Positions 1 through 64,000 of a DNA stretch of 64,000 nucleotides are shown here, one piece after another. The DNA comes from Lachnoclostridium sp. An169. Its GTDB lineage: Bacteria > Bacillota > Clostridia > Lachnospirales > Lachnospiraceae. The notes under the pieces are model-generated. The model saw nothing but the letters and a program-made list of their open reading frames with translations, was not told the DNA's origin and did not search any database. The first letter of the stretch is position 1; the number at the start of each line of letters is the position of its first letter. Location: positions 1-64,000 of the forward strand of contig NZ_NFKT01000014.1 of NCBI RefSeq assembly GCF_002160525.1. Direction: 5' to 3'. Made by a program: the position numbers and the translations under genes.

Positions 1-80
1 AGCGTACTCTCTGGCGATCCGCTATTAAAGAAATCAGGGTTGATAAAGAGAAAAATATCACGGGTATTTCTTTCGGGTAA
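1..80 (+). CDS. Probable C-terminal end of a site-specific recombinase (partial, cut by window edge)
   Basis: Only the last 25 codons are visible, in the frame that starts at base 3 and stops with TAA at 78-80. The reading is RTLWRSAIKEIRVDKEK followed by NITGISFG. Alternating hydrophobic and charged residues ending in a short beta strand resemble the C-terminal end of large serine recombinases carried by clostridial integrative elements. The stop lies only about 17 bases before the point where the neighbouring ABC gene loses its homology, which is where such recombinase genes usually sit relative to the attachment site. The fragment is too short for a firm family call; another mobile-element protein or chance coding is possible. 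Confidence 0.35.
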   Translation, partial: RTLWRSAIKEIRVDKEKNITGISFG

Positions 81-98
81 TGTTGTACTAATGTGACA
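1..98. mobile_element. Putative right end of an integrated element inserted in an ABC ATPase gene
   Basis: From 98 leftward the sequence no longer encodes an ABC ATPase: the reading frame follows the family exactly through ADEPTGN and then gives unrelated residues although it stays open to base 2. A plus-strand frame ending at 80 looks like a recombinase tail. Together these suggest an element boundary between about 81 and 98. An assembly artefact at a contig end would look the same. The opposite end of the element is outside the window. Confidence 0.4.
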
Positions 99-613
99 TT
101 GCCCGTGGGCTCGTCAGCAAGGAGGATGGCGGGTTTGTTGACCAGAGCCCTGGCAATCGCCACCCTCTGCTGCTGTCCGCCGGAAAGCTCACTGGGGTAT
201 TTCTTCCGTTTCTCCCAGATGCCCAGTTCCCGCAGAAGCTCCTCGATATATCTGCGGTTCATATGCTTTCCCCGGTCAAATGTGACCGGAAGCGCCACAT
301 TGTCATACACATTGAGCACCGGCATCAGACTGTAGTTCTGAAAGACAAAACCAATATTTCTCCTGCGGAAGATGGTCAGCTCTTTTCTCGAAAGCTTTCC
401 CGTCTCCCTGCCCTTGACGAAAATCCTGCCGCCGGTGGGCGTGTCCAGTCCGCCGATGAGATTCAGAAGGGTGGATTTTCCGGAGCCGGAGGTCCCCACA
501 ATGGCGATAAACTCTCCCTCCTTTACTTCCAGACTGACGCCGCGCAGGGCACGCACTTTATTTTCCTTTTCCCCGTATATTTTCTCTACATTCTGCAATT
601 CCAGTATATTCAT
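98..613 (-). pseudogene. ABC transporter ATP-binding protein (LolD/MacB/SalX type), truncated by insertion
   Basis: This is the first 172 residues of an ATPase of the antimicrobial-peptide or lipoprotein export class. Walker A GTSGSGKST is at residues 40-48, the Q-loop glutamine at 92, the signature LSGGQQQR at 143-150 and Walker B ILLADEP at 163-169. Homology ends right after ADEPTGN, so the D-loop aspartate and the switch histidine of the family (usual length 220-250 residues) are missing and the protein should not hydrolyse ATP. The ATG at 613 follows a good ribosome site (AAAGGAG). It is the third gene after the response regulator and kinase at 752-2384, the usual order of a regulator-kinase-ATPase-permease resistance module; the permease would lie beyond the insertion. 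Confidence 0.8.
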
Positions 614-751
614 CCGTTCTGCTCCTTTACTGTTAATAGCGCCGGCATTCCCGGCGGATGCAGACCGGGCTTTCCGGTCAGAACCGTCTTTTTCCTGCCG
701 ACGCTATCAGTATAACTGTGCCGTCTTTCATTTTCTTTACAAACGGAATAT

Positions 752-1672
752 CTATTTCTTACAGTTTTGTAAGAACACGGAAAAGCAGCTTCCCTTCCCG
801 TACTGCGAGCGGACTGTGATGTAGCCGCTTTCTTTTTCCAGAATCAGACTGGAAAGGTACAGACCGATCCCGGAACCTTCCGTCATTTCTGCGTCCTTTC
901 CCCGGTAAAACCGCCGGAATATCTCCGTAGTCTCCTCCGGACGGATTCCCATGCCGCTGTCAATGACCTGGATTTCCGTATAAATCTCATAGGGATGCAC
1001 GCGGATCGTGACCGTCCCGCCTTTCTCCGTATATTTCACTGCATTCTCCAGAAGATTTGCGAACACTTCTGCCGTCCATTTCCGGTTGTGCCTCAGACAG
1101 ATATCTTCAAAGGGCTCCAGAGAAAAGCGGATCTCCTTTTTCTCCATTTTCCCGTACACAGTGTCCACCGCGTCAAGAAGCGTCTGGCGAATGGACAGGG
1201 CATCTGTCTCAATCCGGTCGATATTCTGCTCCAGCCGCACCATCCTGGAGAGAGAATCGACAATCCATGTCAGCCGCTCAATCTGCCGGTGCATCTTCTC
1301 CTCAAACTCCCTGCGGCGCTCCCGGGAAAGATCGTCCCGGCTCAAAAGCTCCGCGCACACCGACAGGCTGGCAAGGGGAGTTTTCAACTGGTGGGACATG
1401 TCGGAGACCAGCTGTTTTACCTGTGCTTTCTCCTCATCCGCCCGTTCCACCTGTGCTCCCAGCACATTCTGAATCTGCATGATCTTGCTGACCAGGGCAG
1501 AGAATTCCCCTTCCTGCACATCGGACGAGGTGATCATCTCCTGGTTCAGCACACTGTCCAGAAGCCTGTCAATCCTGCGATATGTCTTTCTTCTCTCATA
1601 AATCCCGTACCCCACGGAAAGGCACAGAAGTACAAGCAGAAATCCTGCTGCCGCCGTCATCATCTCACTCAT
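752..1672 (-). CDS. Two-component sensor histidine kinase
   Basis: A 306-residue membrane histidine kinase. It has one N-terminal transmembrane helix (about residues 5-24), a short linker, a HisKA domain with the phosphorylated histidine H94 in SHQLKTPLA, an N-box around FANLLENAVKY near 204-214, then DSGMGI and GSGIGLYL of the HATPase_c domain. The ATG at 1672 is chosen over an earlier in-frame one at 1738 because it follows GGAAGG and overlaps the stop of the response regulator by 8 bases, which is typical translational coupling. With almost no extracytoplasmic loop it is likely to sense its signal in the membrane or through the partner transporter. Its ABC target gene immediately downstream is interrupted. 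Confidence 0.9.
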   Translation of the reverse strand: MSEMMTAAAGFLLVLLCLSVGYGIYERRKTYRRIDRLLDSVLNQEMITSSDVQEGEFSALVSKIMQIQNVLGAQVERADEEKAQVKQLVSDMSHQLKTPLASLSVCAELLSRDDLSRERRREFEEKMHRQIERLTWIVDSLSRMVRLEQNIDRIETDALSIRQTLLDAVDTVYGKMEKKEIRFSLEPFEDICLRHNRKWTAEVFANLLENAVKYTEKGGTVTIRVHPYEIYTEIQVIDSGMGIRPEETTEIFRRFYRGKDAEMTEGSGIGLYLSSLILEKESGYITVRSQYGKGSCFSVFLQNCKK

Positions 1673-2384
1673 CCTTCCAGATATATCCGATCCCGTGAAC
1701 CGTGCGTATCCGCCTGGGCGCGGACGGGTCGTCCTCAATCTTCGTCCGCAGTCTGCTGATGTTCACAGATATGGTATTCGGGTCCACAAACCGCCCGTCG
1801 CTGTCCCAGACCCGGCTTAAAATCTGCTCTTTTGAGAGCACATGGTTCTTATTCTCCATCAGATACACAAGCAGGCGGTATTCCTGGCGGCTGAACGGAA
1901 TCTCCTCCTGCCCTTTGAACACTTTACAGGTGTTCTGATCCACGGAAATGTCGCCGGATACCAGACGGAATAACTCCCTTTTCCCGCCGTCCGCACCTGC
2001 CTGTCCGCCGTTTTCCCGCTTCGCCCGCTCCCGCAGGATCCGATTCATGCGCGCCTTCAGCACTCCCAGGGAAAAAGGCTTGGAAATGTAGTCGTCCACG
2101 CCCAGATCCAGCGCCCGTATCTCATCAAGCTCTGTGTTCCGCGCCGTCAGCATGATGATGGGAACCGCGCTTTCCCGCCGGACTTCCCGGCAGAGCTCAA
2201 ATCCGGTACCGTCGGGCAGGTTGCAGTCCAGAAGCACAATATCGTAAATTCCTCTGCGGATCTCCCTAAGCCCCTCTTCCTTCGTCGCCGCGCCGGCAGC
2301 CCGGTCTCCGTCACCGGAAAAGGAAAAGAGAAGCCCATCCCGCAGGTCGTCGTCGTCCTCGATGATCAGTATGTTGTTGTCCAT
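1665..2384 (-). CDS. OmpR-family response regulator
   Basis: A 239-residue DNA-binding response regulator. The receiver domain carries the acidic cluster IIEDDDD at 7-13, the phospho-acceptor D53 in LLDCNLPDG and K102 in SKPF; the C-terminal winged helix ends in RIRTVHGIGYIWKDE. It is the first gene of the module and overlaps the kinase start by 8 bases. A possible promoter (TTGATT, 18 bp, TATGCT) lies at about 2440-2480, directly beside a palindrome. VanR- or BceR-like cell-envelope stress control is likely from the ABC context but is not proven by sequence. Confidence 0.93.
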   Translation of the reverse strand: MDNNILIIEDDDDLRDGLLFSFSGDGDRAAGAATKEEGLREIRRGIYDIVLLDCNLPDGTGFELCREVRRESAVPIIMLTARNTELDEIRALDLGVDDYISKPFSLGVLKARMNRILRERAKRENGGQAGADGGKRELFRLVSGDISVDQNTCKVFKGQEEIPFSRQEYRLLVYLMENKNHVLSKEQILSRVWDSDGRFVDPNTISVNISRLRTKIEDDPSAPRRIRTVHGIGYIWKDE

Positions 2385-2468
2385 GGGTCGTCCCTCCCGT
2401 AAAACATCATTTTTCTTAATCCTTTAAAAGGAACAGACTTCTGCTTTGAAGCATAGCATAAGCCCATT

Positions 2469-2505
2469 AAAAAAATCAAGTTTATAGTATTCATGTTATA
2501 AACTT
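2469..2505 (-). terminator. Palindrome with T-run: terminator of the araC-like gene or operator of the response-regulator operon
   Basis: Arms AAGTTTATA (2478-2486) and TATAAACTT (2497-2505) are perfect inverted repeats with a 10-base loop. On the minus strand they are followed, after one G and one A, by seven T. That fits a weak intrinsic terminator for the upstream regulator gene (2622-3863). The same site sits just upstream of the probable promoter of the response regulator, so an operator role is equally possible. Confidence 0.45.
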
Positions 2506-2621
2506 TAATTTTTAAAAAGTTTGTAACATGGTGTTGATATTTGTCGAAACGTGTCCCTGTCTTCCTGATTTGCCGCTCTGCTGCCCTCCGGCAGGCGTGT
2601 CAGGTCCGCCGATAGAGTTCA

Positions 2622-3863
2622 TCAGGGTAAATTTTCCCGCAGCCGGTATTGCGCCGGCGTACAGTGTTCCGTTTTCTTAAATACCGTCTGAAAATAGCTC
2701 TGGGATGAAAACGACAGATATTCTGCGATCTCTCCCAGGGACAGTTCCGAAAACAGCAGTAGTTCTTTGGCGGCATCTGTTTTTTCTTTCCGGACGAATG
2801 CCGTAATACTCATACCTGTCTCCTTTTTAAACCGGGAACAAAGATAAGAATACGAGATTCCCACCTTCTCTGCTATCCCGTAAATGTCCAGCTTTTCCAT
2901 TCTGTGGTCGTGAATATACTTCGCCGCTTTCCTGACACCGGGGCTGTGCGCGTGCAGCTTTTTCAGTTCCCGTACTCTTCTGCAGTAATCCCGCATCATT
3001 TCCTTCGAAATCTGATATACTTCTGAAGTATTTCCCGCAAGCTCAAAGCGCTGTGTATACCCTTCTGCAAGACGCAGACAGAGCTGTTCGTCCAGACCGC
3101 CTGCCTGTGCCGCTTTCCTCACAATATAAACCGATACGATACAGGAATTCTTCTGATGGCGCAGAAGATTCGGTCCCAGTTTTCCGTAGGGGAATTCATG
3201 CTCTCCGGTTATGAATTCATCCAGTTTTTCCGTGAGCCCGTTCCGGATCAGGTATTCCAGTTTTTCCACATACCGTTCATTTTCCTCCGAATAAAACACT
3301 TCCGGGCTTTCCACCGGTCTTCCGTCTATCTTCTGTCTGTCCGTCATCCCTTCGCTGTCCGCAAATGTCCGTTCCCAGTCCGGAACGCGCTGATTGACTG
3401 CCATGTAAAAGAAATCCGAATAATGGATTACCTCTTCTTCTTTTACCGGATATGCCTTCCGAAGATATCCCGCCAGGAGCTTTCGCTCCGTGTCTGACAT
3501 GCGGAAATACTCCTGTCGGAGATTCTCTGCTTCCAGTTCCCCTTTTTCGCCCCGTTCTCCCTGTTCTCTTTGTTCTCTCTTTTCTCTCGCTTCTGCCGTC
3601 AGGAACGGACCGAGCAGAACAGACAGATCCGTATACAAAACCGGGAAATATACCACAATCACCTGCCGCTTTTCCCAGGGAAAACAAAGTATGCCTTCTT
3701 CTTGCCCATCCCGGAACTCCGTGCGCATCCACACCGGAAGCCCGCTGTATTCCAGACTGTACCCGCAGGAATAAACAAGCTCAGTGCCGCAAAATACTGC
3801 AAGCGGATACTCTTTGAGCATATGAAATTTGTCGCACAGGCGGATCAACATTTCTCTCTTCAA
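2622..3863 (-). CDS. AraC-family transcriptional regulator
   Basis: A 413-residue regulator with an N-terminal ligand-sensing region of about 300 residues and two C-terminal helix-turn-helix motifs (IYGIAEKVGISYSYLCSRFKK near 325-345 and SLGEIAEYLSFSSQSYFQTVF near 375-395). The overall plan matches the regulator at 57955-59184. Residues about 93-110 form a charged run of E, K, R, Q and G (AEAREKREQREQGERGEKGE) encoded by a purine-rich tract that looks like slipped-strand expansion. It is divergent from the reductase gene at 3988, separated by 124 bases, so control of that gene is likely. Effector unknown. Confidence 0.88.
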   Translation of the reverse strand: MKREMLIRLCDKFHMLKEYPLAVFCGTELVYSCGYSLEYSGLPVWMRTEFRDGQEEGILCFPWEKRQVIVVYFPVLYTDLSVLLGPFLTAEAREKREQREQGERGEKGELEAENLRQEYFRMSDTERKLLAGYLRKAYPVKEEEVIHYSDFFYMAVNQRVPDWERTFADSEGMTDRQKIDGRPVESPEVFYSEENERYVEKLEYLIRNGLTEKLDEFITGEHEFPYGKLGPNLLRHQKNSCIVSVYIVRKAAQAGGLDEQLCLRLAEGYTQRFELAGNTSEVYQISKEMMRDYCRRVRELKKLHAHSPGVRKAAKYIHDHRMEKLDIYGIAEKVGISYSYLCSRFKKETGMSITAFVRKEKTDAAKELLLFSELSLGEIAEYLSFSSQSYFQTVFKKTEHCTPAQYRLRENLP

Positions 3864-3987
3864 CTTCTTCTCCTCTTCGTATTTCCTTTTTTGTGATAAA
3901 TTTTAAAATATACCATTAAATATTATAATACTTTTTTCTCTTCGTTTGCTATTTTATATGCAAATTTCTTCACAGGAGGTCTGTTAC

Positions 3988-5124
3988 ATGGAAGAGAAAA
4001 AATTAAGAGTTGTAGTCATCGGTACAGGAAATGTTGCCGGAATTGCCATCCGCTGCCTGCAGGGCAGAAAGGACATGGAACTTGTAGGTGTCTGGGGGCA
4101 CAAAGAGACCGCGCCCCAGCATATCGGCATGGATTCCGGTCTGCTTGACCTGGATACCCCGAACGGGATCATCATCACAGGGGACGAGGAAGAAATCTTT
4201 GCACTGAAGCCGGACTGTGCTGTCATGGCGATCAATATCAGAGATCCCCGCTTTGCCTCAAAGGTCAACGGAGAATGGTACAAGAAATTCCTGTCAAGAG
4301 GGATCAATGTCGTATCTCCGTCCGTACCTGATCTGATCTGGCCCAAAGGCGCATTCGACCAGGCATTTGTGGCTGACATCCAGAAAACCGCTGAAGAAGG
4401 GAACGCATCCATCTTCATCAACGGGCAGGAGCCGGGATATGCGGAGAATCAGGCAATGCTCCTTGCGACCTGTTCCAACACGATCAAAAGTCTGACGATC
4501 AGCGAAATGTACAACTATTCCACCGCGCCGGTGCGGGATGAGATGGCTCCGTCCTACGGATTTGACGAGGATCCCGACTATCAGTGCGCTCTGGAGAACC
4601 CGGAGACGCAGATCTATATCTGGGGGCTTACGATCAAAAACATTGCCAACAATCTGGGTTATGAAATAGAAGATTTTAAGACATCCTTTGAAAAACGTGT
4701 AGCGGAAAAGCCCATTCCCGTGGGCTGGGGAACCATCCAGCCCGGCAAAGTGGCAGCGGTCAGAGTCCGTACATGCGGTATCATAGAAGGCCGGGAAGCG
4801 ATTGTCATCGAGCATGTCAACCGGATGACCCAGGACATTGCGACAGACTGGCCTTATACGGACCGTGTAGGACAGATCAGCGTCCGGATCGAAGGGGACC
4901 CGAACCTGCAGGTAGATATGAATGTCAGCCTTCCGGAGCACCCGGAGGAGCTTTCCTATGAAGGGTATGTATTTACAGCCATGAGAATTGTGAACGCTAT
5001 TCCCCATGTATGTGCAGGAAAGCCGGGGATACTTACCATTCATGATTTCCCGATGTCGCTTCCGTCCAATGCGTTCCGAAGCGACGCCACACATATCGAT
5101 CACAAGATCTGCCGGGCGAAATAA
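3988..5124 (+). CDS. NAD(P)-dependent dehydrogenase of the dihydrodipicolinate-reductase-like / 2,4-diaminopentanoate dehydrogenase family
   Basis: A 378-residue cytoplasmic oxidoreductase. The N-terminus KLRVVVIGTGNVAGIAIRCL is a Rossmann nucleotide-binding loop, followed by the layout of the DapB-like N-terminal domain and a long C-terminal half as in the amine dehydrogenases of amino-acid fermentation (Ord family). The start at 3988 follows a full AGGAGG; an earlier ATG at 3946 lacks one. It stands alone between a divergent AraC gene and a convergent permease gene. The substrate cannot be read from sequence; ornithine-pathway genes are not present nearby, so a different amine or imine substrate is possible. 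Confidence 0.75.
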   Translation: MEEKKLRVVVIGTGNVAGIAIRCLQGRKDMELVGVWGHKETAPQHIGMDSGLLDLDTPNGIIITGDEEEIFALKPDCAVMAINIRDPRFASKVNGEWYKKFLSRGINVVSPSVPDLIWPKGAFDQAFVADIQKTAEEGNASIFINGQEPGYAENQAMLLATCSNTIKSLTISEMYNYSTAPVRDEMAPSYGFDEDPDYQCALENPETQIYIWGLTIKNIANNLGYEIEDFKTSFEKRVAEKPIPVGWGTIQPGKVAAVRVRTCGIIEGREAIVIEHVNRMTQDIATDWPYTDRVGQISVRIEGDPNLQVDMNVSLPEHPEELSYEGYVFTAMRIVNAIPHVCAGKPGILTIHDFPMSLPSNAFRSDATHIDHKICRAK

Positions 5125-5352
5125 GCTGTGCACAAGACGCCCGGCGAAGTAAATTTGACATAACAAGCTCAGCAAATCAGCCGCTTGCCAAGATTCCTGC
5201 AGGAGTGAGAAGATGCGGGAAATCGACGATCTTTGAGATACTCGCGGAAGAGCTGCAAAGAGGCAGTATCCCTTCCGGCCCTATTATTCAGAAACGGTAT
5301 CCGGATCGTCTTTCTCCCGGATTTTCGCTCTCCGCAGCATGGCCGCCTTATG
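5125..5352. other. Convergent intergenic region, nothing recognised
   Basis: Two genes end facing each other across 228 bases. I see no strong hairpin with a T-run. A short plus-strand stretch near 5222-5330 can be read as protein but has no start codon or ribosome site. Confidence 0.4.
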
Positions 5353-6585
5353 CTATGCCACCTGGTGCCGCTTAAACCCTCTGCCCGCAAACGGAATCAG
5401 AACCGCAGTCAGCACCGCATACACCAGCGCCCGCATGGAAAATGCATCCAGAACCAGCGGACCGAACTGGTAGGACAGATATTTGCCGAATCCCGGTATG
5501 AGAGACTGATAGGGCGTCAGGAATATCAGCAGATTATAGACGCCGGCGGTTCCGTTGGGTGCAAGGAACATGGGGATGAACAGCACCGGAACCATCACAA
5601 TGAGCACAAGATACGGGCTTTTCATCCTGGCGGACAGCAGAAGGGTCAGACCGATCATGGCGCAGAGCACCAGATAGATCACGCCCACATTGATCAGCGC
5701 TCCCTCCAGGAATGTCAGGGGATAGGGAACCGTGGTGCCGTTGATCTGCAGAGGAAGGTTCCATCCGTCTGTCCCGAAGGCCGCCAGGGGCAGTGCAAAC
5801 GCGACAGCGGCATGAAGGGTAAACGCCAGGATTCCAAACAGAAACGCCGCCAGGATTTTCGCTCTGGTCAGGCGGGTTTTCCCGTATTTTGCGGACAGGA
5901 TGACCGCATCCGTCCCCGCCTGGTATTCTCCGGAAAAGACCGGTGCGATCACGATACATATCGCCAGAACTGCCAGTATAAGGAGCTCAAAAGCGCTGAT
6001 AATCACTTCCCATCCCTCAAAATAGCCGTACTGAAACGGTTCTTTTACTTTACTGTCCATATTCTGCCAGTAGGCTTTTTCTTCTTCCGAGATCTCTCTG
6101 GAGGGATCGCTGAATATCTTGTCAATCTTCTCCTCCCTCGCCTGATAGAAATCCGTTCCCCCGGAGACGTCCAGCTCTGTCAGGGAACTGTATCCCACGC
6201 TCACATTCGGCTCTGCATAGTTTGCCGCAATCATATTGAGCAGATCTTCCCGCGGGGCAATTTCTTCCCAGTATGCATCATCAATGAGAAACTGCTCGTT
6301 TCCGTCATACCCTACATTGTCGGGATTCTCGAAAAGCTCCTGCACCTCCCGGATCGTTTCTGTGACATACTCATCGGTCAGGGGAACGGAAATATCCGCA
6401 TACTGCTCTCTTTCATAGCGTATCCCCCCGAGCCCCTTCAGCACACCGTCCTGATTGTAAATCTGGAACTGTATCACCGGAAGGCCGAAGAATACGGCAG
6501 TTATAAGAAGGCTTGCCGCCATGATAATCAGAGTCGACTTTTTCCGCAGGATTTTCAGAAGTTCATATTTTACCAGACATTTCAT
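5353..6585 (-). CDS. ABC-2 type transporter permease
   Basis: A 410-residue membrane protein. One helix lies at the N-terminus (about 17-38), a large extracytoplasmic domain of about 160 residues follows, and then about five helices in the C-terminal half. This is the usual shape of ABC-2 export permeases that pair with a separate ATPase. The partner ATPase ends 5 bases upstream, so the two are certainly co-transcribed. With the kinase and regulator at 7586-9865 it forms a four-gene antimicrobial-peptide resistance or export module. The exported compound is unknown. Confidence 0.87.
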   Translation of the reverse strand: MKCLVKYELLKILRKKSTLIIMAASLLITAVFFGLPVIQFQIYNQDGVLKGLGGIRYEREQYADISVPLTDEYVTETIREVQELFENPDNVGYDGNEQFLIDDAYWEEIAPREDLLNMIAANYAEPNVSVGYSSLTELDVSGGTDFYQAREEKIDKIFSDPSREISEEEKAYWQNMDSKVKEPFQYGYFEGWEVIISAFELLILAVLAICIVIAPVFSGEYQAGTDAVILSAKYGKTRLTRAKILAAFLFGILAFTLHAAVAFALPLAAFGTDGWNLPLQINGTTVPYPLTFLEGALINVGVIYLVLCAMIGLTLLLSARMKSPYLVLIVMVPVLFIPMFLAPNGTAGVYNLLIFLTPYQSLIPGFGKYLSYQFGPLVLDAFSMRALVYAVLTAVLIPFAGRGFKRHQVA

Positions 6586-6590
6586 TCTTT

Positions 6591-7472
6591 TCAGCTCCTT
6601 TCACTCTGTCCGTTCCCGCCGAAATGGTAGAGGAACAGATCTTCCAGACTTGGTTCCACGTTCTGTGCGCCCGGTGCAGGAGCGCTGTCTTCCACAATGC
6701 GCAGGCGCACCTGTTTTCCCTCGTGATGCAGGTTGACAACACGCATGGTGCGGCTGTACCTGGCAGCTTCACGCTCATCCGCCAGGAACTCCCATACTTT
6801 TCCGCGGATACTGTCTGTCACATCCGTCACTGATCCCTGAAGCAGGATCTTCCCGTCCTTCATCATCAGTATGATGTCTGCGATATAAGAAACATCGGAG
6901 ACAATGTGCGTGGAAAGAATCACGATTTTATCCCTGGCAAAATCAGAGATAAGATTGCGGAAGCGCACCCTCTCTTTCGGGTCAAGCCCCGCTGTGGGCT
7001 CATCCAGAATCAGAATATCCGGGTTGTTTAACTCCGCCTGGGCGATTCCCAGCCGCTGTTTCATGCCTCCGGAATACGAACGGATCTTCCGATCCGCCAC
7101 ATCACTTAAGTTCACCAGTTTCAGCAGTTTTGCCGTCCGGACTTTCGCGGTTTTCTGATCCAGCCCCTTTACCGCCGCCATATAGAGCATGAACTCCCGG
7201 GCCGTAAAATCCGGATAAAAGCCGAAATCCTGCGGCATATATCCAAGATGGGTATAGTACCGTTCCCCGGATTCCCGGATGGACTTTCCATCCAGACGGA
7301 TGCTCCCGGAGGTGGGATTCAGGACACCGCAGATCATCCGCATCAGTGTCGTTTTTCCCGCCCCGTTGGCGCCCAACAGTCCGTACACTCCGGGCTGAAA
7401 GTCAATGCTCACCTGATCGACAGCCTTCTTTGTTCCGTATTGCTTACATAAATGCTGTAATTGCAGCTTCAT
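6591..7472 (-). CDS. ABC transporter ATP-binding protein (BcrA/CcmA-like)
   Basis: A 293-residue ATPase. Walker A GANGAGKTT is near residues 33-41, Q-loop MPQDFGFYP, signature YSGGMKQR, Walker B ILILDEP and switch histidine in LSTHIV; all key residues are present. A C-terminal extension of about 80 residues ends in PSLEDLFLYHFGG, a pattern common in drug and bacteriocin exporters. The start at 7472 follows GGGAGG; an earlier in-frame ATG at 7547 is less likely. It energises the permease encoded 5 bases downstream. Confidence 0.92.
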   Translation of the reverse strand: MKLQLQHLCKQYGTKKAVDQVSIDFQPGVYGLLGANGAGKTTLMRMICGVLNPTSGSIRLDGKSIRESGERYYTHLGYMPQDFGFYPDFTAREFMLYMAAVKGLDQKTAKVRTAKLLKLVNLSDVADRKIRSYSGGMKQRLGIAQAELNNPDILILDEPTAGLDPKERVRFRNLISDFARDKIVILSTHIVSDVSYIADIILMMKDGKILLQGSVTDVTDSIRGKVWEFLADEREAARYSRTMRVVNLHHEGKQVRLRIVEDSAPAPGAQNVEPSLEDLFLYHFGGNGQSERS

Positions 7473-7585
7473 ACAATCCCTCCCAGTCAGTTTTCGTTCA
7501 GATTCATTAAAAAAAGATGGATGATCTATGGTTTTATCATAGTTCACCCATCTTAGGTCTGACTTTCCCGTATCTTAATTTCACC

Positions 7586-9115
7586 TTAATCTGCAGGAAG
7601 ATGTATGACAAATTCCGTGCCTTCTCCCACTCTGCTCTTAACCGTAATATCGCCTCCGTGTAAAACGATGATCTGCTTTGCAATCGCAAGCCCAAGCCCG
7701 CTGCCTTCCGGCTTTTCCCGGGTGTTCGTTCCCCGGTAATATCTGGTAAAAAGCTCCGCCTGCTCTTCCTCGCTGATGCCCACACCGTTGTCCCGGACAG
7801 AAATGCGGATCCCGTCCCTCTCATGTTTCTCCACAGCCACCGTCACTTTCGTGTCCGCAGGATTATGAACCAGAGCATTGACGACAAGATTCCCCACTGC
7901 ACGGCGGAACAAATCCCTGTCAATGCAGGCAGTAAACTCTGCGCCCTCACTCTCAAACTCAATATCCCTGTCGCCATAAGCGGGATCATTGGCAATATCG
8001 ATGACCAGCTCTCTCAGGAAGCGCACCATCCGCACCTCCTCCGGGTGGAAGGGAAACGCCCCGGACTCCAACTGATAAGTCAGCTTCAGGTCATTGATCA
8101 GCTTTTCCGCATAATCCACGTTTTTCAGAATAATGGCGCCGTATTCCCGAACCGTCCGCTTCTCCGCCGCGAAGCGTTCTGCCAGATCATCCTTCGGACC
8201 GGCTGTCGCGTCGCCCATTTTTCCATCTACTGTACCGCCCGTTCCTCCACCTGCCGCGCCATCCGGCATCCTGTCTGCCTGTCCGTCTGCAAGCAGTTCT
8301 GCATAGCCCCGGACAGGGGATAAGGGCGTTTTCAGGTCATGGGTAATATTCGTGATCCACTCCCGCCGGGCACGCTCCGTCTCCTCCTTGAGCCGGTCGC
8401 TGCGTCGGATCTCTTCATCCATTTTGTTCAGTGCCCTGTATACTCCGGCGAAGATTCCCTTCTCCGCAAGAGGCATATAATCGCGCTGCGAAATATCTTC
8501 AATCCCCCGTGTGATCTTCCCCATCTTCCGTATAATCCAGAAGCCGTAAACGAGAAACAGCGCTGCAGCCCCGGCGAAAGCAGAGACAAGTACCAGGCGG
8601 AACACCGGGGAAAGCCGACTCACAGTCTCACCGTTATAGTAGAGCATATATTTCCCCACAGCATAGGGAAAACCGATCAGATAATTCCACGTCTCACCGG
8701 AGTCCTCAAAACTGCTCACAAAAACCGTATATCCGTCCTCAAAGGCGCCTGTCGCCAGGGCAGCCAGTTCCGACGCCGGGTAACTCTCCGGATAGCTGTC
8801 CGGTTTGCTGTGGGCGAAAACCTCCCGTCCGGATTCATCGAGAACCTGGAGCCACAGACCGTACCTGTCCAGTCTGTCCAGACCGATCTCTTCGATTGCA
8901 GGAGTGCCGCCGTCATTTTCCATCCACAGAGAAAAATTATCTGTAAAACGCTGCGGCCATGAAGCCTCGCTTAATCCTTCCGGCTCTGGTATGAAAAAAA
9001 TATAATAATACAGCCCGATTCCCACCGCAGCCACCAACAGCACCAGGGCGGAAAAAATGATAATTATCCAGAAAAACGGATTCAGTTTCCATCTGCTTTT
9101 CATGCTACTTTTCAT
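7586..9115 (-). CDS. Two-component sensor histidine kinase with extracytoplasmic domain
   Basis: A 509-residue kinase: transmembrane helix at about 14-40, an extracytoplasmic sensor of about 130 residues, a second helix at 170-195, a HAMP-like linker, HisKA with H259 in NITHDLKTPLS, and HATPase_c with NALVHN, DNGVGI and GSGLGLAI. Between the H-box helix and the second helix of the dimerisation domain is an unusual glycine-rich insert (about 277-312, containing GAAGGGTGGTVDGKMGD). Kinases of this family normally have a tight turn here. It lies between its response regulator (42 bases upstream) and the ABC exporter it probably controls. Confidence 0.92.
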   Translation of the reverse strand: MKSSMKSRWKLNPFFWIIIIFSALVLLVAAVGIGLYYYIFFIPEPEGLSEASWPQRFTDNFSLWMENDGGTPAIEEIGLDRLDRYGLWLQVLDESGREVFAHSKPDSYPESYPASELAALATGAFEDGYTVFVSSFEDSGETWNYLIGFPYAVGKYMLYYNGETVSRLSPVFRLVLVSAFAGAAALFLVYGFWIIRKMGKITRGIEDISQRDYMPLAEKGIFAGVYRALNKMDEEIRRSDRLKEETERARREWITNITHDLKTPLSPVRGYAELLADGQADRMPDGAAGGGTGGTVDGKMGDATAGPKDDLAERFAAEKRTVREYGAIILKNVDYAEKLINDLKLTYQLESGAFPFHPEEVRMVRFLRELVIDIANDPAYGDRDIEFESEGAEFTACIDRDLFRRAVGNLVVNALVHNPADTKVTVAVEKHERDGIRISVRDNGVGISEEEQAELFTRYYRGTNTREKPEGSGLGLAIAKQIIVLHGGDITVKSRVGEGTEFVIHLPAD

Positions 9116-9157
9116 AGTGATGCACCAGCTTATTCCTTCTCCTATGGGTTCATCAGT

Positions 9158-9865
9158 TTACTGCTTCTCAAATGGATTCACCAGCTTATAGCCCAGCCCC
9201 TTCATGGTAACGATATACCGGGGCTTTGCAGGGTCATCCTCCAGCTTTTCCCGCAGATGCCGGATGTGAACCATGATTGTGTTGTCACACCCGAAGCTGT
9301 CCTCGCCCCATACCGTCTCATACAGGCGCTCCCGGCTGATCACCCGTCCGATATTCTGTGCCAGATAATATAAAATCTCAAACTCTCTCGCCGTAAGCTC
9401 CAGCTCCCTGCCGTTTTTCAGGACGCGGCAGCCCTCCGGGTCGATCCGAAGCTCTCCCACAGCGACCGCGCGGGTCGGCTCCGGACTGTCCCTGTACTCC
9501 GCCCGGCGCAGCTGCGCCTTCACCCGGTAAGCCACTTCTTTCGGGCTGAAAGGCTTTGTCACATAATCATCACCGCCTACCGCCAGACCGAGAATCTTGT
9601 CCACTTCGTCATTTTTCGAGGACAGGAACAGAACCGGGCAGTGGGAAAACTGCCGGATCTTCCTGCACACCTCGTATCCGTCCATATCCGGCAGCATCAC
9701 ATCCAGGATCACGACATCCGGAGCCTTCTCCCGGCATGCGTTTACTGCATCATTTCCGTTCCCGATCTTGAGGATGCTGCGGAACCCTTCCATCATCAGG
9801 GCTTTTTCAAGCAGATCCCGGATGTCAGGTTCATCGTCAACTATCATTATTATGTGTTCATTCAT
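9158..9865 (-). CDS. OmpR-family response regulator
   Basis: A 235-residue DNA-binding regulator. The receiver domain has IVDDEPD at 8-14, phospho-acceptor D55 in ILDVMLPD and the lysine in TKPFS; the C-terminal winged helix ends with RYIVTMKGLGYKLVNPF. It is the first regulator gene of the module regulator-kinase-ATPase-permease (9865 down to 5353). The gene upstream on the same strand ends only 7 bases before its ATG, so it may also be read through from that promoter. Confidence 0.94.
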   Translation of the reverse strand: MNEHIIMIVDDEPDIRDLLEKALMMEGFRSILKIGNGNDAVNACREKAPDVVILDVMLPDMDGYEVCRKIRQFSHCPVLFLSSKNDEVDKILGLAVGGDDYVTKPFSPKEVAYRVKAQLRRAEYRDSPEPTRAVAVGELRIDPEGCRVLKNGRELELTAREFEILYYLAQNIGRVISRERLYETVWGEDSFGCDNTIMVHIRHLREKLEDDPAKPRYIVTMKGLGYKLVNPFEKQ

Positions 9866-9872
9866 GGTGTTT

Positions 9873-11351
9873 CTACCTTATCGTGATATATTTCTGATTT
9901 TTACTGTTTGGCTTATCTGGTATCGTCATAGATATCCGCCCTTGTTGAAGAAGCGGATATAAATATTTACGCACAGTCTTTTTATCGCGATATCCAAGAT
10001 ATTCCATAATTTCTTGGATATTCTTTGCTTCAGCGCAAAATCTTAGTATACGTTCCTCTATACCTGGTTGTTTAAGTAGAGGATTTTCGCTTCTATCTGG
10101 GGGAATTTTTGTTCCAACTGGGGGAATTTCTGTTCCAACTGGGGGAATTTCTGTTCTATCTGGTACATTTTCATCATCAACTGGCGCATACATCTTTGGC
10201 TCTAACCGTTCAAAAGGAATTGTCACCACAATACTATTCTCCCTAAGTTCAATACAGTCTTCACCATAAAGTTCCGTTATTTTAGGTACCCCGCGTCCAG
10301 AACGTTCACTTATATGAAGCTGAAGAAAAATATCCGACAGTTTCTGGTTGACCGGAACTGATTCCCCGGCAAAAAAACCTTCAACGGTCTGTTTCGGCGG
10401 CAGGTGTCCTCGAGACAATATTTCAATTCTGTCCCGAAATCCCGTAAACATCGGTGCATTACCATCTATCCATAAATTATGCACAAATGCATTGATTACC
10501 GCCTCTCTATACGCCTCAGCATGGAACAGCGGCACTTCCTTACGTTCAACAATACGGTTTCTTTCATCTGCCTGTGGAATATTCAGCACTTCCCCATAAC
10601 GAAGCACATCATCCAAAGAATACAACAGACAAGTATTTCCAAACTCTCTGACAGAATACATTGTTGTTGATTTTGACTCTCCTGAAAACAAGGAAAAACG
10701 GACTGGAATATGACTATTGTCAGAAAGCAACTGTGCCATCAGATTATATTTTCCATCTTTCGTTAAGAGCCCGAGATTCTTTTTAAATGTACGCTTATTC
10801 AGAGTAATACCTTTCGCCTCATAGTATACAAATAATTTATTAAAGGTCAGATCCTGAAACTCCGATTCAGTATTTTCTATTGTCGGGAAACCATTTTTCA
10901 GAATATCAAACAGCCTTGATTCCCTCTCCGGATATTCCATCAAATTCACTTTACTGGAACCAATGCGAAGATACCTAACCCGATCAAATGCAGTCGGCAC
11001 CGTTTTTGCAGCAGGTATCACAAGTACGACAATTCGTTTGCCTTCGAGCTCCATTTCATGGAATTCAAAGCTTATATCCGGTTTGACCATCCGCGCCAGA
11101 TAATGTTTGAGCGGCTCATTTTTAACATCCTGATGGATATCAAAGGTTGTTCCCTTTATTATGTGAGTATTATTCTCTACTCCCCATACAAAGTACGCAT
11201 ATTCCTCGCCCACCATTGCCGCCGCATTGGACATACCAGAAATATATTCTCCCAACGCATGAGACTCAAACCAGTTTTCTTTAAATTCAAACCATTCCTC
11301 CTCATGCTTATGGGAAATAAGGTTTTTTACAATAGATTTAAGTTCATTCAT
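9873..11351 (-). CDS. AlbA_2/Schlafen-type ATP-binding protein with C-terminal GHKL-like and winged-helix regions
   Basis: A 492-residue protein of the RNA-directed or transcriptional-regulator group annotated as ATP-binding proteins with an AlbA_2 (divergent AAA_4, Schlafen) domain. The N-terminal 150 residues contain EEEWFEFKENW and YFVWGVENNTHII, typical of AlbA_2. Residues about 285-385 resemble the HATPase_c_4 domain (EAVINAFVHNLW, FRDRIEILSRGHLPP, SGRGVPKI). After a repeat linker (EIPPVGT units) a winged helix ends the protein. The gene is clearly AT-richer than its neighbours and sits between rpsI and a response regulator, which suggests acquisition. Family members occur in mobile and defence contexts; function is unknown. 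Confidence 0.8.
   Translation of the reverse strand: MNELKSIVKNLISHKHEEEWFEFKENWFESHALGEYISGMSNAAAMVGEEYAYFVWGVENNTHIIKGTTFDIHQDVKNEPLKHYLARMVKPDISFEFHEMELEGKRIVVLVIPAAKTVPTAFDRVRYLRIGSSKVNLMEYPERESRLFDILKNGFPTIENTESEFQDLTFNKLFVYYEAKGITLNKRTFKKNLGLLTKDGKYNLMAQLLSDNSHIPVRFSLFSGESKSTTMYSVREFGNTCLLYSLDDVLRYGEVLNIPQADERNRIVERKEVPLFHAEAYREAVINAFVHNLWIDGNAPMFTGFRDRIEILSRGHLPPKQTVEGFFAGESVPVNQKLSDIFLQLHISERSGRGVPKITELYGEDCIELRENSIVVTIPFERLEPKMYAPVDDENVPDRTEIPPVGTEIPPVGTKIPPDRSENPLLKQPGIEERILRFCAEAKNIQEIMEYLGYRDKKTVRKYLYPLLQQGRISMTIPDKPNSKNQKYITIR
10094..10161. repeat. 21-bp tandem repeat inside the AlbA_2 gene
   Basis: Three tandem copies with a 21-bp period, anchored by GGGGG at 10099, 10120 and 10141 and each continuing AATTTnTGTT. 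They encode in-frame TEIPPVG units in the linker before the winged helix. The copies are nearly identical, which implies recent expansion and a length that could vary between strains. Confidence 0.9.
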
Positions 11352-11452
11352 ATAATCCGCTCCACAACAAAATTAATTAATAAAACATCTTCAGTCCATT
11401 TTTTCGATTTCTTTTATAGTATCACACCTCTCTTCAGAAAGATACCAAAATC

Positions 11453-11483
11453 AAAAACCTCCCAGAACAAATGTCCTGAGAGG
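11453..11483 (-). terminator. Rho-independent terminator of rplM-rpsI
   Basis: On the minus strand CCTCTCAG and CTGGGAGG pair over 8 bases (one G-T pair) around a 10-base loop and are followed by TTTTT at 11457-11453. It lies 47 bases after the rpsI stop. Confidence 0.9.
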
Positions 11484-11529
11484 CCATGTAGCGCCTTGCG
11501 GCGTTTGTATCGTATAGAATTGTATCCGA

Positions 11530-11922
11530 TTAACGTTTGGAGAACTGCGGAGCTCTACGTGCAGCCTTGAGGCCGTATTTCTTACGCTCTTTCATTCTCG
11601 GGTCACGAGTAAGGAATCCTGCGCTCTTGAGTACCGGTCTGTAATCAGCATCTGCCTCAAGCAGTGCTCTTGCGATACCGTGACGGATCGCTCCTGCCTG
11701 TCCTGTGTAACCGCCGCCATGAACGTTTACAAGTACATCGAATTTGTCTGTTGTGCCTGTAGCCACGAGAGGCTGACGGACAACAACTTTCAGAGTCTCA
11801 AGTCCGAGATACTCGTCAATGTCTCTTTTATTGATAGTAATCTTGCCTGTTCCAGGTACAAGATAAACTCTTGCTACTGATTTTTTTCTTCTTCCTGTTC
11901 CGTAATATTTTGCGTTAGCCAC
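11530..11922 (-). CDS. rpsI: 30S ribosomal protein S9
   Basis: A complete 130-residue S9. It has [19 protein letters not shown] at the N-terminus, [20 protein letters not shown] in the middle and the invariant C-terminal tail RRAPQFSKR that reaches the ribosomal P site. A ribosome site GGAGGA precedes the ATG. It follows rplM by 26 bases in the standard pair and is closed by the terminator at 11453-11483. In most Firmicutes this pair follows truA; here truA is 8 kb away. Confidence 0.98.
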
Positions 11923-11948
11923 TGTTATATCCTCCTTTCAACCTCTAC

Positions 11949-12377
11949 CTAAAATGTAAGAACTTCCGGCTTCTGAGCCTGATGTGCGTGCTCTGGGCCA
12001 GCATAAACATGAAGTTTCTTGATCATGTCTCTTCCCATAGGTCCTTTCGGAAGCATTCCTTTAACAGCCAGCTCGATAACCTTCTCCGGTTTCTTAGCCA
12101 TCATCTCTGCGAGTGTTGTCTCTCTCATACCTCCAACATAATCGGAGTGGCTGTAGTAAACTTTCTGCTGTAATTTCTTTCCAGTAACTTTTACTTTCTC
12201 AGCATTTACAATAATTACATAATCACCTGTATCAATGTGCGGTGTGTACTCTGCTTTGTTCTTTCCTCTGAGCACTTTAGCGACCTCAGAAGCAAGACGG
12301 CCAAGTGTGCAGCCTTCAGCGTCAACCACATACCATTTTCTTTCAATCTTATCCGGGTTAGCCATATAAGTTTTCAT
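11949..12377 (-). CDS. rplM: 50S ribosomal protein L13
   Basis: A complete 142-residue L13 starting [20 protein letters not shown], with [14 protein letters not shown] and the C-terminal PQKPEVL-like end ([11 protein letters not shown]). The start at 12377 is chosen because it follows TAGGAGGA at the right distance; six extra upstream codons in frame are not part of the family. It is the first gene of the rplM-rpsI operon and is preceded by a leader hairpin and a consensus promoter. Confidence 0.98.
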
Positions 12378-12432
12378 GGGTGTTCCTCCTACCAAAAATC
12401 ATCAAATAACGTTTCAATTATATATCTGAAAT

Positions 12433-12462
12433 CAACATGCTCCGGGGCTATGGCGCATACTG
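12433..12462 (-). ncRNA. Leader hairpin of rplM, possible L13 autoregulatory leader
   Basis: In the rplM 5' leader CAGTATGC (12462-12455) pairs with GCATGTTG (12440-12433) over 8 bases, including two G-U pairs, around a C/G-rich 14-base loop. Firmicute rplM genes carry an L13-binding leader that represses translation when L13 is in excess; position and size fit. I cannot verify the family consensus here. Confidence 0.45.
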
Positions 12463-12487
12463 TTTCTCCCTTTTGTCACGCTGTAAT

Positions 12488-12516
12488 ATTATAGACCTGC
12501 GAACCACCCATGTCAA
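12488..12516 (-). promoter_or_regulatory. Consensus sigma-A promoter of rplM-rpsI
   Basis: A perfect TTGACA (12516-12511) and a perfect TATAAT (12493-12488) are separated by exactly 17 bp. The start point would be near 12481, giving a leader of about 105 bases that contains the hairpin at 12433-12462. Confidence 0.92.
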
Positions 12517-12560
12517 GCTTTTTTTCATGTTTCTGCGATTTTCCGCGATTTCTGCGATTT

Positions 12561-13529
12561 TTACTTTCTCTTTTTCAGTACAATCACCACAACTACTGCC
12601 GCGACAGCCGCCACCAGTACTACAATCCAGATGACAAAATTCGCGTTGTCTCCGGTCTGAGGGCTGATATATTCCCCGGAAGTCCCATAACTTCCTGTCA
12701 GTGATACACGCCCCGGCAGACTGGTCTTCTGCAGCTGCAGCTTCTCGGTTTTCTGTGTCGGTTCCAGGTAGGACGGCAGATCCGTCTGCATCCCGGAATT
12801 ATCTTTCTTTTCCGCAACAATAAATGTTCCCACATGGTCCGATTCAAATACCAGATTTCCTTCCGTCACCTGTGCGCTTACCTCTGCAGGCATTCCTGTT
12901 CCATCGGTATAATAAACCGCTGCCCTTCCCGGATCATATCCCTCAGGCAGAGGAACAGAGATCAGCACGGCTGCATCCGGCTCTGCCAGGGACATATCCG
13001 GCAGGCTCAGAATCCGGATATCAAATACCGCAAACTGATCCGCAATCAGAGAGAAATACTGATTCAGCAATTCCACGGCTTCCCCGCTGTCCACTTTCGT
13101 CACATAGAGCATTCCCATGGCGGGCAGTGCCGCAGAATCTCCCTGAACCGTAATACCGGTCTGTGCGTCTGTGAGTACCACCGGCTGTGTCTGTCCTGCG
13201 CTGCCCGGCTCACCGGAACCATTTCCGCTGCTGCCGTTTTCATCACCTGTACCTGTCCCCGGTTCAGTACCGGTTCCGCCCTCCGTTCCACCGCCCGGTT
13301 CACCGGAACCGGTTTCATCACCTGTGCCGGTCTGCCCTTCTCCACTCCCGTCATTTTCCGCGCCGTTCCCGACCGAGGCGTCCGTCTCGGATTCCGCTTC
13401 GGATTCCGTCTCAGCTTCATCTGTTCCCTGCATTTCCGCCGCCAGCGCTCCCGCCGGCGCCATGGACGCCATCAGCATCCCGGCAAGCAAAATAGCGGAC
13501 ATCCGTTTTATAAGTTTCTTTTTCTTCAT
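12561..13529 (-). CDS. Secreted cell-wall-anchored protein with SPQTG sorting signal
   Basis: A 322-residue surface protein of unknown function. Signal peptide: KKKKLIKR then a hydrophobic stretch ending ALA at about residue 30. Residues about 32-115 are a low-complexity stalk rich in E, G, S, T and D. A folded domain of about 130 residues follows, rich in beta-type sequence. The C-terminus has SPQTG, a 20-residue hydrophobic helix and KKRK, which is a complete sorting signal of the (S/P)PxTG kind used by clostridial sortases rather than classic LPxTG. The ATG follows AAGGAGGAG. No sortase is in the window. I recognise no enzyme motif; a ligand-binding role is only a guess. Confidence 0.8.
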   Translation of the reverse strand: MKKKKLIKRMSAILLAGMLMASMAPAGALAAEMQGTDEAETESEAESETDASVGNGAENDGSGEGQTGTGDETGSGEPGGGTEGGTGTEPGTGTGDENGSSGNGSGEPGSAGQTQPVVLTDAQTGITVQGDSAALPAMGMLYVTKVDSGEAVELLNQYFSLIADQFAVFDIRILSLPDMSLAEPDAAVLISVPLPEGYDPGRAAVYYTDGTGMPAEVSAQVTEGNLVFESDHVGTFIVAEKKDNSGMQTDLPSYLEPTQKTEKLQLQKTSLPGRVSLTGSYGTSGEYISPQTGDNANFVIWIVVLVAAVAAVVVVIVLKKRK

Positions 13530-13577
13530 GATAGGCTCCTCCTTAACTTCTGTCTCCGCATCTCTTCTTGTTTTTCA

Positions 13578-15014
13578 CTATTCTAATGTAAACGAACGGA
13601 AATCAAATTTTCCTTTTCCGACAAATATAAAATACAGAGGCTTTACTCCGTCTCCGATCTTCAGTCTGCTCTCCGCCTTCTTCCACCTCAGAGAAGGCGT
13701 CACCGGAATCCGCGCCACTTTCTTCATGTCGTCCGTGACAAAGAGCTTCCCTCTCGCCATTCCCCGGATCTCAACGGTGATCTTCTGCGCATTTTCAAAC
13801 CGGAAATATTTGAACCCCGCACGGCATCCGTTTCCGAAGCAGGAAATATACTGATCCGGCGAATCCTCCCGGTCCTTCCCGCTCTGTTTAAAACACAGTT
13901 CAAAGGGATGGAGCCAGCGGAAGCACAGATAAAAGCAATTCCCGTGGCGTTTCTGCAGATTACAGGCGATCCTTGCCTCATAGGTTCCGCGCCCTTCAAG
14001 CGGTCCTCCGTTTAACCCGCAGGAAGTCATCTCCGCCTGGCGGAAATTCCCGGTCTTCTCCAGCACCAGTTCCTCTGCGCATGCCTGTCTGGAATACTGG
14101 GAACGGTTCGTCTGCCTGTGGTAGAATACATAATATTTTCCGTTCAGCTCCAGTATGGAACCGTGTGTATTTCCCGTAAAATTCGCTGCCGTCCTGGGGC
14201 TTACATGACCGTTGAGCCCGATATCGCCGTTGCTCACCAGAGTTCCGCCGAAATGGAAATCCCCGTCCGGTCTGTCGGAAACTGCATAACAGAGCTCGTG
14301 TCCCTGATGAGAGGAATAGATAAAGTAATATTTCCCCTGGATCTTCCGCATGGATGAAGCCTCAAAAAACGGATGCCGGGCAAACTCTGTATGCTTCGCC
14401 CTCCGAATCCCGGGAACGATCATTCTCGGAGCTTCCCGGATTGTCACCATATCCGGCTCAAGGACCGTCACAGTGGCGCCGTTCTTATTTACATTGGTTC
14501 CCCATGAGAGATTGATCTCATAAGCCGCCGGACACCATCCGGTATAGAGATATACCTTTCCGTCTTCCACGAACACGCCCGGATCGAACTGGAACGTATC
14601 CCCTTTCCGGTGCCCCAGAAGCTGTCCGTCCGGATAGTGCACATGTCCGTAAAATTCATATTTTCCCGCCGGTTCATCACACACCGCCACGCCGATCAGG
14701 GACTTTCTTCCCAGAAAATAATAGAGATAATATCTTCCGTCCGGGCCCTGGATACAGTCCGGAGCCGGAAGGGCCGCCTTTCCGTCCCGGTTCACCGGAT
14801 CATCCGTCCTCTTCCAGATCACGCCCTCATACCGCCAGTCGCTCAGGTCATCAGCCGGAGCCGACCAGCACACATAGTCATTGAGGCAGAAATTATGTCC
14901 GCCGAAACGGTCATGGGAACCGTATACATATACTCTTTCTCCGAACAGCCTGGGTTCCCCGTCCGGGATGTATTCCCAGCTCGGAAGATATGGATTTACC
15001 GCCTGTTTTTTCAT
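13578..15014 (-). CDS. Glycoside hydrolase family 43-like enzyme
   Basis: A 478-residue cytoplasmic enzyme without signal peptide. The N-terminal five-bladed propeller begins NPYLPSWEYIPDGEPRLFG and VYVYGSHD; further GH43-like landmarks are APDCIQGPDGRYYLYYF (putative catalytic aspartate region) and FFEASSMRKI (putative general acid glutamate). A beta-sandwich domain of about 130 residues ends the protein. The gene at 49606-51066 is a clear paralogue with the same N-terminal motif and the same C-terminal end. It is divergent from the GH13 gene at 15213. Substrate not predictable; arabinosides or xylosides are usual for the family. Confidence 0.85.
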   Translation of the reverse strand: MKKQAVNPYLPSWEYIPDGEPRLFGERVYVYGSHDRFGGHNFCLNDYVCWSAPADDLSDWRYEGVIWKRTDDPVNRDGKAALPAPDCIQGPDGRYYLYYFLGRKSLIGVAVCDEPAGKYEFYGHVHYPDGQLLGHRKGDTFQFDPGVFVEDGKVYLYTGWCPAAYEINLSWGTNVNKNGATVTVLEPDMVTIREAPRMIVPGIRRAKHTEFARHPFFEASSMRKIQGKYYFIYSSHQGHELCYAVSDRPDGDFHFGGTLVSNGDIGLNGHVSPRTAANFTGNTHGSILELNGKYYVFYHRQTNRSQYSRQACAEELVLEKTGNFRQAEMTSCGLNGGPLEGRGTYEARIACNLQKRHGNCFYLCFRWLHPFELCFKQSGKDREDSPDQYISCFGNGCRAGFKYFRFENAQKITVEIRGMARGKLFVTDDMKKVARIPVTPSLRWKKAESRLKIGDGVKPLYFIFVGKGKFDFRSFTLE

Positions 15015-15212
15015 TAATTTTCACCTTCCGTCAAGCTATAACTCTAGTATATCAGCCCCCGCCCGGCAATGCAATTAACTGTTCTATTTTTATCCCCATT
15101 GTGGTATACTGTTGTTAGTGTCAGTACACGGAAAACCTGTATTTCAGATGGATTTTTCCGGTGCGTCTGCAATTCCCACTGACGGCAACTAAATTGAAGG
15201 AAGGTATGAAAT
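15015..15212. other. Divergent intergenic region between GH43-like and GH13 genes
   Basis: This 198-base gap must hold promoters for both genes. It has a TATACT near 15104 reading plus without a clear -35 box, and an imperfect hairpin (CACGGAAAA at 15127-15135 against TTTTCCGGTG at 15154-15163, one bulge) in what would be the GH13 leader. The hairpin has no T-run and may be an operator. Confidence 0.35.
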
Positions 15213-16547
15213 ATGTGGGCTTACAATGAAACTTTTTATCAGATATATCCTATCGGATTCTGCGGGGCTCCGACACATAATGACGGCGTCACCGCGCACC
15301 GCATTCTCAAGGTCGGCGAATGGGCGGAATATCTTGAGAAGCTGGGGATCGGTTCGATCATTCTCAATCCGATTTTCGAGTCTGACAATCACGGCTACGA
15401 CACCCGTGATTTTCTGAAAATCGACTGCCGCCTCGGCACGAACGAGGATTTTAAGGAAGTCTGTCAGACACTCCACAAGCACAATGTAAAGATCATGCTG
15501 GACGGAGTATTTAACCATGTAGGAAGAGGATTCTGGGCGTTTAAGGATGTTCAGGAGAAGAAGTGGGATTCCCCGTACAAAGACTGGTTTATCATTAATT
15601 TCGACGGAAACAGCGGCTACAACGACGGCTTCTGGTACGAAGGCTGGGAAGGACATTTTGAGTTGGTCAAACTGAATCTTCAGAATCCCGTTGTCGTGGA
15701 CTATCTGCTGGACTGTGTAAAGACCTGGATTGAAGAATTCGACATTGACGGACTGCGTCTGGACGTGGCGTATTCCCTGGATCACAACTTCATGAAACGC
15801 CTGCGCCGTTTCTGCGAAGAAATCAAGCCGGGATTCGCGCTCATCGGCGAAGTTCTGTTCGGCGACTACAATCTGATCGTCAACGACGAGATGCTGCACA
15901 GCTGTACCAATTACGAATGCTACAAGGGAATTTATTCCAGTCTCAACAGCATGAACCTGTTCGAGATCGCACATTCGCTGAACCGCCAGTTCGGACCGGA
16001 GCAGTGGTGCATTTACCGCGGCAAGCATCTGATGACCTTCGTGGACAACCATGATGTAACCAGGATTGCAAGCATCCTGACAAACAAGAACCATCTGCCG
16101 CTGGCATACGGCATCCTTTTCGGCATGCCGGGAATTCCGTGCATTTATTATGGAAGCGAGTGGGGCGAGGAGGGTGTCAAAGCGCCGGACAATGACTATG
16201 CGCTGCGTCCCTGCTTCGACGAGCCGAAACCGAACGAGCTGACACGCTTTATCAGCGAGCTGATCGCAGTGCGCCGGGAAAGCGACGCCCTGTGCAGCGG
16301 TTCCTACCGCAATGTGGTCATCACCAATCATCAGCTTATCTTCGAGCGTAAAAGCGAAAACGAGCGTGTGCTTGTAGCGATCAACGCTTCTGATGCCGAG
16401 TATACCGCATCCAACGGAGAACTCCAGGGAAAATATGTGGATCTTCTGACAGATGGAAGCACACAGGATCCGGAAACGGAGGAGATTACACTTAACGGGC
16501 AGCTTACGATGGCGCCTTACAGTGTCCGGTATCTGAAGGCCGTATAA
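15213..16547 (+). CDS. Alpha-amylase family (GH13) glycosidase
   Basis: A 444-residue intracellular GH13 enzyme without signal peptide. The TIM barrel shows all conserved regions: region I DGVFNH at 97-102, nucleophile D184 in GLRLDVA, general acid E213 in IGEVLFG and the third acid D278 in FVDNHD. The C-terminal beta domain is short. The size and the WAYNETFYQIYPIGF start resemble cyclomaltodextrinase, neopullulanase or maltogenic enzymes lacking the N-terminal domain, so it probably splits imported malto-oligosaccharides. The start follows GGAAGG. It is a single-gene unit closed by the terminator at 16577. Confidence 0.9.
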   Translation: MWAYNETFYQIYPIGFCGAPTHNDGVTAHRILKVGEWAEYLEKLGIGSIILNPIFESDNHGYDTRDFLKIDCRLGTNEDFKEVCQTLHKHNVKIMLDGVFNHVGRGFWAFKDVQEKKWDSPYKDWFIINFDGNSGYNDGFWYEGWEGHFELVKLNLQNPVVVDYLLDCVKTWIEEFDIDGLRLDVAYSLDHNFMKRLRRFCEEIKPGFALIGEVLFGDYNLIVNDEMLHSCTNYECYKGIYSSLNSMNLFEIAHSLNRQFGPEQWCIYRGKHLMTFVDNHDVTRIASILTNKNHLPLAYGILFGMPGIPCIYYGSEWGEEGVKAPDNDYALRPCFDEPKPNELTRFISELIAVRRESDALCSGSYRNVVITNHQLIFERKSENERVLVAINASDAEYTASNGELQGKYVDLLTDGSTQDPETEEITLNGQLTMAPYSVRYLKAV

Positions 16548-16570
16548 TATCTGAAGACTGTACAAATTGC

Positions 16571-16617
16571 AAAACAGGGCGCACGGAGATGAAAAACATT
16601 TCCGTGCGCCCCTTTTT
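16571..16617. terminator. Bidirectional terminator between GH13 gene and tyrS
   Basis: Perfect 11-bp arms GGGCGCACGGA (16577-16587) and TCCGTGCGCCC (16601-16611), then TTTTT on the plus strand. On the minus strand the stem is followed by TGTTTTG, so the same hairpin can end convergent tyrS transcripts. Confidence 0.9.
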
Positions 16618-16644
16618 CTTCGTTTCTTCCGGCTTTTTCTTCTA

Positions 16645-17868
16645 TTATTTCAAAATCACTCTGCGGAAGTTCTTCTTGCCTTTTTTAAGGATTATTCCCT
16701 CTCCGGCAAATTTTTCCTTTCCGTAGGAAGCTGCAATATCTCCTACCTTCTCTCCTTCAACGGCAACACCGCCCTGCTGAACGGCACGTCTTGCCTCTGA
16801 TTTTGAAGGTACAAGCCCGCTGCGGACAAGCATTGTGAGAATATCAATCTTTCCGTCTGTGAAATCTTCTTCCACAAGTTCTGCTGTGGGCATCTCAGCG
16901 GCATTTCCTTTGCTGAACAGTGCCCGTGCGCTCTCCTGGGCCTTTACCGCTTCCTCCTCGCCGTGAACGAGTTTTGTCAGCTCATATGCAAGAATCTCTT
17001 TTGCCGTGTTGAGCTGAGCGCCCTCCCAGGAATCCATCTTGTCAATCTCCTCAAGGGGCAGGAATGTCAGCATCCGGATACATTTGAGAACATCGGCGTC
17101 TGCCACATTTCTCCAGTACTGATAGAAATCAAACGGAGATGTCTTCTCCGGGTCAAGCCACACCGCACCGGACTGGGTCTTGCCCATCTTCTTGCCCTCG
17201 GAATTGAGGAGCAGCGTAATCGTCATAGCTCCTGCGTCTTTTCCCAGTTTCCGGCGGATCAGCTCGGTTCCCGCGAGCATGTTGCTCCACTGGTCGTCTC
17301 CTCCGAACTGCAGGTTACAGCCGTATTTCTGGAACAGTGCGTAGAAATCGTATGCCTGCATGATCATGTAGTTGAACTCGAGGAAACTTAATCCTCTCTC
17401 CATTCTCTGCTTGTAGCACTCCGCAGTAAGCATCCTGTTTACCGAGAAATGCGGTCCCACCTCGCGGAGCAGTTCGATGTAATTCAGATCCAACAGCCAG
17501 TCCGCATTGTTTACCATCAGAGCCTTTCCATCTGAGAAGTCGATGAATCTGCTCATCTGCTTCTTGAAGCACTCGCAGTTGTGCTGGATTGTCTCCGGCG
17601 TCATCATGCTTCTCATGTCGGTCCTTCCGGACGGGTCTCCGATATAGCCGGTTCCTCCTCCAATCAGAGCGATCGGCTTGTTTCCCGCCTCCTGGAGACG
17701 CTTCATCAGACACAGCGCCATAAAATGTCCCACATGAAGGCTGTCCGCCGTGGGATCAAAGCCGATGTAAAAGACTGCCTTTCCGTTATTAACCAGATCT
17801 CTGATCTCTTCCTCGTCTGTCACCTGGGCGATCAGACCTCTTGCCTGAAGTTCTTCATAAATTCCCAT
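16645..17868 (-). CDS. tyrS: Tyrosine-tRNA ligase
   Basis: A 407-residue class I aminoacyl-tRNA synthetase that charges tRNA-Tyr. It has the HIGH-type motif as LHVGH, the tyrosine pocket ([15 protein letters not shown]), the KMSKS-type loop as KKMGKT and a C-terminal S4-like RNA-binding domain ([19 protein letters not shown]). The start at 17868 follows AGGAGA; the open frame continues 76 codons further upstream into the leader but these are not coding. Expression is controlled by the T-box leader at 18110-18392 from the promoter at 18399. Confidence 0.97.
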
Positions 17869-17900
17869 TTCTTTTCTCCTCTCTCTTTTCCGCACATTCA

Positions 17901-18030
17901 GTTGCCGTGCGCACCTCTGCTCCGCCTCCGGCTCCATCACGGTCGCGGGCTGTCGCTTTCCGCCGGTCGCCGTGCGCACCGTGATTTCGCCTTTGGCTCC
18001 ATCACGGTCGCGGGCTGTCGCCCTATACCT
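17901..18030. repeat. 65-bp imperfect tandem duplication in the tyrS leader
   Basis: A 26-bp block beginning GGCTCCATCACGG occurs at 17930-17955 and again, identical, at 17995-18020; the preceding GCCGTGCGCACC occurs at 17904 and 17969. The constant 65-bp offset shows a tandem duplication lying between the T-box and the tyrS start. Function unknown. Confidence 0.85.
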
Positions 18031-18091
18031 GGGGACAAAGAAGGAGCCACCGAAAAGCAAGCTTTCCGGTGGCTCCTTCTTTATCCCCAGG
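18028..18091. repeat. 64-bp near-perfect palindrome between T-box and tyrS
   Basis: Two 32-base arms match at 29 of 32 positions, starting CCTGGGGA and including AAGAAGGAGCCACCG. On the minus strand the hairpin is preceded by the T-box and followed by only a weak T-run (TTCTTT lies inside the arm). It could be the T-box terminator or a small palindromic mobile repeat of the REP/MITE kind inserted in the leader. Confidence 0.85.
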
Positions 18092-18109
18092 TGCACGGCT
18101 TGTAGCTTT

Positions 18110-18392
18110 CGCGCAAAAAGGACGTTTTACCGTGGTACCACCTTTTTTCGCAGGGTGCTCGCGCAGCCTGCCTCTGGGGGTGAATGTTTGTATGAAACTG
18201 ACACCCGGTGCGGTAACGGGCACGACCCGTCGCAGCCTACTTGCGCTGCACGATAACGGATGTTATGCGCGCTTTCGGTGCGAAGCTCCGGGATGTATTC
18301 GTAAATGACCTTCCTGCGCCTCTCATCTTCCGGCTGCTTTCTGTTTTCCGGTTCAGATACTACTTCTTCCCTTCACTGCCTGTAACAGTTTT
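18110..18392 (-). promoter_or_regulatory. T-box leader of tyrS (tyrosine specifier UAC)
   Basis: The T-box GGTGGTACCACGG is at 18142-18130 and is followed by CGTCCTTTTT. The base after TGG is T, matching A73 of tRNA-Tyr. Stem I begins AGTGAAGGGAAGAAGTAGTA near 18375 and its 3' side holds GAATACATCC, which places a tyrosine codon TAC at 18297-18295 in the specifier position. Uncharged tRNA-Tyr would therefore stabilise the antiterminator and raise tyrS expression. Just after the T-box no free T-run is seen, so the terminating hairpin may be the one at 18028-18091. Confidence 0.85.
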
Positions 18393-18398
18393 AAAGTG

Positions 18399-18427
18399 AT
18401 ATTAGACTATTCCCATACTTTTGTCAA
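18399..18427 (-). promoter_or_regulatory. Promoter of tyrS, overlapping the nagA stop codon
   Basis: TTGACA (18427-18422), 17 bp, TAATAT (18404-18399). The TGA stop of nagA (18426-18424) is part of the -35 box, so the nagA coding end and the tyrS promoter share bases. Confidence 0.88.
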
Positions 18428-19551
18428 GCCTTAACTTCCTGTTTTTTCCCGCAGACATAGACTGCTTTCACGTTCAGATCCGCATCCAGAAGCACAAAAT
18501 CCGCGTCTTTTCCCTCTGTGATGCTGCCGCATCTGTCATAGATACCGATCTCTTTTGCCGGGTTTGCAGATGCGCACGCCACCGCGTCTTCAAGGGGGAT
18601 TCCCATTTTCTTTACCACGGTTCTCAGGCATCCCATAAGGTCAGTTACAGAACCGGCAATTGTGCCGTCAGCCAGAGTTGCCCGGGATCCCTTTACAAAC
18701 ACGTCCTGCCCGCCCAGGGTATACTGTCCGTCCGAAAGCCCTGCCGCACGCATACTGTCGCTGATCAGAATGATCCGGTCCGCGCCGAACATGGCAAATG
18801 TCGCGCGCACTACGGATGGATGGATATGGATTCCGTCGCAGATCATCTCCACATGGCATTTTTCGTCATCCCTGGCAGCCCCGATCACTCCCGGTTCCCG
18901 GTGATTCAGCGGAGGCATTGCATTATACAGGTGAGTCACATGGCCGGCCCCTCTTCTCAGTGCCTCCGATGCGGTATCATAGTCCGCTACAGTATGGGCG
19001 ATGGACACCACAACCTTATCTTTCACCGCATCGATAAATTCCATGGCGCCCTCATTTTCCGGAGCGATATCCACCAGGCGGATCAGGCCGCCCGACTCTT
19101 CCTGAAGTTTTTCAAAAAGCTGCACATCACACTTCCTGATATGTTCTGCCGCCTGCGCTCCCTTTTTCTTCTCGCTGATGAACGGACCTTCCATGTTGAT
19201 TCCAACAAGCTTTGCCCCTTCTGTTCCCCGGTATGCCCCGGCAGTCTTCATAATATTGTGGAGTTCCTCCTCCGCCAGCGTCATCGTAGCCGGACAGATG
19301 GAAGTCACTCCGACGGACGCCTCATATTTTGCCATATTGGCGACCGCTTCCAGACTGGCGTCGCAGAAATCATCCCCCACGCACCCGTGAAAATGTATAT
19401 CCACAAGTCCCGGGATCATAAGGCATCCTTCGCCGTCCACCATATCCCCGCCGGCTTCCGAAACAGGAACGAATCTGCCGCCCTCCACTCCGATTTCCCC
19501 TTCTGCAAATTTTTTATCCTCGCCGAATATTTTCACATTTTTTATGATCAT
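18424..19551 (-). CDS. nagA: N-acetylglucosamine-6-phosphate deacetylase
   Basis: A 375-residue amidohydrolase that removes acetate from GlcNAc-6-P to give glucosamine-6-P. Metal- and substrate-site motifs are present: GLVDIHFHGC, NMEGPFIS, HLYNAMPPL and the late LISDSMRAAG region with the catalytic aspartate. The start at 19551 follows GAGGAA; an upstream in-frame ATG at 19596 is less well placed. It follows nagB by 51 bases and probably shares its transcript. Cytoplasmic. Confidence 0.95.
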   Translation of the reverse strand: MIIKNVKIFGEDKKFAEGEIGVEGGRFVPVSEAGGDMVDGEGCLMIPGLVDIHFHGCVGDDFCDASLEAVANMAKYEASVGVTSICPATMTLAEEELHNIMKTAGAYRGTEGAKLVGINMEGPFISEKKKGAQAAEHIRKCDVQLFEKLQEESGGLIRLVDIAPENEGAMEFIDAVKDKVVVSIAHTVADYDTASEALRRGAGHVTHLYNAMPPLNHREPGVIGAARDDEKCHVEMICDGIHIHPSVVRATFAMFGADRIILISDSMRAAGLSDGQYTLGGQDVFVKGSRATLADGTIAGSVTDLMGCLRTVVKKMGIPLEDAVACASANPAKEIGIYDRCGSITEGKDADFVLLDADLNVKAVYVCGKKQEVKA

Positions 19552-19602
19552 GCCGCTGATTCCTCTTTTCCATGTATCCTTGCTTTTTCTGTCCATGCCG
19601 GA

Positions 19603-20340
19603 TCAGTGGAGTTCTTTTACTTTTGCGAGAGCCGCGCTGTCCGCCACGATCACCACATCCGTATGAAGCTGAAGAATCGATGCGGGAACCTCCGGTGTAA
19701 TAGGTCCGTAAAATGCTTTTTCCACGATCTCAGCCTTGTCCTCACCGCTCACAACGAGGAGGATTTTCTTTGCCTGCATAATCGTACCGATTCCCATGGT
19801 GTACGCCTGTCTCGGCACATCGTCCGCAGATGCGAAAAACCTCTTGTTCGCCTCAATCGTGCTCTCGGTCAGGTTCACACAGTGGGTTGTCTTTGCAAAA
19901 GCGGTATCCGGCTCATTGAAACCGATATGCCCGTTATGTCCGAGCCCCAGAAGCTGAATATCCACGCCGCCGAAGGAGCGGATCAGCTCTTCATATCTTG
20001 CGCACTCCATATCGGCATCCGGCTCCATTCCGTTCGGAACATGGGTATTCTCCGGTTTGATGTTCACCCGGTCGAAAAGATGCTTGTGCATGAAATAGTA
20101 ATAGCTCTGGTCATTGTCTCTCGTCAGCCCGCGGTACTCGTCAAGATTCACTGTATGCACCTCTGAAAAATCAAGATCGTGCTTGTTATACCACTCCACT
20201 AGCTGGTCATATGTACCGATGGGTGAAGACCCGGTCGCCAGACCCAGCACACAGTCCGGCTTCAGGATGATCTGTGCCGACAGAATATTTGCCGCCTTCC
20301 GGCTCATTTCCTGATAATTTTTTGTTTCAAAGATTTTCAT
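19603..20340 (-). CDS. nagB: Glucosamine-6-phosphate deaminase
   Basis: A 245-residue isomerase/deaminase that converts glucosamine-6-P to fructose-6-P and ammonia. Conserved parts are LGLATGSSPIGTYD (phosphate loop), VNLDEYRGL (catalytic aspartate), LLGLGHNGHIGFNEPD and the C-terminal LHTDVVIVADSAAL. An AGGAGG lies 8 bases before the ATG. It is the first known gene of the nagB-nagA unit. The long leader contains a terminator-like hairpin and a small open frame, suggesting attenuation. Confidence 0.97.
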   Translation of the reverse strand: MKIFETKNYQEMSRKAANILSAQIILKPDCVLGLATGSSPIGTYDQLVEWYNKHDLDFSEVHTVNLDEYRGLTRDNDQSYYYFMHKHLFDRVNIKPENTHVPNGMEPDADMECARYEELIRSFGGVDIQLLGLGHNGHIGFNEPDTAFAKTTHCVNLTESTIEANKRFFASADDVPRQAYTMGIGTIMQAKKILLVVSGEDKAEIVEKAFYGPITPEVPASILQLHTDVVIVADSAALAKVKELH

Positions 20341-20354
20341 GGTTTCCTACCTCC

Positions 20355-20486
20355 TCATAGTTCGTTTTCGCACGGAATCCGCTCTGTGTCCATCCTCCGG
20401 CGCGCTGTAATGCCGTGTAAAAAAGACCAGATTTCCAAAGTATAAAGCAGCACTTTATTTCTTGAAAATCTGGTCGTATCCTTCAT
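20355..20486 (-). CDS. Possible 43-codon leader ORF of nagB
   Basis: ATG at 20486, preceded by CTGGGGGTTACTCT, runs in frame to TGA at 20357-20355, which lies directly against the nagB ribosome site. The sequence begins MKDTTRFSRNKVLL. The terminator-like hairpin at 20425-20475 is inside this frame, so ribosomes on it would melt the hairpin. The weak Shine-Dalgarno site and lack of a recognisable product leave open that it is chance. Confidence 0.35.
   Translation of the reverse strand: MKDTTRFSRNKVLLYTLEIWSFLHGITARRRMDTERIPCENEL
20419..20475 (-). terminator. Terminator/attenuator hairpin in front of nagB
   Basis: A 51-base hairpin with outer arms GACCAGATTT..CAA (14 bp, one mismatch) and inner AAAG/CTTT pairing, followed on the minus strand by TTTTTT (20424-20419). 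It can end truA transcripts. Because a good promoter lies upstream of it at 20517-20545, it can also attenuate nagBA. Confidence 0.8.
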
Positions 20487-20516
20487 AGAGTAACCCCCAG
20501 TGCAATAACTATGTTA

Positions 20517-20545
20517 ATACTAGCAACGAACCGCGCAGTTGTCAA
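20517..20545 (-). promoter_or_regulatory. Promoter of nagB
   Basis: TTGACA (20545-20540), 17 bp, TAGTAT (20522-20517). It lies between the truA stop and the hairpin at 20425-20475, giving a leader of about 170 bases before nagB. Confidence 0.8.
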
Positions 20546-20595
20546 GTCCTCACAGAGGCTTTTCCCCTGCCTTTATCGCAGGCAGCTTCATTTTC

Positions 20596-21333
20596 TCACG
20601 GGTACTCGATCCCCACAAGCACAAGCCCCTGAGGAGGCGCTGTAGGACCTGCCGTCTCCCGGTCTTTCGCCTCAATAATCTCCTTCACACGTTCCGCCGG
20701 CATAAAACCTCTCCCCACCTGGACCAGGGTGCCGGCGATAATGCGGACCATGTTGTAGAGGAATCCGTTTCCCCGGACCCTCACCGTGAACATGTCCCCC
20801 TGCTTTTCCACATCCAGACTGTAGACGGTACGAACCGTATCTTCCACATGGGTATGAATGTTACAGAAACTCTTGAAATCATGCCTTCCCCGGATATACT
20901 CCGCTGCCTTCCGCATGGCGTCCAGATCCAGCGGGTATGAGACAAACCAGGAGGTATGTCTTACAAGCGGGTCCGGCATCGTACTGTTATAGATGGAGTA
21001 TTCATAGGTCTTGACCGAATCACAGTGTCTCGGATGCCAGTCCGGCGCCACCTCCTCCGAGCGTACCACAACCACATCCTCCGGCATGCCGCTGTTCACC
21101 GCATAGGCGATGCGCTCCGGCGGGATCGGTGTATCCGTGTCAAACACCGCCACATTTCCGCGGGCATGGACGCCCGCATCCGTCCGGCTTGCACCGATCA
21201 CTTTGATCTGCTCTCCTGTTATCTTCGAAAGCTGCCGGTTCAGTACTCCCTCCACCGTAATTCCGTTATTCTGCAGCTGCCATCCGCAGTAAGCCGTCCC
21301 GTCATACGCGACGGTCAATTTGATTCTTTTCAT
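20596..21333 (-). CDS. truA: tRNA pseudouridine synthase A
   Basis: A 245-residue enzyme that makes pseudouridine at positions 38-40 of tRNA anticodon stems. The catalytic aspartate is D52 in GASRTDAGVHARGNV; other landmarks are YDGTAYCGWQ at 10-19, KTYEYSIYN and GNGFLYNMVRI. It follows ecfT by 9 bases, the usual Firmicute order. The expected downstream rplM-rpsI pair is displaced to 12 kb. Confidence 0.97.
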   Translation of the reverse strand: MKRIKLTVAYDGTAYCGWQLQNNGITVEGVLNRQLSKITGEQIKVIGASRTDAGVHARGNVAVFDTDTPIPPERIAYAVNSGMPEDVVVVRSEEVAPDWHPRHCDSVKTYEYSIYNSTMPDPLVRHTSWFVSYPLDLDAMRKAAEYIRGRHDFKSFCNIHTHVEDTVRTVYSLDVEKQGDMFTVRVRGNGFLYNMVRIIAGTLVQVGRGFMPAERVKEIIEAKDRETAGPTAPPQGLVLVGIEYP

Positions 21334-21342
21334 GAAAACACC

Positions 21343-22167
21343 TCAGAATATCCACAGTTTAAAGGGGACGAACCTTCCCACTGCAACAATTACAACAAAA
21401 TAAACCAATGTCAGCAGGTATGCGACTCTGTCCCGGCTCTTATACTTCAGGGGTTTCATCTTCGTCCTTCCCTCGCCGCCGTGATAGCAGCGCGCCTCCA
21501 TAGCCATGGCAAGATCGCTTGCACGGCGGAAAGCGGAGACGAAAAGCGGCACAAGAATCGGCACCATGGCCTTTGCCCTCTGAATAATATTTCCGCTCTC
21601 AAAATCAGCGCCGCGGGCCTGCTGCGCCTTCATAATCTTGTCCGTCTCCTCCAGAAGAATCGGGATGAAACGCAGGGCGATGGACATAATCATCGCCACC
21701 TCATGCACCGGCACGTTGATCCTGTTGAGAGGATGAAGCAGCTTTTCGATTCCGTCTGTCAGTCCGTTGGGCGATGTCGTAAAGGTCATAATCGACGAGC
21801 CGGTCACCAGATAGATCAGCCGGACCGCCATAAACACGGATGTTCTCAGGCCGTTTTCCGTGATGGTAAAGATCCAGAAATGGACCAGGGTATTCCCGCC
21901 CCGAGTAAGGAACAGGTTCATCACAACGGTAAACATCAGAAGGATCACGATCGGCTTGAGCCCCCGCAGAATATATTTCAGCGGCACTTTGGAAAGACGG
22001 ATGACCGCCCCCAGAAAAAGGGTGGCAACCACGTAGCCGAGGATATTATTCTGTACAAACAGGGACACAAGGAAAACCAGGGTGCAGACAATCTTCACTC
22101 TGGGATCCAGTCTGTGTATTCTGCTTTCTGCCGGGTAATACTGTCCTATCGTAATATCTCTAATCAT
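21343..22167 (-). CDS. ecfT: Energy-coupling factor transporter transmembrane protein EcfT
   Basis: A 274-residue membrane scaffold of ECF vitamin transporters. It has four to six hydrophobic segments and the two coupling-helix motifs that contact the ATPases, seen as QQARGADFE (AxR type) and FRRASDLAMAMEARCY. The ATG overlaps the stop of ecfA2 by 8 bases. It forms the shared module with EcfA1 and EcfA2; substrate-binding S components must be encoded elsewhere. Confidence 0.95.
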   Translation of the reverse strand: MIRDITIGQYYPAESRIHRLDPRVKIVCTLVFLVSLFVQNNILGYVVATLFLGAVIRLSKVPLKYILRGLKPIVILLMFTVVMNLFLTRGGNTLVHFWIFTITENGLRTSVFMAVRLIYLVTGSSIMTFTTSPNGLTDGIEKLLHPLNRINVPVHEVAMIMSIALRFIPILLEETDKIMKAQQARGADFESGNIIQRAKAMVPILVPLFVSAFRRASDLAMAMEARCYHGGEGRTKMKPLKYKSRDRVAYLLTLVYFVVIVAVGRFVPFKLWIF

Positions 22168-23008
22168 GGAAACTCCTCATTATCTCATCCGCCGCCTCTT
22201 CAATGGTCGTCACATCCGGCGACACCGGGAAACCGCGTTCCTTTAATTCATGCATCACATAGGTCACCTGGGGTGCTGCAAGCCCTACCTTTTCCAACTC
22301 TTTATAATGGGAAAACACTTCCCTGGGGACGCCGTCGTACATCTTCTCCCCCCGGTTCATCACAATGATGCGGTCCACATATTCTGCAATATCTTCCATA
22401 CTGTGCGAGACGAGAATCACCGTCATCCCCGTCTGCCTGTGAAGATAATCTATCTGGTCAAGGATCTCATCCCTTCCCTTCGGATCCAGCCCCGCCGTAG
22501 GCTCGTCCAGCACGAGTACCTTCGGACGCATGGCCAGAATCCCGGCGATGGCCACACGCCGTTTCTGCCCGCCGGACAGTTCAAAAGGCGACTGTCTGTA
22601 ATATTTTTCCGGGAATCCCACCAACTCCAGAGCTTCTCTCGCCCTCTTCTCACACTCTTCCGGCGAAAGTCCCTGATTCTTCGGTCCGAAGCAGACGTCA
22701 GTGATCACGTCCACCTCGAAGAGCTGATATTCCGGATACTGGAACACGAGCCCCACCTGGCTGCGCAGTTTCCGCATATCGTAGCCTTCCTCATAGATAT
22801 TCTGTCCCTCATAGAGAATCTTTCCGGAGGTCGCCCTGATCAGCCCGTTCAGATGCTGGATCAGCGTGGACTTTCCGGAGCCTGTGTGCCCGATAATCCC
22901 CACGAACTGCCCCTGGGGAATCTCCAGGCTCACGTCCTTCAATGCCTGTTTCTCATAGGCAGTACCGGGACTGTATACATAATTCACATGTTCTAACGCA
23001 ATCGACAT
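22160..23008 (-). CDS. ecfA2: Energy-coupling factor transporter ATPase EcfA2
   Basis: A 282-residue ATPase. Walker [11 protein letters not shown]-loop [11 protein letters not shown], signature LSGGQKRR, Walker B VLVLDEP and switch histidine in VSHSMEDI are intact. YQLFE after the Q-loop is characteristic of the second ECF ATPase. It overlaps ecfA1 by 16 bases and ecfT by 8, so the three are translationally coupled. Confidence 0.96.
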
Positions 23009-23880
23009 AAGGCTTCCACCAACTCTTCCCTTCTCAAGATCCCCCGCGGCAGGTCCAGGCCGCGTTTCCTAAGTTCCTCTGCAAGCATCGTCACCTGGGG
23101 CACATCCATACGGTAGGATTTCAGCGTATCCACCTGGCTGAATATCTCCCGCGGAGTCCCGTGCATGACAATGTGTCCGTCATCCATGACGAAGACCTGG
23201 TCCGCGTCAACGACTTCTTCCATATAGTGTGTGATCAGAATCGCGGTCACATGCTTTTCTTTCCTCAGCTTCTGCACCGCACGGATCACTTCTTTTCTTC
23301 CATTCGGATCCAGCATGGCAGTGGGTTCGTCCAGTACAATGCACTTTGGTTCCATGGCAATAACTCCTGCAATAGCAACCCGCTGCTTCTGCCCGCCGGA
23401 CAGTTTGTTTGGCGACGCCTTGCGGTACTCCAGCATACCCACGGAGCGCAGACTGTCCTCCACACGTTTCCAGATCTCATCAGTGGGCACGCCCAGGTTC
23501 TCCGGCCCGAATCCGACGTCCTCCTCGACCACCGTACCGATGATCTGGTTGTCCGGATTCTGGAACACCATCCCCGCGCTCTGCCGGATGTTCCACAGTT
23601 CATCCGGATCCCGGGTATCCTTTCCGTCCACCCACATGGTTCCGCCAGTAGGAACAAGAATGGCGTTCATATGTTTTGCCAGTGTAGATTTTCCGGAACC
23701 ATTGTGTCCGAGGATCGCCACAAATGACCCCTGGGGCACATCGATATCGATCCCGTCTATGGCGCGCTCCGATCCGATAATATTTCCTTCTTCATCCCTT
23801 TTATCATATTCATATACAAGCTGTTCGGCGTGTATCATTTCCTTTGGCACTGCTTTTGCCTCCATCTTAAAATCCTGCAT
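22993..23880 (-). CDS. ecfA1: Energy-coupling factor transporter ATPase EcfA1
   Basis: A 295-residue ATPase with Walker [11 protein letters not shown]-loop [12 protein letters not shown], signature LSGGQKQR, Walker B CIVLDEP and switch histidine in [16 protein letters not shown] is characteristic of EcfA1. The N-terminus is about 15 residues longer than usual; a start at the internal methionine before [10 protein letters not shown] is possible. First gene of the ecfA1-ecfA2-ecfT-truA operon, driven by the promoter at 23988. Confidence 0.95.
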
Positions 23881-23987
23881 GCTTCCGTCTGTCGCACCTG
23901 CCGCGGGCTCGCAGATCCCATCTGCCCGCGCCGCCGTGCGGCTTACTGCTTCCGTCTGTTTCTGCCGCCGTGCGACTCATGCCCTAT

Positions 23988-24016
23988 ATTTTACGACATC
24001 ACAAACTATTTTGCAA
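23988..24016 (-). promoter_or_regulatory. Promoter of the ecf-truA operon
   Basis: TTGCAA (24016-24011), 17 bp, TAAAAT (23993-23988). The leader of about 105 bases carries a direct repeat (GCTTCCGTCTGT at about 23880 and 23947, GCCGCCGTGCG also twice) whose role is unknown. Confidence 0.75.
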
Positions 24017-24081
24017 GACTGTCCTGTCCCGCTGTCCTGCCGCCCGTCTTCATCCCGCAGTTTCCTCCTTCACCTTCATAC

Positions 24082-24134
24082 AAAAGTCCGGCAGGTCCGA
24101 TGTCAGTGTACTCCTGATATCAGATCCTGCCGGA
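24082..24134 (-). terminator. Terminator after the hyp operon
   Basis: Minus-strand arms TCCGGCAGG and CCTGCCGGA at the base of a longer imperfect stem that also pairs TGATATCA with TGACATCG, followed by CTTTTG. It lies 25 bases after the stop of the membrane protein gene. Confidence 0.8.
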
Positions 24135-24159
24135 TGCTTCTTTCCTCTTTTTCCGGTTC

Positions 24160-25209
24160 TTACCGGATATCCGCTCTTGCCGCCGCGTCCTTATAATATT
24201 TGAAATCTGTAAAAATCTCGTTCCTGTACGGATTTCTCTTCTTCTTCACCGATGCATAGATAATATATGCCAGAGCTGCAATATTTACGATCAGCGCCAG
24301 AGCGCTAACAATTGTCATCATGGTCGGGTCGGCGTTGGCGTTTCCGCCCTCCACGATTCCATTCAGCGTTCCGTCCGCATACAGCTTCGGCAGCGTTGCC
24401 CATGGGAAGATCCGGGTTCCGTCCGAGAGCGTCTCCTGAAAGAGCGGGAATACCTGGGCAAACATGCACCAGATACAGAGCGTGTTGGCACGGTTCATGA
24501 TCCAGCCGCCTTTGTTCCAAAGGAGAGCCGCAATGGTCGGTGCCAGAAGGAGGGCGATGCCGCAGAACCATGCATGTGTAGGCAGACAGTTGTATGTGTA
24601 AGCAAAATTCCAGATATCATAAACGATAATATATACCCAGATCATATCCGGCCATATCATATCCTTTTTATCTTTTGAGGAATAGACTGCCCACCATCCG
24701 GTCATGCAGAAAATATTGATAATTCCCGCCAACCCGTTGAACACATTATGCCATCCGCCGTAAAGCCACACATCTTCGGAGGACAGCCACCAGGAATACC
24801 ACCCGTTGATGGCAGATTCAAAATCACTGGCCACTGCTATCAGAATATTGATAGCTACGATGACGAATGGATATGCCTTGAACCAGTGGGTTTTCCCGAT
24901 TCCCCATCCGTATTTGATCATCATAAATCCGATACAGCCCGCAAGGGATGCATAGAGCTTCGCATAGTGGAACCACCCGTTCATATAGACATAGGTCTGA
25001 TTTTCCAGAGCCCACTGTGCTCCCATCCCCGCGCCCACGGCGATGGCGATGAAATATACGGTCAGCGCGGCGGGAATTACAAAGAACATGATAATTCCTC
25101 CGGCCTTTGTTCTCCTGGCAAATTCATTGAGCAGGATCAGAGCCGCAAGCACTCCGAGCATGGCGATCCACTGCGGTACCGCATCCGCTCCGTAAACATG
25201 AAATAACAT
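24160..25209 (-). CDS. Polytopic membrane protein of unknown function (possibly DUF5692)
   Basis: A 349-residue integral membrane protein with about nine hydrophobic segments (roughly 12-31, 37-62, 86-102, 108-130, 153-176, 189-210, 213-231, 238-256, 298-322). It is strikingly rich in tryptophan and tyrosine and has histidines at helix edges (GWFHYAK, KTHWFKAY, GWHNVFNG, PTHAWFCG) that could bind a metal or heme. I think it belongs to DUF5692 but cannot confirm that. It ends the operon tetR-hypB-flavoprotein-hypA and starts 21 bases after hypA, which ties it to nickel handling or to electron transfer from the flavoprotein. No transporter motif is seen. Confidence 0.7.
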   Translation of the reverse strand: MLFHVYGADAVPQWIAMLGVLAALILLNEFARRTKAGGIIMFFVIPAALTVYFIAIAVGAGMGAQWALENQTYVYMNGWFHYAKLYASLAGCIGFMMIKYGWGIGKTHWFKAYPFVIVAINILIAVASDFESAINGWYSWWLSSEDVWLYGGWHNVFNGLAGIINIFCMTGWWAVYSSKDKKDMIWPDMIWVYIIVYDIWNFAYTYNCLPTHAWFCGIALLLAPTIAALLWNKGGWIMNRANTLCIWCMFAQVFPLFQETLSDGTRIFPWATLPKLYADGTLNGIVEGGNANADPTMMTIVSALALIVNIAALAYIIYASVKKKRNPYRNEIFTDFKYYKDAAARADIR

Positions 25210-25230
25210 ATGAAATTACCCCCTTTTCTC

Positions 25231-25575
25231 TCATTGAGCCTCGATTTCCCTGATATTACATTCATTTCCGCAGACAAGATATGTCTCCGGACTTTTGCAC
25301 CAGGGGCACTGCCTGCCGTATTCCACCGTGGGATAGGTCTTTCCGCATGCCTCACAGTATGTGACGGCGGGCAGCGTCTCGATCTTCATCTCCGCATTTT
25401 CAATCAGCGGAAACTTCTTCCTGTAATACTGCCAGCAGTCGGTCAGGTAGTCATGCACGACGCCGCTGACCTCCCCGATCTCCAGGGTGACAGACGCGAT
25501 CTCACTTAAGTTGTTCTCCTCTGCGACGCTCCGGAGCGTCTTTGTGATATGTACGATGATTCCAAGTTCATGCAT
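25231..25575 (-). CDS. hypA: Hydrogenase/urease nickel incorporation protein HypA
   Basis: A 114-residue nickel metallochaperone. It starts MHEL, giving the nickel-binding H2, and has a zinc site with Cys74, Cys77, Cys90 and Cys93 (CEAC and CPWC). The start at 25575 is fixed by AGGAGG and by the need for a histidine at position 2; an upstream in-frame ATG at 25608 would destroy the site. HypA normally works with HypB to load nickel into [NiFe]-hydrogenase or urease, but neither enzyme nor hypCDEF is in the window. Confidence 0.95.
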   Translation of the reverse strand: MHELGIIVHITKTLRSVAEENNLSEIASVTLEIGEVSGVVHDYLTDCWQYYRKKFPLIENAEMKIETLPAVTYCEACGKTYPTVEYGRQCPWCKSPETYLVCGNECNIREIEAQ

Positions 25576-25691
25576 TTTCCCGCACCTCCTGCTGTCTGTC
25601 CTTTCCACACAGCGCTTTTCTTCCTGACACGCTGATTCACGGTCTGATTGTACCGGGCTGTCTGTGCCGGCGTGCAGCCCGGATTTGCCGT

Positions 25692-28409
25692 CTACGGTTT
25701 CTTCTTTAATTTAATTTTAACCGCCCGCTTCAGCGCATAGGGAAGGATTCCTTTTAATTTATCCTCTGCCGTGCGCATCCTGCTCGCCTCCGGAAGATCA
25801 CGGCTTAAGTGGATGGCGTCGAACTCGCAGCGGGTCGTACACAGACCGCATCCCACGCACTTGTTCTCATCCACGATCGTGGCGCCGCATCCGAGGCACC
25901 GGGCCGCCTCTGCCTTCACCTGTTCCTCGGTAAACGTGGAGCGCAGGTCACGGAAGGTATCCGCCGCGGTTCCCGCTTTCTTTCCCGGAATCTGCCGTTT
26001 TGCATTGTCAAATTCTTCGATCACCACATCTGATTTGTCCAGTTCGATGAAGTGGCGCAGATCCCGCCCCAGAGTGAGGGAGTGTCCCTCGTGGACAAAA
26101 CGGTGAATCGATTCGCAGCCCTGTTTTCCCGCAGCAATGGCGTCGATGGCAAACTTCGGACCTGTGCATACGTCGCCGCCCACAAAGATATCCGGCTCTC
26201 CGGTCTGATAGGTGATCCCATCCGCCTCAGCAGTCTGGTTCGGTCTGAGTTTCACATCTGTCCCTTTGAGCAGATCTCCCCACACCACGGACTGACCGAT
26301 GGAGAGAATGACATTTTCACATGGCACTGTGATACATTCTTCCTCGCTGTAAACAGGGGCGAACTTTCCTGCAGCGTCAAAGACAGAGACACATTTCTTC
26401 AGCACGATCCCGCATACCTTTCCGTCTTCCGTGAGGATCTCTTTCGGTCCCCAGCCGTTTCCGATGGCGATGCCTTCCTCTTTTGCCTCCTCAACCTCGT
26501 CGGCAGCCGCCGGCATCTCTTTCTCCGACTCCAGGCAGTACATGGATACAGAGCCGTCTCCGGCGCGAAGGGCAGTTCTTGCCACATCCACCGCCACGTT
26601 TCCGCCGCCGATCACCACGGTATCTCCATGCAGCTTCACCTCTGTTTTTTCCTGCGCCATGCCTTTTTCCGCCAGGTTCACGGTCCGAAGGAAATCCACT
26701 CCGGTGAGAACTCCCCCGGCATCTTCCCCGGGCACTCCTGCTTTTCTTCCGCCCTGGGCTCCAATGGCGATATAGAACGCCCGGTATCCCTGGTCTCTCA
26801 GCTCCTGGATGGTCACATCTTTTCCCACTTCCACACCGCAGCAGAACTCCACGTTCATCTGCCGCAGCACATCAATTTCCGCCTCGATCACAGACTTTTC
26901 CAGGCGGAAGGATGGGATGCCGTTGAGCAGCATGCCCCCGGGACGCGCCTCTTTTTCAAACACCGTCACCGGATAACCTTTCGTCCGCAAATAGTAAGCT
27001 GCAGACATCCCGGCCGGTCCCGCGCCGATCACGGCAATCTTCTGCTCAAACTGTTTTCCCTCATGATTTTCGCATTTTGGGATATAGCGGTGTTCCGCAT
27101 GGAGCTCTTTCTCCGCAATGAACTTTTTGATTTCATCGATGGCAACCGCCTGATCCACCGTTCCTCTTGTGCAGGCATCCTCGCATCGGCGGTTGCAGAC
27201 GGCTCCGCACACTGCCGGGAAAGGATTGTCGTGCTTGATCAGCTTCAGGGCGTCCATATACCTTCCCTCTGCCGCCATCTTTATGTAGCCCTGCACCGGA
27301 AGATGAGCCGGACAGGCAGTCTTGCAGGGAGACGTTCCCGTCTCATAGCAGTTGATTTTTGCGTGGTTCCTGTAGTCGGGATCCCATTTGTCCCTGCCCC
27401 ATTTTTCCGTGTCCGGAAGAAGCGCTTTCGGATACCGGATCTCCCCATGCTTTGTGCAGAGCTTCTGTCCCAGTTTTGCCGCCCCCACCGGACAGACTTC
27501 CACGCACTGTCCGCAGGCCACGCATTTTGACGCTTCCACATGTGCGCGGTAAGCCGAACGCGACATATTCGGAGTATTGAAAAGCTGGGAGGTCCTCAGA
27601 CCGTTGCACACGCCCGGGGCGCAGTTGCAGATGGCAAAGATCTTCTCCTCCCCGTCAATGTTGGTAATCTGATGGACAAATCCATTTTCCTCCGCCCGTT
27701 CCAGGATCTCTATCACCTCATCATAATCGATATAGCGCCCTTTTCCCGTCTCAACCAGATAGTCCGCCATATCTCCCACACCGATGCACAGGTCCCCCTC
27801 GATCTCTCCGCATCCCTCTCCGCGCATCCTCTGCTGTCTCCTGCAGGAGCAGGCTCCCACAGCGTACTTATCCTGATATTTCTTCAGCCAGTGGGAAATG
27901 TGTTCCACGCTGGCGGACTGCTGCTGCGCGGGAATCGCCTTCTCCACAGGAATGACATGCATGCCGATCCCCGATCCTCCCGGCGGCACCATGGGCGTCA
28001 CCTTTTCAAGCGGGAGCCGGGACATATTTTCAAAAAAATCCGCGAGAATCGGATGCTCCCGGGTCTGCTTCTCATTCATCATCATAAACTCCGCGCAGCC
28101 CGGCACGAACATGGGAAGGACATACTGCTTATGCCGGTCTTCGTTCTCCCAGTTGTACTCAATCATCCCGATGACCGCCATCTCGTCCAGGAGCTGCTGC
28201 ACACGTTCCTTATCTTTCCCCGACTTCCGGGCAATCTCCTCCAGAGTCATGGGCTTTCTTACTTTCATGGAGAGACAGACCTCAGCCATCTCATCTGTCA
28301 GCACTTCTGCCAGCCCCCAGTATTCCGGATCATCCACCGTCACTTTGTGACCGATCCGGTCCGTGATCATCTGTCCTAATTTCAGGATCAGTGTTCTCTC
28401 TTCCTTCAT
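25692..28409 (-). CDS. Large FAD-dependent oxidoreductase with multiple 4Fe-4S clusters (GltD-like, 905 residues)
   Basis: Domains in order: a winged-helix-like region (about 50-110, TLEEIARKSGKDKERV); a cysteine-rich part (CSCRR near 187, CNCAPGVC near 260) followed by a ferredoxin motif CVACGQCVEVCP near 292-303; a GltD-type N-terminal Fe-S domain (CKTACPAHLPVQGYI, CGAVCNRRCEDAC, about 356-408); FAD and NAD(P) Rossmann folds (VIGAGPAGMSAAYYL near 450, VIGGGNVAVDVA near 590, FVGGDVCTGP near 735); and a C-terminal ferredoxin (CLGCG, CVGCGLCTTRC, about 838-860). It most resembles NADPH-dependent electron-bifurcating or glutamate-synthase-type flavoproteins. Fused helix-turn-helix-like and dual ferredoxin ends are unusual. 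Cytoplasmic, between hypB and hypA; electron partner unknown. Confidence 0.85.
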   Translation of the reverse strand: MKEERTLILKLGQMITDRIGHKVTVDDPEYWGLAEVLTDEMAEVCLSMKVRKPMTLEEIARKSGKDKERVQQLLDEMAVIGMIEYNWENEDRHKQYVLPMFVPGCAEFMMMNEKQTREHPILADFFENMSRLPLEKVTPMVPPGGSGIGMHVIPVEKAIPAQQQSASVEHISHWLKKYQDKYAVGACSCRRQQRMRGEGCGEIEGDLCIGVGDMADYLVETGKGRYIDYDEVIEILERAEENGFVHQITNIDGEEKIFAICNCAPGVCNGLRTSQLFNTPNMSRSAYRAHVEASKCVACGQCVEVCPVGAAKLGQKLCTKHGEIRYPKALLPDTEKWGRDKWDPDYRNHAKINCYETGTSPCKTACPAHLPVQGYIKMAAEGRYMDALKLIKHDNPFPAVCGAVCNRRCEDACTRGTVDQAVAIDEIKKFIAEKELHAEHRYIPKCENHEGKQFEQKIAVIGAGPAGMSAAYYLRTKGYPVTVFEKEARPGGMLLNGIPSFRLEKSVIEAEIDVLRQMNVEFCCGVEVGKDVTIQELRDQGYRAFYIAIGAQGGRKAGVPGEDAGGVLTGVDFLRTVNLAEKGMAQEKTEVKLHGDTVVIGGGNVAVDVARTALRAGDGSVSMYCLESEKEMPAAADEVEEAKEEGIAIGNGWGPKEILTEDGKVCGIVLKKCVSVFDAAGKFAPVYSEEECITVPCENVILSIGQSVVWGDLLKGTDVKLRPNQTAEADGITYQTGEPDIFVGGDVCTGPKFAIDAIAAGKQGCESIHRFVHEGHSLTLGRDLRHFIELDKSDVVIEEFDNAKRQIPGKKAGTAADTFRDLRSTFTEEQVKAEAARCLGCGATIVDENKCVGCGLCTTRCEFDAIHLSRDLPEASRMRTAEDKLKGILPYALKRAVKIKLKKKP

Positions 28410-28428
28410 TCACCTTCCTCCTCTTCTT

Positions 28429-29094
28429 CTATTTTTCTTTCCATTCCCTTACCTGTTCCCGGAGCCAGGACACCCACTCGTCGATCCCTTCCCCGGTCCG
28501 CGCTGAAATCGGGATGATCTTCATATCCGGATTGAGTTTCAGCGCCCTTGATCTGCACGCCTCCAGATCAAAGTCGAAATACGGGAGCACATCGATCTTA
28601 TTGATCAGAAGGCACTGGCACACCTGGAACATGAGCGGATATTTCAGCGGCTTGTCGTCGCCCTCAGGCACACTGAGAATCATTGCATTCTTCACCGCCC
28701 CTGTATCAAACTCCGCCGGGCAGACCAGGTTGCCCACATTTTCCAGAACAGCAAGGTCTATGCCGCCGGTTCCCAGCTGCTCCAGTCCCTGATGGGTCAT
28801 ATCCGCATCCAGATGACACATGCCGCCTGTGTGGAGCTGAATCACTTTTACTCCGGTTCTGCTGATGGCATCCGCATCCACCGCACTGTCGATGTCCGCT
28901 TCCATCACTCCGATGCGCATCTCATCTTTCAGCATTTCAATGGTCCGGGTCAGCATGGTCGTCTTTCCCGCGCCCGGGGAGGACATAAGGTTCAGAAGGA
29001 AGGTTCCTCCTGTTTTCAGCTCCTCCCTCACCCTGTCTGCCTCCCTGTCGTTATCCGCAAATACTCTCTGCTTGATCTCATATACTTTGTACAT
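28429..29094 (-). CDS. hypB: Nickel incorporation GTPase HypB
   Basis: A 221-residue SIMIBI-class GTPase that drives nickel insertion with HypA. Walker A SSPGAGKTT is at 38-46, the metal-site Cys93-His94 in MCHLDADM, then ENVGNLVCPAEFD and the guanine motif NKIDVLPYFDFD. There is no histidine-rich nickel-storage tail. The start at 29094 follows GAGGAG; 17 further upstream codons in frame are not family sequence. It begins 10 bases after the tetR stop and ends 19 bases before the flavoprotein gene. Confidence 0.95.
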   Translation of the reverse strand: MYKVYEIKQRVFADNDREADRVREELKTGGTFLLNLMSSPGAGKTTMLTRTIEMLKDEMRIGVMEADIDSAVDADAISRTGVKVIQLHTGGMCHLDADMTHQGLEQLGTGGIDLAVLENVGNLVCPAEFDTGAVKNAMILSVPEGDDKPLKYPLMFQVCQCLLINKIDVLPYFDFDLEACRSRALKLNPDMKIIPISARTGEGIDEWVSWLREQVREWKEK

Positions 29095-29104
29095 AGCTTT
29101 CTCC

Positions 29105-29794
29105 TCACTTTTCCTGTTCCTGCGCTTCCGACGGTCCGCCCGCACTCCGGGTCTTAAGTCCGCCTACAAGAAGATCCCGGGTAATCCGTACCTGAAGTCC
29201 CAGTCCAACCCGGGCGTCAAGACTTAACATACTGCCGTTCCATGCCAGTTTTTTCATCAGACTGAACATGGTATGTGCCAGGGAATAACAGACCTCCTCC
29301 GGCGACCACAGGAAGGAAAGAGTTCCGTCGTCCAGCCCCTTCTGCAGTGCGTCCGTAACTCTGGGTTTCAGACTCATAATACAGTCCTCATATTCTTTGA
29401 GCCGTTCCACCTCAATCCCGTTCCTGCGGACAAACACATCGAACTCCTGGAGAAATTTCAGCGAGGGAATCTCTTCCTCAAAAATCTTCACCAGAACATC
29501 CATGATGCATTCGATCTGTCCCAACCCTGTCATCTCCGCGTATTTCCTTCCGGACAGGGCTTTCAGGTACCGTGTCTCGATTTTCTTCCAGCATGCCACC
29601 CCGGTGCGGACTGCAAGTTCCGCTTTCGTCTCAAAATAACGGTAGATCGTGGCGCTGCCGACGCCTGCATCTGCCGCCACATCATCGATGGACGTATCCT
29701 CGATTCCCTTCTCGCAGAACAGTTCCAGAGCTGCATTCACAATCTTCTCCGAACGCAGTCTCGCTTTCCTGATTACTGCTGCTGATTCCTTCAT
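29105..29794 (-). CDS. TetR-family transcriptional regulator of the hyp operon
   Basis: A regulator of about 229 residues. The N-terminal helix-turn-helix is typical (SEKIVNAALELFCEKGIEDTSIDDVAADAGVGSATIYRYFETKAEL). The C-terminal ligand domain is not assignable. The start at 29794 is preferred because of AGGTGA; the frame is open to an ATG at 29848. It is the first gene of its own operon, upstream of hypB, and a 17-bp palindrome lies in front of it, so autoregulation of the whole nickel/flavoprotein operon is likely. Confidence 0.9.
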   Translation of the reverse strand: MKESAAVIRKARLRSEKIVNAALELFCEKGIEDTSIDDVAADAGVGSATIYRYFETKAELAVRTGVACWKKIETRYLKALSGRKYAEMTGLGQIECIMDVLVKIFEEEIPSLKFLQEFDVFVRRNGIEVERLKEYEDCIMSLKPRVTDALQKGLDDGTLSFLWSPEEVCYSLAHTMFSLMKKLAWNGSMLSLDARVGLGLQVRITRDLLVGGLKTRSAGGPSEAQEQEK

Positions 29795-29860
29795 CCGACG
29801 CTCACCTCTCCTGCTTCCGCCTCCCTCGTTTTTCCGCCGCCTCTTCACACTGGCTTTGCT

Positions 29861-29877
29861 TGATAGTTATACTATCA
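29861..29877. promoter_or_regulatory. Palindromic operator candidate for the TetR protein
   Basis: TGATAGT-TAT-ACTATCA is a perfect palindrome with a 3-base centre, 67 bases before the tetR start. Possible minus-strand -10 elements (TATGAT, TATAAC) overlap or adjoin it. Size and position fit a TetR operator. Confidence 0.65.
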
Positions 29878-29945
29878 TATTTATGCACTTCTCACAACTA
29901 ATTTCTGTTATATTTTTAACTATTAGGCATTTTATCATAAGATTA

Positions 29946-29974
29946 TTGAAGTTTTTTGTGCATTATGATATTGT
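29946..29974 (+). promoter_or_regulatory. Promoter of the glp operon
   Basis: TTGAAG (29946-29951), 17 bp, TATTGT (29969-29974), about 30 bases before the glpK ATG. The -10 box departs from consensus, suggesting need for an activator. Confidence 0.6.
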
Positions 29975-30006
29975 AAATTCATAATCAAATGCACGGAGGT
30001 AGCACT

Positions 30007-31503
30007 ATGACAAAATATATTATGGCATTGGATTCCGGCACCACGAGCAACCGCTGCATCCTTTTTGATAGAGAAGGAAATGTATGCAGCATGGCGCAGC
30101 GGGAATTCACACAGTATTTTCCCCGGCCGGGATGGGTGGAACACGATGCAGATGAGATCTGGGCAGCACAGCTCGGCGTCGCGGTGGAGGCAATGAACAA
30201 GATCGGCGCAGCCGCACAGGATATCGCGGCAATCGGCATTACCAACCAGCGGGAGACCGTAGTCGTCTGGGACAAGACAACGGGTGAGCCCGTATACCGG
30301 GCAATCGTCTGGCAGTGCCGCCGTACTTCCGAATACTGTGATTCCCTGAAAGAGAAGGGACTGACGGAATCCTTCCGCCGGAAAACCGGACTCGTCATCG
30401 ACGCATATTTTTCCGCCACCAAAATAAAATGGATTCTGGATCATGTTCCCGGCGCCCGGGAAAGGGCGGTCCGCGGGGAGCTCCTCTTCGGCACGATAGA
30501 AACCTGGCTGATCTGGAAGCTCACAAAGGGGAAGGTTCATGTTACAGATTATTCCAATGCTTCCCGCACTATGCTTTTCAACATCCGCACCCTTTCCTGG
30601 GACGAAGAGATCTTAAGAGAACTGGATATCCCTGCCTGCATGCTTCCGGCACCGGTTCCTTCCAGCCAGGTCTACGGATACGCAGATCCTTCGTTTCTGG
30701 GCGGTTCTATTCCCATCGCCGGGGCGGCAGGGGATCAGCAGTCTGCGCTGTTCGGGCAGGCCTGCTTCCATCCCGGAGAGGCGAAGAATACATACGGCAC
30801 CGGCTGTTTCCTGCTTATGAATACAGGCAAGACGCCAGTATTTTCCGAAAACGGACTTGTGACGACCATCGCCTGGGGGCTGGAGGGGAAAGTGACCTAT
30901 GCCCTGGAAGGCTCTATCTTTGTAGGCGGAGCGGCTGTCCAGTGGCTCCGGGACGAGATGCGCCTGATCGACTCTGCCGCTGATTCGGAGTACATGGCTT
31001 CCAAAGTACCGGATACAAACGGCTGCTATGTGGTGCCCGCATTTACCGGGCTGGGCGCCCCCTACTGGGATCAGTATGCCCGGGGTACCATCGTGGGTAT
31101 TACCCGGGGCGTGAACAAATACCATATTATCCGCGCCACTCTGGAATCCATCGCCTACCAGGTCAATGCGGTGCTCCGCGCCATGGAAGCCGATGCCGGA
31201 ATCCGGCTCTCCGCCCTGAAGGTGGACGGCGGCGCAAGCGCCAATAACTTTCTCATGCAGACACAGGCTGATTTAAGCGGTGCTCCGGTAAACCGTCCGG
31301 TCTGCGTGGAGACCACCGCCATGGGAGCCGCCTTTCTGGCAGGCCTGGCAGTGGGGTACTGGAAAGATACGGACGCCATCGCCGTAAACCGCACCACAGA
31401 CCGGATCTTCACCCCCGCCATCAGCGGTGAGAAACGCGCGGAAATGATCCGCGGCTGGGACCGGGCTGTCCGCTGCTCCTACGGGTGGGCGAAGGAGGAC
31501 TGA
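30007..31503 (+). CDS. glpK: Glycerol kinase
   Basis: A 498-residue FGGY-family kinase that makes sn-glycerol 3-phosphate. Motifs present are [15 protein letters not shown], the glycerol-binding [10 protein letters not shown] and [30 protein letters not shown] and the C-terminal [15 protein letters not shown]. The start at 30007 follows GGAGG; the frame extends six codons further. First gene of the glp operon, with only four bases to the next gene. No glpF facilitator is next to it. Confidence 0.97.
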
Positions 31504-31507
31504 ATCT

Positions 31508-32944
31508 ATGTATGACATTGTAATTATCGGGGCAGGCGTATCCGGCGCGGCCACAGCCCGGGAACTTTCCCGCTTCCGCGCGCGGATCTGCGTGATCGAG
31601 CGGGGAGAGGACGTCTGCTGCGGCACATCAAAGGCGAACAGCGGCATCGTCCATGCCGGTTTCGATGCCCCGGAAGGCTCTCTCATGGCAAGGCTGAATG
31701 TACGCGGGAACCAGATGATGGAGGTTCTGTCCCGGGAACTGGATTTTCCTTTCCGGAGGAACGGCGCACTTGTGGTCTGCCGGGATGAGCAGATGCTCCC
31801 CGCCCTGGAGACACTCCGCCAGAGGGGCGTGCAAAACGGCGTCACCGGTCTTTGCATTCTGAACCGGGAGGAAGTCCACAGCATGGAGCCCGCGCTGGCC
31901 GACGACGTCTGCGGCGCCCTCTTCGCCCCTGCAAGCGGAATCGTATGCCCTTTTGAGCTGAATATCGCCATGGCGGAGAATGCCGCCGTAAACGGCGTGG
32001 AATTTCATATGAACACGGAAGCGGAGGACATCCGCCGGACAGAGGACGGATACGAGGTTCTCACCAACAGGGGACCCCTGCGGACGAAGTGCGTTGTGAA
32101 TGCGGCCGGAGTCTATGCCGACCGCTTCCACAACATGGTCAGCGAAACACCCCTGCACATCACGCCCAGACGCGGGGAGTACTGTCTGCTCGACAAAACA
32201 ACAGGCTCTCTTGTGTCGCACACGATTTTTCCTCTTCCGGACAGAGATGGAAAGGGGATCCTCGTAACACCCACCGTACACGGCAATCTTCTCACCGGTC
32301 CTACCGCGGAAGATATCCCTGACAAAGAGGGAGTCTGCACCACTGCCGAAGGGCTCTCCCGGGTTATGGAGCGCGCCGCTCTCCATGTGAAAGGAATTCC
32401 CTTCCGGGAAGTCATCACCTCTTTTGCAGGACTGCGCGCCTGTGAAGACGGACATGATTTCGTCATCGGAGAGCCTGCGGATGCGCCGGGATTCGTGGAC
32501 TGTGCCGGGATTGCCTCCCCCGGGCTGTCCGCCTCTCCCGCCATCGGGGAAATGATCTCAGAACTTCTCAGGAAACGGCTGAATCTGGAACCGAATCCGG
32601 AATTTATTCCTTACAGGAAGGGGAGCCCCCGTCTGTCCTCCCTCCCATTTGAAGAGCGGAACCGGCTGATCCGCGGCAATCCGGCATACGGAAACATCAT
32701 CTGCCGGTGCGAGGAGGTCTCCGAGGGAGAGATCATCGACGCCATCCGCCGTCCTCTGGGCGCCCGTTCCCTGGACGGCGTCAAGCGGCGCGTGCGCGCC
32801 GGGATGGGACGCTGCCAGGGGGGATTCTGTTCCCCGAAAGTAATGGAGATCCTTGCCCGGGAGCTGAGAACCGGTATGGATGAAATCACAAAAGCAGGTC
32901 CCGGCTCCGCGGTTCTGAAAGGAAGAAACATGGAGTGGCTTTAA
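31508..32944 (+). CDS. glpA: FAD-dependent glycerol-3-phosphate dehydrogenase-like protein with C-terminal BFD-type [2Fe-2S] domain
   Basis: A 478-residue flavoprotein of the GlpA type. It has the FAD loop IVIIGAGVSGAATAREL at 4-20, a DAO-like body and a C-terminal BFD-like domain with cysteines in IICRCEEV and MGRCQGGFCSP that should hold a [2Fe-2S] cluster. In the clostridial operon it oxidises glycerol 3-phosphate to dihydroxyacetone phosphate and passes electrons to the next flavoprotein. Symbol assigned from operon context. Four bases separate it from glpK. Confidence 0.88.
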   Translation: MYDIVIIGAGVSGAATARELSRFRARICVIERGEDVCCGTSKANSGIVHAGFDAPEGSLMARLNVRGNQMMEVLSRELDFPFRRNGALVVCRDEQMLPALETLRQRGVQNGVTGLCILNREEVHSMEPALADDVCGALFAPASGIVCPFELNIAMAENAAVNGVEFHMNTEAEDIRRTEDGYEVLTNRGPLRTKCVVNAAGVYADRFHNMVSETPLHITPRRGEYCLLDKTTGSLVSHTIFPLPDRDGKGILVTPTVHGNLLTGPTAEDIPDKEGVCTTAEGLSRVMERAALHVKGIPFREVITSFAGLRACEDGHDFVIGEPADAPGFVDCAGIASPGLSASPAIGEMISELLRKRLNLEPNPEFIPYRKGSPRLSSLPFEERNRLIRGNPAYGNIICRCEEVSEGEIIDAIRRPLGARSLDGVKRRVRAGMGRCQGGFCSPKVMEILARELRTGMDEITKAGPGSAVLKGRNMEWL

Positions 32945-32982
32945 AAACCCCGGCTTATCGCCCTGAGAAAGGAGATTCACTT

Positions 32983-34356
32983 ATGCAGACATATGACATC
33001 GTTATTATCGGAGGCGGCCCGGCCGGTCTTGCCGCCGCCATCGCTGCAAAAGAATCCGGTATTGACAGGATTCTGATCCTGGAGCGCTCGGAAAGAGCCG
33101 GCGGGATACTCAACCAGTGTATCCACAACGGATTCGGGCTGCATACGTTTCACGAGGAGCTCACCGGTCCGGAATATGCCGACCGCTTTATCCGACAGGC
33201 GGAATCTCTCGGGATTGAGTGCCGGCTTCGGACGATGGCAGTGGATATCGCAGCAGGTGAGGCAGCGCCTGTCCACACGGTAACCGCTGTCAGTTCCACG
33301 GACGGGCTTGTACAGATCTGTGCCCGCTCAGTCATTCTGGCAATGGGCTGCCGGGAGCGTCCCCGCGGCGCCTTAAATATCCCCGGCTTCCGTCCTGCCG
33401 GAATCTTCTCCGCAGGGACGGCGCAGAGACTGGTCAACATGGACGGTTATATGCCCGGGCGGGAGGTGGTGATCCTGGGATCAGGAGATATCGGTCTGAT
33501 CATGGCAAGGCGCATGACGCTGGAAGGTGCGAAAGTCCACGCTGTGGCGGAGATCATGCCCTACAGCGGCGGGCTGAAGCGAAACATCGTCCAGTGCCTG
33601 GACGACTACGGGATTCCGCTCCTGCTCAGCCACACTGTCACATGGATTCACGGGAAGGACAGGGTGGAGGGCGTCACCCTATCTCAGGTAGATGAAAACC
33701 GCCGTCCCATCCCGGGTACCGAACAGTTCTATCCCTGCGACACCCTGCTCCTCTCTGTGGGGCTGATCCCTGAAAATGAGCTTTCCCGCGGCATGGGCGT
33801 AACGCTCAGCCCTGCCACTTCCGGTCCCCTGGTAAACGAGAGCCTTGAGACAGACATCCCCGGAGTCTTTGCCTGCGGCAACGTGCTCCATGTCCATGAT
33901 CTTGTGGATTATGTCTCCGAGGAAGCCTCTGCTGCCGGAAGGCACGCCGCAGACTATGTAAAACACCTGGGAGATAAATCCGCAGGGACTCCTTTCCCCA
34001 TGATTTCCCCTGCATCAAAGCGCAGGATTCCCTCCTCATCGGAGCGCGGGATTCCTCTTACAGCAGAGCACGGAATCCGCTACACGGTTCCCGCCTTTAT
34101 ACGCCCTGAGAGAATGCCTTCGAAGCTGACGATCCGTTTCCGGGTCACAGATGTGTACAGAAACTGCCGGGTCTGCGTCTGTTTCGATGATATTCCGGTG
34201 AAGAAAAAAGCGCGCAGAATCGTGGCTCCCGGTGAAATGGAAGAGATCCGTCTCGAGAGGGAACTCTTTGAACGGCATCCCGTCCCCAAGACGATCCGCT
34301 TCTCTCTGGAAACTCAGAACGATGAAGATACTCAGGATTTCAAAGAAGGAAGATGA
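32983..34356 (+). CDS. NAD(P)/FAD-dependent oxidoreductase of the glp operon (GlpB position)
   Basis: A 457-residue pyridine-nucleotide-disulfide-type flavoprotein. FAD loop IVIIGGGPAGLAAAIAAKES, a second Rossmann loop VVILGSGDIGLIMARRM and the closing VFACGNVLHVHDLVDYV are present. An extra C-terminal stretch of about 110 residues follows, rich in repeats such as SERGIP and AEHGIR. It probably accepts electrons from the GlpA-like subunit. The start at 32983 follows AAAGGAG. Its stop overlaps the next start (ATGA). Confidence 0.85.
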   Translation: MQTYDIVIIGGGPAGLAAAIAAKESGIDRILILERSERAGGILNQCIHNGFGLHTFHEELTGPEYADRFIRQAESLGIECRLRTMAVDIAAGEAAPVHTVTAVSSTDGLVQICARSVILAMGCRERPRGALNIPGFRPAGIFSAGTAQRLVNMDGYMPGREVVILGSGDIGLIMARRMTLEGAKVHAVAEIMPYSGGLKRNIVQCLDDYGIPLLLSHTVTWIHGKDRVEGVTLSQVDENRRPIPGTEQFYPCDTLLLSVGLIPENELSRGMGVTLSPATSGPLVNESLETDIPGVFACGNVLHVHDLVDYVSEEASAAGRHAADYVKHLGDKSAGTPFPMISPASKRRIPSSSERGIPLTAEHGIRYTVPAFIRPERMPSKLTIRFRVTDVYRNCRVCVCFDDIPVKKKARRIVAPGEMEEIRLERELFERHPVPKTIRFSLETQNDEDTQDFKEGR

Positions 34357-34859
34357 CAGATATGTTTCAGAATGATCAGAAAAATATTCCCTCAGCCGGC
34401 AAGACAGACACTATTCACCTGACCTGCATCCGCTGCCCGCTGGGATGTGCGATCTCCGTCAGACTGGAGAATCTCCGGGCTCCGGAGAACTGCGGGATTC
34501 CAAAGGAGCGCCGGCTCCCCGGAGATTGCGGGATCCTGGAAGTCTCCGGGAACGGCTGCCCCCGCGGGGAAGAATACGCCAGAAAAGAAATTACCGATCC
34601 GGTCCGGACTGTGACCACCACCATCCCGGTAACAAATGGCGATGTAAAGCGGATTCCCGTAAAAACCCGGGAGGAAATTCCCAAAGGCAGAATCTTTGCC
34701 TGCGTTAAGGCTCTGAAAGGGCTCACCGTAGAGGCACCGGTACAGATCGGCGATGTTATTCTGCCCGATGTGGCAGGGACAGGTATTCCGGTTGTCGCAG
34801 CCGGGAACGCCGCCGTGAAACAGCTAGCCGGGAATGCGGTCCGGGAACAGCATTCCTGA
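34353..34859 (+). CDS. DUF1667 domain protein of the glp operon
   Basis: A 168-residue small protein with cysteine pairs in LTCIRCPLGC and NGCPRGEEYA, typical of DUF1667, which accompanies GlpA/GlpB-like flavoproteins in clostridia and is thought to bind an Fe-S cluster. Between the two cysteine motifs is an extra stretch (about residues 41-62) not usual in the family, encoded by an internal duplication. It starts inside the previous stop (ATGACAG), so translation is coupled. Possible functional replacement of GlpC. Confidence 0.85.
   Translation: MTDMFQNDQKNIPSAGKTDTIHLTCIRCPLGCAISVRLENLRAPENCGIPKERRLPGDCGILEVSGNGCPRGEEYARKEITDPVRTVTTTIPVTNGDVKRIPVKTREEIPKGRIFACVKALKGLTVEAPVQIGDVILPDVAGTGIPVVAAGNAAVKQLAGNAVREQHS
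34478..34538. repeat. Internal duplication in the DUF1667 gene
   Basis: GGCTCCGGAGAACTGCGGGA at 34478 and the related GGCTCCCCGGAGATTGCGGG at 34513 lie 35 bases apart. They encode the residues that separate the two cysteine motifs. Confidence 0.6.
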
Positions 34860-34894
34860 AAAGAAGAGACAGAATCCCCGTGCTCCACAGAGCA

Positions 34895-35782
34895 CTAAGG
34901 TTTCTGCCCCTTCTTTTTCTTTTCTCCGAACCCCTCGCCGAACACTTCGCTGGTCTCCGTGAACATCAGAAATGCCGTCTCATCCACCTCATGGACAATA
35001 TTTTTCAGGCGGTAAGCCTCCGACTTCGTGCAGGCACAGAGCAGCACATCCCGATCCAGCTCCGTGTAGCCTCCTGTGGCTTTCAGGAGGGTCACGCCGC
35101 GCTGAGCCGAGGCTCCGATCCGGGCCGCCATCTTCCTCCCCTGCCCCGTGATAATAATGGCAAGGCTTCCCGCACCGATTCCATAGAGGATTTTATCGAT
35201 TACAATGGTGGAAACCGCCGTGGATGCCACCCCGTAGAGCACGGCGTCCACATCGCCGAAAGCCGGCCATCCCAGGGCAATAATCCCGATATCGATCACC
35301 ATGGTGATCCCGCCGAGAGAAAAGTATGGCCGTTTCTTTTTCACTACCATGGCGATAAAGTCGATCCCGCCGGAAGAAGAGCCGCGCATATAGAAAAGCG
35401 CCATGCCCGCTCCCAGGAACACCCCGGAGTACAGCGCCGCCATGATGCGCTGTCCCTGATATGCCGGGAACATGGGAAATATCACGTCAAGAAATATCGT
35501 TGACACCGCCATGCTCCGGGCAGTCCGGATCAGGAACTCCCTGCCCACGATCCGGTAACTGATCACAGCCAGAGGCACGTTGAGTGCCAGATTGGTTATT
35601 CCCACCGGGAGGCCGAACAGATGGTTCAGGATTAAAGCCAGGCCGGAGAGACCTCCCGGCGCAAACTGCGCGTCCCTGGCAAATGTGTAGATGCCGGCGG
35701 CATACAGAATACTGCCGGCAATGTCATAGATCAGATCCGCCATAATCTGTCCTGCTTTTTTCCTGACACTTCTGCTGTACAC
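34895..35782 (-). CDS. YitT family membrane protein (DUF161/DUF2179)
   Basis: A 295-residue membrane protein. Five or six hydrophobic segments fill residues about 15-205 (DIAGSILYAAGIYTFA, PGGLSGLALILNHLFGLPVG, SSSGGIDFIAMVV), followed by a cytoplasmic DUF2179 domain (VTLLKATGGYTELDRDVLLCACTK). Function of the family is unknown; some members are linked to transport or to nucleotide sensing. It converges with the glp operon, from which it is separated by 35 bases with a small hairpin (GTGCTC/GAGCAC at 34880-34895). Confidence 0.9.
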   Translation of the reverse strand: MYSRSVRKKAGQIMADLIYDIAGSILYAAGIYTFARDAQFAPGGLSGLALILNHLFGLPVGITNLALNVPLAVISYRIVGREFLIRTARSMAVSTIFLDVIFPMFPAYQGQRIMAALYSGVFLGAGMALFYMRGSSSGGIDFIAMVVKKKRPYFSLGGITMVIDIGIIALGWPAFGDVDAVLYGVASTAVSTIVIDKILYGIGAGSLAIIITGQGRKMAARIGASAQRGVTLLKATGGYTELDRDVLLCACTKSEAYRLKNIVHEVDETAFLMFTETSEVFGEGFGEKKKKGQKP

Positions 35783-35862
35783 GTCCGTTCCTCCATCCTC
35801 CGTTTTTCACAGCATGTGCAAAAAAGGCAGGAATTATACATTTCTCATAAAGAGCGCCTCTT

Positions 35863-36789
35863 TTACAGTTCCCGGATCACACACTTTCCCTTTCCGGAGA
35901 GTTTGATCTCGTAGAGCACTTCGTCCGCTCTCTTATATAATTCTGAAAATGACCGGTACTTTTCCCCGAAAATTCCTCCCACTGAAACTGACGTATGACT
36001 CAGCGGACATCTTTTCTCCGCCTCATCCATATAGTCTCTGCTGATCTGTTCCACTTTTACCCGGATGATATCCGAACTGCTGCACGGATAGGCGAATACG
36101 GCAAATTCATCTCCGCCAAGCCGGAGTACGATGTCGCTCAGACGGAACGCCGTCTGCAGCCTGCCTGCAATATACTGAAGCATCCGGTCTCCTTCCCCGT
36201 GTCCGTACAGATCATTTACTTTCTTGAAATTATCCAGATCTATCATCAGGAATACATAGGGACCGCCTCTTTCCAGACACCGGCGGATCAGTTTTTCCCC
36301 ACCTTCCCGGTTGTATACTCCTGTCAGATAATCTCTCTCCCGGTACCGGTAGATCTCGGATATATGCATGGAAGAGATCAGGAGTCCGTCTCCTTCCGCT
36401 GTCATTCCCGCACTGAACCGCAGGATCTCCATGAACTGTTCTCCATCCCTCGTCTCCCCTGTGCTCTCAATCAGCCCGAAACATTCCATATATCCCGGTC
36501 CGATCTCTTTGGTGCTGTAATTGCTGATTTTATAGTATAATGTCCTGCCCTTCTGCTCCATCTCCTGCTGCAGCCGGTTTCCGAGCTGTTCTTTATTTAC
36601 CGCAGATTCCCAGTCTCCCCGGAGAAGCCCGTAGATATCATCTTTCATCAGGTCCAGCGCCCCCGGAATATCTTTTTTCAAAAGGCATGCATCCAGGAAC
36701 ACTATGAGCGTTCTGTATGCCAATGCGCTCTGCGAACCCGTCACTATCTCCATTTCCTTTTCGCTGTACTGTCTGTTCTGCATCTCCAT
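35863..36789 (-). CDS. GGDEF-domain diguanylate cyclase
   Basis: A 308-residue cytoplasmic protein. The C-terminal GGDEF domain is intact (RDYLTGVYNREG, FLMIDLDNFKKVNDLYGHGEGD, RLGGDEFAVF), so it should make cyclic di-GMP from two GTP. The N-terminal half (about 140 residues) is a sensor-like fold I cannot name. No transmembrane helix. The start at 36789 follows AAAGGAAG; the frame is open to an ATG at 36882 through a run of degenerate repeats (TTTGAyACAGGAA twice), which I treat as untranslated. Confidence 0.88.
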   Translation of the reverse strand: MEMQNRQYSEKEMEIVTGSQSALAYRTLIVFLDACLLKKDIPGALDLMKDDIYGLLRGDWESAVNKEQLGNRLQQEMEQKGRTLYYKISNYSTKEIGPGYMECFGLIESTGETRDGEQFMEILRFSAGMTAEGDGLLISSMHISEIYRYRERDYLTGVYNREGGEKLIRRCLERGGPYVFLMIDLDNFKKVNDLYGHGEGDRMLQYIAGRLQTAFRLSDIVLRLGGDEFAVFAYPCSSSDIIRVKVEQISRDYMDEAEKRCPLSHTSVSVGGIFGEKYRSFSELYKRADEVLYEIKLSGKGKCVIREL

Positions 36790-37001
36790 TCTTCCTTTGC
36801 CAAACCAATTCCTGCTGTATCCTGCCGGCCCTTCCTGTATCAAATCGATCCTTCCTGTACATCCCGGTCTTTCCTGTGTCAAAGCAGGTCTTTTGTGTAC
36901 TTAATACTATCACAAAGAGCCCCGCTCAGCTCATCCGGACAGCAGAATTGACCGGAGACTGATTTTTCCGGCTCCTTTTTCCCCTCTCATCCGCAGATCA
37001 G

Positions 37002-37010
37002 TGGTATAAT
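37002..37010 (+). promoter_or_regulatory. Extended -10 promoter of the response regulator gene
   Basis: TGGTATAAT, an extended -10 element with a perfect TATAAT at 37005-37010, 35 bases before the start at 37045. No good -35 box is visible, as is usual for extended -10 promoters. Confidence 0.65.
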
Positions 37011-37044
37011 AATCAATATGAAAATATTTTTCAGGGAGGACTCT

Positions 37045-37731
37045 ATGTATAAGATTCTCTTTATTGATGATGATCTGGATTTTCTGGAATCAAACCGGAT
37101 TTATTTTACCCGGAAAGGATTTGAAGTGCTTTGCTGTGAAGACGCCGGACAGGCAGTGGGAAAGATCCTTCCCTCCACAAGACTGGATTGTGTGATTCTG
37201 GATATCGATATGCCCGGCATGGACGGATTTGAGATCTGCAAACGTTTCCGGGAGCTCAGCAGCACCCCCGTCATCTTCCTCTCAGGGCTGACGGATCTGG
37301 ACAACCGCCTGCAGAGTTTCCGTTCCGGAGGAGACGATTTTCTCGCCAAGCCCTATGACATCACAGAACTGGAATACCGTATCCGGGCAAGAATACGGAA
37401 AAATGAAAATGTGTTTTTCAGCGGGACGCTGACATATGGCGCCCTGGCGATTGACACCGACCGGAGGATAATTTCATATGAAGGAAGGGCGGGAGATTTT
37501 TCCGCCCTCCAGTTTGACATTCTCGCATTTATGGCGCGAAATCCGAACAAAGTTTTTTCCTACGAACAGCTTTATGACCAGGTGTGGAAGACTCCCATCA
37601 TCCGAAGCCGCCACAATATCCAGGTCGCTGTGGCCACGATCCGCCAGAAGCTTTCCCGGCTCTGCAACGGAAAGCAGTATATCCGGACCGTGTCCAGGAA
37701 AGGGTATTGTTTCTCCCCTGACGGGGAATGA
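37045..37731 (+). CDS. OmpR-family response regulator
   Basis: A 228-residue DNA-binding regulator. Receiver with LFIDDDLD at 5-12, phospho-acceptor D53 in ILDIDMPG and the lysine in AKPYD; the winged helix ends RTVSRKGYCFSP. The start follows GGGAGG. Its stop abuts the end of the oppositely oriented surface protein gene (37732) with no gap. The likely partner kinase is 1.6 kb further on at 39340, on the same strand, with the surface gene placed between them. Confidence 0.94.
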   Translation: MYKILFIDDDLDFLESNRIYFTRKGFEVLCCEDAGQAVGKILPSTRLDCVILDIDMPGMDGFEICKRFRELSSTPVIFLSGLTDLDNRLQSFRSGGDDFLAKPYDITELEYRIRARIRKNENVFFSGTLTYGALAIDTDRRIISYEGRAGDFSALQFDILAFMARNPNKVFSYEQLYDQVWKTPIIRSRHNIQVAVATIRQKLSRLCNGKQYIRTVSRKGYCFSPDGE

Positions 37732-39288
37732 TTATTTTCGGAAGAAACGCACGGCAGCAGCCACTGCGCCTGCCAGCACGACAGCGACCACGAGGAGACC
37801 GGCAGCGATCTGTGCCGCCCCGTTTCCCTGCAGATGTTCTGACGAACCAGATGGAACATCAGACAGCTTATCTGATGAAACATCGGAGGAATCGTCTGGC
37901 GGAACATAGAACGAATCGCCTGACGGTGCATAGGACGAATCGTCTGTCAGTGCATAGGACGGATCGTCTGACGCCCGGGTATCGGCTTCGGTGCCCTGCC
38001 CGGAAAGGGTATTGCTCTGAAGCTGTTCCTCGCTGTCTCCGGCACTGCCGGCTGTTCCGGTTCCGTTCGCATCTCCAGCACCGTCATTCGTTCCGGTTTC
38101 GTTCGCATCTCCGGTTTCACCGGCGCCGGGGAAAAGATTTTCCCCTTCCACGGGACTTGTCTCGCCGCCCCGCCCGCCGTCGATATCTGCTGCTGCAAAC
38201 ACGGAGTTTTCCGTAAACTCCAGAATATCCGAATACAGAATTTCTCCTCCCTGGTCCCGTGAGACTGCATAATAATGGAAAGGCTGCTCCCCGTCAAGAT
38301 AAGAGATCAGCCAGGAAACTTCCCCTGTTTCCAGCTGTTCCCCGCTTTTCTCAATCCTGGTCCAGTCTTCTCCGTTATCAGAACCACAGAGCCAGTACTC
38401 TCCCTCTCCGGGAAGCACGGCGTAAAAGACGAGGGTTGTGGAACCGCCGTACTCACTGGCATAGCAATGAAGGAAATAGGGTCTGCTTTCAGAGGCAGTG
38501 ACAACCAGACATAGAGGATTTCCGGACCGGTAAGCTTCATAGGTTTCCCCGAAGCGTCCCGTAACCTCCCCTCTGCTTCCGCGCTCCGGAAGTTCCGCTG
38601 TGTTCCAGGTGACAGGAAGTTCCGTCAGGACCTCCTCCCCGTTTTCCCATACATAGGCAGTAACATATTCCGGCAGCATCCGGGGCGTACAGGCAGTCCC
38701 CTCCGGGACAGTCACCACCGGGATCTTCTCATAGCTGTAGGCAGATACCGCGGAAACCGTGATTTTTTCCGCGGACACAATCTTACCGACGCAGGAAAAC
38801 TCCGGAAGCCCCAGAGCGGTATCCTCCCCATATTTCAGGACAGCCCCGTTTTCCTGTAAAACCGCAGTATTTTCTTCCGATCCCGTATCGATCGAAATAG
38901 AAGTCAGAAGGAGCGTTCCCCCGGATCGCACACAGAAAACGCCTTCCTCTCCTCCCGCCCCATGGACGGAGAGATAGGGCCACAGTTCCAGGGTTCCCTC
39001 CACATAAATTGTATAGCCCTCCGGACGGATAATGATCTCTTTCCTGTAAATGGCATTGAGATAGGTATAACTTTCATCCTCAGGGACCGTAATATTATCC
39101 GTAAGGGTAACAATCCCTCCTGTAGTGATATGTTCATCTATCCACTGGCACAGTTCCTCAAAAGAAGAGACACGCCCGGTTTCTTCTCCCCGGACGGCTG
39201 TAGGAAATAATCCTCCCAGAGCCAGCACAAACAGGATGGATCCGGCGATTATGTACCTGAATATTTTGGAATGGCAACGGGAAAGCAT
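37732..39288 (-). CDS. Secreted surface protein with repeat stalk and C-terminal membrane anchor
   Basis: A 518-residue exported protein of unknown function. Signal peptide at about 10-34. Residues 40-160 read as short beta strands (GGIVTLTDNITV, EIIIRPEGYTIYVEGTLEL) like a small right-handed beta-helix. A beta-rich middle follows, then a Gly/Asn/Thr/Asp-rich stalk and eight-residue repeats around DDSSYA. The end is a hydrophobic helix and RFFRK, without an LPxTG-type motif. Encoded between a response regulator and a sensor kinase, and divergent from the kinase by only 51 bases, it could be the ligand-binding partner or the target of that system. Confidence 0.75.
   Translation of the reverse strand: MLSRCHSKIFRYIIAGSILFVLALGGLFPTAVRGEETGRVSSFEELCQWIDEHITTGGIVTLTDNITVPEDESYTYLNAIYRKEIIIRPEGYTIYVEGTLELWPYLSVHGAGGEEGVFCVRSGGTLLLTSISIDTGSEENTAVLQENGAVLKYGEDTALGLPEFSCVGKIVSAEKITVSAVSAYSYEKIPVVTVPEGTACTPRMLPEYVTAYVWENGEEVLTELPVTWNTAELPERGSRGEVTGRFGETYEAYRSGNPLCLVVTASESRPYFLHCYASEYGGSTTLVFYAVLPGEGEYWLCGSDNGEDWTRIEKSGEQLETGEVSWLISYLDGEQPFHYYAVSRDQGGEILYSDILEFTENSVFAAADIDGGRGGETSPVEGENLFPGAGETGDANETGTNDGAGDANGTGTAGSAGDSEEQLQSNTLSGQGTEADTRASDDPSYALTDDSSYAPSGDSFYVPPDDSSDVSSDKLSDVPSGSSEHLQGNGAAQIAAGLLVVAVVLAGAVAAAVRFFRK
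37877..37972. repeat. 24-bp tandem repeat in the surface protein stalk
   Basis: Four copies with 24-bp period starting at 37877, 37901, 37925 and 37949, with a degenerate earlier unit, sharing CATAGGACGAATCGTCTG-like sequence. They encode eight-residue units of the stalk. Confidence 0.85.
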
Positions 39289-39339
39289 ACTTGTCTCCTT
39301 TCGCAGAAATAAGATATACTTAAAAAACGAGGTAAACGT

Positions 39340-41385
39340 ATGGACACAAAAAGATTCTTCAGACTTTTTCTATTAATTGCAGCCGCTGTTCTCGCATCTG
39401 CAGGACTGTTTTTCTTTCTGTACCGCTTCGACAACAAGTATACCACTTCCAGATTCTCTCCTCAAGAACATCTCAGTTTTGATGAAGAGATTTCCGATTT
39501 TTCTTCCGTGGTATGGCTTACAGGTGGATGGGAATTTTACCCGGGTATGACTGCCCAACCGGAAGAACTTTCCGACTGCACTCCCGAATCCGTCTATATC
39601 GGACAGTATTTCAGTTTTGCCGATTTCAACGAGGATGCTTCGCCCTACGGCACAAGCACTTACCGGCTGACACTGGATGCAGATGCGGGCACTTATGCCC
39701 TCTATCTTCCGGAGATCTTCTCCGCATGCAGAGTATATGTCAACGGAGAACTTGTCGGAACCGCCGGTTCCTTTGCCCCCCATCAGCCCGGCATTAAAGA
39801 TCTCATCCTCCCAGTGGATACTGACGGCAGAATCGAACTTGTCATACAGGTCATGAACTACAGCCATTATTACAGCGGAATCACCTATCCGCCCGCCCTC
39901 GGAACCGTGGAAGGCATCAGCCATCTGATCACAGCGCGCATGCTCTTTTACGGATTTCTGTGCTTTACCTCTCTTGCTCTGGCAGTTTTTTCCTCCGCCG
40001 TCTGGTTTGGCTTAAAAAAAGAACGCCAGATGCCCCAGGACCTCTGGCTGGGTATTCTTGCGCTGTCATTTTCCGTGCGTATATGCTATCCTTTTTTCCA
40101 TATATTCGGAATTTCCTGGTCCAGACTACAGTACACTCTGGAGGACGTCATGTCTGCCCTGGGTATTCTCTGCATTGTCCGCATCACCTGTATTCTGTGC
40201 TGTAGAAAGGACAGCACCTTTGCCCGCGTCCTTACAGGGCTGGCATCTGGATTTGTTCTCCTTGGTCTGATGAACAACCTGTTGTTCCTGACGTATATTC
40301 CGCGTTTTGTCCCGGTCTACGGTGTGCTTCTCTTCTGGTACAAACTGGGGGGTTCCCTTCTTCTTCTGGGAATGATCGTCCGCAGTATTGTTCTCAGCCC
40401 GGAAAAGATCCTCCGAACCGGTTCCTCCGCCTTCTCCGGAGACTCTTTTCCGAGTGGTTCCTCCTTTCTTCCGGGCGGTCTCGCCGCCTACACAGTCTCC
40501 CTTGCCGCCCACGCCATCTGCCTGGGACGGTTTGAGCCTGCGCGGTTCGGATGGTTCGATGAATGGGGTACTTATATTCTGATTCTCTGTTTTTCCATGC
40601 AGATGGTCATACGAAGCACAGCAACCGTGCGGGAAAACCACTATCTGAACCGACATCTCCAGGAGGAAGTAAACCGCAAGACCGCCTCTCTGGAAAAACT
40701 GCTCAGCCAGCGCCGTCAGCTCCTTTCGGCATTTGCCCATGACATTAAGACTCCTATGACTTCCATCACCACTTTTACCCGGCTGGTGGAACTGGATAAT
40801 GCCGATCTGGATGCTGAGTCCAGACAGTATCTTGATACAATCCGCGAGAAGACCGGTGAGATGCAGGATCGTCTGGAAGCTCTGCAGGATTATTTCCGTC
40901 AGGACACTGGCGCCTCCTGTTTCACCACGGTAGATCTCTGCCGGCTGATCGACGATTTCTGCCGCGCAAATGCACCGGATATGGATGTCATGGGAATACA
41001 TCTGGAATCGGAACTCCCCATACTCCGTCCGGTTCTTGTACAGGGGAACAGGGACAGACTGATGAGCGTGCTGCAGAATCTTGTATATAATGCCGCAAGT
41101 TTTATCGAAAAAGAAGGGAATATCCGGCTCACACTTACCCGTGACAACAGGAACGGAGCTGCCATACTACACGTGAAAGATAATGGCCGGGGTATCGCCG
41201 CAGAGCATCTCTCCCACATCTTTGACCGCTTCTTCACCCGCCGCGACGATAACAGCGGAAGCGGTCTGGGACTTTTTATCGTCCGCGCTGCCGTGGAAGA
41301 ACATGGAGGAGAAATCTCTGTGAAATCAGAGATCGGGAAAGGGACATGCTTTGAAATCCGGCTGCCGCTCATGAAAATGCCCTGA
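39340..41385 (+). CDS. Sensor histidine kinase with 7TMR-DISM-like sensor
   Basis: A 681-residue kinase. Transmembrane helix at about 7-28; an extracytoplasmic jelly-roll-like domain of about 165 residues resembling carbohydrate-binding 7TMR-DISMED domains (GTSTYRLTLDADAGTYALYLPEIFSACRVYVNG has the typical pattern); seven helices at about 200-430; a coiled linker; HisKA with H467 in FAHDIKTPM; and HATPase_c with NLVYNA, DNGRGI and GSGLGLFIV. The sensor type suggests a sugar or cell-surface ligand. Presumed partner of the response regulator at 37045. Confidence 0.88.
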   Translation: MDTKRFFRLFLLIAAAVLASAGLFFFLYRFDNKYTTSRFSPQEHLSFDEEISDFSSVVWLTGGWEFYPGMTAQPEELSDCTPESVYIGQYFSFADFNEDASPYGTSTYRLTLDADAGTYALYLPEIFSACRVYVNGELVGTAGSFAPHQPGIKDLILPVDTDGRIELVIQVMNYSHYYSGITYPPALGTVEGISHLITARMLFYGFLCFTSLALAVFSSAVWFGLKKERQMPQDLWLGILALSFSVRICYPFFHIFGISWSRLQYTLEDVMSALGILCIVRITCILCCRKDSTFARVLTGLASGFVLLGLMNNLLFLTYIPRFVPVYGVLLFWYKLGGSLLLLGMIVRSIVLSPEKILRTGSSAFSGDSFPSGSSFLPGGLAAYTVSLAAHAICLGRFEPARFGWFDEWGTYILILCFSMQMVIRSTATVRENHYLNRHLQEEVNRKTASLEKLLSQRRQLLSAFAHDIKTPMTSITTFTRLVELDNADLDAESRQYLDTIREKTGEMQDRLEALQDYFRQDTGASCFTTVDLCRLIDDFCRANAPDMDVMGIHLESELPILRPVLVQGNRDRLMSVLQNLVYNAASFIEKEGNIRLTLTRDNRNGAAILHVKDNGRGIAAEHLSHIFDRFFTRRDDNSGSGLGLFIVRAAVEEHGGEISVKSEIGKGTCFEIRLPLMKMP

Positions 41386-41395
41386 TGCAGGAATA

Positions 41396-41423
41396 AACCC
41401 CAGAAACCGAAGTTTCTGGGGTT
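41396..41423. terminator. Terminator of tuf (TTCG tetraloop), also between convergent kinase gene
   Basis: Twelve perfectly paired bases (AACCCCAGAAAC / GTTTCTGGGGTT) with a four-base loop. Read on the minus strand the loop is TTCG closed by C-G, the very stable UUCG tetraloop, so it mainly serves tuf. T-runs on either side are weak. Confidence 0.8.
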
Positions 41424-41458
41424 ATATTTGAGTTCAATATTCTATTAACAGATTATGA

Positions 41459-42652
41459 TTACTCGATGATCTTAGCTACTGTACCAGATCCAACTGTACG
41501 TCCACCCTCACGGATAGCGAATCTCAGACCTTCCTCCATAGCTACCGGATGAATCAGTTCAACTGTCATCTCTACGTTATCTCCAGGCATGCACATCTCA
41601 ACGCCTTCCGGCAGTTCGCAAACACCTGTAACGTCTGTTGTTCTGAAGTAGAACTGCGGTCTGTAGTTGTTGAAGAACGGAGTATGACGTCCACCTTCAT
41701 CTTTTGTCAGAACGTAAACCTGGCATGTAAACTTTGTATGGCATTTTACTGTGCCCGGTTTGATAAGAACCTGTCCTCTTTCGATCTCTGTTCTCTGAAC
41801 ACCACGAAGCAGAGCACCGATGTTATCTCCTGCGCGAGCCTCGTCGAGCAGCTTACGGAACATCTCGATACCTGTTACAACAGTCTTCTTAACATCCTCA
41901 TGGATACCGATGATCTCAACTTCATCAGATACGTGAAGTGTACCACGCTCTACTCTACCAGTAGCAACTGTACCACGTCCTGTGATAGAGAATACGTCCT
42001 CTACAGGCATCAGGAACGGCTTATCTGTGTCACGCTCCGGAGTCGGAATCCACTCGTCAACAGCGTCCATAAGCTCCATGATCTTGTCGCCCCATTCTCC
42101 GTCCGGATCCTCAAGAGCTTTCAGAGCGGAACCCTGGATAATCGGAGTGTCATCTCCCGGGAAGTCGTACTCGTTAAGTACTTCACGGATCTCCATCTCT
42201 ACGAGCTCAAGCAGCTCTTCGTCGTCTACCATATCGCATTTGTTCATGAATACTACGATATACGGAACGTTAACCTGGCGGGACAGAAGGATATGCTCCT
42301 TTGTCTGAGCCATAACACCGTCAGTAGCAGCAACAACCAGGATAGCGCCGTCCATCTGAGCAGCTCCTGTGATCATGTTCTTTACATAGTCAGCATGTCC
42401 CGGGCAGTCAACGTGTGCGTAGTGACGTTTCTCTGTCTCGTACTCAACGTGTGCTGTAGAAATCGTGATTCCACGCTCTCTCTCTTCCGGAGCCTTATCG
42501 ATGTTATCGAAAGCAACCTCTGCGTTACCTGCTACTCTGTGGGAAAGCACCTTTGTGATAGCTGCTGTCAGAGTTGTTTTACCATGGTCTACGTGGCCGA
42601 TTGTACCAATGTTACAATGCGGTTTTGTTCTTTCAAATTTAGCTTTTGCCAT
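41459..42652 (-). CDS. tuf: Elongation factor Tu
   Basis: A complete 397-residue EF-Tu. GTPase motifs [16 protein letters not shown] and NKCDM are present, as are the switch I RGITI and the C-terminal domains ending [15 protein letters not shown]. It delivers aminoacyl-tRNA to the ribosome. The gene is separated from fusA by 120 bases holding its own promoter and a palindrome; AGGAGG precedes the ATG. Confidence 0.98.
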
Positions 42653-42716
42653 TTTGAATGTCCTCCTTAAAATTTCACCTGTTATCAGGCATTTCTAAAT
42701 GAAATTCGATTTTACC

Positions 42717-42757
42717 CGGCTAAGTTTGATTATATTTCAAACTTAGCCGTTTTTCAA
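42717..42757 (-). promoter_or_regulatory. Own promoter of tuf with 13-bp palindrome across the -10 box
   Basis: TTGAAA (42757-42752), 17 bp, TATAAT (42734-42729). The -10 box sits in the centre of an inverted repeat with perfect 13-bp arms (CGGCTAAGTTTGA at 42717-42729 and its complement at 42737-42749). On the plus strand the same palindrome is followed by TTTTT. It could be an operator, or a terminator against antisense transcription. Confidence 0.8.
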
Positions 42758-42772
42758 GCCTTTTTCTAACAT

Positions 42773-44890
42773 TTAGGCATTTTTATTGGATAATACCTTT
42801 TCCTGTACAGACTTCGGAACCTGCTCGTATTTCTCAAAGAACATGGAGTAGTTACCACGACCCTGTGTTCTGGAACGGAGGTCTGTGGAATATCCGAACA
42901 TCTCGGACAGCGGAACGAATGCGCGGACGATCTTTCCACCGCCAAGGTCATCCATTCCCTCGATCCGTCCACGACGGGAGTTCAGGTCACCGATGATATC
43001 GCCCATATACTCTTCCGGCATTGTAACCTCAACCTTCATGATAGGCTCAAGAAGTACCGGAGCGCCCTGTTTCATAGCATCCTTGAATGCCAGAGAACCT
43101 GCGATATGGAATGCCATCTCGGAAGAATCGACCTCATGGTAAGATCCGTCATACACGTTTGCATAGATACCAACTACCGGGAATCCGCCCAGAATACCGG
43201 ACTTCATCGCATCCTCGATACCCTCGCCTACAGCCGGGATGTACTCCTTCGGAATCGCACCGCCGACAACAGTAGACTCGAACTTGTATGTCTCTTCGCC
43301 GTTTGCATCCATTGGCTCAAATTTAACTTTACAGTGTCCGTACTGTCCACGTCCACCGGACTGTTTTGCATACTTGCTGTCAACGTCAACCGGCTTCGTG
43401 ATTGTCTCTTTGTAGGCAACCTGCGGAGCTCCGACGTTGGCCTCAACCTTGAATTCACGGAGAAGTCTGTCAACGATGATCTCAAGATGGAGCTCGCCCA
43501 TACCTGCGATAATTGTCTGTCCTGTCTCCGGATCTGTATGCGCGCGGAATGTCGGGTCTTCCTCTGCAAGTTTTGCAAGGGACTCACCCAGTTTGCCCTG
43601 GGAAGCCTTTGTCTTCGGCTCGATAGCAAGCTCGATAACCGGCTCCGGGAATTCCATGGACTCAAGGATAACCGGATGCTGTTCGTCACAGATCGTATCT
43701 CCTGTTGTGGAGAACTTGAATCCGATCGCTGCAGCGATATCTCCGGAATATACCTTATCCAGCTCTGCACGGTGGTTTGCATGCATCTGCAGGATACGTC
43801 CGACACGCTCTTTCTTATTCTTTGTTGCATTCAGGACATAGGAACCGGAGTTCATTGTTCCTGAATAAACCCTGAAGTAAGCAAGCTTACCTACGAACGG
43901 GTCTGTCATGATCTTGAACACGAGAGCGGAGAACGGCTCTTCATCAGAAGAATGTCTCACTACCTCGTTGCCGTCCTCGTCAACACCCTTGATAGCCGGG
44001 ATGTCTGTCGGGGCAGGCATATACTCAATAATTGCATCCAGAAGTTTCTGAACACCTTTGTTTCTGTATGCGGAACCGCAGCATACCGGAACAGCTGTAC
44101 ACTCACATGTAGCCTTCCTTAAAACTGCTTTCATCGCATCAACGGACGGCTCTTCGCCCTCCAGATATTCCATCATCAGATCGTCGTCAAGCTCGCAGAT
44201 CTTCTCTACAAGCTCTGTGTGATAAAGCTCAGCCTCATCCTGCATCTCTTCCGGAATATCCGTAACAGAGATATCATCACCCTTCTCATCATTATAGATG
44301 TAAGCCTGCATTTCAAACAGGTCGATGATTCCCTTGAACTCGTCTTCCTTTCCGATCGGAAGCTGAAGACAGATAGCATTTTTACCAAGTCTTGTACGGA
44401 TCTGGTCTACTGCATTGTAGAAATCCGCTCCGAGGATGTCCATCTTGTTGATGAAGGCCATTCTCGGTACATTGTATGTGTCTGCCTGGCGCCATACGTT
44501 CTCTGACTGAGGCTCAACACCGCCCTTTGCACAGAAAACACCTACGGCTCCGTCCAGCACACGGAGTGAACGCTCAACCTCTACGGTAAAGTCAACGTGT
44601 CCCGGAGTATCGATGATGTTGATACGATGCTCCAGAGCCCCCGGCTTCGTTTTCGTCTTCTCTTCCAGAGTCCAGTGGCACGTCGTAGCGGCTGAAGTAA
44701 TTGTGATACCTCTCTCCTGCTCCTGCTCCATCCAGTCCATGGTAGCAGTACCCTCGTGAGTATCACCAATCTTGTAGTTAACACCGGTATAGTAGAGAAT
44801 ACGCTCTGTCAGCGTCGTCTTACCTGCATCAATATGCGCCATAATACCGATGTTTCTGGTTCTCTCTAATGGATATTCTCTTCCAGCCAA
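42773..44890 (-). CDS. fusA: Elongation factor G
   Basis: A complete 705-residue translocation GTPase. Motifs are [43 protein letters not shown] and NKMD; the C-terminal domain IV and V are typical ([34 protein letters not shown]). It lies 15 bases after rpsG in the str operon rpsL-rpsG-fusA-tuf. Confidence 0.98.
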
Positions 44891-44905
44891 GGTTATTCCT
44901 CCTAA

Positions 44906-45487
<582 letters not shown>

Positions 45488-45593
45488 CTATAAAATAAAT
45501 CCGCAACCTTTGCTTACCGGACTTCTGCTTTTCTGTCCGATAAGACTACGATAATCATAGTTCTGTTTGTGATACGATTTAACTATCAGTTAC

Positions 45594-46016
45594 TTATTTT
45601 TTTGCGTCTTTCGGTCTCTTAGCGCCGTATTTGGAACGCGCCTGACGTCTCTTTGCAACACCTGCTGTATCAAGTGTACCACGGATGATGTGGTATCTTG
45701 TACCAGGCAGGTCCTTAACTCTTCCTCCACGGATCATAACAACGCTATGCTCCTGCAGGTTGTGTCCTTCGCCCGGGATATAGCTTGTCACTTCGATTCC
45801 GTTGGAAAGACGAACTCTGGCGATCTTTCTCAGAGCTGAGTTAGGCTTCTTCGGTGTAGCTGTCTTAACAGCTGTGCAGACACCTCTCTTCTGCGGAGAA
45901 GATACATCTGTTGCACGCTTTTTCAGGGAGTTGTATCCTTTCTGAAGAGCCGGTGCAGTAGATTTCTTCTCAGAAGTCTGACGACCTTTTCTAACTAACT
46001 GGTTAAATGTTGGCAT
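45594..46016 (-). CDS. rpsL: 30S ribosomal protein S12
   Basis: A complete 140-residue S12, [12 protein letters not shown] to the lysine-rich end PKDAKK. The decoding-centre loop [11 protein letters not shown] carries the wild-type lysine of the streptomycin site, and [24 protein letters not shown] is standard. The start at 46016 follows TAGGAGGTG. First gene of the str operon. Confidence 0.98.
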
Positions 46017-46041
46017 TCTTTTCACCTCCTATGAATTATTC

Positions 46042-46080
46042 GTTACCCTGCCGCTTATGCCGCAGGGGGCTGCGGATAAC
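46042..46080 (-). ncRNA. Structured leader of rpsL
   Basis: GTTATCC (46080-46074) pairs with GGGTAAC (46048-46042) to close a structure whose 5' part forms GCAG-CCCC-CTGC. It lies between the promoter and the rpsL ribosome site and may be a ribosomal-protein control element; I know no named family for it. Confidence 0.45.
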
Positions 46081-46140
46081 ACTGTTTCATTATCCATTTT
46101 TGCGCACAAAAAAATAAAGTGTTTTTATGCACGCTCAATT

Positions 46141-46169
46141 AGTTTATTACGTTTATCCGCGGATGTCAA
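46141..46169 (-). promoter_or_regulatory. Promoter of the str operon
   Basis: TTGACA (46169-46164), 17 bp, TAAACT (46146-46141), 28 bases after the proS stop and about 125 bases before rpsL. Confidence 0.85.
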
Positions 46170-46197
46170 GGGATTTTATAGCGATTTGAATAAAAAA

Positions 46198-47640
46198 TTA
46201 GTATGCTCTTCCCCAGTAAACCATATGCTTCGCCGGCTTTCCGCAGCAGACGCACACGTCGGAGAGGTGTTCTTCCTCCACCGGAATACATCTTGAAGTC
46301 ACACCGCCGGTCTGTGCCTTGATCTCATCCTCACATGCCTCTTCTCCGCACCACATTGCCTTGACGAAACCTTTTTTATTCTGAACAGCAGCCTTCATCT
46401 CATCCATGGTTACTGCCGTGCTGATATGGTCATCCAGGAATGCCTTTGCCTTTGCATACAGATCTTTCTGGATGGTCTCGAGGATCTCACCCAGCTTTGT
46501 GGTGATCTCATCCATCGGAACGACGATCTTCTCTCGCGTGTCACGGCGCACAACCACGACCTGACCGTTCTCGATATCCTTCGGCCCGATCTCGATACGC
46601 GCCGGAATTCCAAGCATCTCCTGCTCGGAGAACTTCCATCCCGGACTCTTCTCGGAGTCATCGATCTTCGCACGGTATCCTGCTGCCTTCAGTGCATCGA
46701 GCAGTTCATTTGCCTTGTCAAGCACTCCTTCTTTGTGCTGTGCAACCGGGATCACTCTCACCTGAACCGGAGCGATTCTCGGCGGAAGCACAAGACCGCT
46801 GTCATCGCCGTGAACCATGATGATGGCTCCGATGATTCTCGTGGAGAGTCCCCAAGATGTCTCGTAAACGCTGTGAAGCTCGTTGTTCTTGTCCGCATAC
46901 TTGATATTGAACGCATCCGGGAACGCATTGCCGAAGAAATGGCTCGTCGCAGACTGCAGCGCCTGCCCGTCATGCATCAGCGCTTCGATCGTGTACGTGT
47001 CCTGGGCGCCTGCAAACTTCTCGCTCTCTGTCTTTCTTCCCGCCACAACCGGGATCGCCAGATCCTGCTCAACAAAATCTTTATATACGTTCCACATCAT
47101 CTTTGTCCGCTCTTCCGCTTCCTCATATGTGGCGTGAATCGTATGTCCCTCCTGCCAGAGAAATTCTCTGGAGCGCAGGAATGGTCTTGTCGTCTTCTCC
47201 CACCGGAGCACAGAGCACCACTGGTTCCACACCTTCGGGAGATCCCTGTAAGACTGCACGGTCTTGCTCCACACATCACAGAACAGCGTCTCGGATGTAG
47301 GACGGATGCAGAATCTCTCCTGTAACTGCTCCATACCGCCGTGTGTCACCCAGGCAACTTCCGGGGCAAAGCCCTCGATATGGTCCTTCTCCTTCTGGAG
47401 CAGGCTCTCCGGGATCAGTACCGGAAGATATACATTCTCCACACCTGTCTCCTTGAAACGCTTATCCAGATCCGCCTGGATATTCTCCCAGATCGCATAG
47501 CCGTTCGGCAGATAGTTCAGGCATCCCTTTACACCTGAATAGTCGCACAGTTTTGCCTCGCGGACCACGTCCGTGTACCACTGCGCAAAGTCTTCGTCTC
47601 TGGAAGTGATCGACTGTACCAGTTTCTTTTCCTTTGCCAT
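46198..47640 (-). CDS. proS: Proline-tRNA ligase (short, archaeal/eukaryal-like type)
   Basis: A 480-residue class II synthetase. Motif 2 ([23 protein letters not shown]), motif 3 region ([22 protein letters not shown]), an anticodon-binding domain and a C-terminal zinc-like domain with [18 protein letters not shown] are present. There is no INS editing domain, which defines the shorter type 3 enzyme found in many clostridia. The start at 47640 follows GGAGAAG. Expression is controlled by the T-box at 47664-47917. Confidence 0.97.
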
Positions 47641-47663
47641 TTTCTCTTCTCCTTTTTCTTTTT

Positions 47664-47917
47664 GAAAATAAAAACACCGGGACATTCCGTCCCCGAAAAC
47701 AAGGGACCGGAATTCCCGGCGGTACCACCCTAATTAACACCATGCGTTACGCACTGTGTTCACTCTTTTTCCTCTAACGCAGGAATTACGCCGCACTTTT
47801 CACGCGGGAGCTCCCGGACCGGTTCTATGAGTTCCTGCAAAGGCTCGCACCATCCGCCTTCTCTCTGAAGCATTCTCTTCATATACTAATTCCGTTCATT
47901 GCTCATCTGCACAAGTG
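47664..47917 (-). promoter_or_regulatory. T-box leader of proS (proline specifier CCG)
   Basis: T-box GGGTGGTACCGCC at 47730-47718; the variable base is T, matching A73 of tRNA-Pro. Stem I shows AGAGA and GGTGCGAGCC, and its 3' side has GAACCGGTCC, placing a proline codon CCG at 47822-47820. The terminator pairs 47719-47703 with 47694-47677 and is followed by GTTTTTATTTT. Uncharged tRNA-Pro should promote read-through. Confidence 0.92.
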
Positions 47918-47946
47918 ATTTTAGACGAAAAGGACCGGATTGTCAA
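47918..47946 (-). promoter_or_regulatory. Promoter of proS
   Basis: TTGACA (47946-47941), 17 bp, TAAAAT (47923-47918), starting only 16 bases after the stop of the sulfatase gene. Confidence 0.88.
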
Positions 47947-47962
47947 CAGCCCCACGGCATTT

Positions 47963-49570
47963 TCACTGGTTTTTCCGCGTCAGGCCAAGTGTATACATAA
48001 CCGCATCTACAATTCCCGGGCTTTCTTTCCGAATGTACGCCCGTACCGTCTCCTCCATATCCGGCGGACACATATTTCTGACAACTGTCCAGATTCCCTC
48101 CTCCGTCACCCGGCTGTCATATGCCCTCGGCACCGTATCGCAGGTTCTCTGATACCAGTCCAGCATCCATTCCCGCAGACGCATCACATGGCAGGAAAAC
48201 GTTTTCCTGCCAAACAGGTTCGTCTTCTCCCCCGGATCCAGCTCAAGATCATACAGCTCATCGTTCCCGGACATGCGGTGTACATATTTGTATTTTCCAT
48301 CAAAAATCATCGTTCCTTTCTCATGTGCCTGTGCATCCAGTTGAGCCGTCTTTTTCGGCCAGTACGGGTCTTCTTTTGAGGGACCTTTCCCTTTATTAGA
48401 CGCATGCCACTCATCGCACTGATTTTCACCGGGCAGCCGGCCTCCTTCGCAGCACACATAGTCCCTTACAGATGCGCTGCGGTCGAGAAGGATGGGACGA
48501 AGGCTCCTGCCAAAATGGTCGTGTGCCGGTTCCACCCCCGACAGATCCATCACTGTTGCATAAAAATCCACCAGTTCTGCCAGCCCCATGGAAATTCCCG
48601 CATCTACCGGCACTTCCTTATGCGGCTTTATAAGAAGCGGCACCCGGGTCAGGCAGTCTTCAAAAGTATTCTGGGCTTTTTCCGGCAAACCGTAATCCCC
48701 GCAGAAATCACCATGATCGGAAAGTATGAATATCGCACTGTCATCATACATTCCCACCTCTTTTAAGGTTTCGCAGACCATTCGGATCATAGCGTCCACT
48801 TTGCTGCACTGCGCCAGATACACTGCGCGCATTTCTCGCCACTGTTCTTCCGAATATTTATCCATTCCTGCCAGTTCATGCAACCGGTGTATCATCCGTG
48901 ATTTTCCTTCTGTCTCCTCATACTTTATTCTCGGCGGAATCATATTCCTGTCGATTGCACTGAAGTAGGGTTCCTCCACCTGATATGGCGGATGGGGATT
49001 CAGCCACCCTAGGAAGAGACAGATCGGTTTTTCCGCTTCCGAACATTTTCTGATAAAATTGCACGCCGCTTTTGTATCTCTCCAGTCCTTATCCTCCTTC
49101 TCCTCCGTCAGCCCTTCAAAATGAGAATACGGATATGGATTTTCTTCCTTTTCTCTCTTTTTCCTCTGATTTCCCCCGTTCTGCGATTCCGTCCTGTCAT
49201 AGTAAAAAATCTCATCGGCATGCCGCTTTTCCAGGCCGGGTATCTGTCCTGCAAGCAGGTCATTCCTTGCATTCATCCAGACATAGTACCCCGCATCTTT
49301 CAACTCGCTAAACAGCGTCGGTTCATCCTCATGCAGCAGATACTGCATCGTACGGTGCCCCCGCGTGTGCGGATAAAGCCCGGTAAAAAAGCTGCATCGG
49401 CTCGGTACGCAGACTGGATTCTGGCAATATGCCCGTCCAAAGGATACCGCCTCCTCCCGCGCCAGATAATCCAGATACGGAGTCTGTGCTGCAGGATTTC
49501 CCGAATGCCCCATCGAATCCCAGCGCATTTCATCCGGATTCAGAATAATAATATGTGGTTTTTTCATCAT
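47963..49570 (-). CDS. Sulfatase (formylglycine-dependent)
   Basis: A 535-residue sulfatase without signal peptide, so cytoplasmic. The maturation motif CVPSR at 54-58 gives the formylglycine cysteine C54; other metal-site parts are ILNPDEMRWDS, LSDHGDFCGDYG and the late KYKYVHR. Such enzymes remove sulfate from host or algal glycans and need an anaerobic maturase, which is not in the window. The start at 49570 follows GAGGAG. It lies 35 bases after the GH43-like gene, so both act on the same import product. Confidence 0.93.
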   Translation of the reverse strand: MMKKPHIIILNPDEMRWDSMGHSGNPAAQTPYLDYLAREEAVSFGRAYCQNPVCVPSRCSFFTGLYPHTRGHRTMQYLLHEDEPTLFSELKDAGYYVWMNARNDLLAGQIPGLEKRHADEIFYYDRTESQNGGNQRKKREKEENPYPYSHFEGLTEEKEDKDWRDTKAACNFIRKCSEAEKPICLFLGWLNPHPPYQVEEPYFSAIDRNMIPPRIKYEETEGKSRMIHRLHELAGMDKYSEEQWREMRAVYLAQCSKVDAMIRMVCETLKEVGMYDDSAIFILSDHGDFCGDYGLPEKAQNTFEDCLTRVPLLIKPHKEVPVDAGISMGLAELVDFYATVMDLSGVEPAHDHFGRSLRPILLDRSASVRDYVCCEGGRLPGENQCDEWHASNKGKGPSKEDPYWPKKTAQLDAQAHEKGTMIFDGKYKYVHRMSGNDELYDLELDPGEKTNLFGRKTFSCHVMRLREWMLDWYQRTCDTVPRAYDSRVTEEGIWTVVRNMCPPDMEETVRAYIRKESPGIVDAVMYTLGLTRKNQ

Positions 49571-49605
49571 CTTCTCCTCTCCTCTGTCTCCTGATTCCTT
49601 TTCTC

Positions 49606-51066
49606 TTACTCCAAAGTAAACTCTCTCCAACAGATCACCCCATCGCTTTCCAGACGGAAAAACAATGGGAAGACTCCTTCCGGCGCAGAAAATACTCCCT
49701 CTGCTTTTATCCACTCTCCGTGTTCTGATCCGTCAAAGGAAATCCCTGCAGCCTTTTTCGTACATTCCTCATCCAGATATACCCCCATCAGGCCTGCTTT
49801 CTCTGCCTGTACCGTAATGCGGATCTTCTTCGCCTCTCCCAACCGGAAATACTTGAACCCTGCTCTGGTTCCCTTCTGCATATTCGCTATATAATGGATC
49901 CTGCTGCCATCCGCTGTTTTCTCTTCAAAAATGTGCGGCTGCTGATCCCGCACGCATCTGCGTACGGACAGACGTCCGACTCCGTCGAAAGTCAGATTGC
50001 AGGCATAGGCGGCACTATACGTTCCCATTCCCCTCAGCGGACCTCCGTTCAGTCCACAGCTTGTCATCTCCGCCTGGTTGAAACTGCCGTCCGGATTCAG
50101 CGTAATCGGCTCGGCACACCCCTGACGGCAGCATTCAATCCCGTGCGTCTGCCTGTGGTAGAAGATGTACCACTGGCTGCCGATCTTCACAAGGCCGCCA
50201 TGCGTATTTCCATAAGGTGTCTTTAGCTCCATATTCCCATGATATCCGATATCTGCATTGGACACAAGTACCCCGCCATAGCGAAATCCTTCCATCGGTT
50301 GATCCGATATGGCATAGCATAGATCATGGCTTTGTTCCGAAGAATAAATCATGTAGTATTTCCCATTGATCTTCCTCGGGGATGAAGCCTCATAAAATCC
50401 ATGGTTTTCAAACTCCGTTCCCTTCGCTGCCAGACACCCCGGCAGGAGTTCTACAGGTCCTTTCCGTATTGTGCGCATATCCGGTTCCAACTCAAATGCA
50501 AGACTGTATTTTCCCGCCACATTAATCCACGGCGACCCCGGTGTAGGTACAAATCCGGTATACAGATAAATTCTTCCGTCATCATCGATCAGAACTCCCG
50601 GATCAAACAATTTTTCCGCCGGTTCCATCCCATCCGGGAAAGCCACATTGCCCAGATATTCAAAGGGGCCCTGTGGTCTGTCGCTGACCGCCACTTCACA
50701 GGCATTCTTCGCGCCCCGGTTGTAGTAAAGGTAAAAGCGCCCGTCTCTTCCCTGCACACAATCCGGTGCAGCAAGGTTTCCCGCTTCTTCCAGAGTCTCA
50801 CCTGTCTGCTCATAAGCATAGGAAATACCCTCATATCTCCAGTTCCCCAGATCGGAAAGCGGAGCGCTCCACACCACATAGTCGTTGACACAGTACCCTT
50901 CTCCACCGGCCTCGTCATGGCTGCCGTAGATCCAGAGTCTGTCTCCGAAAATGCGGGGCTCACCGTCCGGCACATACTCGTCCAGCGGCAAATACGGATT
51001 CATAGCCTGTTTTTTTTCATTACAGGAAACATTTTCTCTCGTTTTTTCCATTTTATCTCTCTCCAT
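49606..51066 (-). CDS. Glycoside hydrolase family 43-like enzyme (paralogue)
   Basis: A 486-residue cytoplasmic enzyme, paralogous to the one at 13578 along its whole length: NPYLPLDEYVPDGEPRIFG, LWIYGSHDEAGGEGYCVNDYVVWSAP, APDCVQGRDGRFYLYYN, FYEASSPRKINGKYYMIYSSEQSHDLCYAISD and the identical ending REFTLE. Putative catalytic acids lie in APDC and FYEASS. A C-terminal beta-sandwich follows. The start may be at 51066 or at the ATG at 51051; neither has a strong ribosome site. It is transcribed with the sulfatase. Confidence 0.87.
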   Translation of the reverse strand: MERDKMEKTRENVSCNEKKQAMNPYLPLDEYVPDGEPRIFGDRLWIYGSHDEAGGEGYCVNDYVVWSAPLSDLGNWRYEGISYAYEQTGETLEEAGNLAAPDCVQGRDGRFYLYYNRGAKNACEVAVSDRPQGPFEYLGNVAFPDGMEPAEKLFDPGVLIDDDGRIYLYTGFVPTPGSPWINVAGKYSLAFELEPDMRTIRKGPVELLPGCLAAKGTEFENHGFYEASSPRKINGKYYMIYSSEQSHDLCYAISDQPMEGFRYGGVLVSNADIGYHGNMELKTPYGNTHGGLVKIGSQWYIFYHRQTHGIECCRQGCAEPITLNPDGSFNQAEMTSCGLNGGPLRGMGTYSAAYACNLTFDGVGRLSVRRCVRDQQPHIFEEKTADGSRIHYIANMQKGTRAGFKYFRLGEAKKIRITVQAEKAGLMGVYLDEECTKKAAGISFDGSEHGEWIKAEGVFSAPEGVFPLFFRLESDGVICWREFTLE

Positions 51067-51094
51067 TCACTGTCTTTGCAGATTCATCAGCCGC

Positions 51095-51129
51095 AAAAAG
51101 GCTGCCGCACACATGAAGTACGGCAGCCT
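51095..51129 (-). terminator. Terminator after the GH3 gene
   Basis: Nine perfectly paired bases AGGCTGCCG / CGGCAGCCT with a 13-base loop, followed by TTTTTG on the minus strand. It separates the transporter-GH3 operon from the GH43-sulfatase pair; partial read-through is likely. Confidence 0.88.
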
Positions 51130-51159
51130 CTGCTTTTCCGGTCCGTCAGGTTTTTCTCC

Positions 51160-52890
51160 CTACAGCCGGGTATCCCAGCCTCCGCACCAGACATTATCGT
51201 TATATTTTCCCTTAAATTCACTTTCTCCGATGATCTTCTCCACTGCCGCCCGGATACATGCCCGGGTAGGTGCATAAGCGTTGATAAAGGTCTTCATCAT
51301 CGGCAGATCATACAGATGGTTCGTATAGTTCAGCGATACACATACTGTAGGCACTTCATGGATCCACCAGGGCAGTTCATTGGAATGTGCCGCGGAATAT
51401 TTCACTCTCACGTTATTTTCCTGCGCATACCCCTTCATGTTGACAAACACAAACACAATGTCATATTTCTTTTTAAATTCTTCTGCACCGGGCATATCCA
51501 TCACTTTATATCTGTTGAAAGGAGACATTTCTTTCATCTCCAGTTCATAATAGGACTCGTTGACGTCCACTTCAAACCCCGCCCGTTCCAGTTCCTCAAT
51601 GACAATCTGCTTTGCCGGATCTCCTCCGTCCACATAGGAAACCGGCGCGCTTTCCAGAAAATACAGCCTTGCCCGCTTCTTTTCTGCTGTGGAGACCGGC
51701 AGAAGATTCTGCGTATCTTTCACAAGTGTCACAGCCTGATCTGCAATCTTTTCTGCAATTTCCCGGTGTTCTGCGCACCCGAGGAAATGCTTCTCATCCA
51801 GCGTATCCATCATCCGTTTTTTGTGCAGCCCGAGCTTCGCCTTCATTCCAAGGATTCTCATCAGAGCCTCGTTCAGACGCTCTTCTGTGATGATCCCGTT
51901 TTTATATCCATCCATCATATATCGGAAATCCTCTTCCGGATCATGGAAGAAAAGGAACATATCACATCCTGCCGCAATTGCTCCGGGCACCTGCATTGAA
52001 CGCGGGCCGGCGCTTAACATTCCTCCCATATGGGAAGCATCTGTAACAACAATTCCGTTAAATCCCATCTTGTCCCGCAAAAGTCCCTGGATCAGTTCCG
52101 GTGCCAGAGTCGCCGGGCGGATATCCGCATCCGTATACTCCGGATGGAACTTCCTGCTGTAAGCAGGCAGCGCGATATGGCCTGCCATGATGGACTCCAC
52201 TCCATCATCGATCAGCCCCTGATACACCTTTCCAAAAGATGCATCCCATTCCTCACAGGAAAGATCATTGATCCCCAGAACCAGATGCTGGTCCCGCTCT
52301 TCCACGCCGTCTCCGGGGAAATGTTTGACACAGGAGAGCACATTACTCTGCCTGCTGCCTCTCAGATATGCGCGGCACATTTCCAGCACCTTATCCGGAT
52401 CTTTCCCAAAGGATCTTGTATTCACAATTGTATTGCGCCAGTTAAAGACAATGTCAGCCATCGGAGCAAAATTCCAGTTGCACCCGAGTGCCTCCGCCTC
52501 GCGCCCGCTTACCAGTCCCATGCCGAATGCGGCCTGCACATCATCCGCCGCCTCACACTCTGCTTCTGTGGCGACAAAGGTTCCCGCCTTGCAGATGCCG
52601 TTTCCACCGGTTTCGCCATTCACAGCCACAAACATCGGAATCTTGCTGAATTTCTGATAGCACTGGTTCTGCCGGAAGATTTTTTCAGGATCACTCTCCG
52701 TATAGCGCGCTCCTCCAATGTGATACTTTTCTGTCAGAGTACGGATATACCCCTCATCCGTACTCCGTCCCAGATTGATAAAGAGCTGCCCGATTTTCTC
52801 CTCCGGAGTCATCTCCCTGATTGTCTCCTTCACCCAGGCAACCGCCTCATCATCCAGGTTAAACGGTTTCTGCTTCAAATCTACTGTCAT
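51160..52890 (-). CDS. Glycoside hydrolase family 3 enzyme (NagZ/beta-glycosidase type)
   Basis: A 576-residue cytoplasmic GH3 enzyme. N-terminal barrel with MTPEEKIGQLF, KHFPGDGVEERDQH (GH3 signature) and the nucleophile aspartate in GIVVTDASHMGG; a C-terminal alpha/beta sandwich (residues about 400-570) follows. The KHFPGDG motif with a downstream histidine-type loop is nearer to beta-N-acetylhexosaminidases than to beta-glucosidases, but the substrate is not certain. Its start overlaps the permease stop by 4 bases (ATGA), so it is made together with the transporter and acts on the imported sugar. Confidence 0.9.
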   Translation of the reverse strand: MTVDLKQKPFNLDDEAVAWVKETIREMTPEEKIGQLFINLGRSTDEGYIRTLTEKYHIGGARYTESDPEKIFRQNQCYQKFSKIPMFVAVNGETGGNGICKAGTFVATEAECEAADDVQAAFGMGLVSGREAEALGCNWNFAPMADIVFNWRNTIVNTRSFGKDPDKVLEMCRAYLRGSRQSNVLSCVKHFPGDGVEERDQHLVLGINDLSCEEWDASFGKVYQGLIDDGVESIMAGHIALPAYSRKFHPEYTDADIRPATLAPELIQGLLRDKMGFNGIVVTDASHMGGMLSAGPRSMQVPGAIAAGCDMFLFFHDPEEDFRYMMDGYKNGIITEERLNEALMRILGMKAKLGLHKKRMMDTLDEKHFLGCAEHREIAEKIADQAVTLVKDTQNLLPVSTAEKKRARLYFLESAPVSYVDGGDPAKQIVIEELERAGFEVDVNESYYELEMKEMSPFNRYKVMDMPGAEEFKKKYDIVFVFVNMKGYAQENNVRVKYSAAHSNELPWWIHEVPTVCVSLNYTNHLYDLPMMKTFINAYAPTRACIRAAVEKIIGESEFKGKYNDNVWCGGWDTRL

Positions 52891-53894
52891 ACTTTTTTCA
52901 GTTCTCCTTTTCGTTTTCTTGCCTCAAACCATGCTGTAATAATACTTCCGTAAGGCGTGGTGATAATATTAAACACGAATACAAACACACCGGTTATCAC
53001 CATGGAAACCGCGCTTCCAAGTTCTGCTGACAGTACTGCCTGCAGTCCGTAGGACATCAGGTTCAGGGTTACAGCGCCCATAACGGTTCCGATTGCCTCG
53101 CCGCAGTACTTGCTGAGAGCCAGACCTATAAATACGGGCAGAATATTCGTAAACAGATCACTTACTGTCGACAGAGAGGTAAATGATGCCGACTTAATCG
53201 TTGAGGAAGCCCATACCATGGTGGCGCATCCGAAAAGCAGCCCGCTGAACACATAAGAGAGAATCACATTCTTTTTCTCATTAATACCGATATCCACTGC
53301 CGCTCCCTGATTATTTTTCAGCAGTTCAGACTGCTTGCCCGTCAGGGTAAAACGCTTGTAAAACTCATAAATTACAATCGCCAGGATAAACGGAATCAGT
53401 ACTCCCGGAAACAGGGCAAGTTTCTTGATCTCCATATCCGCGATCAGATTCACGCCCGCCCCGTTATAAAGGAGGGGCGTGACCGCTTCGTAGATCAAAG
53501 CCATTGTGATTGTACTGATCGCCACCGGCAGGCGGCCGTATGCATAGAGTACCGCAACCCCCACGCTGAGCAGGGTGCAGAGCACAATGCACAGAACAGC
53601 AAACAGCACCACATTGCTGTTCATATTTTTAGCGATGTTTCCGCCGATGATGGCTGCCAGCAGCATAACCGCTCCACCAGAAAAGTCGAAGCGTCCGTTG
53701 TTAAACTGCAGACCGATACCCATTGCACAGGTAGTGGAAATCGTGATATTGACAATCAGAGTCTTCCACATATCAACCGTCCCGTAATAGGTCTTTCCAT
53801 TAGCCCAGCATACGGCCATCATAATAAGAAACATCAGAACCGGCAGTATAAGCGTGCCGAGTATTCTTTTCCCAATTCCCATTTTCTTTTTCAT
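52887..53894 (-). CDS. Sugar ABC transporter permease (RbsC-like), second subunit
   Basis: A 335-residue membrane protein of the BPD_transp_2 group with about nine or ten helices (GIGLQFNNGRFDFSGGAVMLLAAIIGG carries the family glycine pattern). The start at 53894 follows GGAGG. It lies downstream of the binding protein, while another permease of the same family lies upstream of it, implying a heterodimeric channel. The coding end overlaps the GH3 start. Confidence 0.88.
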   Translation of the reverse strand: MKKKMGIGKRILGTLILPVLMFLIMMAVCWANGKTYYGTVDMWKTLIVNITISTTCAMGIGLQFNNGRFDFSGGAVMLLAAIIGGNIAKNMNSNVVLFAVLCIVLCTLLSVGVAVLYAYGRLPVAISTITMALIYEAVTPLLYNGAGVNLIADMEIKKLALFPGVLIPFILAIVIYEFYKRFTLTGKQSELLKNNQGAAVDIGINEKKNVILSYVFSGLLFGCATMVWASSTIKSASFTSLSTVSDLFTNILPVFIGLALSKYCGEAIGTVMGAVTLNLMSYGLQAVLSAELGSAVSMVITGVFVFVFNIITTPYGSIITAWFEARKRKGELKKV

Positions 53895-53945
53895 CAGGTT
53901 TCGCTGACCTCCTTTCGAATTCTGCTTTACCTGCATTTTTCCTTT

Positions 53946-55163
53946 TTACTCATATGCTTTTTCAGAAAATGCATCTGAAAGCATGAATTCTCTGAATTCC
54001 GCATATGTCGCATCCGGATTATATCTGGTCAGATACTTCTGGGCAACTTCATCTGTAATAATGGATTTTGACATATCCCCATTCAGAAGCGGGCTGTTGT
54101 TCTCAATATTACTCATAATCTCATCGCTTGAAATATGAACATATACTCCGTCAAGCACTTCCGACTGAGTATAGTCGCTGTACTGTTTTCCCTGAATTGC
54201 ATTGTCCAACATAGCCATACAGAAGAAAATTTCTTCATAGTTAGGCACATAGAGCTGCTGAACAATCCCGGTTCCCACATCAGCTACCAGATCGCTGGAG
54301 CCTTCCATACCAAAGGTAATCAGTTTTGTATCCGGGTTTGCTGTTCCACTTGCAATCGCACTGGAAAGCGGAGGATAGATGAACTGCTGTCCGGCACACA
54401 GACCGATAATAGCATCCAGATCCTGGTGGGCAGGCTCATTAAAGAATGTAGCATCCAACGGTTTGAACATCAGCACAGTAGCCTCATCGTCCACAACCTC
54501 AATCGGAGTCTCAGCGGTCTCATTGTACGCTGCAATTTCTTCGCGAATTGTCTGATCCGCTACCGCATACTGAGGATATGCAAATGCCGGTGACATACAA
54601 ACAGCAACTTTTTCATACCCGGCGTCAATAATAGTCTGAGCCAGCATTTTTCCAGTGTCTTCTCCATTCGCATAGCCTCCTGCAACCGTACCGAAGAAAT
54701 GATCATTATCTGCCACTGCCGCATTGGCTCCATCATCGCTATATACGGAAAGCATATCATTCCCCAGTCCAACCACATACAATTCCGGATATTCTGTCAT
54801 GATGTCTACCAGGCCGCCATCCTGCATAACGATCAGACCGACCACATCGCTTGTCATGGCATTTTTAACCGCATTCAGGTTCCCTGCCGGATCATTGGCA
54901 CTGTCACCATATACAACTTCATAAGTATATCCAAGTTCTTCCGTCCATTTGTCCATAAATGCAATGTTGTAATCATACATCGGACCGCTGCTCACATTTG
55001 ACATAAGCAGAATTTTACCTCCCACGGTATTCGTATCCTCTCCCGAACCGCCGCCTGATGATCCGCCATCTGCGGTGCTGCACCCTGTCAGTACGGATAA
55101 TGCCAGAACTCCTGCAAATACAGCTGCTGTTGCTTTCTTTGTAACATTTCTGAATTTTTTCAT
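53946..55163 (-). CDS. Sugar ABC transporter substrate-binding lipoprotein
   Basis: A 405-residue exported lipoprotein. The signal peptide ends at the lipobox LTGC with C28, followed by a Gly/Ser linker. The two-lobed periplasmic-binding fold follows (ILLMSNVSSGPMYDYNIAFMDKW, VGLIVMQDGG, ITFGMEGSS), of the RbsB type. The start at 55163 follows GGAGGAA. Ligand unknown, presumably a glycoside attacked by the GH3, GH43 and sulfatase encoded downstream. Confidence 0.92.
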   Translation of the reverse strand: MKKFRNVTKKATAAVFAGVLALSVLTGCSTADGGSSGGGSGEDTNTVGGKILLMSNVSSGPMYDYNIAFMDKWTEELGYTYEVVYGDSANDPAGNLNAVKNAMTSDVVGLIVMQDGGLVDIMTEYPELYVVGLGNDMLSVYSDDGANAAVADNDHFFGTVAGGYANGEDTGKMLAQTIIDAGYEKVAVCMSPAFAYPQYAVADQTIREEIAAYNETAETPIEVVDDEATVLMFKPLDATFFNEPAHQDLDAIIGLCAGQQFIYPPLSSAIASGTANPDTKLITFGMEGSSDLVADVGTGIVQQLYVPNYEEIFFCMAMLDNAIQGKQYSDYTQSEVLDGVYVHISSDEIMSNIENNSPLLNGDMSKSIITDEVAQKYLTRYNPDATYAEFREFMLSDAFSEKAYE

Positions 55164-55203
55164 GTTTTTTTCCTCCACTTTTTTCATTTATCTTAACTTG
55201 CTT

Positions 55204-56190
55204 CTATTTCGGCAATGTGCCTTCTTTTTTTCTGCTGGTCATCAGCACTACAATCAGGAAAATTACCGCTTTGACAATAAATGTCATTCTCGTCGGCAGT
55301 CCGATCATCGGCAGTCCCACATCCAGGATCGAAAAGGTAAATGCGCCAACCACTGCCGCAGAGACCCTTGATCTCATACCTCCTGAAATCGGCATACCAC
55401 CCAGGATCAGGGCAACCATGATATTCATTTCAAATCCTGTTCCCGTGGAATCCGACGCAGAACCGGTATAGCCCATCTGGAAAACCGCTGCAACGACAAA
55501 ACAGATTCCCGCTATGATGTAGCACAGGACACGGAACTTGAGCAGACTGACTCCGCTCTGTCCCGCAGCCACCTTGTTCGCCCCCAGCATCCTGGCGTAT
55601 TTTCCCACCCGGGTATAGTTAAACAGAAATGCCGTCACCGCCACTTCAATTGCCAGAACTACGAACATGAGCACCGGAGATTTAAACACGCTGTAATCGA
55701 TTGTCCGCAGCGTAATGCTTCTGGTTCCCAACGTGGAGAACACAACCGTAATGATTCCGGAAAGCACCTGCATCACTACTACCGAAGGAATGATGGGGAT
55801 AATGTTCAGGAGCGGTCCGGATGCGCCGTTTACCACCGCAATCACCACGGACAGGACCAGACAGATCAGAATTCCCGGGATCAGACTTCCGGTCAGGTTT
55901 CCTACGAATACCATAATTGTGGCATACAGACCGATCTGTTTTCCGATACTGATGTCCAGATTTCCCAGTGAATAGATAAACACTGCTCCAACAGACATTA
56001 GCGCTGTAACAATCACATCCGACATCAGAGTGGCAAGCTTCGCGGGCGACCAGATACTTTCACCCCGCAGCGGCGTGACAATGGAAAACAGAATAATACA
56101 GAATATCAGTCCACCGTAGGAAGCGGCAGCAGCTCCGTTTTTCCGCCACCACTCTTTCAATGGGACAGATTTTTTCTTTGTCTCTTCCAT
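55204..56190 (-). CDS. Sugar ABC transporter permease (RbsC-like), first subunit
   Basis: A 328-residue membrane protein with about nine helices. GNLDISIGKQIGLYATIMVFVGN and LGGMPISGGMRSR are the conserved RbsC-type pieces. It lies 15 bases after the ATPase gene and before the binding-protein gene. It should pair with the second permease at 52887. Confidence 0.92.
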   Translation of the reverse strand: MEETKKKSVPLKEWWRKNGAAAASYGGLIFCIILFSIVTPLRGESIWSPAKLATLMSDVIVTALMSVGAVFIYSLGNLDISIGKQIGLYATIMVFVGNLTGSLIPGILICLVLSVVIAVVNGASGPLLNIIPIIPSVVVMQVLSGIITVVFSTLGTRSITLRTIDYSVFKSPVLMFVVLAIEVAVTAFLFNYTRVGKYARMLGANKVAAGQSGVSLLKFRVLCYIIAGICFVVAAVFQMGYTGSASDSTGTGFEMNIMVALILGGMPISGGMRSRVSAAVVGAFTFSILDVGLPMIGLPTRMTFIVKAVIFLIVVLMTSRKKEGTLPK

Positions 56191-56205
56191 ACTTTTTATC
56201 CTCCC

Positions 56206-57711
56206 TTAAATCATGTACTCTATGATATCTGTCTGTTTCAGGTCCGGGGAGCGCATGAATTCTTTCTTCACTTCAAAATCCTTCATGATCAGGATCCGGT
56301 CTGCCATTCCTATCAGCTCGGACAACTCCTCCGAAATCATCAGCACTGCCTTCCCCTGGCGCTTCATCTCTTCGATCAGCGCATACATGGACTGTTTAAC
56401 GCCAATGTCCACGCCTCGGGTCGGACAGTCCATAATGATCACATCCGAACCTTTTGCGGACCATTTTGCAAAGGATACTTTCTGCTTGTTTCCTCCCGAC
56501 AACGTATTCACCAGCTGTTTCCCGCTGTGGCACTTGATGCGCAAAGCTTTTATCTCCTGATCCGCCAGGGCATGTTCGTCCTTCGGAAATATCATCAGGC
56601 CCTTCTGCAGGGACGGAAGCGACGGAAGTACAATGTTCTCCTCGATAGACGCCTCAAGAATGAGCGCCTCCTGATCACGATTTTTTGAAATATAGCCGAT
56701 TCCGCTCTGAATCGCCTGCAGAGGATTCTTTATCTTCCGTCCGCCACAGATCACTTCTCCTTCATCCAGTTTCTCCAGACCGTAAGCTGCGCGGCCGATC
56801 TCATGCATTCCGCATCCTGACAGACCGCCGAATCCGACAATCTCGCCCTTATGTACCGTCAGGCTGAAGTCCCGGATACTGCCGAATGTAAGATGCTTCA
56901 GTTCCAGGGCAACCTCCTCCTGATGAGATGTATCGTAATCTTCCCGGTAATATTTGTCACCAATCTCTCTTCCTACCATCAGATACCGAATCCGCTGTAC
57001 TGCATCAGGCGCATCCATTTCTTCCCTGCTTAACTCACCCACAATACTGCCGTCCCTGAGAACGGTCAGCACGGAGCAGTGTTCCAGGATTTCGTCCATG
57101 TCATGGGATACAAAGACAATGGTTTTATTCTCCTTCTCTGCCATCCTGTGGATCAGTTTATAAAGAATCTGGCGCCCCTCCAGAGACAGTGCAGTGGTTG
57201 TCTCATCCACCACGAGAATCTGTGTCTCATCTGTCACACAGCGAACGATTTCTACCAGCTTCCGGTCTTCAAAATTATACAAATTAATCGGATCGCCGGC
57301 ATGGATATGTTCAATGCCGAATTTTTTCAGCAGAACATCCGCTGCTTCGCACATCTTTTTCATGTTTACAATCCCGAAGCGGGAAAACTCAGACTCTCTT
57401 CCGGCGAAAATATTCTGGGCCACTGTTACTCCCGGGATCGTATTCGCCTCCTGGAGAATCATGGAAATCCCGGCTTTCTGCGCCTCGATCATCGTCTCCG
57501 GATTCCACGGTGTTCCCCGGTAAATCATCTCGCCGCTGTCCGCCTTCTGTTTTCCGCTGGCAATAGACATTATGGTGGACTTTCCGGAGCCGTTCTCACC
57601 GATCAGCCCGCGAATCTCACCCTTTTTCAGGGTAATGCTCACATCCCCCAGCGCAACCGTGGGACCGAATGTCTTATGCATATGTTTTACTTCAAATACT
57701 ACTTCATTCAT
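56206..57711 (-). CDS. Sugar ABC transporter ATPase (RbsA/MglA-like, two nucleotide-binding domains)
   Basis: A 501-residue fused ATPase. Domain 1 has Walker A GENGSGKST at 38-46 and Walker B ILVVDET near 165-171, but where the signature LSxGQ is expected it reads YNFEDRK (145-151). Domain 2 has a degenerate Walker A (GLSGCGMHE), as usual, a good signature LSGGNKQK, and Walker B IIMDCPTRG with cysteine in place of the catalytic glutamate. Thus one composite site pairs a normal Walker A/B with a good signature and the other is dead. The start at 57711 follows GGAGGG. First gene of the transporter operon. Confidence 0.93.
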   Translation of the reverse strand: MNEVVFEVKHMHKTFGPTVALGDVSITLKKGEIRGLIGENGSGKSTIMSIASGKQKADSGEMIYRGTPWNPETMIEAQKAGISMILQEANTIPGVTVAQNIFAGRESEFSRFGIVNMKKMCEAADVLLKKFGIEHIHAGDPINLYNFEDRKLVEIVRCVTDETQILVVDETTTALSLEGRQILYKLIHRMAEKENKTIVFVSHDMDEILEHCSVLTVLRDGSIVGELSREEMDAPDAVQRIRYLMVGREIGDKYYREDYDTSHQEEVALELKHLTFGSIRDFSLTVHKGEIVGFGGLSGCGMHEIGRAAYGLEKLDEGEVICGGRKIKNPLQAIQSGIGYISKNRDQEALILEASIEENIVLPSLPSLQKGLMIFPKDEHALADQEIKALRIKCHSGKQLVNTLSGGNKQKVSFAKWSAKGSDVIIMDCPTRGVDIGVKQSMYALIEEMKRQGKAVLMISEELSELIGMADRILIMKDFEVKKEFMRSPDLKQTDIIEYMI

Positions 57712-57796
57712 AATTTCCCTCCATACGTGGCTACTGTTGTTTTCTCCTTTCATCAGATTTTTGATCTGTTGTTATTCTAGCACGTATTTTTCTATT

Positions 57797-57820
57797 TTGT
57801 TATAACAATAATGGTTATAA
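57797..57820. promoter_or_regulatory. Operator candidate between transporter operon and araC-like gene
   Basis: TTGTTATAACAA at 57797-57808 is a perfect palindrome. A second GTTATAA at 57814-57820 lies 15 bases from the first (57799-57805). Directly repeated half-sites at about one and a half helix turns are typical of AraC-type binding. A TAGAAT -10-like box for the transporter operon lies near 57774. Confidence 0.5.
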
Positions 57821-57876
57821 TTAGAAAAATTTTGTACCATTTTTCATATTTATAGCTGTTTTTATCATATTTTGTA

Positions 57877-57904
57877 TTGACCTATGCGGAAATTATGTTA
57901 AGAT
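57877..57904 (+). promoter_or_regulatory. Promoter of the two araC-like genes
   Basis: TTGACC (57877-57882), 16 bp, TAAGAT (57899-57904), about 50 bases before the first start. Confidence 0.55.
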
Positions 57905-57954
57905 ACTGTCAAACCATTTTTTACTATTTTGGGGAAAAGAAGAGGTACATCGCC

Positions 57955-59184
57955 ATGAACCACACAACAGTCTATTTTATAAAACGTCTCCTTCAGGATG
58001 CACTTTCATTGAATTTTAATTATCTGATTCCGCCTTTTGAAGATCTTTCTGCCGTTGATATCGGACTGCGGCGGGGCCTGAAATCTTCGGAAGAGCTGTA
58101 CCGGAATTTCCGGGATATCCTGTCCGGAGCAGAACACAATATTTTTTATCTGTACAGCGACCGATATGATATCAATTATATTTTCTGCCTTCCCTATCCG
58201 GACCGGAAAGACCTGATCGTCGTCGGCCCTTTTCTCCGGAGTACAATCGATCAAAGCTTTATTAATTTTCTGATCGAACAGCATCACCTGAACCACACAG
58301 AAATCGAAAGCATCCGCGGTCTGCTTTACCATTTCCCGGTGATCGATGATAATTTCCGGCTGTTTTCCATTATGTCAGATATTATTAATTATATCAGTCC
58401 GGGACATGACTTTAACACCAGGACAGTAGATAATTCTCCGGAAAACGACATGAACACACCTTATGTTCCCGCAGACGACTATACACTGAACATGTCTTCC
58501 ACAGAAGAGCGTTACGCCCTGGAAGAGCCTCTGCTCCAGGCAATTGCACAGGGGAAAACTGCAGAGGCACTGGCGATCACCCGCCATTTTATGAGTATCG
58601 TATATGCTCCCAGAATTAACGATTCCATAGCGGACAAAAAAGCATCTTTGTATTCTACCAACACCATGCTCAGACTGGGGGCAAAGAGAAGCGGAATTCA
58701 TCCCATTTTTCTCCACGAGCTGTCCAGCAAATATGTAAAGCAGATCAGTATGTGCGGCTCTCTCCCCCAACTTGACCGGCTGCACGAAAAAATGGTACGC
58801 GGATACTGTCTTCTGGTACAGAATAAGGCCCGCAGCCAGTATTCCAGACTGGTCAGAGATACTATGAATTATATCGACCTGAATCTGAGCCATCCGCTCA
58901 CGCTCCGAATTCTGGCAGAAAACAGCCATGTCAGCCCCTCTTATCTGTCCAAATCATTTAAGCGTGAGACCGGAACCACTATTACCGATCATATCGCCTC
59001 ATGCCGGATCCACAGTTCACTGCACCTTCTGAATACAACGAACCTGCCGATCCAGGAAATTGCCTTCTATGTGGGAATAGAAGACTACAATTACTATACA
59101 AAAATATTCAAAAAGGTTATCGGATGTCCTCCCAGTGAATATCGGAAAAATCTGAAGAATAAAAAACAGAATGAGCAGGTGTAA
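57955..59184 (+). CDS. AraC-family transcriptional regulator
   Basis: A 409-residue regulator. The N-terminal 280 residues are a sensor region similar in layout to the protein at 2622-3863; two helix-turn-helix motifs are at the end (LRILAENSHVSPSYLSKSFK and IQEIAFYVGIEDYNYYTKIFKK). The start at 57955 follows AGAGG; the frame is open from 57877, where it would overlap the promoter. Divergent from the sugar transporter operon, which it probably activates. Confidence 0.9.
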   Translation: MNHTTVYFIKRLLQDALSLNFNYLIPPFEDLSAVDIGLRRGLKSSEELYRNFRDILSGAEHNIFYLYSDRYDINYIFCLPYPDRKDLIVVGPFLRSTIDQSFINFLIEQHHLNHTEIESIRGLLYHFPVIDDNFRLFSIMSDIINYISPGHDFNTRTVDNSPENDMNTPYVPADDYTLNMSSTEERYALEEPLLQAIAQGKTAEALAITRHFMSIVYAPRINDSIADKKASLYSTNTMLRLGAKRSGIHPIFLHELSSKYVKQISMCGSLPQLDRLHEKMVRGYCLLVQNKARSQYSRLVRDTMNYIDLNLSHPLTLRILAENSHVSPSYLSKSFKRETGTTITDHIASCRIHSSLHLLNTTNLPIQEIAFYVGIEDYNYYTKIFKKVIGCPPSEYRKNLKNKKQNEQV

Positions 59185-59187
59185 TGA

Positions 59188-60225
59188 ATGGATATTAAAG
59201 ACAGCTTGCGCAGCAGCATCTACAGTAAAACCCGGAACCTTGTTTCCTTCGGAAGCTATGAAGAACATGTCGCTTCCATGATTAAATCCGGCGTATTCTC
59301 CGCCGGCAGACATCAGCGGAGTATGCAGGACCGCTTTTCCCTGACCGGCTGGCATACCGGACCTTCCAGCAATATCCAGGAGGTATTCCTGTCTTATCTG
59401 TCCACAGAGGACTTCTATGCATGGAATACACCTTATATAAGCGGAATGTGTACTCCGGAGCACGCCCATTCCTGCCTGGAACTGTTCTATGTGGCAGATG
59501 GTTCCCTGAAGGTCCATGCTGCCGGGAGGGATCTTTCTCTTGCCCGTGGAGAACTCCTCCTGATCCGTCCCGGCGTTATGCACGCAGAATATCTGTACCC
59601 GGAAGAAAGCACCGTCTTTACCCTGGGGATCGACAAAAGTCTGTTTTTCGATTTTCGGTCTCGAAAAGGGACCGGACGGGACTTCCTTCTGTCCGGCGGC
59701 GTCCAGGGAAACGCAGAGCAGATCCTTTGTGCAGTATTTACCCCTAAGTCAAATTCCGGCGCCCTTTTTCATATTCTCTGTAGCATCTTTTACGAGATGA
59801 AGAACCGTCTTCCCGGGGGAAAACATCTGATCGCAGGTTCCGTTGAACGGATTCTTTACCTTATGGGTGAATGCTGCCATATGTGCGCCATATCAGAAGA
59901 TCCGGAAGATTCCCGCAGCGGTCTGTTCCTGGAGATACAGGATTATATCCGCTGCCATTACGCCGATACTTCCGCAGCAGAAATCAGCCGGATCTTCTAC
60001 TATAATTCAGATTATCTGAACCGGATCTTCCGAAAAGCAAACGGGGTATCCCTTTCCGTGTTCATTCAGAACGTCCGGCTGGAAGAAGCCTTTCGGCTGC
60101 TCTCCGGAACAGAACTGCCGGTCAGCGAGATCATCAGGCGGACCGGATATCACAATCAGGGATTCTTTTACCGAAAATTCCGCGAAAAATACGGCTGTCT
60201 GCCGGGGGATATAAGAAGACAATGA
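59188..60225 (+). CDS. AraC-family regulator with N-terminal cupin domain
   Basis: A 345-residue regulator. An AraC-type cupin sensor occupies about residues 80-170 (HAHSCLELFYVADGSLKVHAAGRDL, LLLIRPGVMHAEYL, with metal-type histidines), and two helix-turn-helix motifs lie at the C-terminus (AAEISRIFYYNSDYLNRIFRK, VSEIIRRTGYHNQGFFYRKFR). It starts 3 bases after the previous gene, so the two AraC proteins are co-expressed and may sense different parts of the same glycan. Confidence 0.92.
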   Translation: MDIKDSLRSSIYSKTRNLVSFGSYEEHVASMIKSGVFSAGRHQRSMQDRFSLTGWHTGPSSNIQEVFLSYLSTEDFYAWNTPYISGMCTPEHAHSCLELFYVADGSLKVHAAGRDLSLARGELLLIRPGVMHAEYLYPEESTVFTLGIDKSLFFDFRSRKGTGRDFLLSGGVQGNAEQILCAVFTPKSNSGALFHILCSIFYEMKNRLPGGKHLIAGSVERILYLMGECCHMCAISEDPEDSRSGLFLEIQDYIRCHYADTSAAEISRIFYYNSDYLNRIFRKANGVSLSVFIQNVRLEEAFRLLSGTELPVSEIIRRTGYHNQGFFYRKFREKYGCLPGDIRRQ

Positions 60226-60246
60226 CCGCTTTTCAGAACAGCTTTT

Positions 60247-61794
60247 TCAAACTCTTCTGAGGCGGACCGCCATATATTCCCGTCCCGGCAGTTCCACTTT
60301 CGTATAACCGCTGTGTATTCCCATATCGGTTACTGTCATATTCCAGGTATCGATCACTTCGACCTGGTATTTCTGATCCGACGGGAGTTCAAATTCCCTC
60401 TCTGAAGGTCTTCCGAAGCCGTAATAATGGATTTCATAGTCTGCGTATTCCACCGGTTCGAAGAACGAACGGGGCTTTACTGTCGTCTGGTACGGAACGC
60501 CAACCACCTCGTCAAAAGCCCGGTTCACACATTTCAGGAATTTTCCGGGCGTCTGTTCCATGATTTTCCTGAGGAAACGGATCCTCGGCTCACTGGTTCC
60601 CCGAAGCACACCGCCGTGGCTCCACCAGATCTTGTTTCCCATGTATGTCTCACCATGTCCGGCATATCCGCCGCGGACAAAAGCTTCCCAGAATCTTCTG
60701 ACCAGTTCTTCCCCGGAGATATTGCCCCAGCCCTGGCTGACGTTTCCTTCATAACAGATCTCGTCCCAGACAACCGGCTTGTCATATTCCTCCATATACC
60801 GGTCTGTCAGTTCCACATGCTTATAATAGTCTATCCGCTGCATACTGCAGTGTGTAATCCATTCTTTTCTGTAATCATAAAACTTCATACAGTTGTGTAT
60901 GGAGATCATGTGCCCGTAGGGATCGGCCTGTCTTATCGTCTGCGCCAGATCTTCCCACTCCTGCTCCGTTTTTGTCATCAGATCATATTCGTTTGCCATC
61001 GACCACCACACATTACGGTATGCACCATACCTTGCGGCGACATAGTTGAGATACAGCCGGTCACACTCCGAGGTCATATTTGCAAATCCCCATTTATCAT
61101 AGGGATGCATCAGGATCAGATCCGCCTCGATCCCCATGTCGCGCAGTTGTTCAATCCTCCGGTCGAATTTTCGGAACATTTCCGTATTAAAACGGCAACA
61201 GTCAAAATCCGTAATATCTTTCACTTCAGTCTGTGTATGGAACGGCATGATCTTTGATTTCTTCAGCCTTTCTTCATCAATTCCCGCCCTGCTGCCGCGA
61301 AGATACGGATACATCTCCGGTTCTTCTTCGTTAAACCGGTAAAACTTCGGAAAAATACAGAAGCGGATCTTATTAAACCAGCTCGATCCCAGGGTGCGAA
61401 GAGTCTGTTCCTGCAGTTCCCGGTTCTGATGAACCCAGGCATAGCAGGTCGTCCCCACTGAATAATACGGCGTCCCGTCCGAATATTCCAGATAGTGCCG
61501 GTCCAAAACCCGAACCATACCGTGGTTGTTCCGACTGACAGGCTCTGTAACCTCTATACTCCCCTCGCTGACTCCGGCTCCGAAAGTACCATCCACACGG
61601 TAATGATAGACTCCTGTTCTCACCGGCATAAACCGCACCTTATAGATTCCCTCTCCATCATAAAACCCTGATACACGGACAATCTCTCCCTCTCTGGTAA
61701 AATCAGCGTGTATCTCATAATCTGTAAACGGATTTCCATCCTGCTTTCCGCTGAACGTAAGTTCAATCATCCCCCACTGTTCTGTTCTTTCCAT
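60247..61794 (-). CDS. DUF5060/DUF5605-type glycoside hydrolase
   Basis: A 515-residue cytoplasmic protein. An N-terminal immunoglobulin-like DUF5060 domain of about 85 residues (WGMIELTFSG, YKVRFMPVRTGVYHYRV) is followed by a TIM barrel: Y113-containing YSVGTTCYAW, catalytic acid in WWSMANEYD and nucleophile in PVVWDEICYEGN; a C-terminal DUF5605-like beta domain ends it. Relatives cleave pectin- or mucin-type side chains. It converges with the araC genes, 21 bases apart, and belongs by position to the same glycan locus. Confidence 0.88.
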   Translation of the reverse strand: MERTEQWGMIELTFSGKQDGNPFTDYEIHADFTREGEIVRVSGFYDGEGIYKVRFMPVRTGVYHYRVDGTFGAGVSEGSIEVTEPVSRNNHGMVRVLDRHYLEYSDGTPYYSVGTTCYAWVHQNRELQEQTLRTLGSSWFNKIRFCIFPKFYRFNEEEPEMYPYLRGSRAGIDEERLKKSKIMPFHTQTEVKDITDFDCCRFNTEMFRKFDRRIEQLRDMGIEADLILMHPYDKWGFANMTSECDRLYLNYVAARYGAYRNVWWSMANEYDLMTKTEQEWEDLAQTIRQADPYGHMISIHNCMKFYDYRKEWITHCSMQRIDYYKHVELTDRYMEEYDKPVVWDEICYEGNVSQGWGNISGEELVRRFWEAFVRGGYAGHGETYMGNKIWWSHGGVLRGTSEPRIRFLRKIMEQTPGKFLKCVNRAFDEVVGVPYQTTVKPRSFFEPVEYADYEIHYYGFGRPSEREFELPSDQKYQVEVIDTWNMTVTDMGIHSGYTKVELPGREYMAVRLRRV

Positions 61795-62148
61795 TGTCTT
61801 ATATCACCTCTCCTGTTTTTGACCTGAAAATTTCACATATTTTACGTCTTCATCTTATCCGTTTACATCACTAATTACAATGCCGGTTTCCTTCCTGTAT
61901 ACTCCATCCTGATTTACCAAATCCGACTTTTGTTCATCCCGTACTTTCCATGCAGATTACCATTCCAGACAGATCGCTGTTATCCGGGTTGACTGTTTCC
62001 GGAACTATCTGCGCCGTGCAAAAAAAAGACGGCAGCATGCCGTCTGTCTGATATTTTATATTACAGGACATAATCCATACCATCCCGCGGTGACCTGCGG
62101 ACAGGCTTCGCTTTACCCGTCTGCAGGCCACGTGGGAAAAACATTTTC
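61795..62148. other. 354-base intergenic region
   Basis: It holds the telA terminator at 62020-62045, a second hairpin without T-run (arms 62094-62105 and 62116-62127), a small GGAAAA/TTTTCC hairpin next to the telA stop, and presumably the promoter of the DUF5060-type gene, which I cannot place. No gene seen. Confidence 0.5.
62020..62045 (-). terminator. Terminator of the telA operon
   Basis: AGACGGCA and TGCCGTCT pair over 8 bases with a 3-base loop and are followed on the minus strand by eight T (62027-62020). Confidence 0.93.
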
Positions 62149-63282
62149 CTACCCCTGAATCTCCAGCAGCTTATTCTTGAGCTCCACTTCCATATTCCGA
62201 AGCTCTGCTTCCGCCTCCTGGCGTCTCTGCCTGCCTTCCTTCTGGATATTGAGCACTTCATCCAGGGTGGAGATCAGCGATTCGTTGGTTGCCTTGAGTG
62301 TCTCCATATCGACGATGCCGCGCTCGGACTCTTTCGCTGTGTCGATGGTTGCCATCTTAAGCTTCTCCGCGTTTTTGCGCAGCAGCTCATTTGTCATATC
62401 CGTCACCTGGCGCTGTGCCTCCGCCGCCTGCGCGGAGTGCTCCACTCCCAGGGCGAGCACCATCTGGCTCTTCCAGAGAGGAATCGTGTTCACTACCGTT
62501 GACTGAATCTTCTCCACCATCAGCGTATCGTTGTTCTGCACAAGACGGATCTGAGGCGCCGTCTGAATGGAGATCATCCTTGTCAGCTCCAGGTCATGGA
62601 TCTTCTTCTCAAACCGGTTGCACATGGAGTCCAGATCCTTCGCCGCCTGGGCATCCTCCGGAAGACCGGACTGCTGTGCTTTCTGCATCAGCTGTGCCAG
62701 CTCTGTGCTGCGCACTTCCTGGAGCTTCTTCTTTCCTGCCAGAATGTACATGGACAGTTCCTTGAAATATGTGAGGTTCAGCTCATACATCTTGTCCAGA
62801 AGAGCCACATCTTTCAAGAGCTGCACCTGGTGGGATTCCAGCACTTTGACGATCTCATTGATATTCGTCTCCGCCTTGGCATATTTTGCCTTCATATTCT
62901 CGATCTTGTTGGAAGCCTTTTTGAAAATTCCAAAGAATCCCTTTTCCTCTTCCTCGTCAAAATTTTTCAGTTCCTTTACCACGCCGGTGAGAAGCTCGCC
63001 TACTTCGCCCAGATCTTTTGACTTTACATTTTCCAGGGCAGACTCGGAGAAATCCGCCATCTTTTTCTGGGTTCCCGCCCCGTACTGAAGTACAAGCTGG
63101 GAATTGGTCAGGTCGATCTGTTTCGCAAATGCATCGACAGTCCTGCGTTCTTCATCCGTCAGAATACTGTCATCCAGTGCAGGCTCTTCCTGCTTTACCG
63201 GAACTTTTTTCTCCTCCTGCGCCTGAAACGGGTCCAGTGTCAGGGTCGGTGCCGTGCTTACATCCTGAAAATCATTGCTCAT
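62149..63282 (-). CDS. telA: Toxic anion resistance family protein (TelA)
   Basis: A 377-residue, mostly helical cytoplasmic protein of the TelA/KlaA family, with the typical core (FGIFKKASNKIENMKAKY, LLDKMYELNLTYFKELSMYILAGK, QTAPQIRLVQNNDTLMVEKIQSTVVNTIPLWKSQM). The family is linked to tellurite and cell-envelope stress resistance; the mechanism is not established. It follows the xpaC-like gene by 70 bases, a conserved pair. Confidence 0.95.
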   Translation of the reverse strand: MSNDFQDVSTAPTLTLDPFQAQEEKKVPVKQEEPALDDSILTDEERRTVDAFAKQIDLTNSQLVLQYGAGTQKKMADFSESALENVKSKDLGEVGELLTGVVKELKNFDEEEEKGFFGIFKKASNKIENMKAKYAKAETNINEIVKVLESHQVQLLKDVALLDKMYELNLTYFKELSMYILAGKKKLQEVRSTELAQLMQKAQQSGLPEDAQAAKDLDSMCNRFEKKIHDLELTRMISIQTAPQIRLVQNNDTLMVEKIQSTVVNTIPLWKSQMVLALGVEHSAQAAEAQRQVTDMTNELLRKNAEKLKMATIDTAKESERGIVDMETLKATNESLISTLDEVLNIQKEGRQRRQEAEAELRNMEVELKNKLLEIQG

Positions 63283-63352
63283 TGTTCTTCCTCCATATAA
63301 GTTATTTTATGTGATTTCTGTTTCTTCACCGCTTTATATCATTACCGCCGCC

Positions 63353-64000
63353 TCACCGCTTTACCTTCAGCCCGTCCTCTGTCAGTCCTTCCTGGGCAAG
63401 CATCGTGTTGAGCACGGAGATATCAGAGGAGAGATCCCACGCCGTATCCTGGAAGAGGTCGTCCAGAAGCTTTTCAAATGCAGTGTTCAGCGTATCCAGC
63501 GTCTTTTCGATCTCGTTTTTCGCAGAAATAATATTCTCGCCCTGCACCGGCTGGGCATCCAGATCCTCATAGGCATCCAGGAGCTTGATGGTAGTGGGCA
63601 GATAATATTCCATCAGCCTGCGGATATCGGAGATCGAATCCGGATTCTCCTCCACCCTGTCAAAGATCCGGTCAACCAGCATCTCCATCCGGGAGATCTT
63701 CGCGGATATTGCCTCCCCGGGAATCGCATCGTTGGCCTCCCGGATCTTCCGCACATACTCGTCTCCGGCGTCCACAATCTTCTGCACCTCGGGGGAAAGT
63801 TTCTCATAATCCCGGCGTGCCTTGTCGGCAGCGGCTTTTGCCCGCGATTCTGCTGCCTCTTTCTCTTCCTTCTCTCTTCTCATTCTGTCCATCAGCCCGG
63901 TGTACTGACGGTAAGCGTCATCGCTGACCATAAGGCAGGTACCCTGCTCATCCAGATGCCCCTGACGGAACCATCCTTTTTTGATCATTTTACGCAGGTC
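63353..64000 (-). CDS. XpaC-like (5-bromo-4-chloroindolyl phosphate hydrolysis) family protein, 5' end outside window
   Basis: The visible 215 C-terminal residues are helical and charged, with LPTTIKLLDAYEDLDAQPV and FEKLLDDLFQDTAWDLSSDISVLNTML, typical of the XpaC family that is paired with TelA. The frame stays open through DLRK up to base 64000, so the methionine at 63988 is not the true start. The N-terminal part, often with membrane helices, is missing. Confidence 0.88.
   Translation of the reverse strand, partial: DLRKMIKKGWFRQGHLDEQGTCLMVSDDAYRQYTGLMDRMRREKEEKEAAESRAKAAADKARRDYEKLSPEVQKIVDAGDEYVRKIREANDAIPGEAISAKISRMEMLVDRIFDRVEENPDSISDIRRLMEYYLPTTIKLLDAYEDLDAQPVQGENIISAKNEIEKTLDTLNTAFEKLLDDLFQDTAWDLSSDISVLNTMLAQEGLTEDGLKVKR

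Follow-up and report, generated by a model that had tools for sequence, protein, structure and literature searches.

The window, by which we mean the whole 64,000-nucleotide stretch of DNA analysed here, carries a tightly spaced unit of five genes on the minus strand, in the order TetR-family regulator, HypB, a 905-aa oxidoreductase that we call FoxRed, HypA and a DUF5692 membrane protein. The features are as follows.

29861..29877, no strand: inverted repeat TGATAGT-TAT-ACTATCA with perfect 7-base arms, probable TetR operator
29105..29794, minus strand: TetR-family regulator, the unit's first gene (TetR_N E 6.4e-15)
28429..29094, minus strand: HypB, nickel GTPase (TIGR00073, 254.9 bits; cut-off 121.2)
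25692..28409, minus strand: FoxRed, 905-aa IsrA-like oxidoreductase (Fer4_20, Pyr_redox_2, Fer4)
27606..27851, minus strand: six-cysteine stretch of FoxRed, candidate nickel/Fe-S site (Cys 187, 189, 208, 261, 263, 268)
25231..25575, minus strand: HypA, nickel metallochaperone (PF01155 E 3e-30, above the gathering score)
24160..25209, minus strand: DUF5692 membrane protein, candidate fatty-acid isomerase or substrate partner (PF18948, 441 bits)
24088..24133 (24088-24095 / 24126-24133), minus strand: inverted repeat visible in the sequence after the last gene, possible terminator

The original prediction treated these genes as a single unit, and the gaps between the five reading frames, which in the order given are 10, 19, 116 and 21 bases, support this. 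The TetR gene may alternatively begin at a GTG codon at 29848, which would lengthen the protein. Of 80 related loci, the 13 closest have a close TetR (>200 bits), and the half-sites of the 29861-29877 repeat recur upstream of the orthologous gene in 10 of these 13, in agreement with the palindrome that had been described for the regulator. The single terminator that had been claimed stands less firmly: the repeat at 24088-24133 is plain to see, but the terminator scan, whose loop limit is 8 bases, did not list this repeat with its loop of about 30 bases. The promoter scan (5 found, 4.8 expected) and the terminator scan (10 found, 5.2 expected) were set aside as evidence. The genes glpK and glpA adjoin the operon, a pair that recurs only in L148 among the loci examined. 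The ECF transporter genes just downstream (21343-23880) were considered as a nickel uptake system and rejected on their gene order with truA; judged by that order, we take them to be a common housekeeping ECF module.

HypA and HypB had been described as orphans, which is true of the locus but not of the genome. Neither hypCDEF nor hydrogenase subunits were seen among the translations of 20000-34000, which were read by eye. Elsewhere the genome has two further hypA genes, one within a complete [NiFe]-hydrogenase/hypABCDEF locus (at C26) and the other beside a second FoxRed paralogue. There is also a urease locus, which carries what appear to be its own accessory genes, read as ureE-F-G-D. Thus, neither the hydrogenase nor the urease locus appears to be one that lacks only hypA and hypB, and because the hydrogenase has its own hypABCDEF and the urease locus is present, we regard the HypAB pair of this operon as dedicated to it. 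The gene set is also conserved in other genomes, and that of Mediterraneibacter catenae carries the entire unit (L016). Among 80 DUF5692 loci from other genomes, FoxRed is encoded within the fetched DNA in 52, and FoxRed, HypA and HypB occur together in 42. The association exceeds chance, and it is already known, being tabulated in PMC10134865.

In that study Kronen et al. (2023) described a 'clade 9' oxidoreductase family that includes IsrA, the isoprene-induced candidate isoprene reductase of the isr operon of Acetobacterium wieringae. HypA, HypB, TetR and DUF5692 are frequent neighbours of clade 9 genes (0.73, 0.56, 0.21 and 0.4, respectively, in the neighbourhood list), and nickel was proposed for the oxidoreductase (PMC10134865). 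FoxRed has the characters of an IsrA-like clade 9 protein, that is, a Fer4_20 and Pyr_redox_2 core, additional Fer4 sites and a length of about 900 aa. Its layout runs from an N-terminal domain through 4Fe-4S clusters and an NfnB/GltD-like FAD/NAD(P) core to a C-terminal 4Fe-4S region, with residues ~350-844 matching NfnB/GltD-type chains in the PDB. The model of the N-terminus is weak (pLDDT 62), and Foldseek returned mostly MarR-like winged helices for it at E 0.02 or worse; this result was taken only as agreeing with a Pfam winged-helix match. The six cysteines, which include two CxC motifs, and His246 are invariant in 99 of 99 aligned homologues, and through the two CxC motifs the site corresponds to 'cluster V' of PMC10134865.

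The metal motifs of the chaperones are likewise kept. The C-H...C nickel site in the G domain of HypB is conserved almost without exception (C93 87/87, H94 86/87, C125 87/87), and H2 and the CxxC cysteines C74/C77/C90/C93 of HypA are present in 94 of 94 aligned sequences, although HypA scores below the TIGR00100 hydrogenase equivalog cut-off (73.3 bits against 88.1). Furthermore, four distant loci have importers of the Co/Ni or FecCD type next to the unit. Together these motifs and importers support the nickel-served redox system that had been predicted. The prediction went on to make the membrane protein, or else an unlinked enzyme, the recipient of the metal, and this part is not supported. 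Of the 18 FoxRed loci listed that lack DUF5692, 14 have HypA, HypB or both, and neither was seen in 26 of the 28 DUF5692 loci without FoxRed. Because HypAB go with FoxRed and not with DUF5692, FoxRed is the likely nickel target. We infer that nickel probably goes to FoxRed, as was also proposed in PMC10134865.

The DUF5692 protein (349 aa) matches PF18948 over its full length (E 2.7e-132, above the gathering score), and a confident AF2 model (pLDDT 89.7) has the nine long helices that had been predicted. No enzyme fold was matched: Foldseek gave a best E of 0.53, and the best VIA-align result, to seven-helix bundles (Z 6.7, rmsd 5.3 over 183 residues), is within the range of unrelated helical models. 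A metal site in this protein was set aside as the leading idea, there being no His or Cys at 97% conservation or above over 125 family members, a count that leaves out three weak DUFw sequences. H81 is kept in 113, H212 in 117 and C92 in 116 of the 125, although H81 and H212 are invariant in a 54-sequence alignment of closer homologues.

DUF5692 depends on FoxRed, to which several counts tie it. Among 295 relatives, with the window's genome included, DUF5692 occurs in 43, and FoxRed is present in 42 of these 43 against 15 of the 252 without DUF5692 (Fisher 5e-37, uncorrected for kinship). In a sample of the class, FoxRed was found in 21 of 25 DUF5692 genomes and in 1 of 25 genomes that have neither DUF5692 nor PAI (see below). 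FoxRed was not found in the other 4 of the 25 class genomes with DUF5692, nor in 6 of 26 genomes of lone-DUF5692 loci.

A link to fatty acids comes from genes that take the place of DUF5692 in other genomes. The best PDB match of one neighbour gene (locus L098) is 2b9w (E 1.5e-114), which we take to be the polyunsaturated fatty acid isomerase PAI of Propionibacterium (Cutibacterium) acnes, and further PAI-like neighbours match it at L144 (E 3.2e-62) and L117 (E 4.1e-22). PAI homologues occur in at least 6 of the 295 relatives and at least 5 of 391 class genomes; FoxRed is present in all 11 genomes found, and in 8 of the 11 the two genes lie in the same gene run. A deeper search found no PAI in 80 FoxRed-negative relatives. 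Two of the PAI searches scored at most five and at most four candidates per genome, respectively, and missed diverged relatives, among them those of L117, L123, L125 and L143, so the restriction to FoxRed genomes applies to scored PAI alone. In four genomes PAI has as its neighbours a RetSat-like flavoprotein and an FNR, and in two further genomes such a pair lies next to two DUF5692s; the RetSat proteins of the two kinds of pair are only ~29% identical. DUF5692 and PAI relatives hold the same place both beside FoxRed and beside the RetSat/FNR pair.

Of the 57 FoxRed relatives, strong PAI is found in 5 of the 15 without DUF5692 and in none of the 42 with it (p 7e-4). As a general rule, a strict alternation is overturned by six loci (L117, L123, L125, L143, L144 and L145) at which a diverged PAI-like protein and DUF5692 occur together, and because of these loci DUF5692 is not simply a PAI substitute. 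Two of the five class-sample genomes with PAI (G502 and G559) also carry DUF5692, as does the one relative whose PAI is weak (G252). Of the 15 FoxRed relatives without DUF5692, eight lack PAI although their FoxRed gene is not at a contig end, as it is in G058 and G182; two of these eight have a RetSat-like match. RetSat, which occurs in 6 of 48 genomes with FoxRed and in none of 32 without it, was tried as a marker of FoxRed genomes and rejected, the numbers being too small to count by themselves. The window's genome has no PAI at E<=1e-10 among scored candidates and no RetSat match, and the substrate assigned to its FoxRed is for this reason drawn from relatives only.

Directly observed are the gene content, the conserved metal motifs, the occurrence of both DUF5692 and PAI together with FoxRed, and the equivalence of the places that they hold. 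On these we build the following reading, to which we give a probability of roughly 0.5. The unit would encode a reductase that is served with nickel, draws on NAD(P)H and acts on conjugated C=C bonds of a lipid, with fatty-acid biohydrogenation as its most likely role. Repression by TetR, acting at the inverted repeat, would last until a ligand arrives, presumably a lipophilic one. HypB and HypA would supply FoxRed with nickel at the six cysteines of its N-terminal part. Electrons from NAD(P)H would reach this site through FAD and the chain of 4Fe-4S clusters, and there a conjugated diene would be reduced to a mono-ene. At the membrane, DUF5692 would deal with the substrate and may also form the conjugated diene, a task that elsewhere would fall to the soluble flavoenzyme PAI. 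The odds are slightly in favour of the substrate being an unsaturated fatty acid or a comparable lipid diene, most likely from the diet. The assignment of DUF5692 as an isomerase, possibly of linoleate, is tentative, with the odds leaning against it.

The alternative that survives best, though we think it rather unlikely, keeps a lipid-linked reduction and has DUF5692 serve FoxRed as its anchor in the membrane, as a carrier of the substrate or as a quinone/heme electron partner. It would account for the several distinct gene orders in which DUF5692 adjoins FoxRed and for the six loci at which it coexists with PAI-like proteins, but the family is also found with the RetSat/FNR pair, a lone DUF5692 stands in a 592-kb record of Lactobacillus (Latilactobacillus) curvatus that has no FoxRed, and none of its histidines reaches the 97% conservation expected of a heme ligand. 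Isolates of Lactobacillus curvatus are reported as CLA makers (PMC7322636), and we count this together with the lone DUF5692 in favour of the main reading. Less likely again is a nickel-served diene reductase that uses a small unsaturated hydrocarbon or terpene (isoprene, butadiene, monoterpenes) as electron acceptor, with DUF5692 as an uptake or docking protein. Isoprene does induce IsrA, and terpenes and other unsaturated hydrocarbons have been suggested for its homologues (PMC10134865); yet this proposal does not predict the linkage with a fatty-acid isomerase family, and the tested Acetobacterium strains apart from the isoprene reducers, several of them with clade 9 homologues, did not reduce isoprene. 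Finally, it is very improbable that the nickel is meant for the membrane protein or for some unlinked nickel enzyme: HypAB are generic nickel chaperones and the genome has both a [NiFe]-hydrogenase and a urease, but the hydrogenase locus has its own hypABCDEF, the urease locus appears to have its own accessory genes, and the Hyp genes go with FoxRed rather than with DUF5692.

If the reading as a lipid diene reductase is correct, conjugated C=C bonds would be hydrogenated by a further kind of nickel enzyme and DUF5692 would gain a function, and the operon may be part of the little-understood apparatus with which unsaturated fats are hydrogenated in the gut. In a stronger version, which we consider unlikely, FoxRed would be the reductase of conjugated fatty acids that is still missing from gut and rumen biohydrogenation, a Ni-Fe-S enzyme outside the known nickel enzyme classes, and DUF5692 the missing membrane-bound linoleate isomerase, a replacement for PAI that is not homologous to it. 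In passages of two reviews the membrane-bound linoleate isomerase of Butyrivibrio is given no gene name (for B. fibrisolvens INBov1, see PMC6249431). Among the papers searched, which leave out bioRxiv and most subscription journals, DUF5692 appears in a single one; we found none that ties hypB to a linoleic acid biohydrogenation reductase, and none from 2019 on in which a Lachnospiraceae nickel oxidoreductase is joined with an isomerase in linoleic acid biohydrogenation. New here are the dedicated HypAB, the dependence of DUF5692 on FoxRed, the co-occurrence of PAI with FoxRed and the equivalent positions of DUF5692 and PAI. Should the linkage prove functional, four defined genes, carried by gut anaerobes that can be cultured, would be open to direct testing.

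Among known systems, IsrA and clade 9 resemble this operon in the ~900-aa protein, which combines FAD, NAD(P) and 4Fe-4S sites and bears six cysteines at an N-terminal site, and in the adjoining HypA and HypB. The isr operon of A. wieringae ISORED-2 has a second HypA and a separate 4Fe-4S ferredoxin. In 24160-29848, by contrast, HypA is encoded once and a ferredoxin gene is lacking, and the operon has DUF5692 and a TetR gene with an inverted repeat. NfnB/GltD-type NAD(P)H flavoproteins have in common with FoxRed ~350-844 the 4Fe-4S, FAD and NAD(P) core, to which FoxRed adds an N-terminal domain of ~290 aa with the CxC-CxC site and extra clusters. The operon resembles the [NiFe]-hydrogenase maturation set HypABCDEF in having HypA and HypB with intact metal motifs; it differs in that hypCDEF were not seen at the locus, HypA falls below the hydrogenase equivalog cut-off and a separate complete set lies beside the hydrogenase of the same genome. 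Homologues of P. acnes PAI sit in other genomes where DUF5692 sits beside FoxRed or RetSat/FNR, whereas DUF5692 itself belongs to a different family. A Butyrivibrio-type membrane-bound linoleate isomerase, which turns linoleate into cis-9,trans-11 CLA, is an integral membrane protein; a nine-helix model such as that of DUF5692 is necessary for such an enzyme but not specific to it.

The predicted five-gene set was recovered intact, with every gene on the minus strand and with gaps of 10, 19, 116 and 21 bases between successive genes:

29105-29794, minus strand, TetR regulator
28429-29094, minus strand, HypB
25692-28409, minus strand, FoxRed, a 905-residue FAD/NAD(P)/4Fe-4S oxidoreductase
25231-25575, minus strand, HypA
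24160-25209, minus strand, 349-residue membrane protein, by family match a full-length DUF5692 member

Nine long helices are confidently predicted in the model of the DUF5692 protein. The palindrome noticed at TetR is an inverted repeat with 7-base arms directly upstream of the gene, and at 10 of 13 related loci its half-sites also stand before the TetR orthologue. The closest homologues of the operon genes come mostly from Mediterraneibacter genomes. Directly downstream of the operon lies ecfA-ecfA2-ecfT-truA (20596-23880), which we read as a housekeeping ECF transporter module and did not count as a nickel uptake system.

HypA and HypB were originally described as orphans. This holds locally but not genome-wide, as the genome has three hypA genes and thus two further hypA loci. 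In the second locus, family matches identify hypE, D, F, B and A, and hypC was assigned by reading; NuoB/NuoD/NuoH/NuoL-like subunits adjoin it, and the large one among them is the single PF00374 [NiFe]-hydrogenase match of the genome. Rather than lacking hypA and hypB, the hydrogenase locus therefore carries its own hypABCDEF. A urease alpha subunit is also encoded, beside genes assigned as ureE, F, G and D by reading of the sequence rather than by family scan. Next to the third hypA are another hypB and a further FoxRed, of 925 residues (47% identity to that of the window in the N-terminal domain), with DUF5692 absent. Given these other hypA loci, one of them a complete hyp set, the HypA and HypB of the window are an additional, dedicated pair.

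Related features outside the window operon (L-handles are fetched loci)
G000:C88:62511-67156 (= L007:7512-12157), window's genome, second FoxRed paralogue with its own hypA, hypB and TetR-like gene, no DUF5692 nearby
L168, OY725877.1 188293-207324, Subdoligranulum variabile, whole unit of GntR, HypB, FoxRed, HypA and DUF5692
L048:11101-11439, protein of ~112 aa adjoining HypA at this and 13 other DUF5692 loci, mostly Bacteroidales
L127:5390-6670, stand-alone 4Fe-4S protein of ~426 aa, with the FoxRed N-terminal domain in common (about 22% identity)
L144:12906-13973, helix-turn-helix protein of ~330-360 aa adjoining a diverged PAI-like gene
L115:6022-10473 and L148:411-4959, cassettes of two DUF5692-family proteins flanking a RetSat-like flavoprotein and an FNR-2Fe-2S reductase
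L169:8950-9879, Latilactobacillus curvatus p1_CACC879 (592-kb record), lone DUF5692 gene, 309 aa

Several lines of evidence are consistent with nickel being supplied to FoxRed. First, Cys 187, 189, 208, 261, 263 and 268 together with His246 are invariant in 99 aligned FoxRed proteins (C200, kept in 75 of 99, is not). Second, HypA retains H2 and four cysteines in 94/94 aligned proteins, and HypB retains C93 in 87/87, H94 in 86/87 and C125 in 87/87. Third, among 18 listed FoxRed loci without DUF5692, nine have both HypA and HypB, five have one (some of these at contig ends) and four have neither (L095, L101, L108 and L116, all in genomes with other FoxRed copies), and no Hyp gene occurs at 26 of 28 DUF5692 loci without FoxRed. 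Finally, a metal importer adjoins the unit in 4 of 72 fetched stretches: CbiM/CbiQ in L118 and L120, and permeases of the FecCD type in L123 and in L124, where FmdE is also present. The L120 importer contains a PDGLE domain, which is typical of nickel importers, and its NCBIfam match to CbiM is below cut-off. Thus, the oxidoreductase is the most likely recipient of the metal. The membrane protein or an unlinked enzyme had been proposed instead, which is not supported: the Hyp genes track FoxRed, and across 125 DUF5692 family members no His or Cys reaches 97% conservation. The broader reading of a nickel-served system is supported, though both this gene set and the proposal of nickel had already been published (PMC10134865).

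DUF5692 is dependent on FoxRed. Among 295 related genomes, DUF5692 occurs in 43 and FoxRed in 57 (N-terminal query, E<=1e-40, excluding 10 relatives with only weak matches, E 1e-10 to 1e-14, in ORFs of ~300-500 aa). FoxRed accompanies DUF5692 in 42 of the 43, the sole exception (G149) being a match that spans 31 positions; 15 relatives have FoxRed without DUF5692. In a sample of 391 genomes spread evenly over the class, DUF5692 occurs in 26; once the window's genome is set aside, 21 of the remaining 25 have FoxRed, while of 25 genomes lacking both DUF5692 and PAI one has it. The four DUF5692 genomes without FoxRed have partial (G403, G462, G582) or weak, divergent (G558) matches. FoxRed lies within the fetched DNA at 52 of 80 DUF5692 loci (the best 80 of 392, in named genomes). 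For the remaining 28, a search of 26 genomes (L036 left out; L065 carries the same isolate name as L064) found FoxRed elsewhere in 20 and none in 6. Gene order differs between lineages, favouring selection for the set over inheritance of a single block. The L168 unit lies on a 267-kb plasmid typed as mobilizable. The L048 protein has no Pfam match, and weak matches like the L127 protein occur in nine other relatives.

A second association is with fatty acid isomerases. At three FoxRed loci without DUF5692 (L098, L100, L106), the unit is adjoined by a flavoprotein of 469-485 aa. The best PDB match of the L098 protein is 2b9w (E 1.5e-114), an entry listed as "putative aminooxidase", which we take to be the Propionibacterium acnes polyunsaturated fatty acid isomerase PAI. 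With the L098 query (best five candidates per genome scored in the relatives, best four in the class sample), PAI matches occur in at least 6/295 relatives and at least 5/391 class genomes. Among the matches listed, FoxRed is present in 11/11 of these genomes; the two share one gene run in eight (G126, G138, G280, G252, G336, G502, G559, G585; the G336 PAI is open for only a fragment, about 110 codons) and lie apart in G100, G166 and G542. A deeper search of 80 relatives without FoxRed found no PAI in them. Again among the matches listed, all five relatives with strong PAI are without DUF5692; strong PAI is in 5 of the 15 FoxRed relatives that lack DUF5692 and in 0 of the 42 that carry it (Fisher 7e-4, kinship not corrected for). 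Both occur in G252 (weak PAI) and in class genomes G502 and G559. Diverged PAI relatives, missed by the L098 query, lie near the unit at L117, L123, L125 and L143, and DUF5692 and a PAI-like gene occur together at these four loci, L144 and L145. The helix-turn-helix protein was seen at 8/8 loci (these six, L113 and L171).

PAI and DUF5692 hold equivalent positions beside reductases of two different kinds, as each is found next to FoxRed and next to a pair formed by a carotenoid-isomerase/RetSat-like flavoprotein (named by resemblance, NCBIfam matches being below cut-off) and an FNR-type reductase with a 2Fe-2S domain. The L115 and L148 cassettes come from two genomes of different families. A similar pair follows the PAI gene in L170, L172, L174 and L175, its flavoprotein (G100 and G166 copies) sharing about 29% identity with the L148 flavoprotein. 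In L099, a RetSat-like gene is next to the HypA-FoxRed-HypB unit. Genes for glycerol catabolism (29989-34356: glpK, a glpA-like gene and one for another FAD protein) begin beside the window operon and a glpK-glpA pair adjoins the L148 cassette, which may hint at lipid breakdown.

The lone L. curvatus DUF5692 shares 39% identity with the window protein across 301 aligned positions and has unrelated neighbours; FoxRed has no match in the 592-kb record. Formation of conjugated linoleic acid (CLA) is reported for L. curvatus isolates (PMC7322636). This agrees with an isomerase independent of the nickel enzyme, but is only a hint because lactobacilli have another CLA route (PMC13365329).

FoxRed matches NfnB and GltD chains over residues ~350-844. 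We infer that NAD(P)H would pass hydride to this NfnB-like FAD core and electrons would move along the 4Fe-4S clusters to the nickel-served six-cysteine site, which would reduce a conjugated diene made from linoleate-type fatty acids by PAI, DUF5692 or another isomerase. The lipid would be sensed by TetR or, in other lineages, perhaps by a GntR-type regulator, which is no more than two genes away from the unit or cassette at 15 loci and is also present in L168. The outcome would be removal of toxic unsaturated acids and disposal of electrons.

FoxRed resembles IsrA, an isoprene-induced candidate isoprene reductase that Kronen et al. 2023 (PMC10134865) place among the "clade 9" oxidoreductases. 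The neighbourhood network of 988 homologues in that paper scores HypA at 0.73, HypB at 0.56, DUF5692 at 0.4 and TetR at 0.21, and its authors proposed nickel at the six-cysteine site of IsrA. Other unsaturated hydrocarbons, for example terpenes, were suggested as substrates for homologues, two of which, in Acetobacterium, are adjoined by oleate hydratase. A text search of the main text for "linole" gave no match, and neither a fatty-acid role nor a DUF5692 role was found in the available parts of the article. What is new is the link to fatty-acid isomerases, from which a testable role in biohydrogenation follows for DUF5692 and the FoxRed family.
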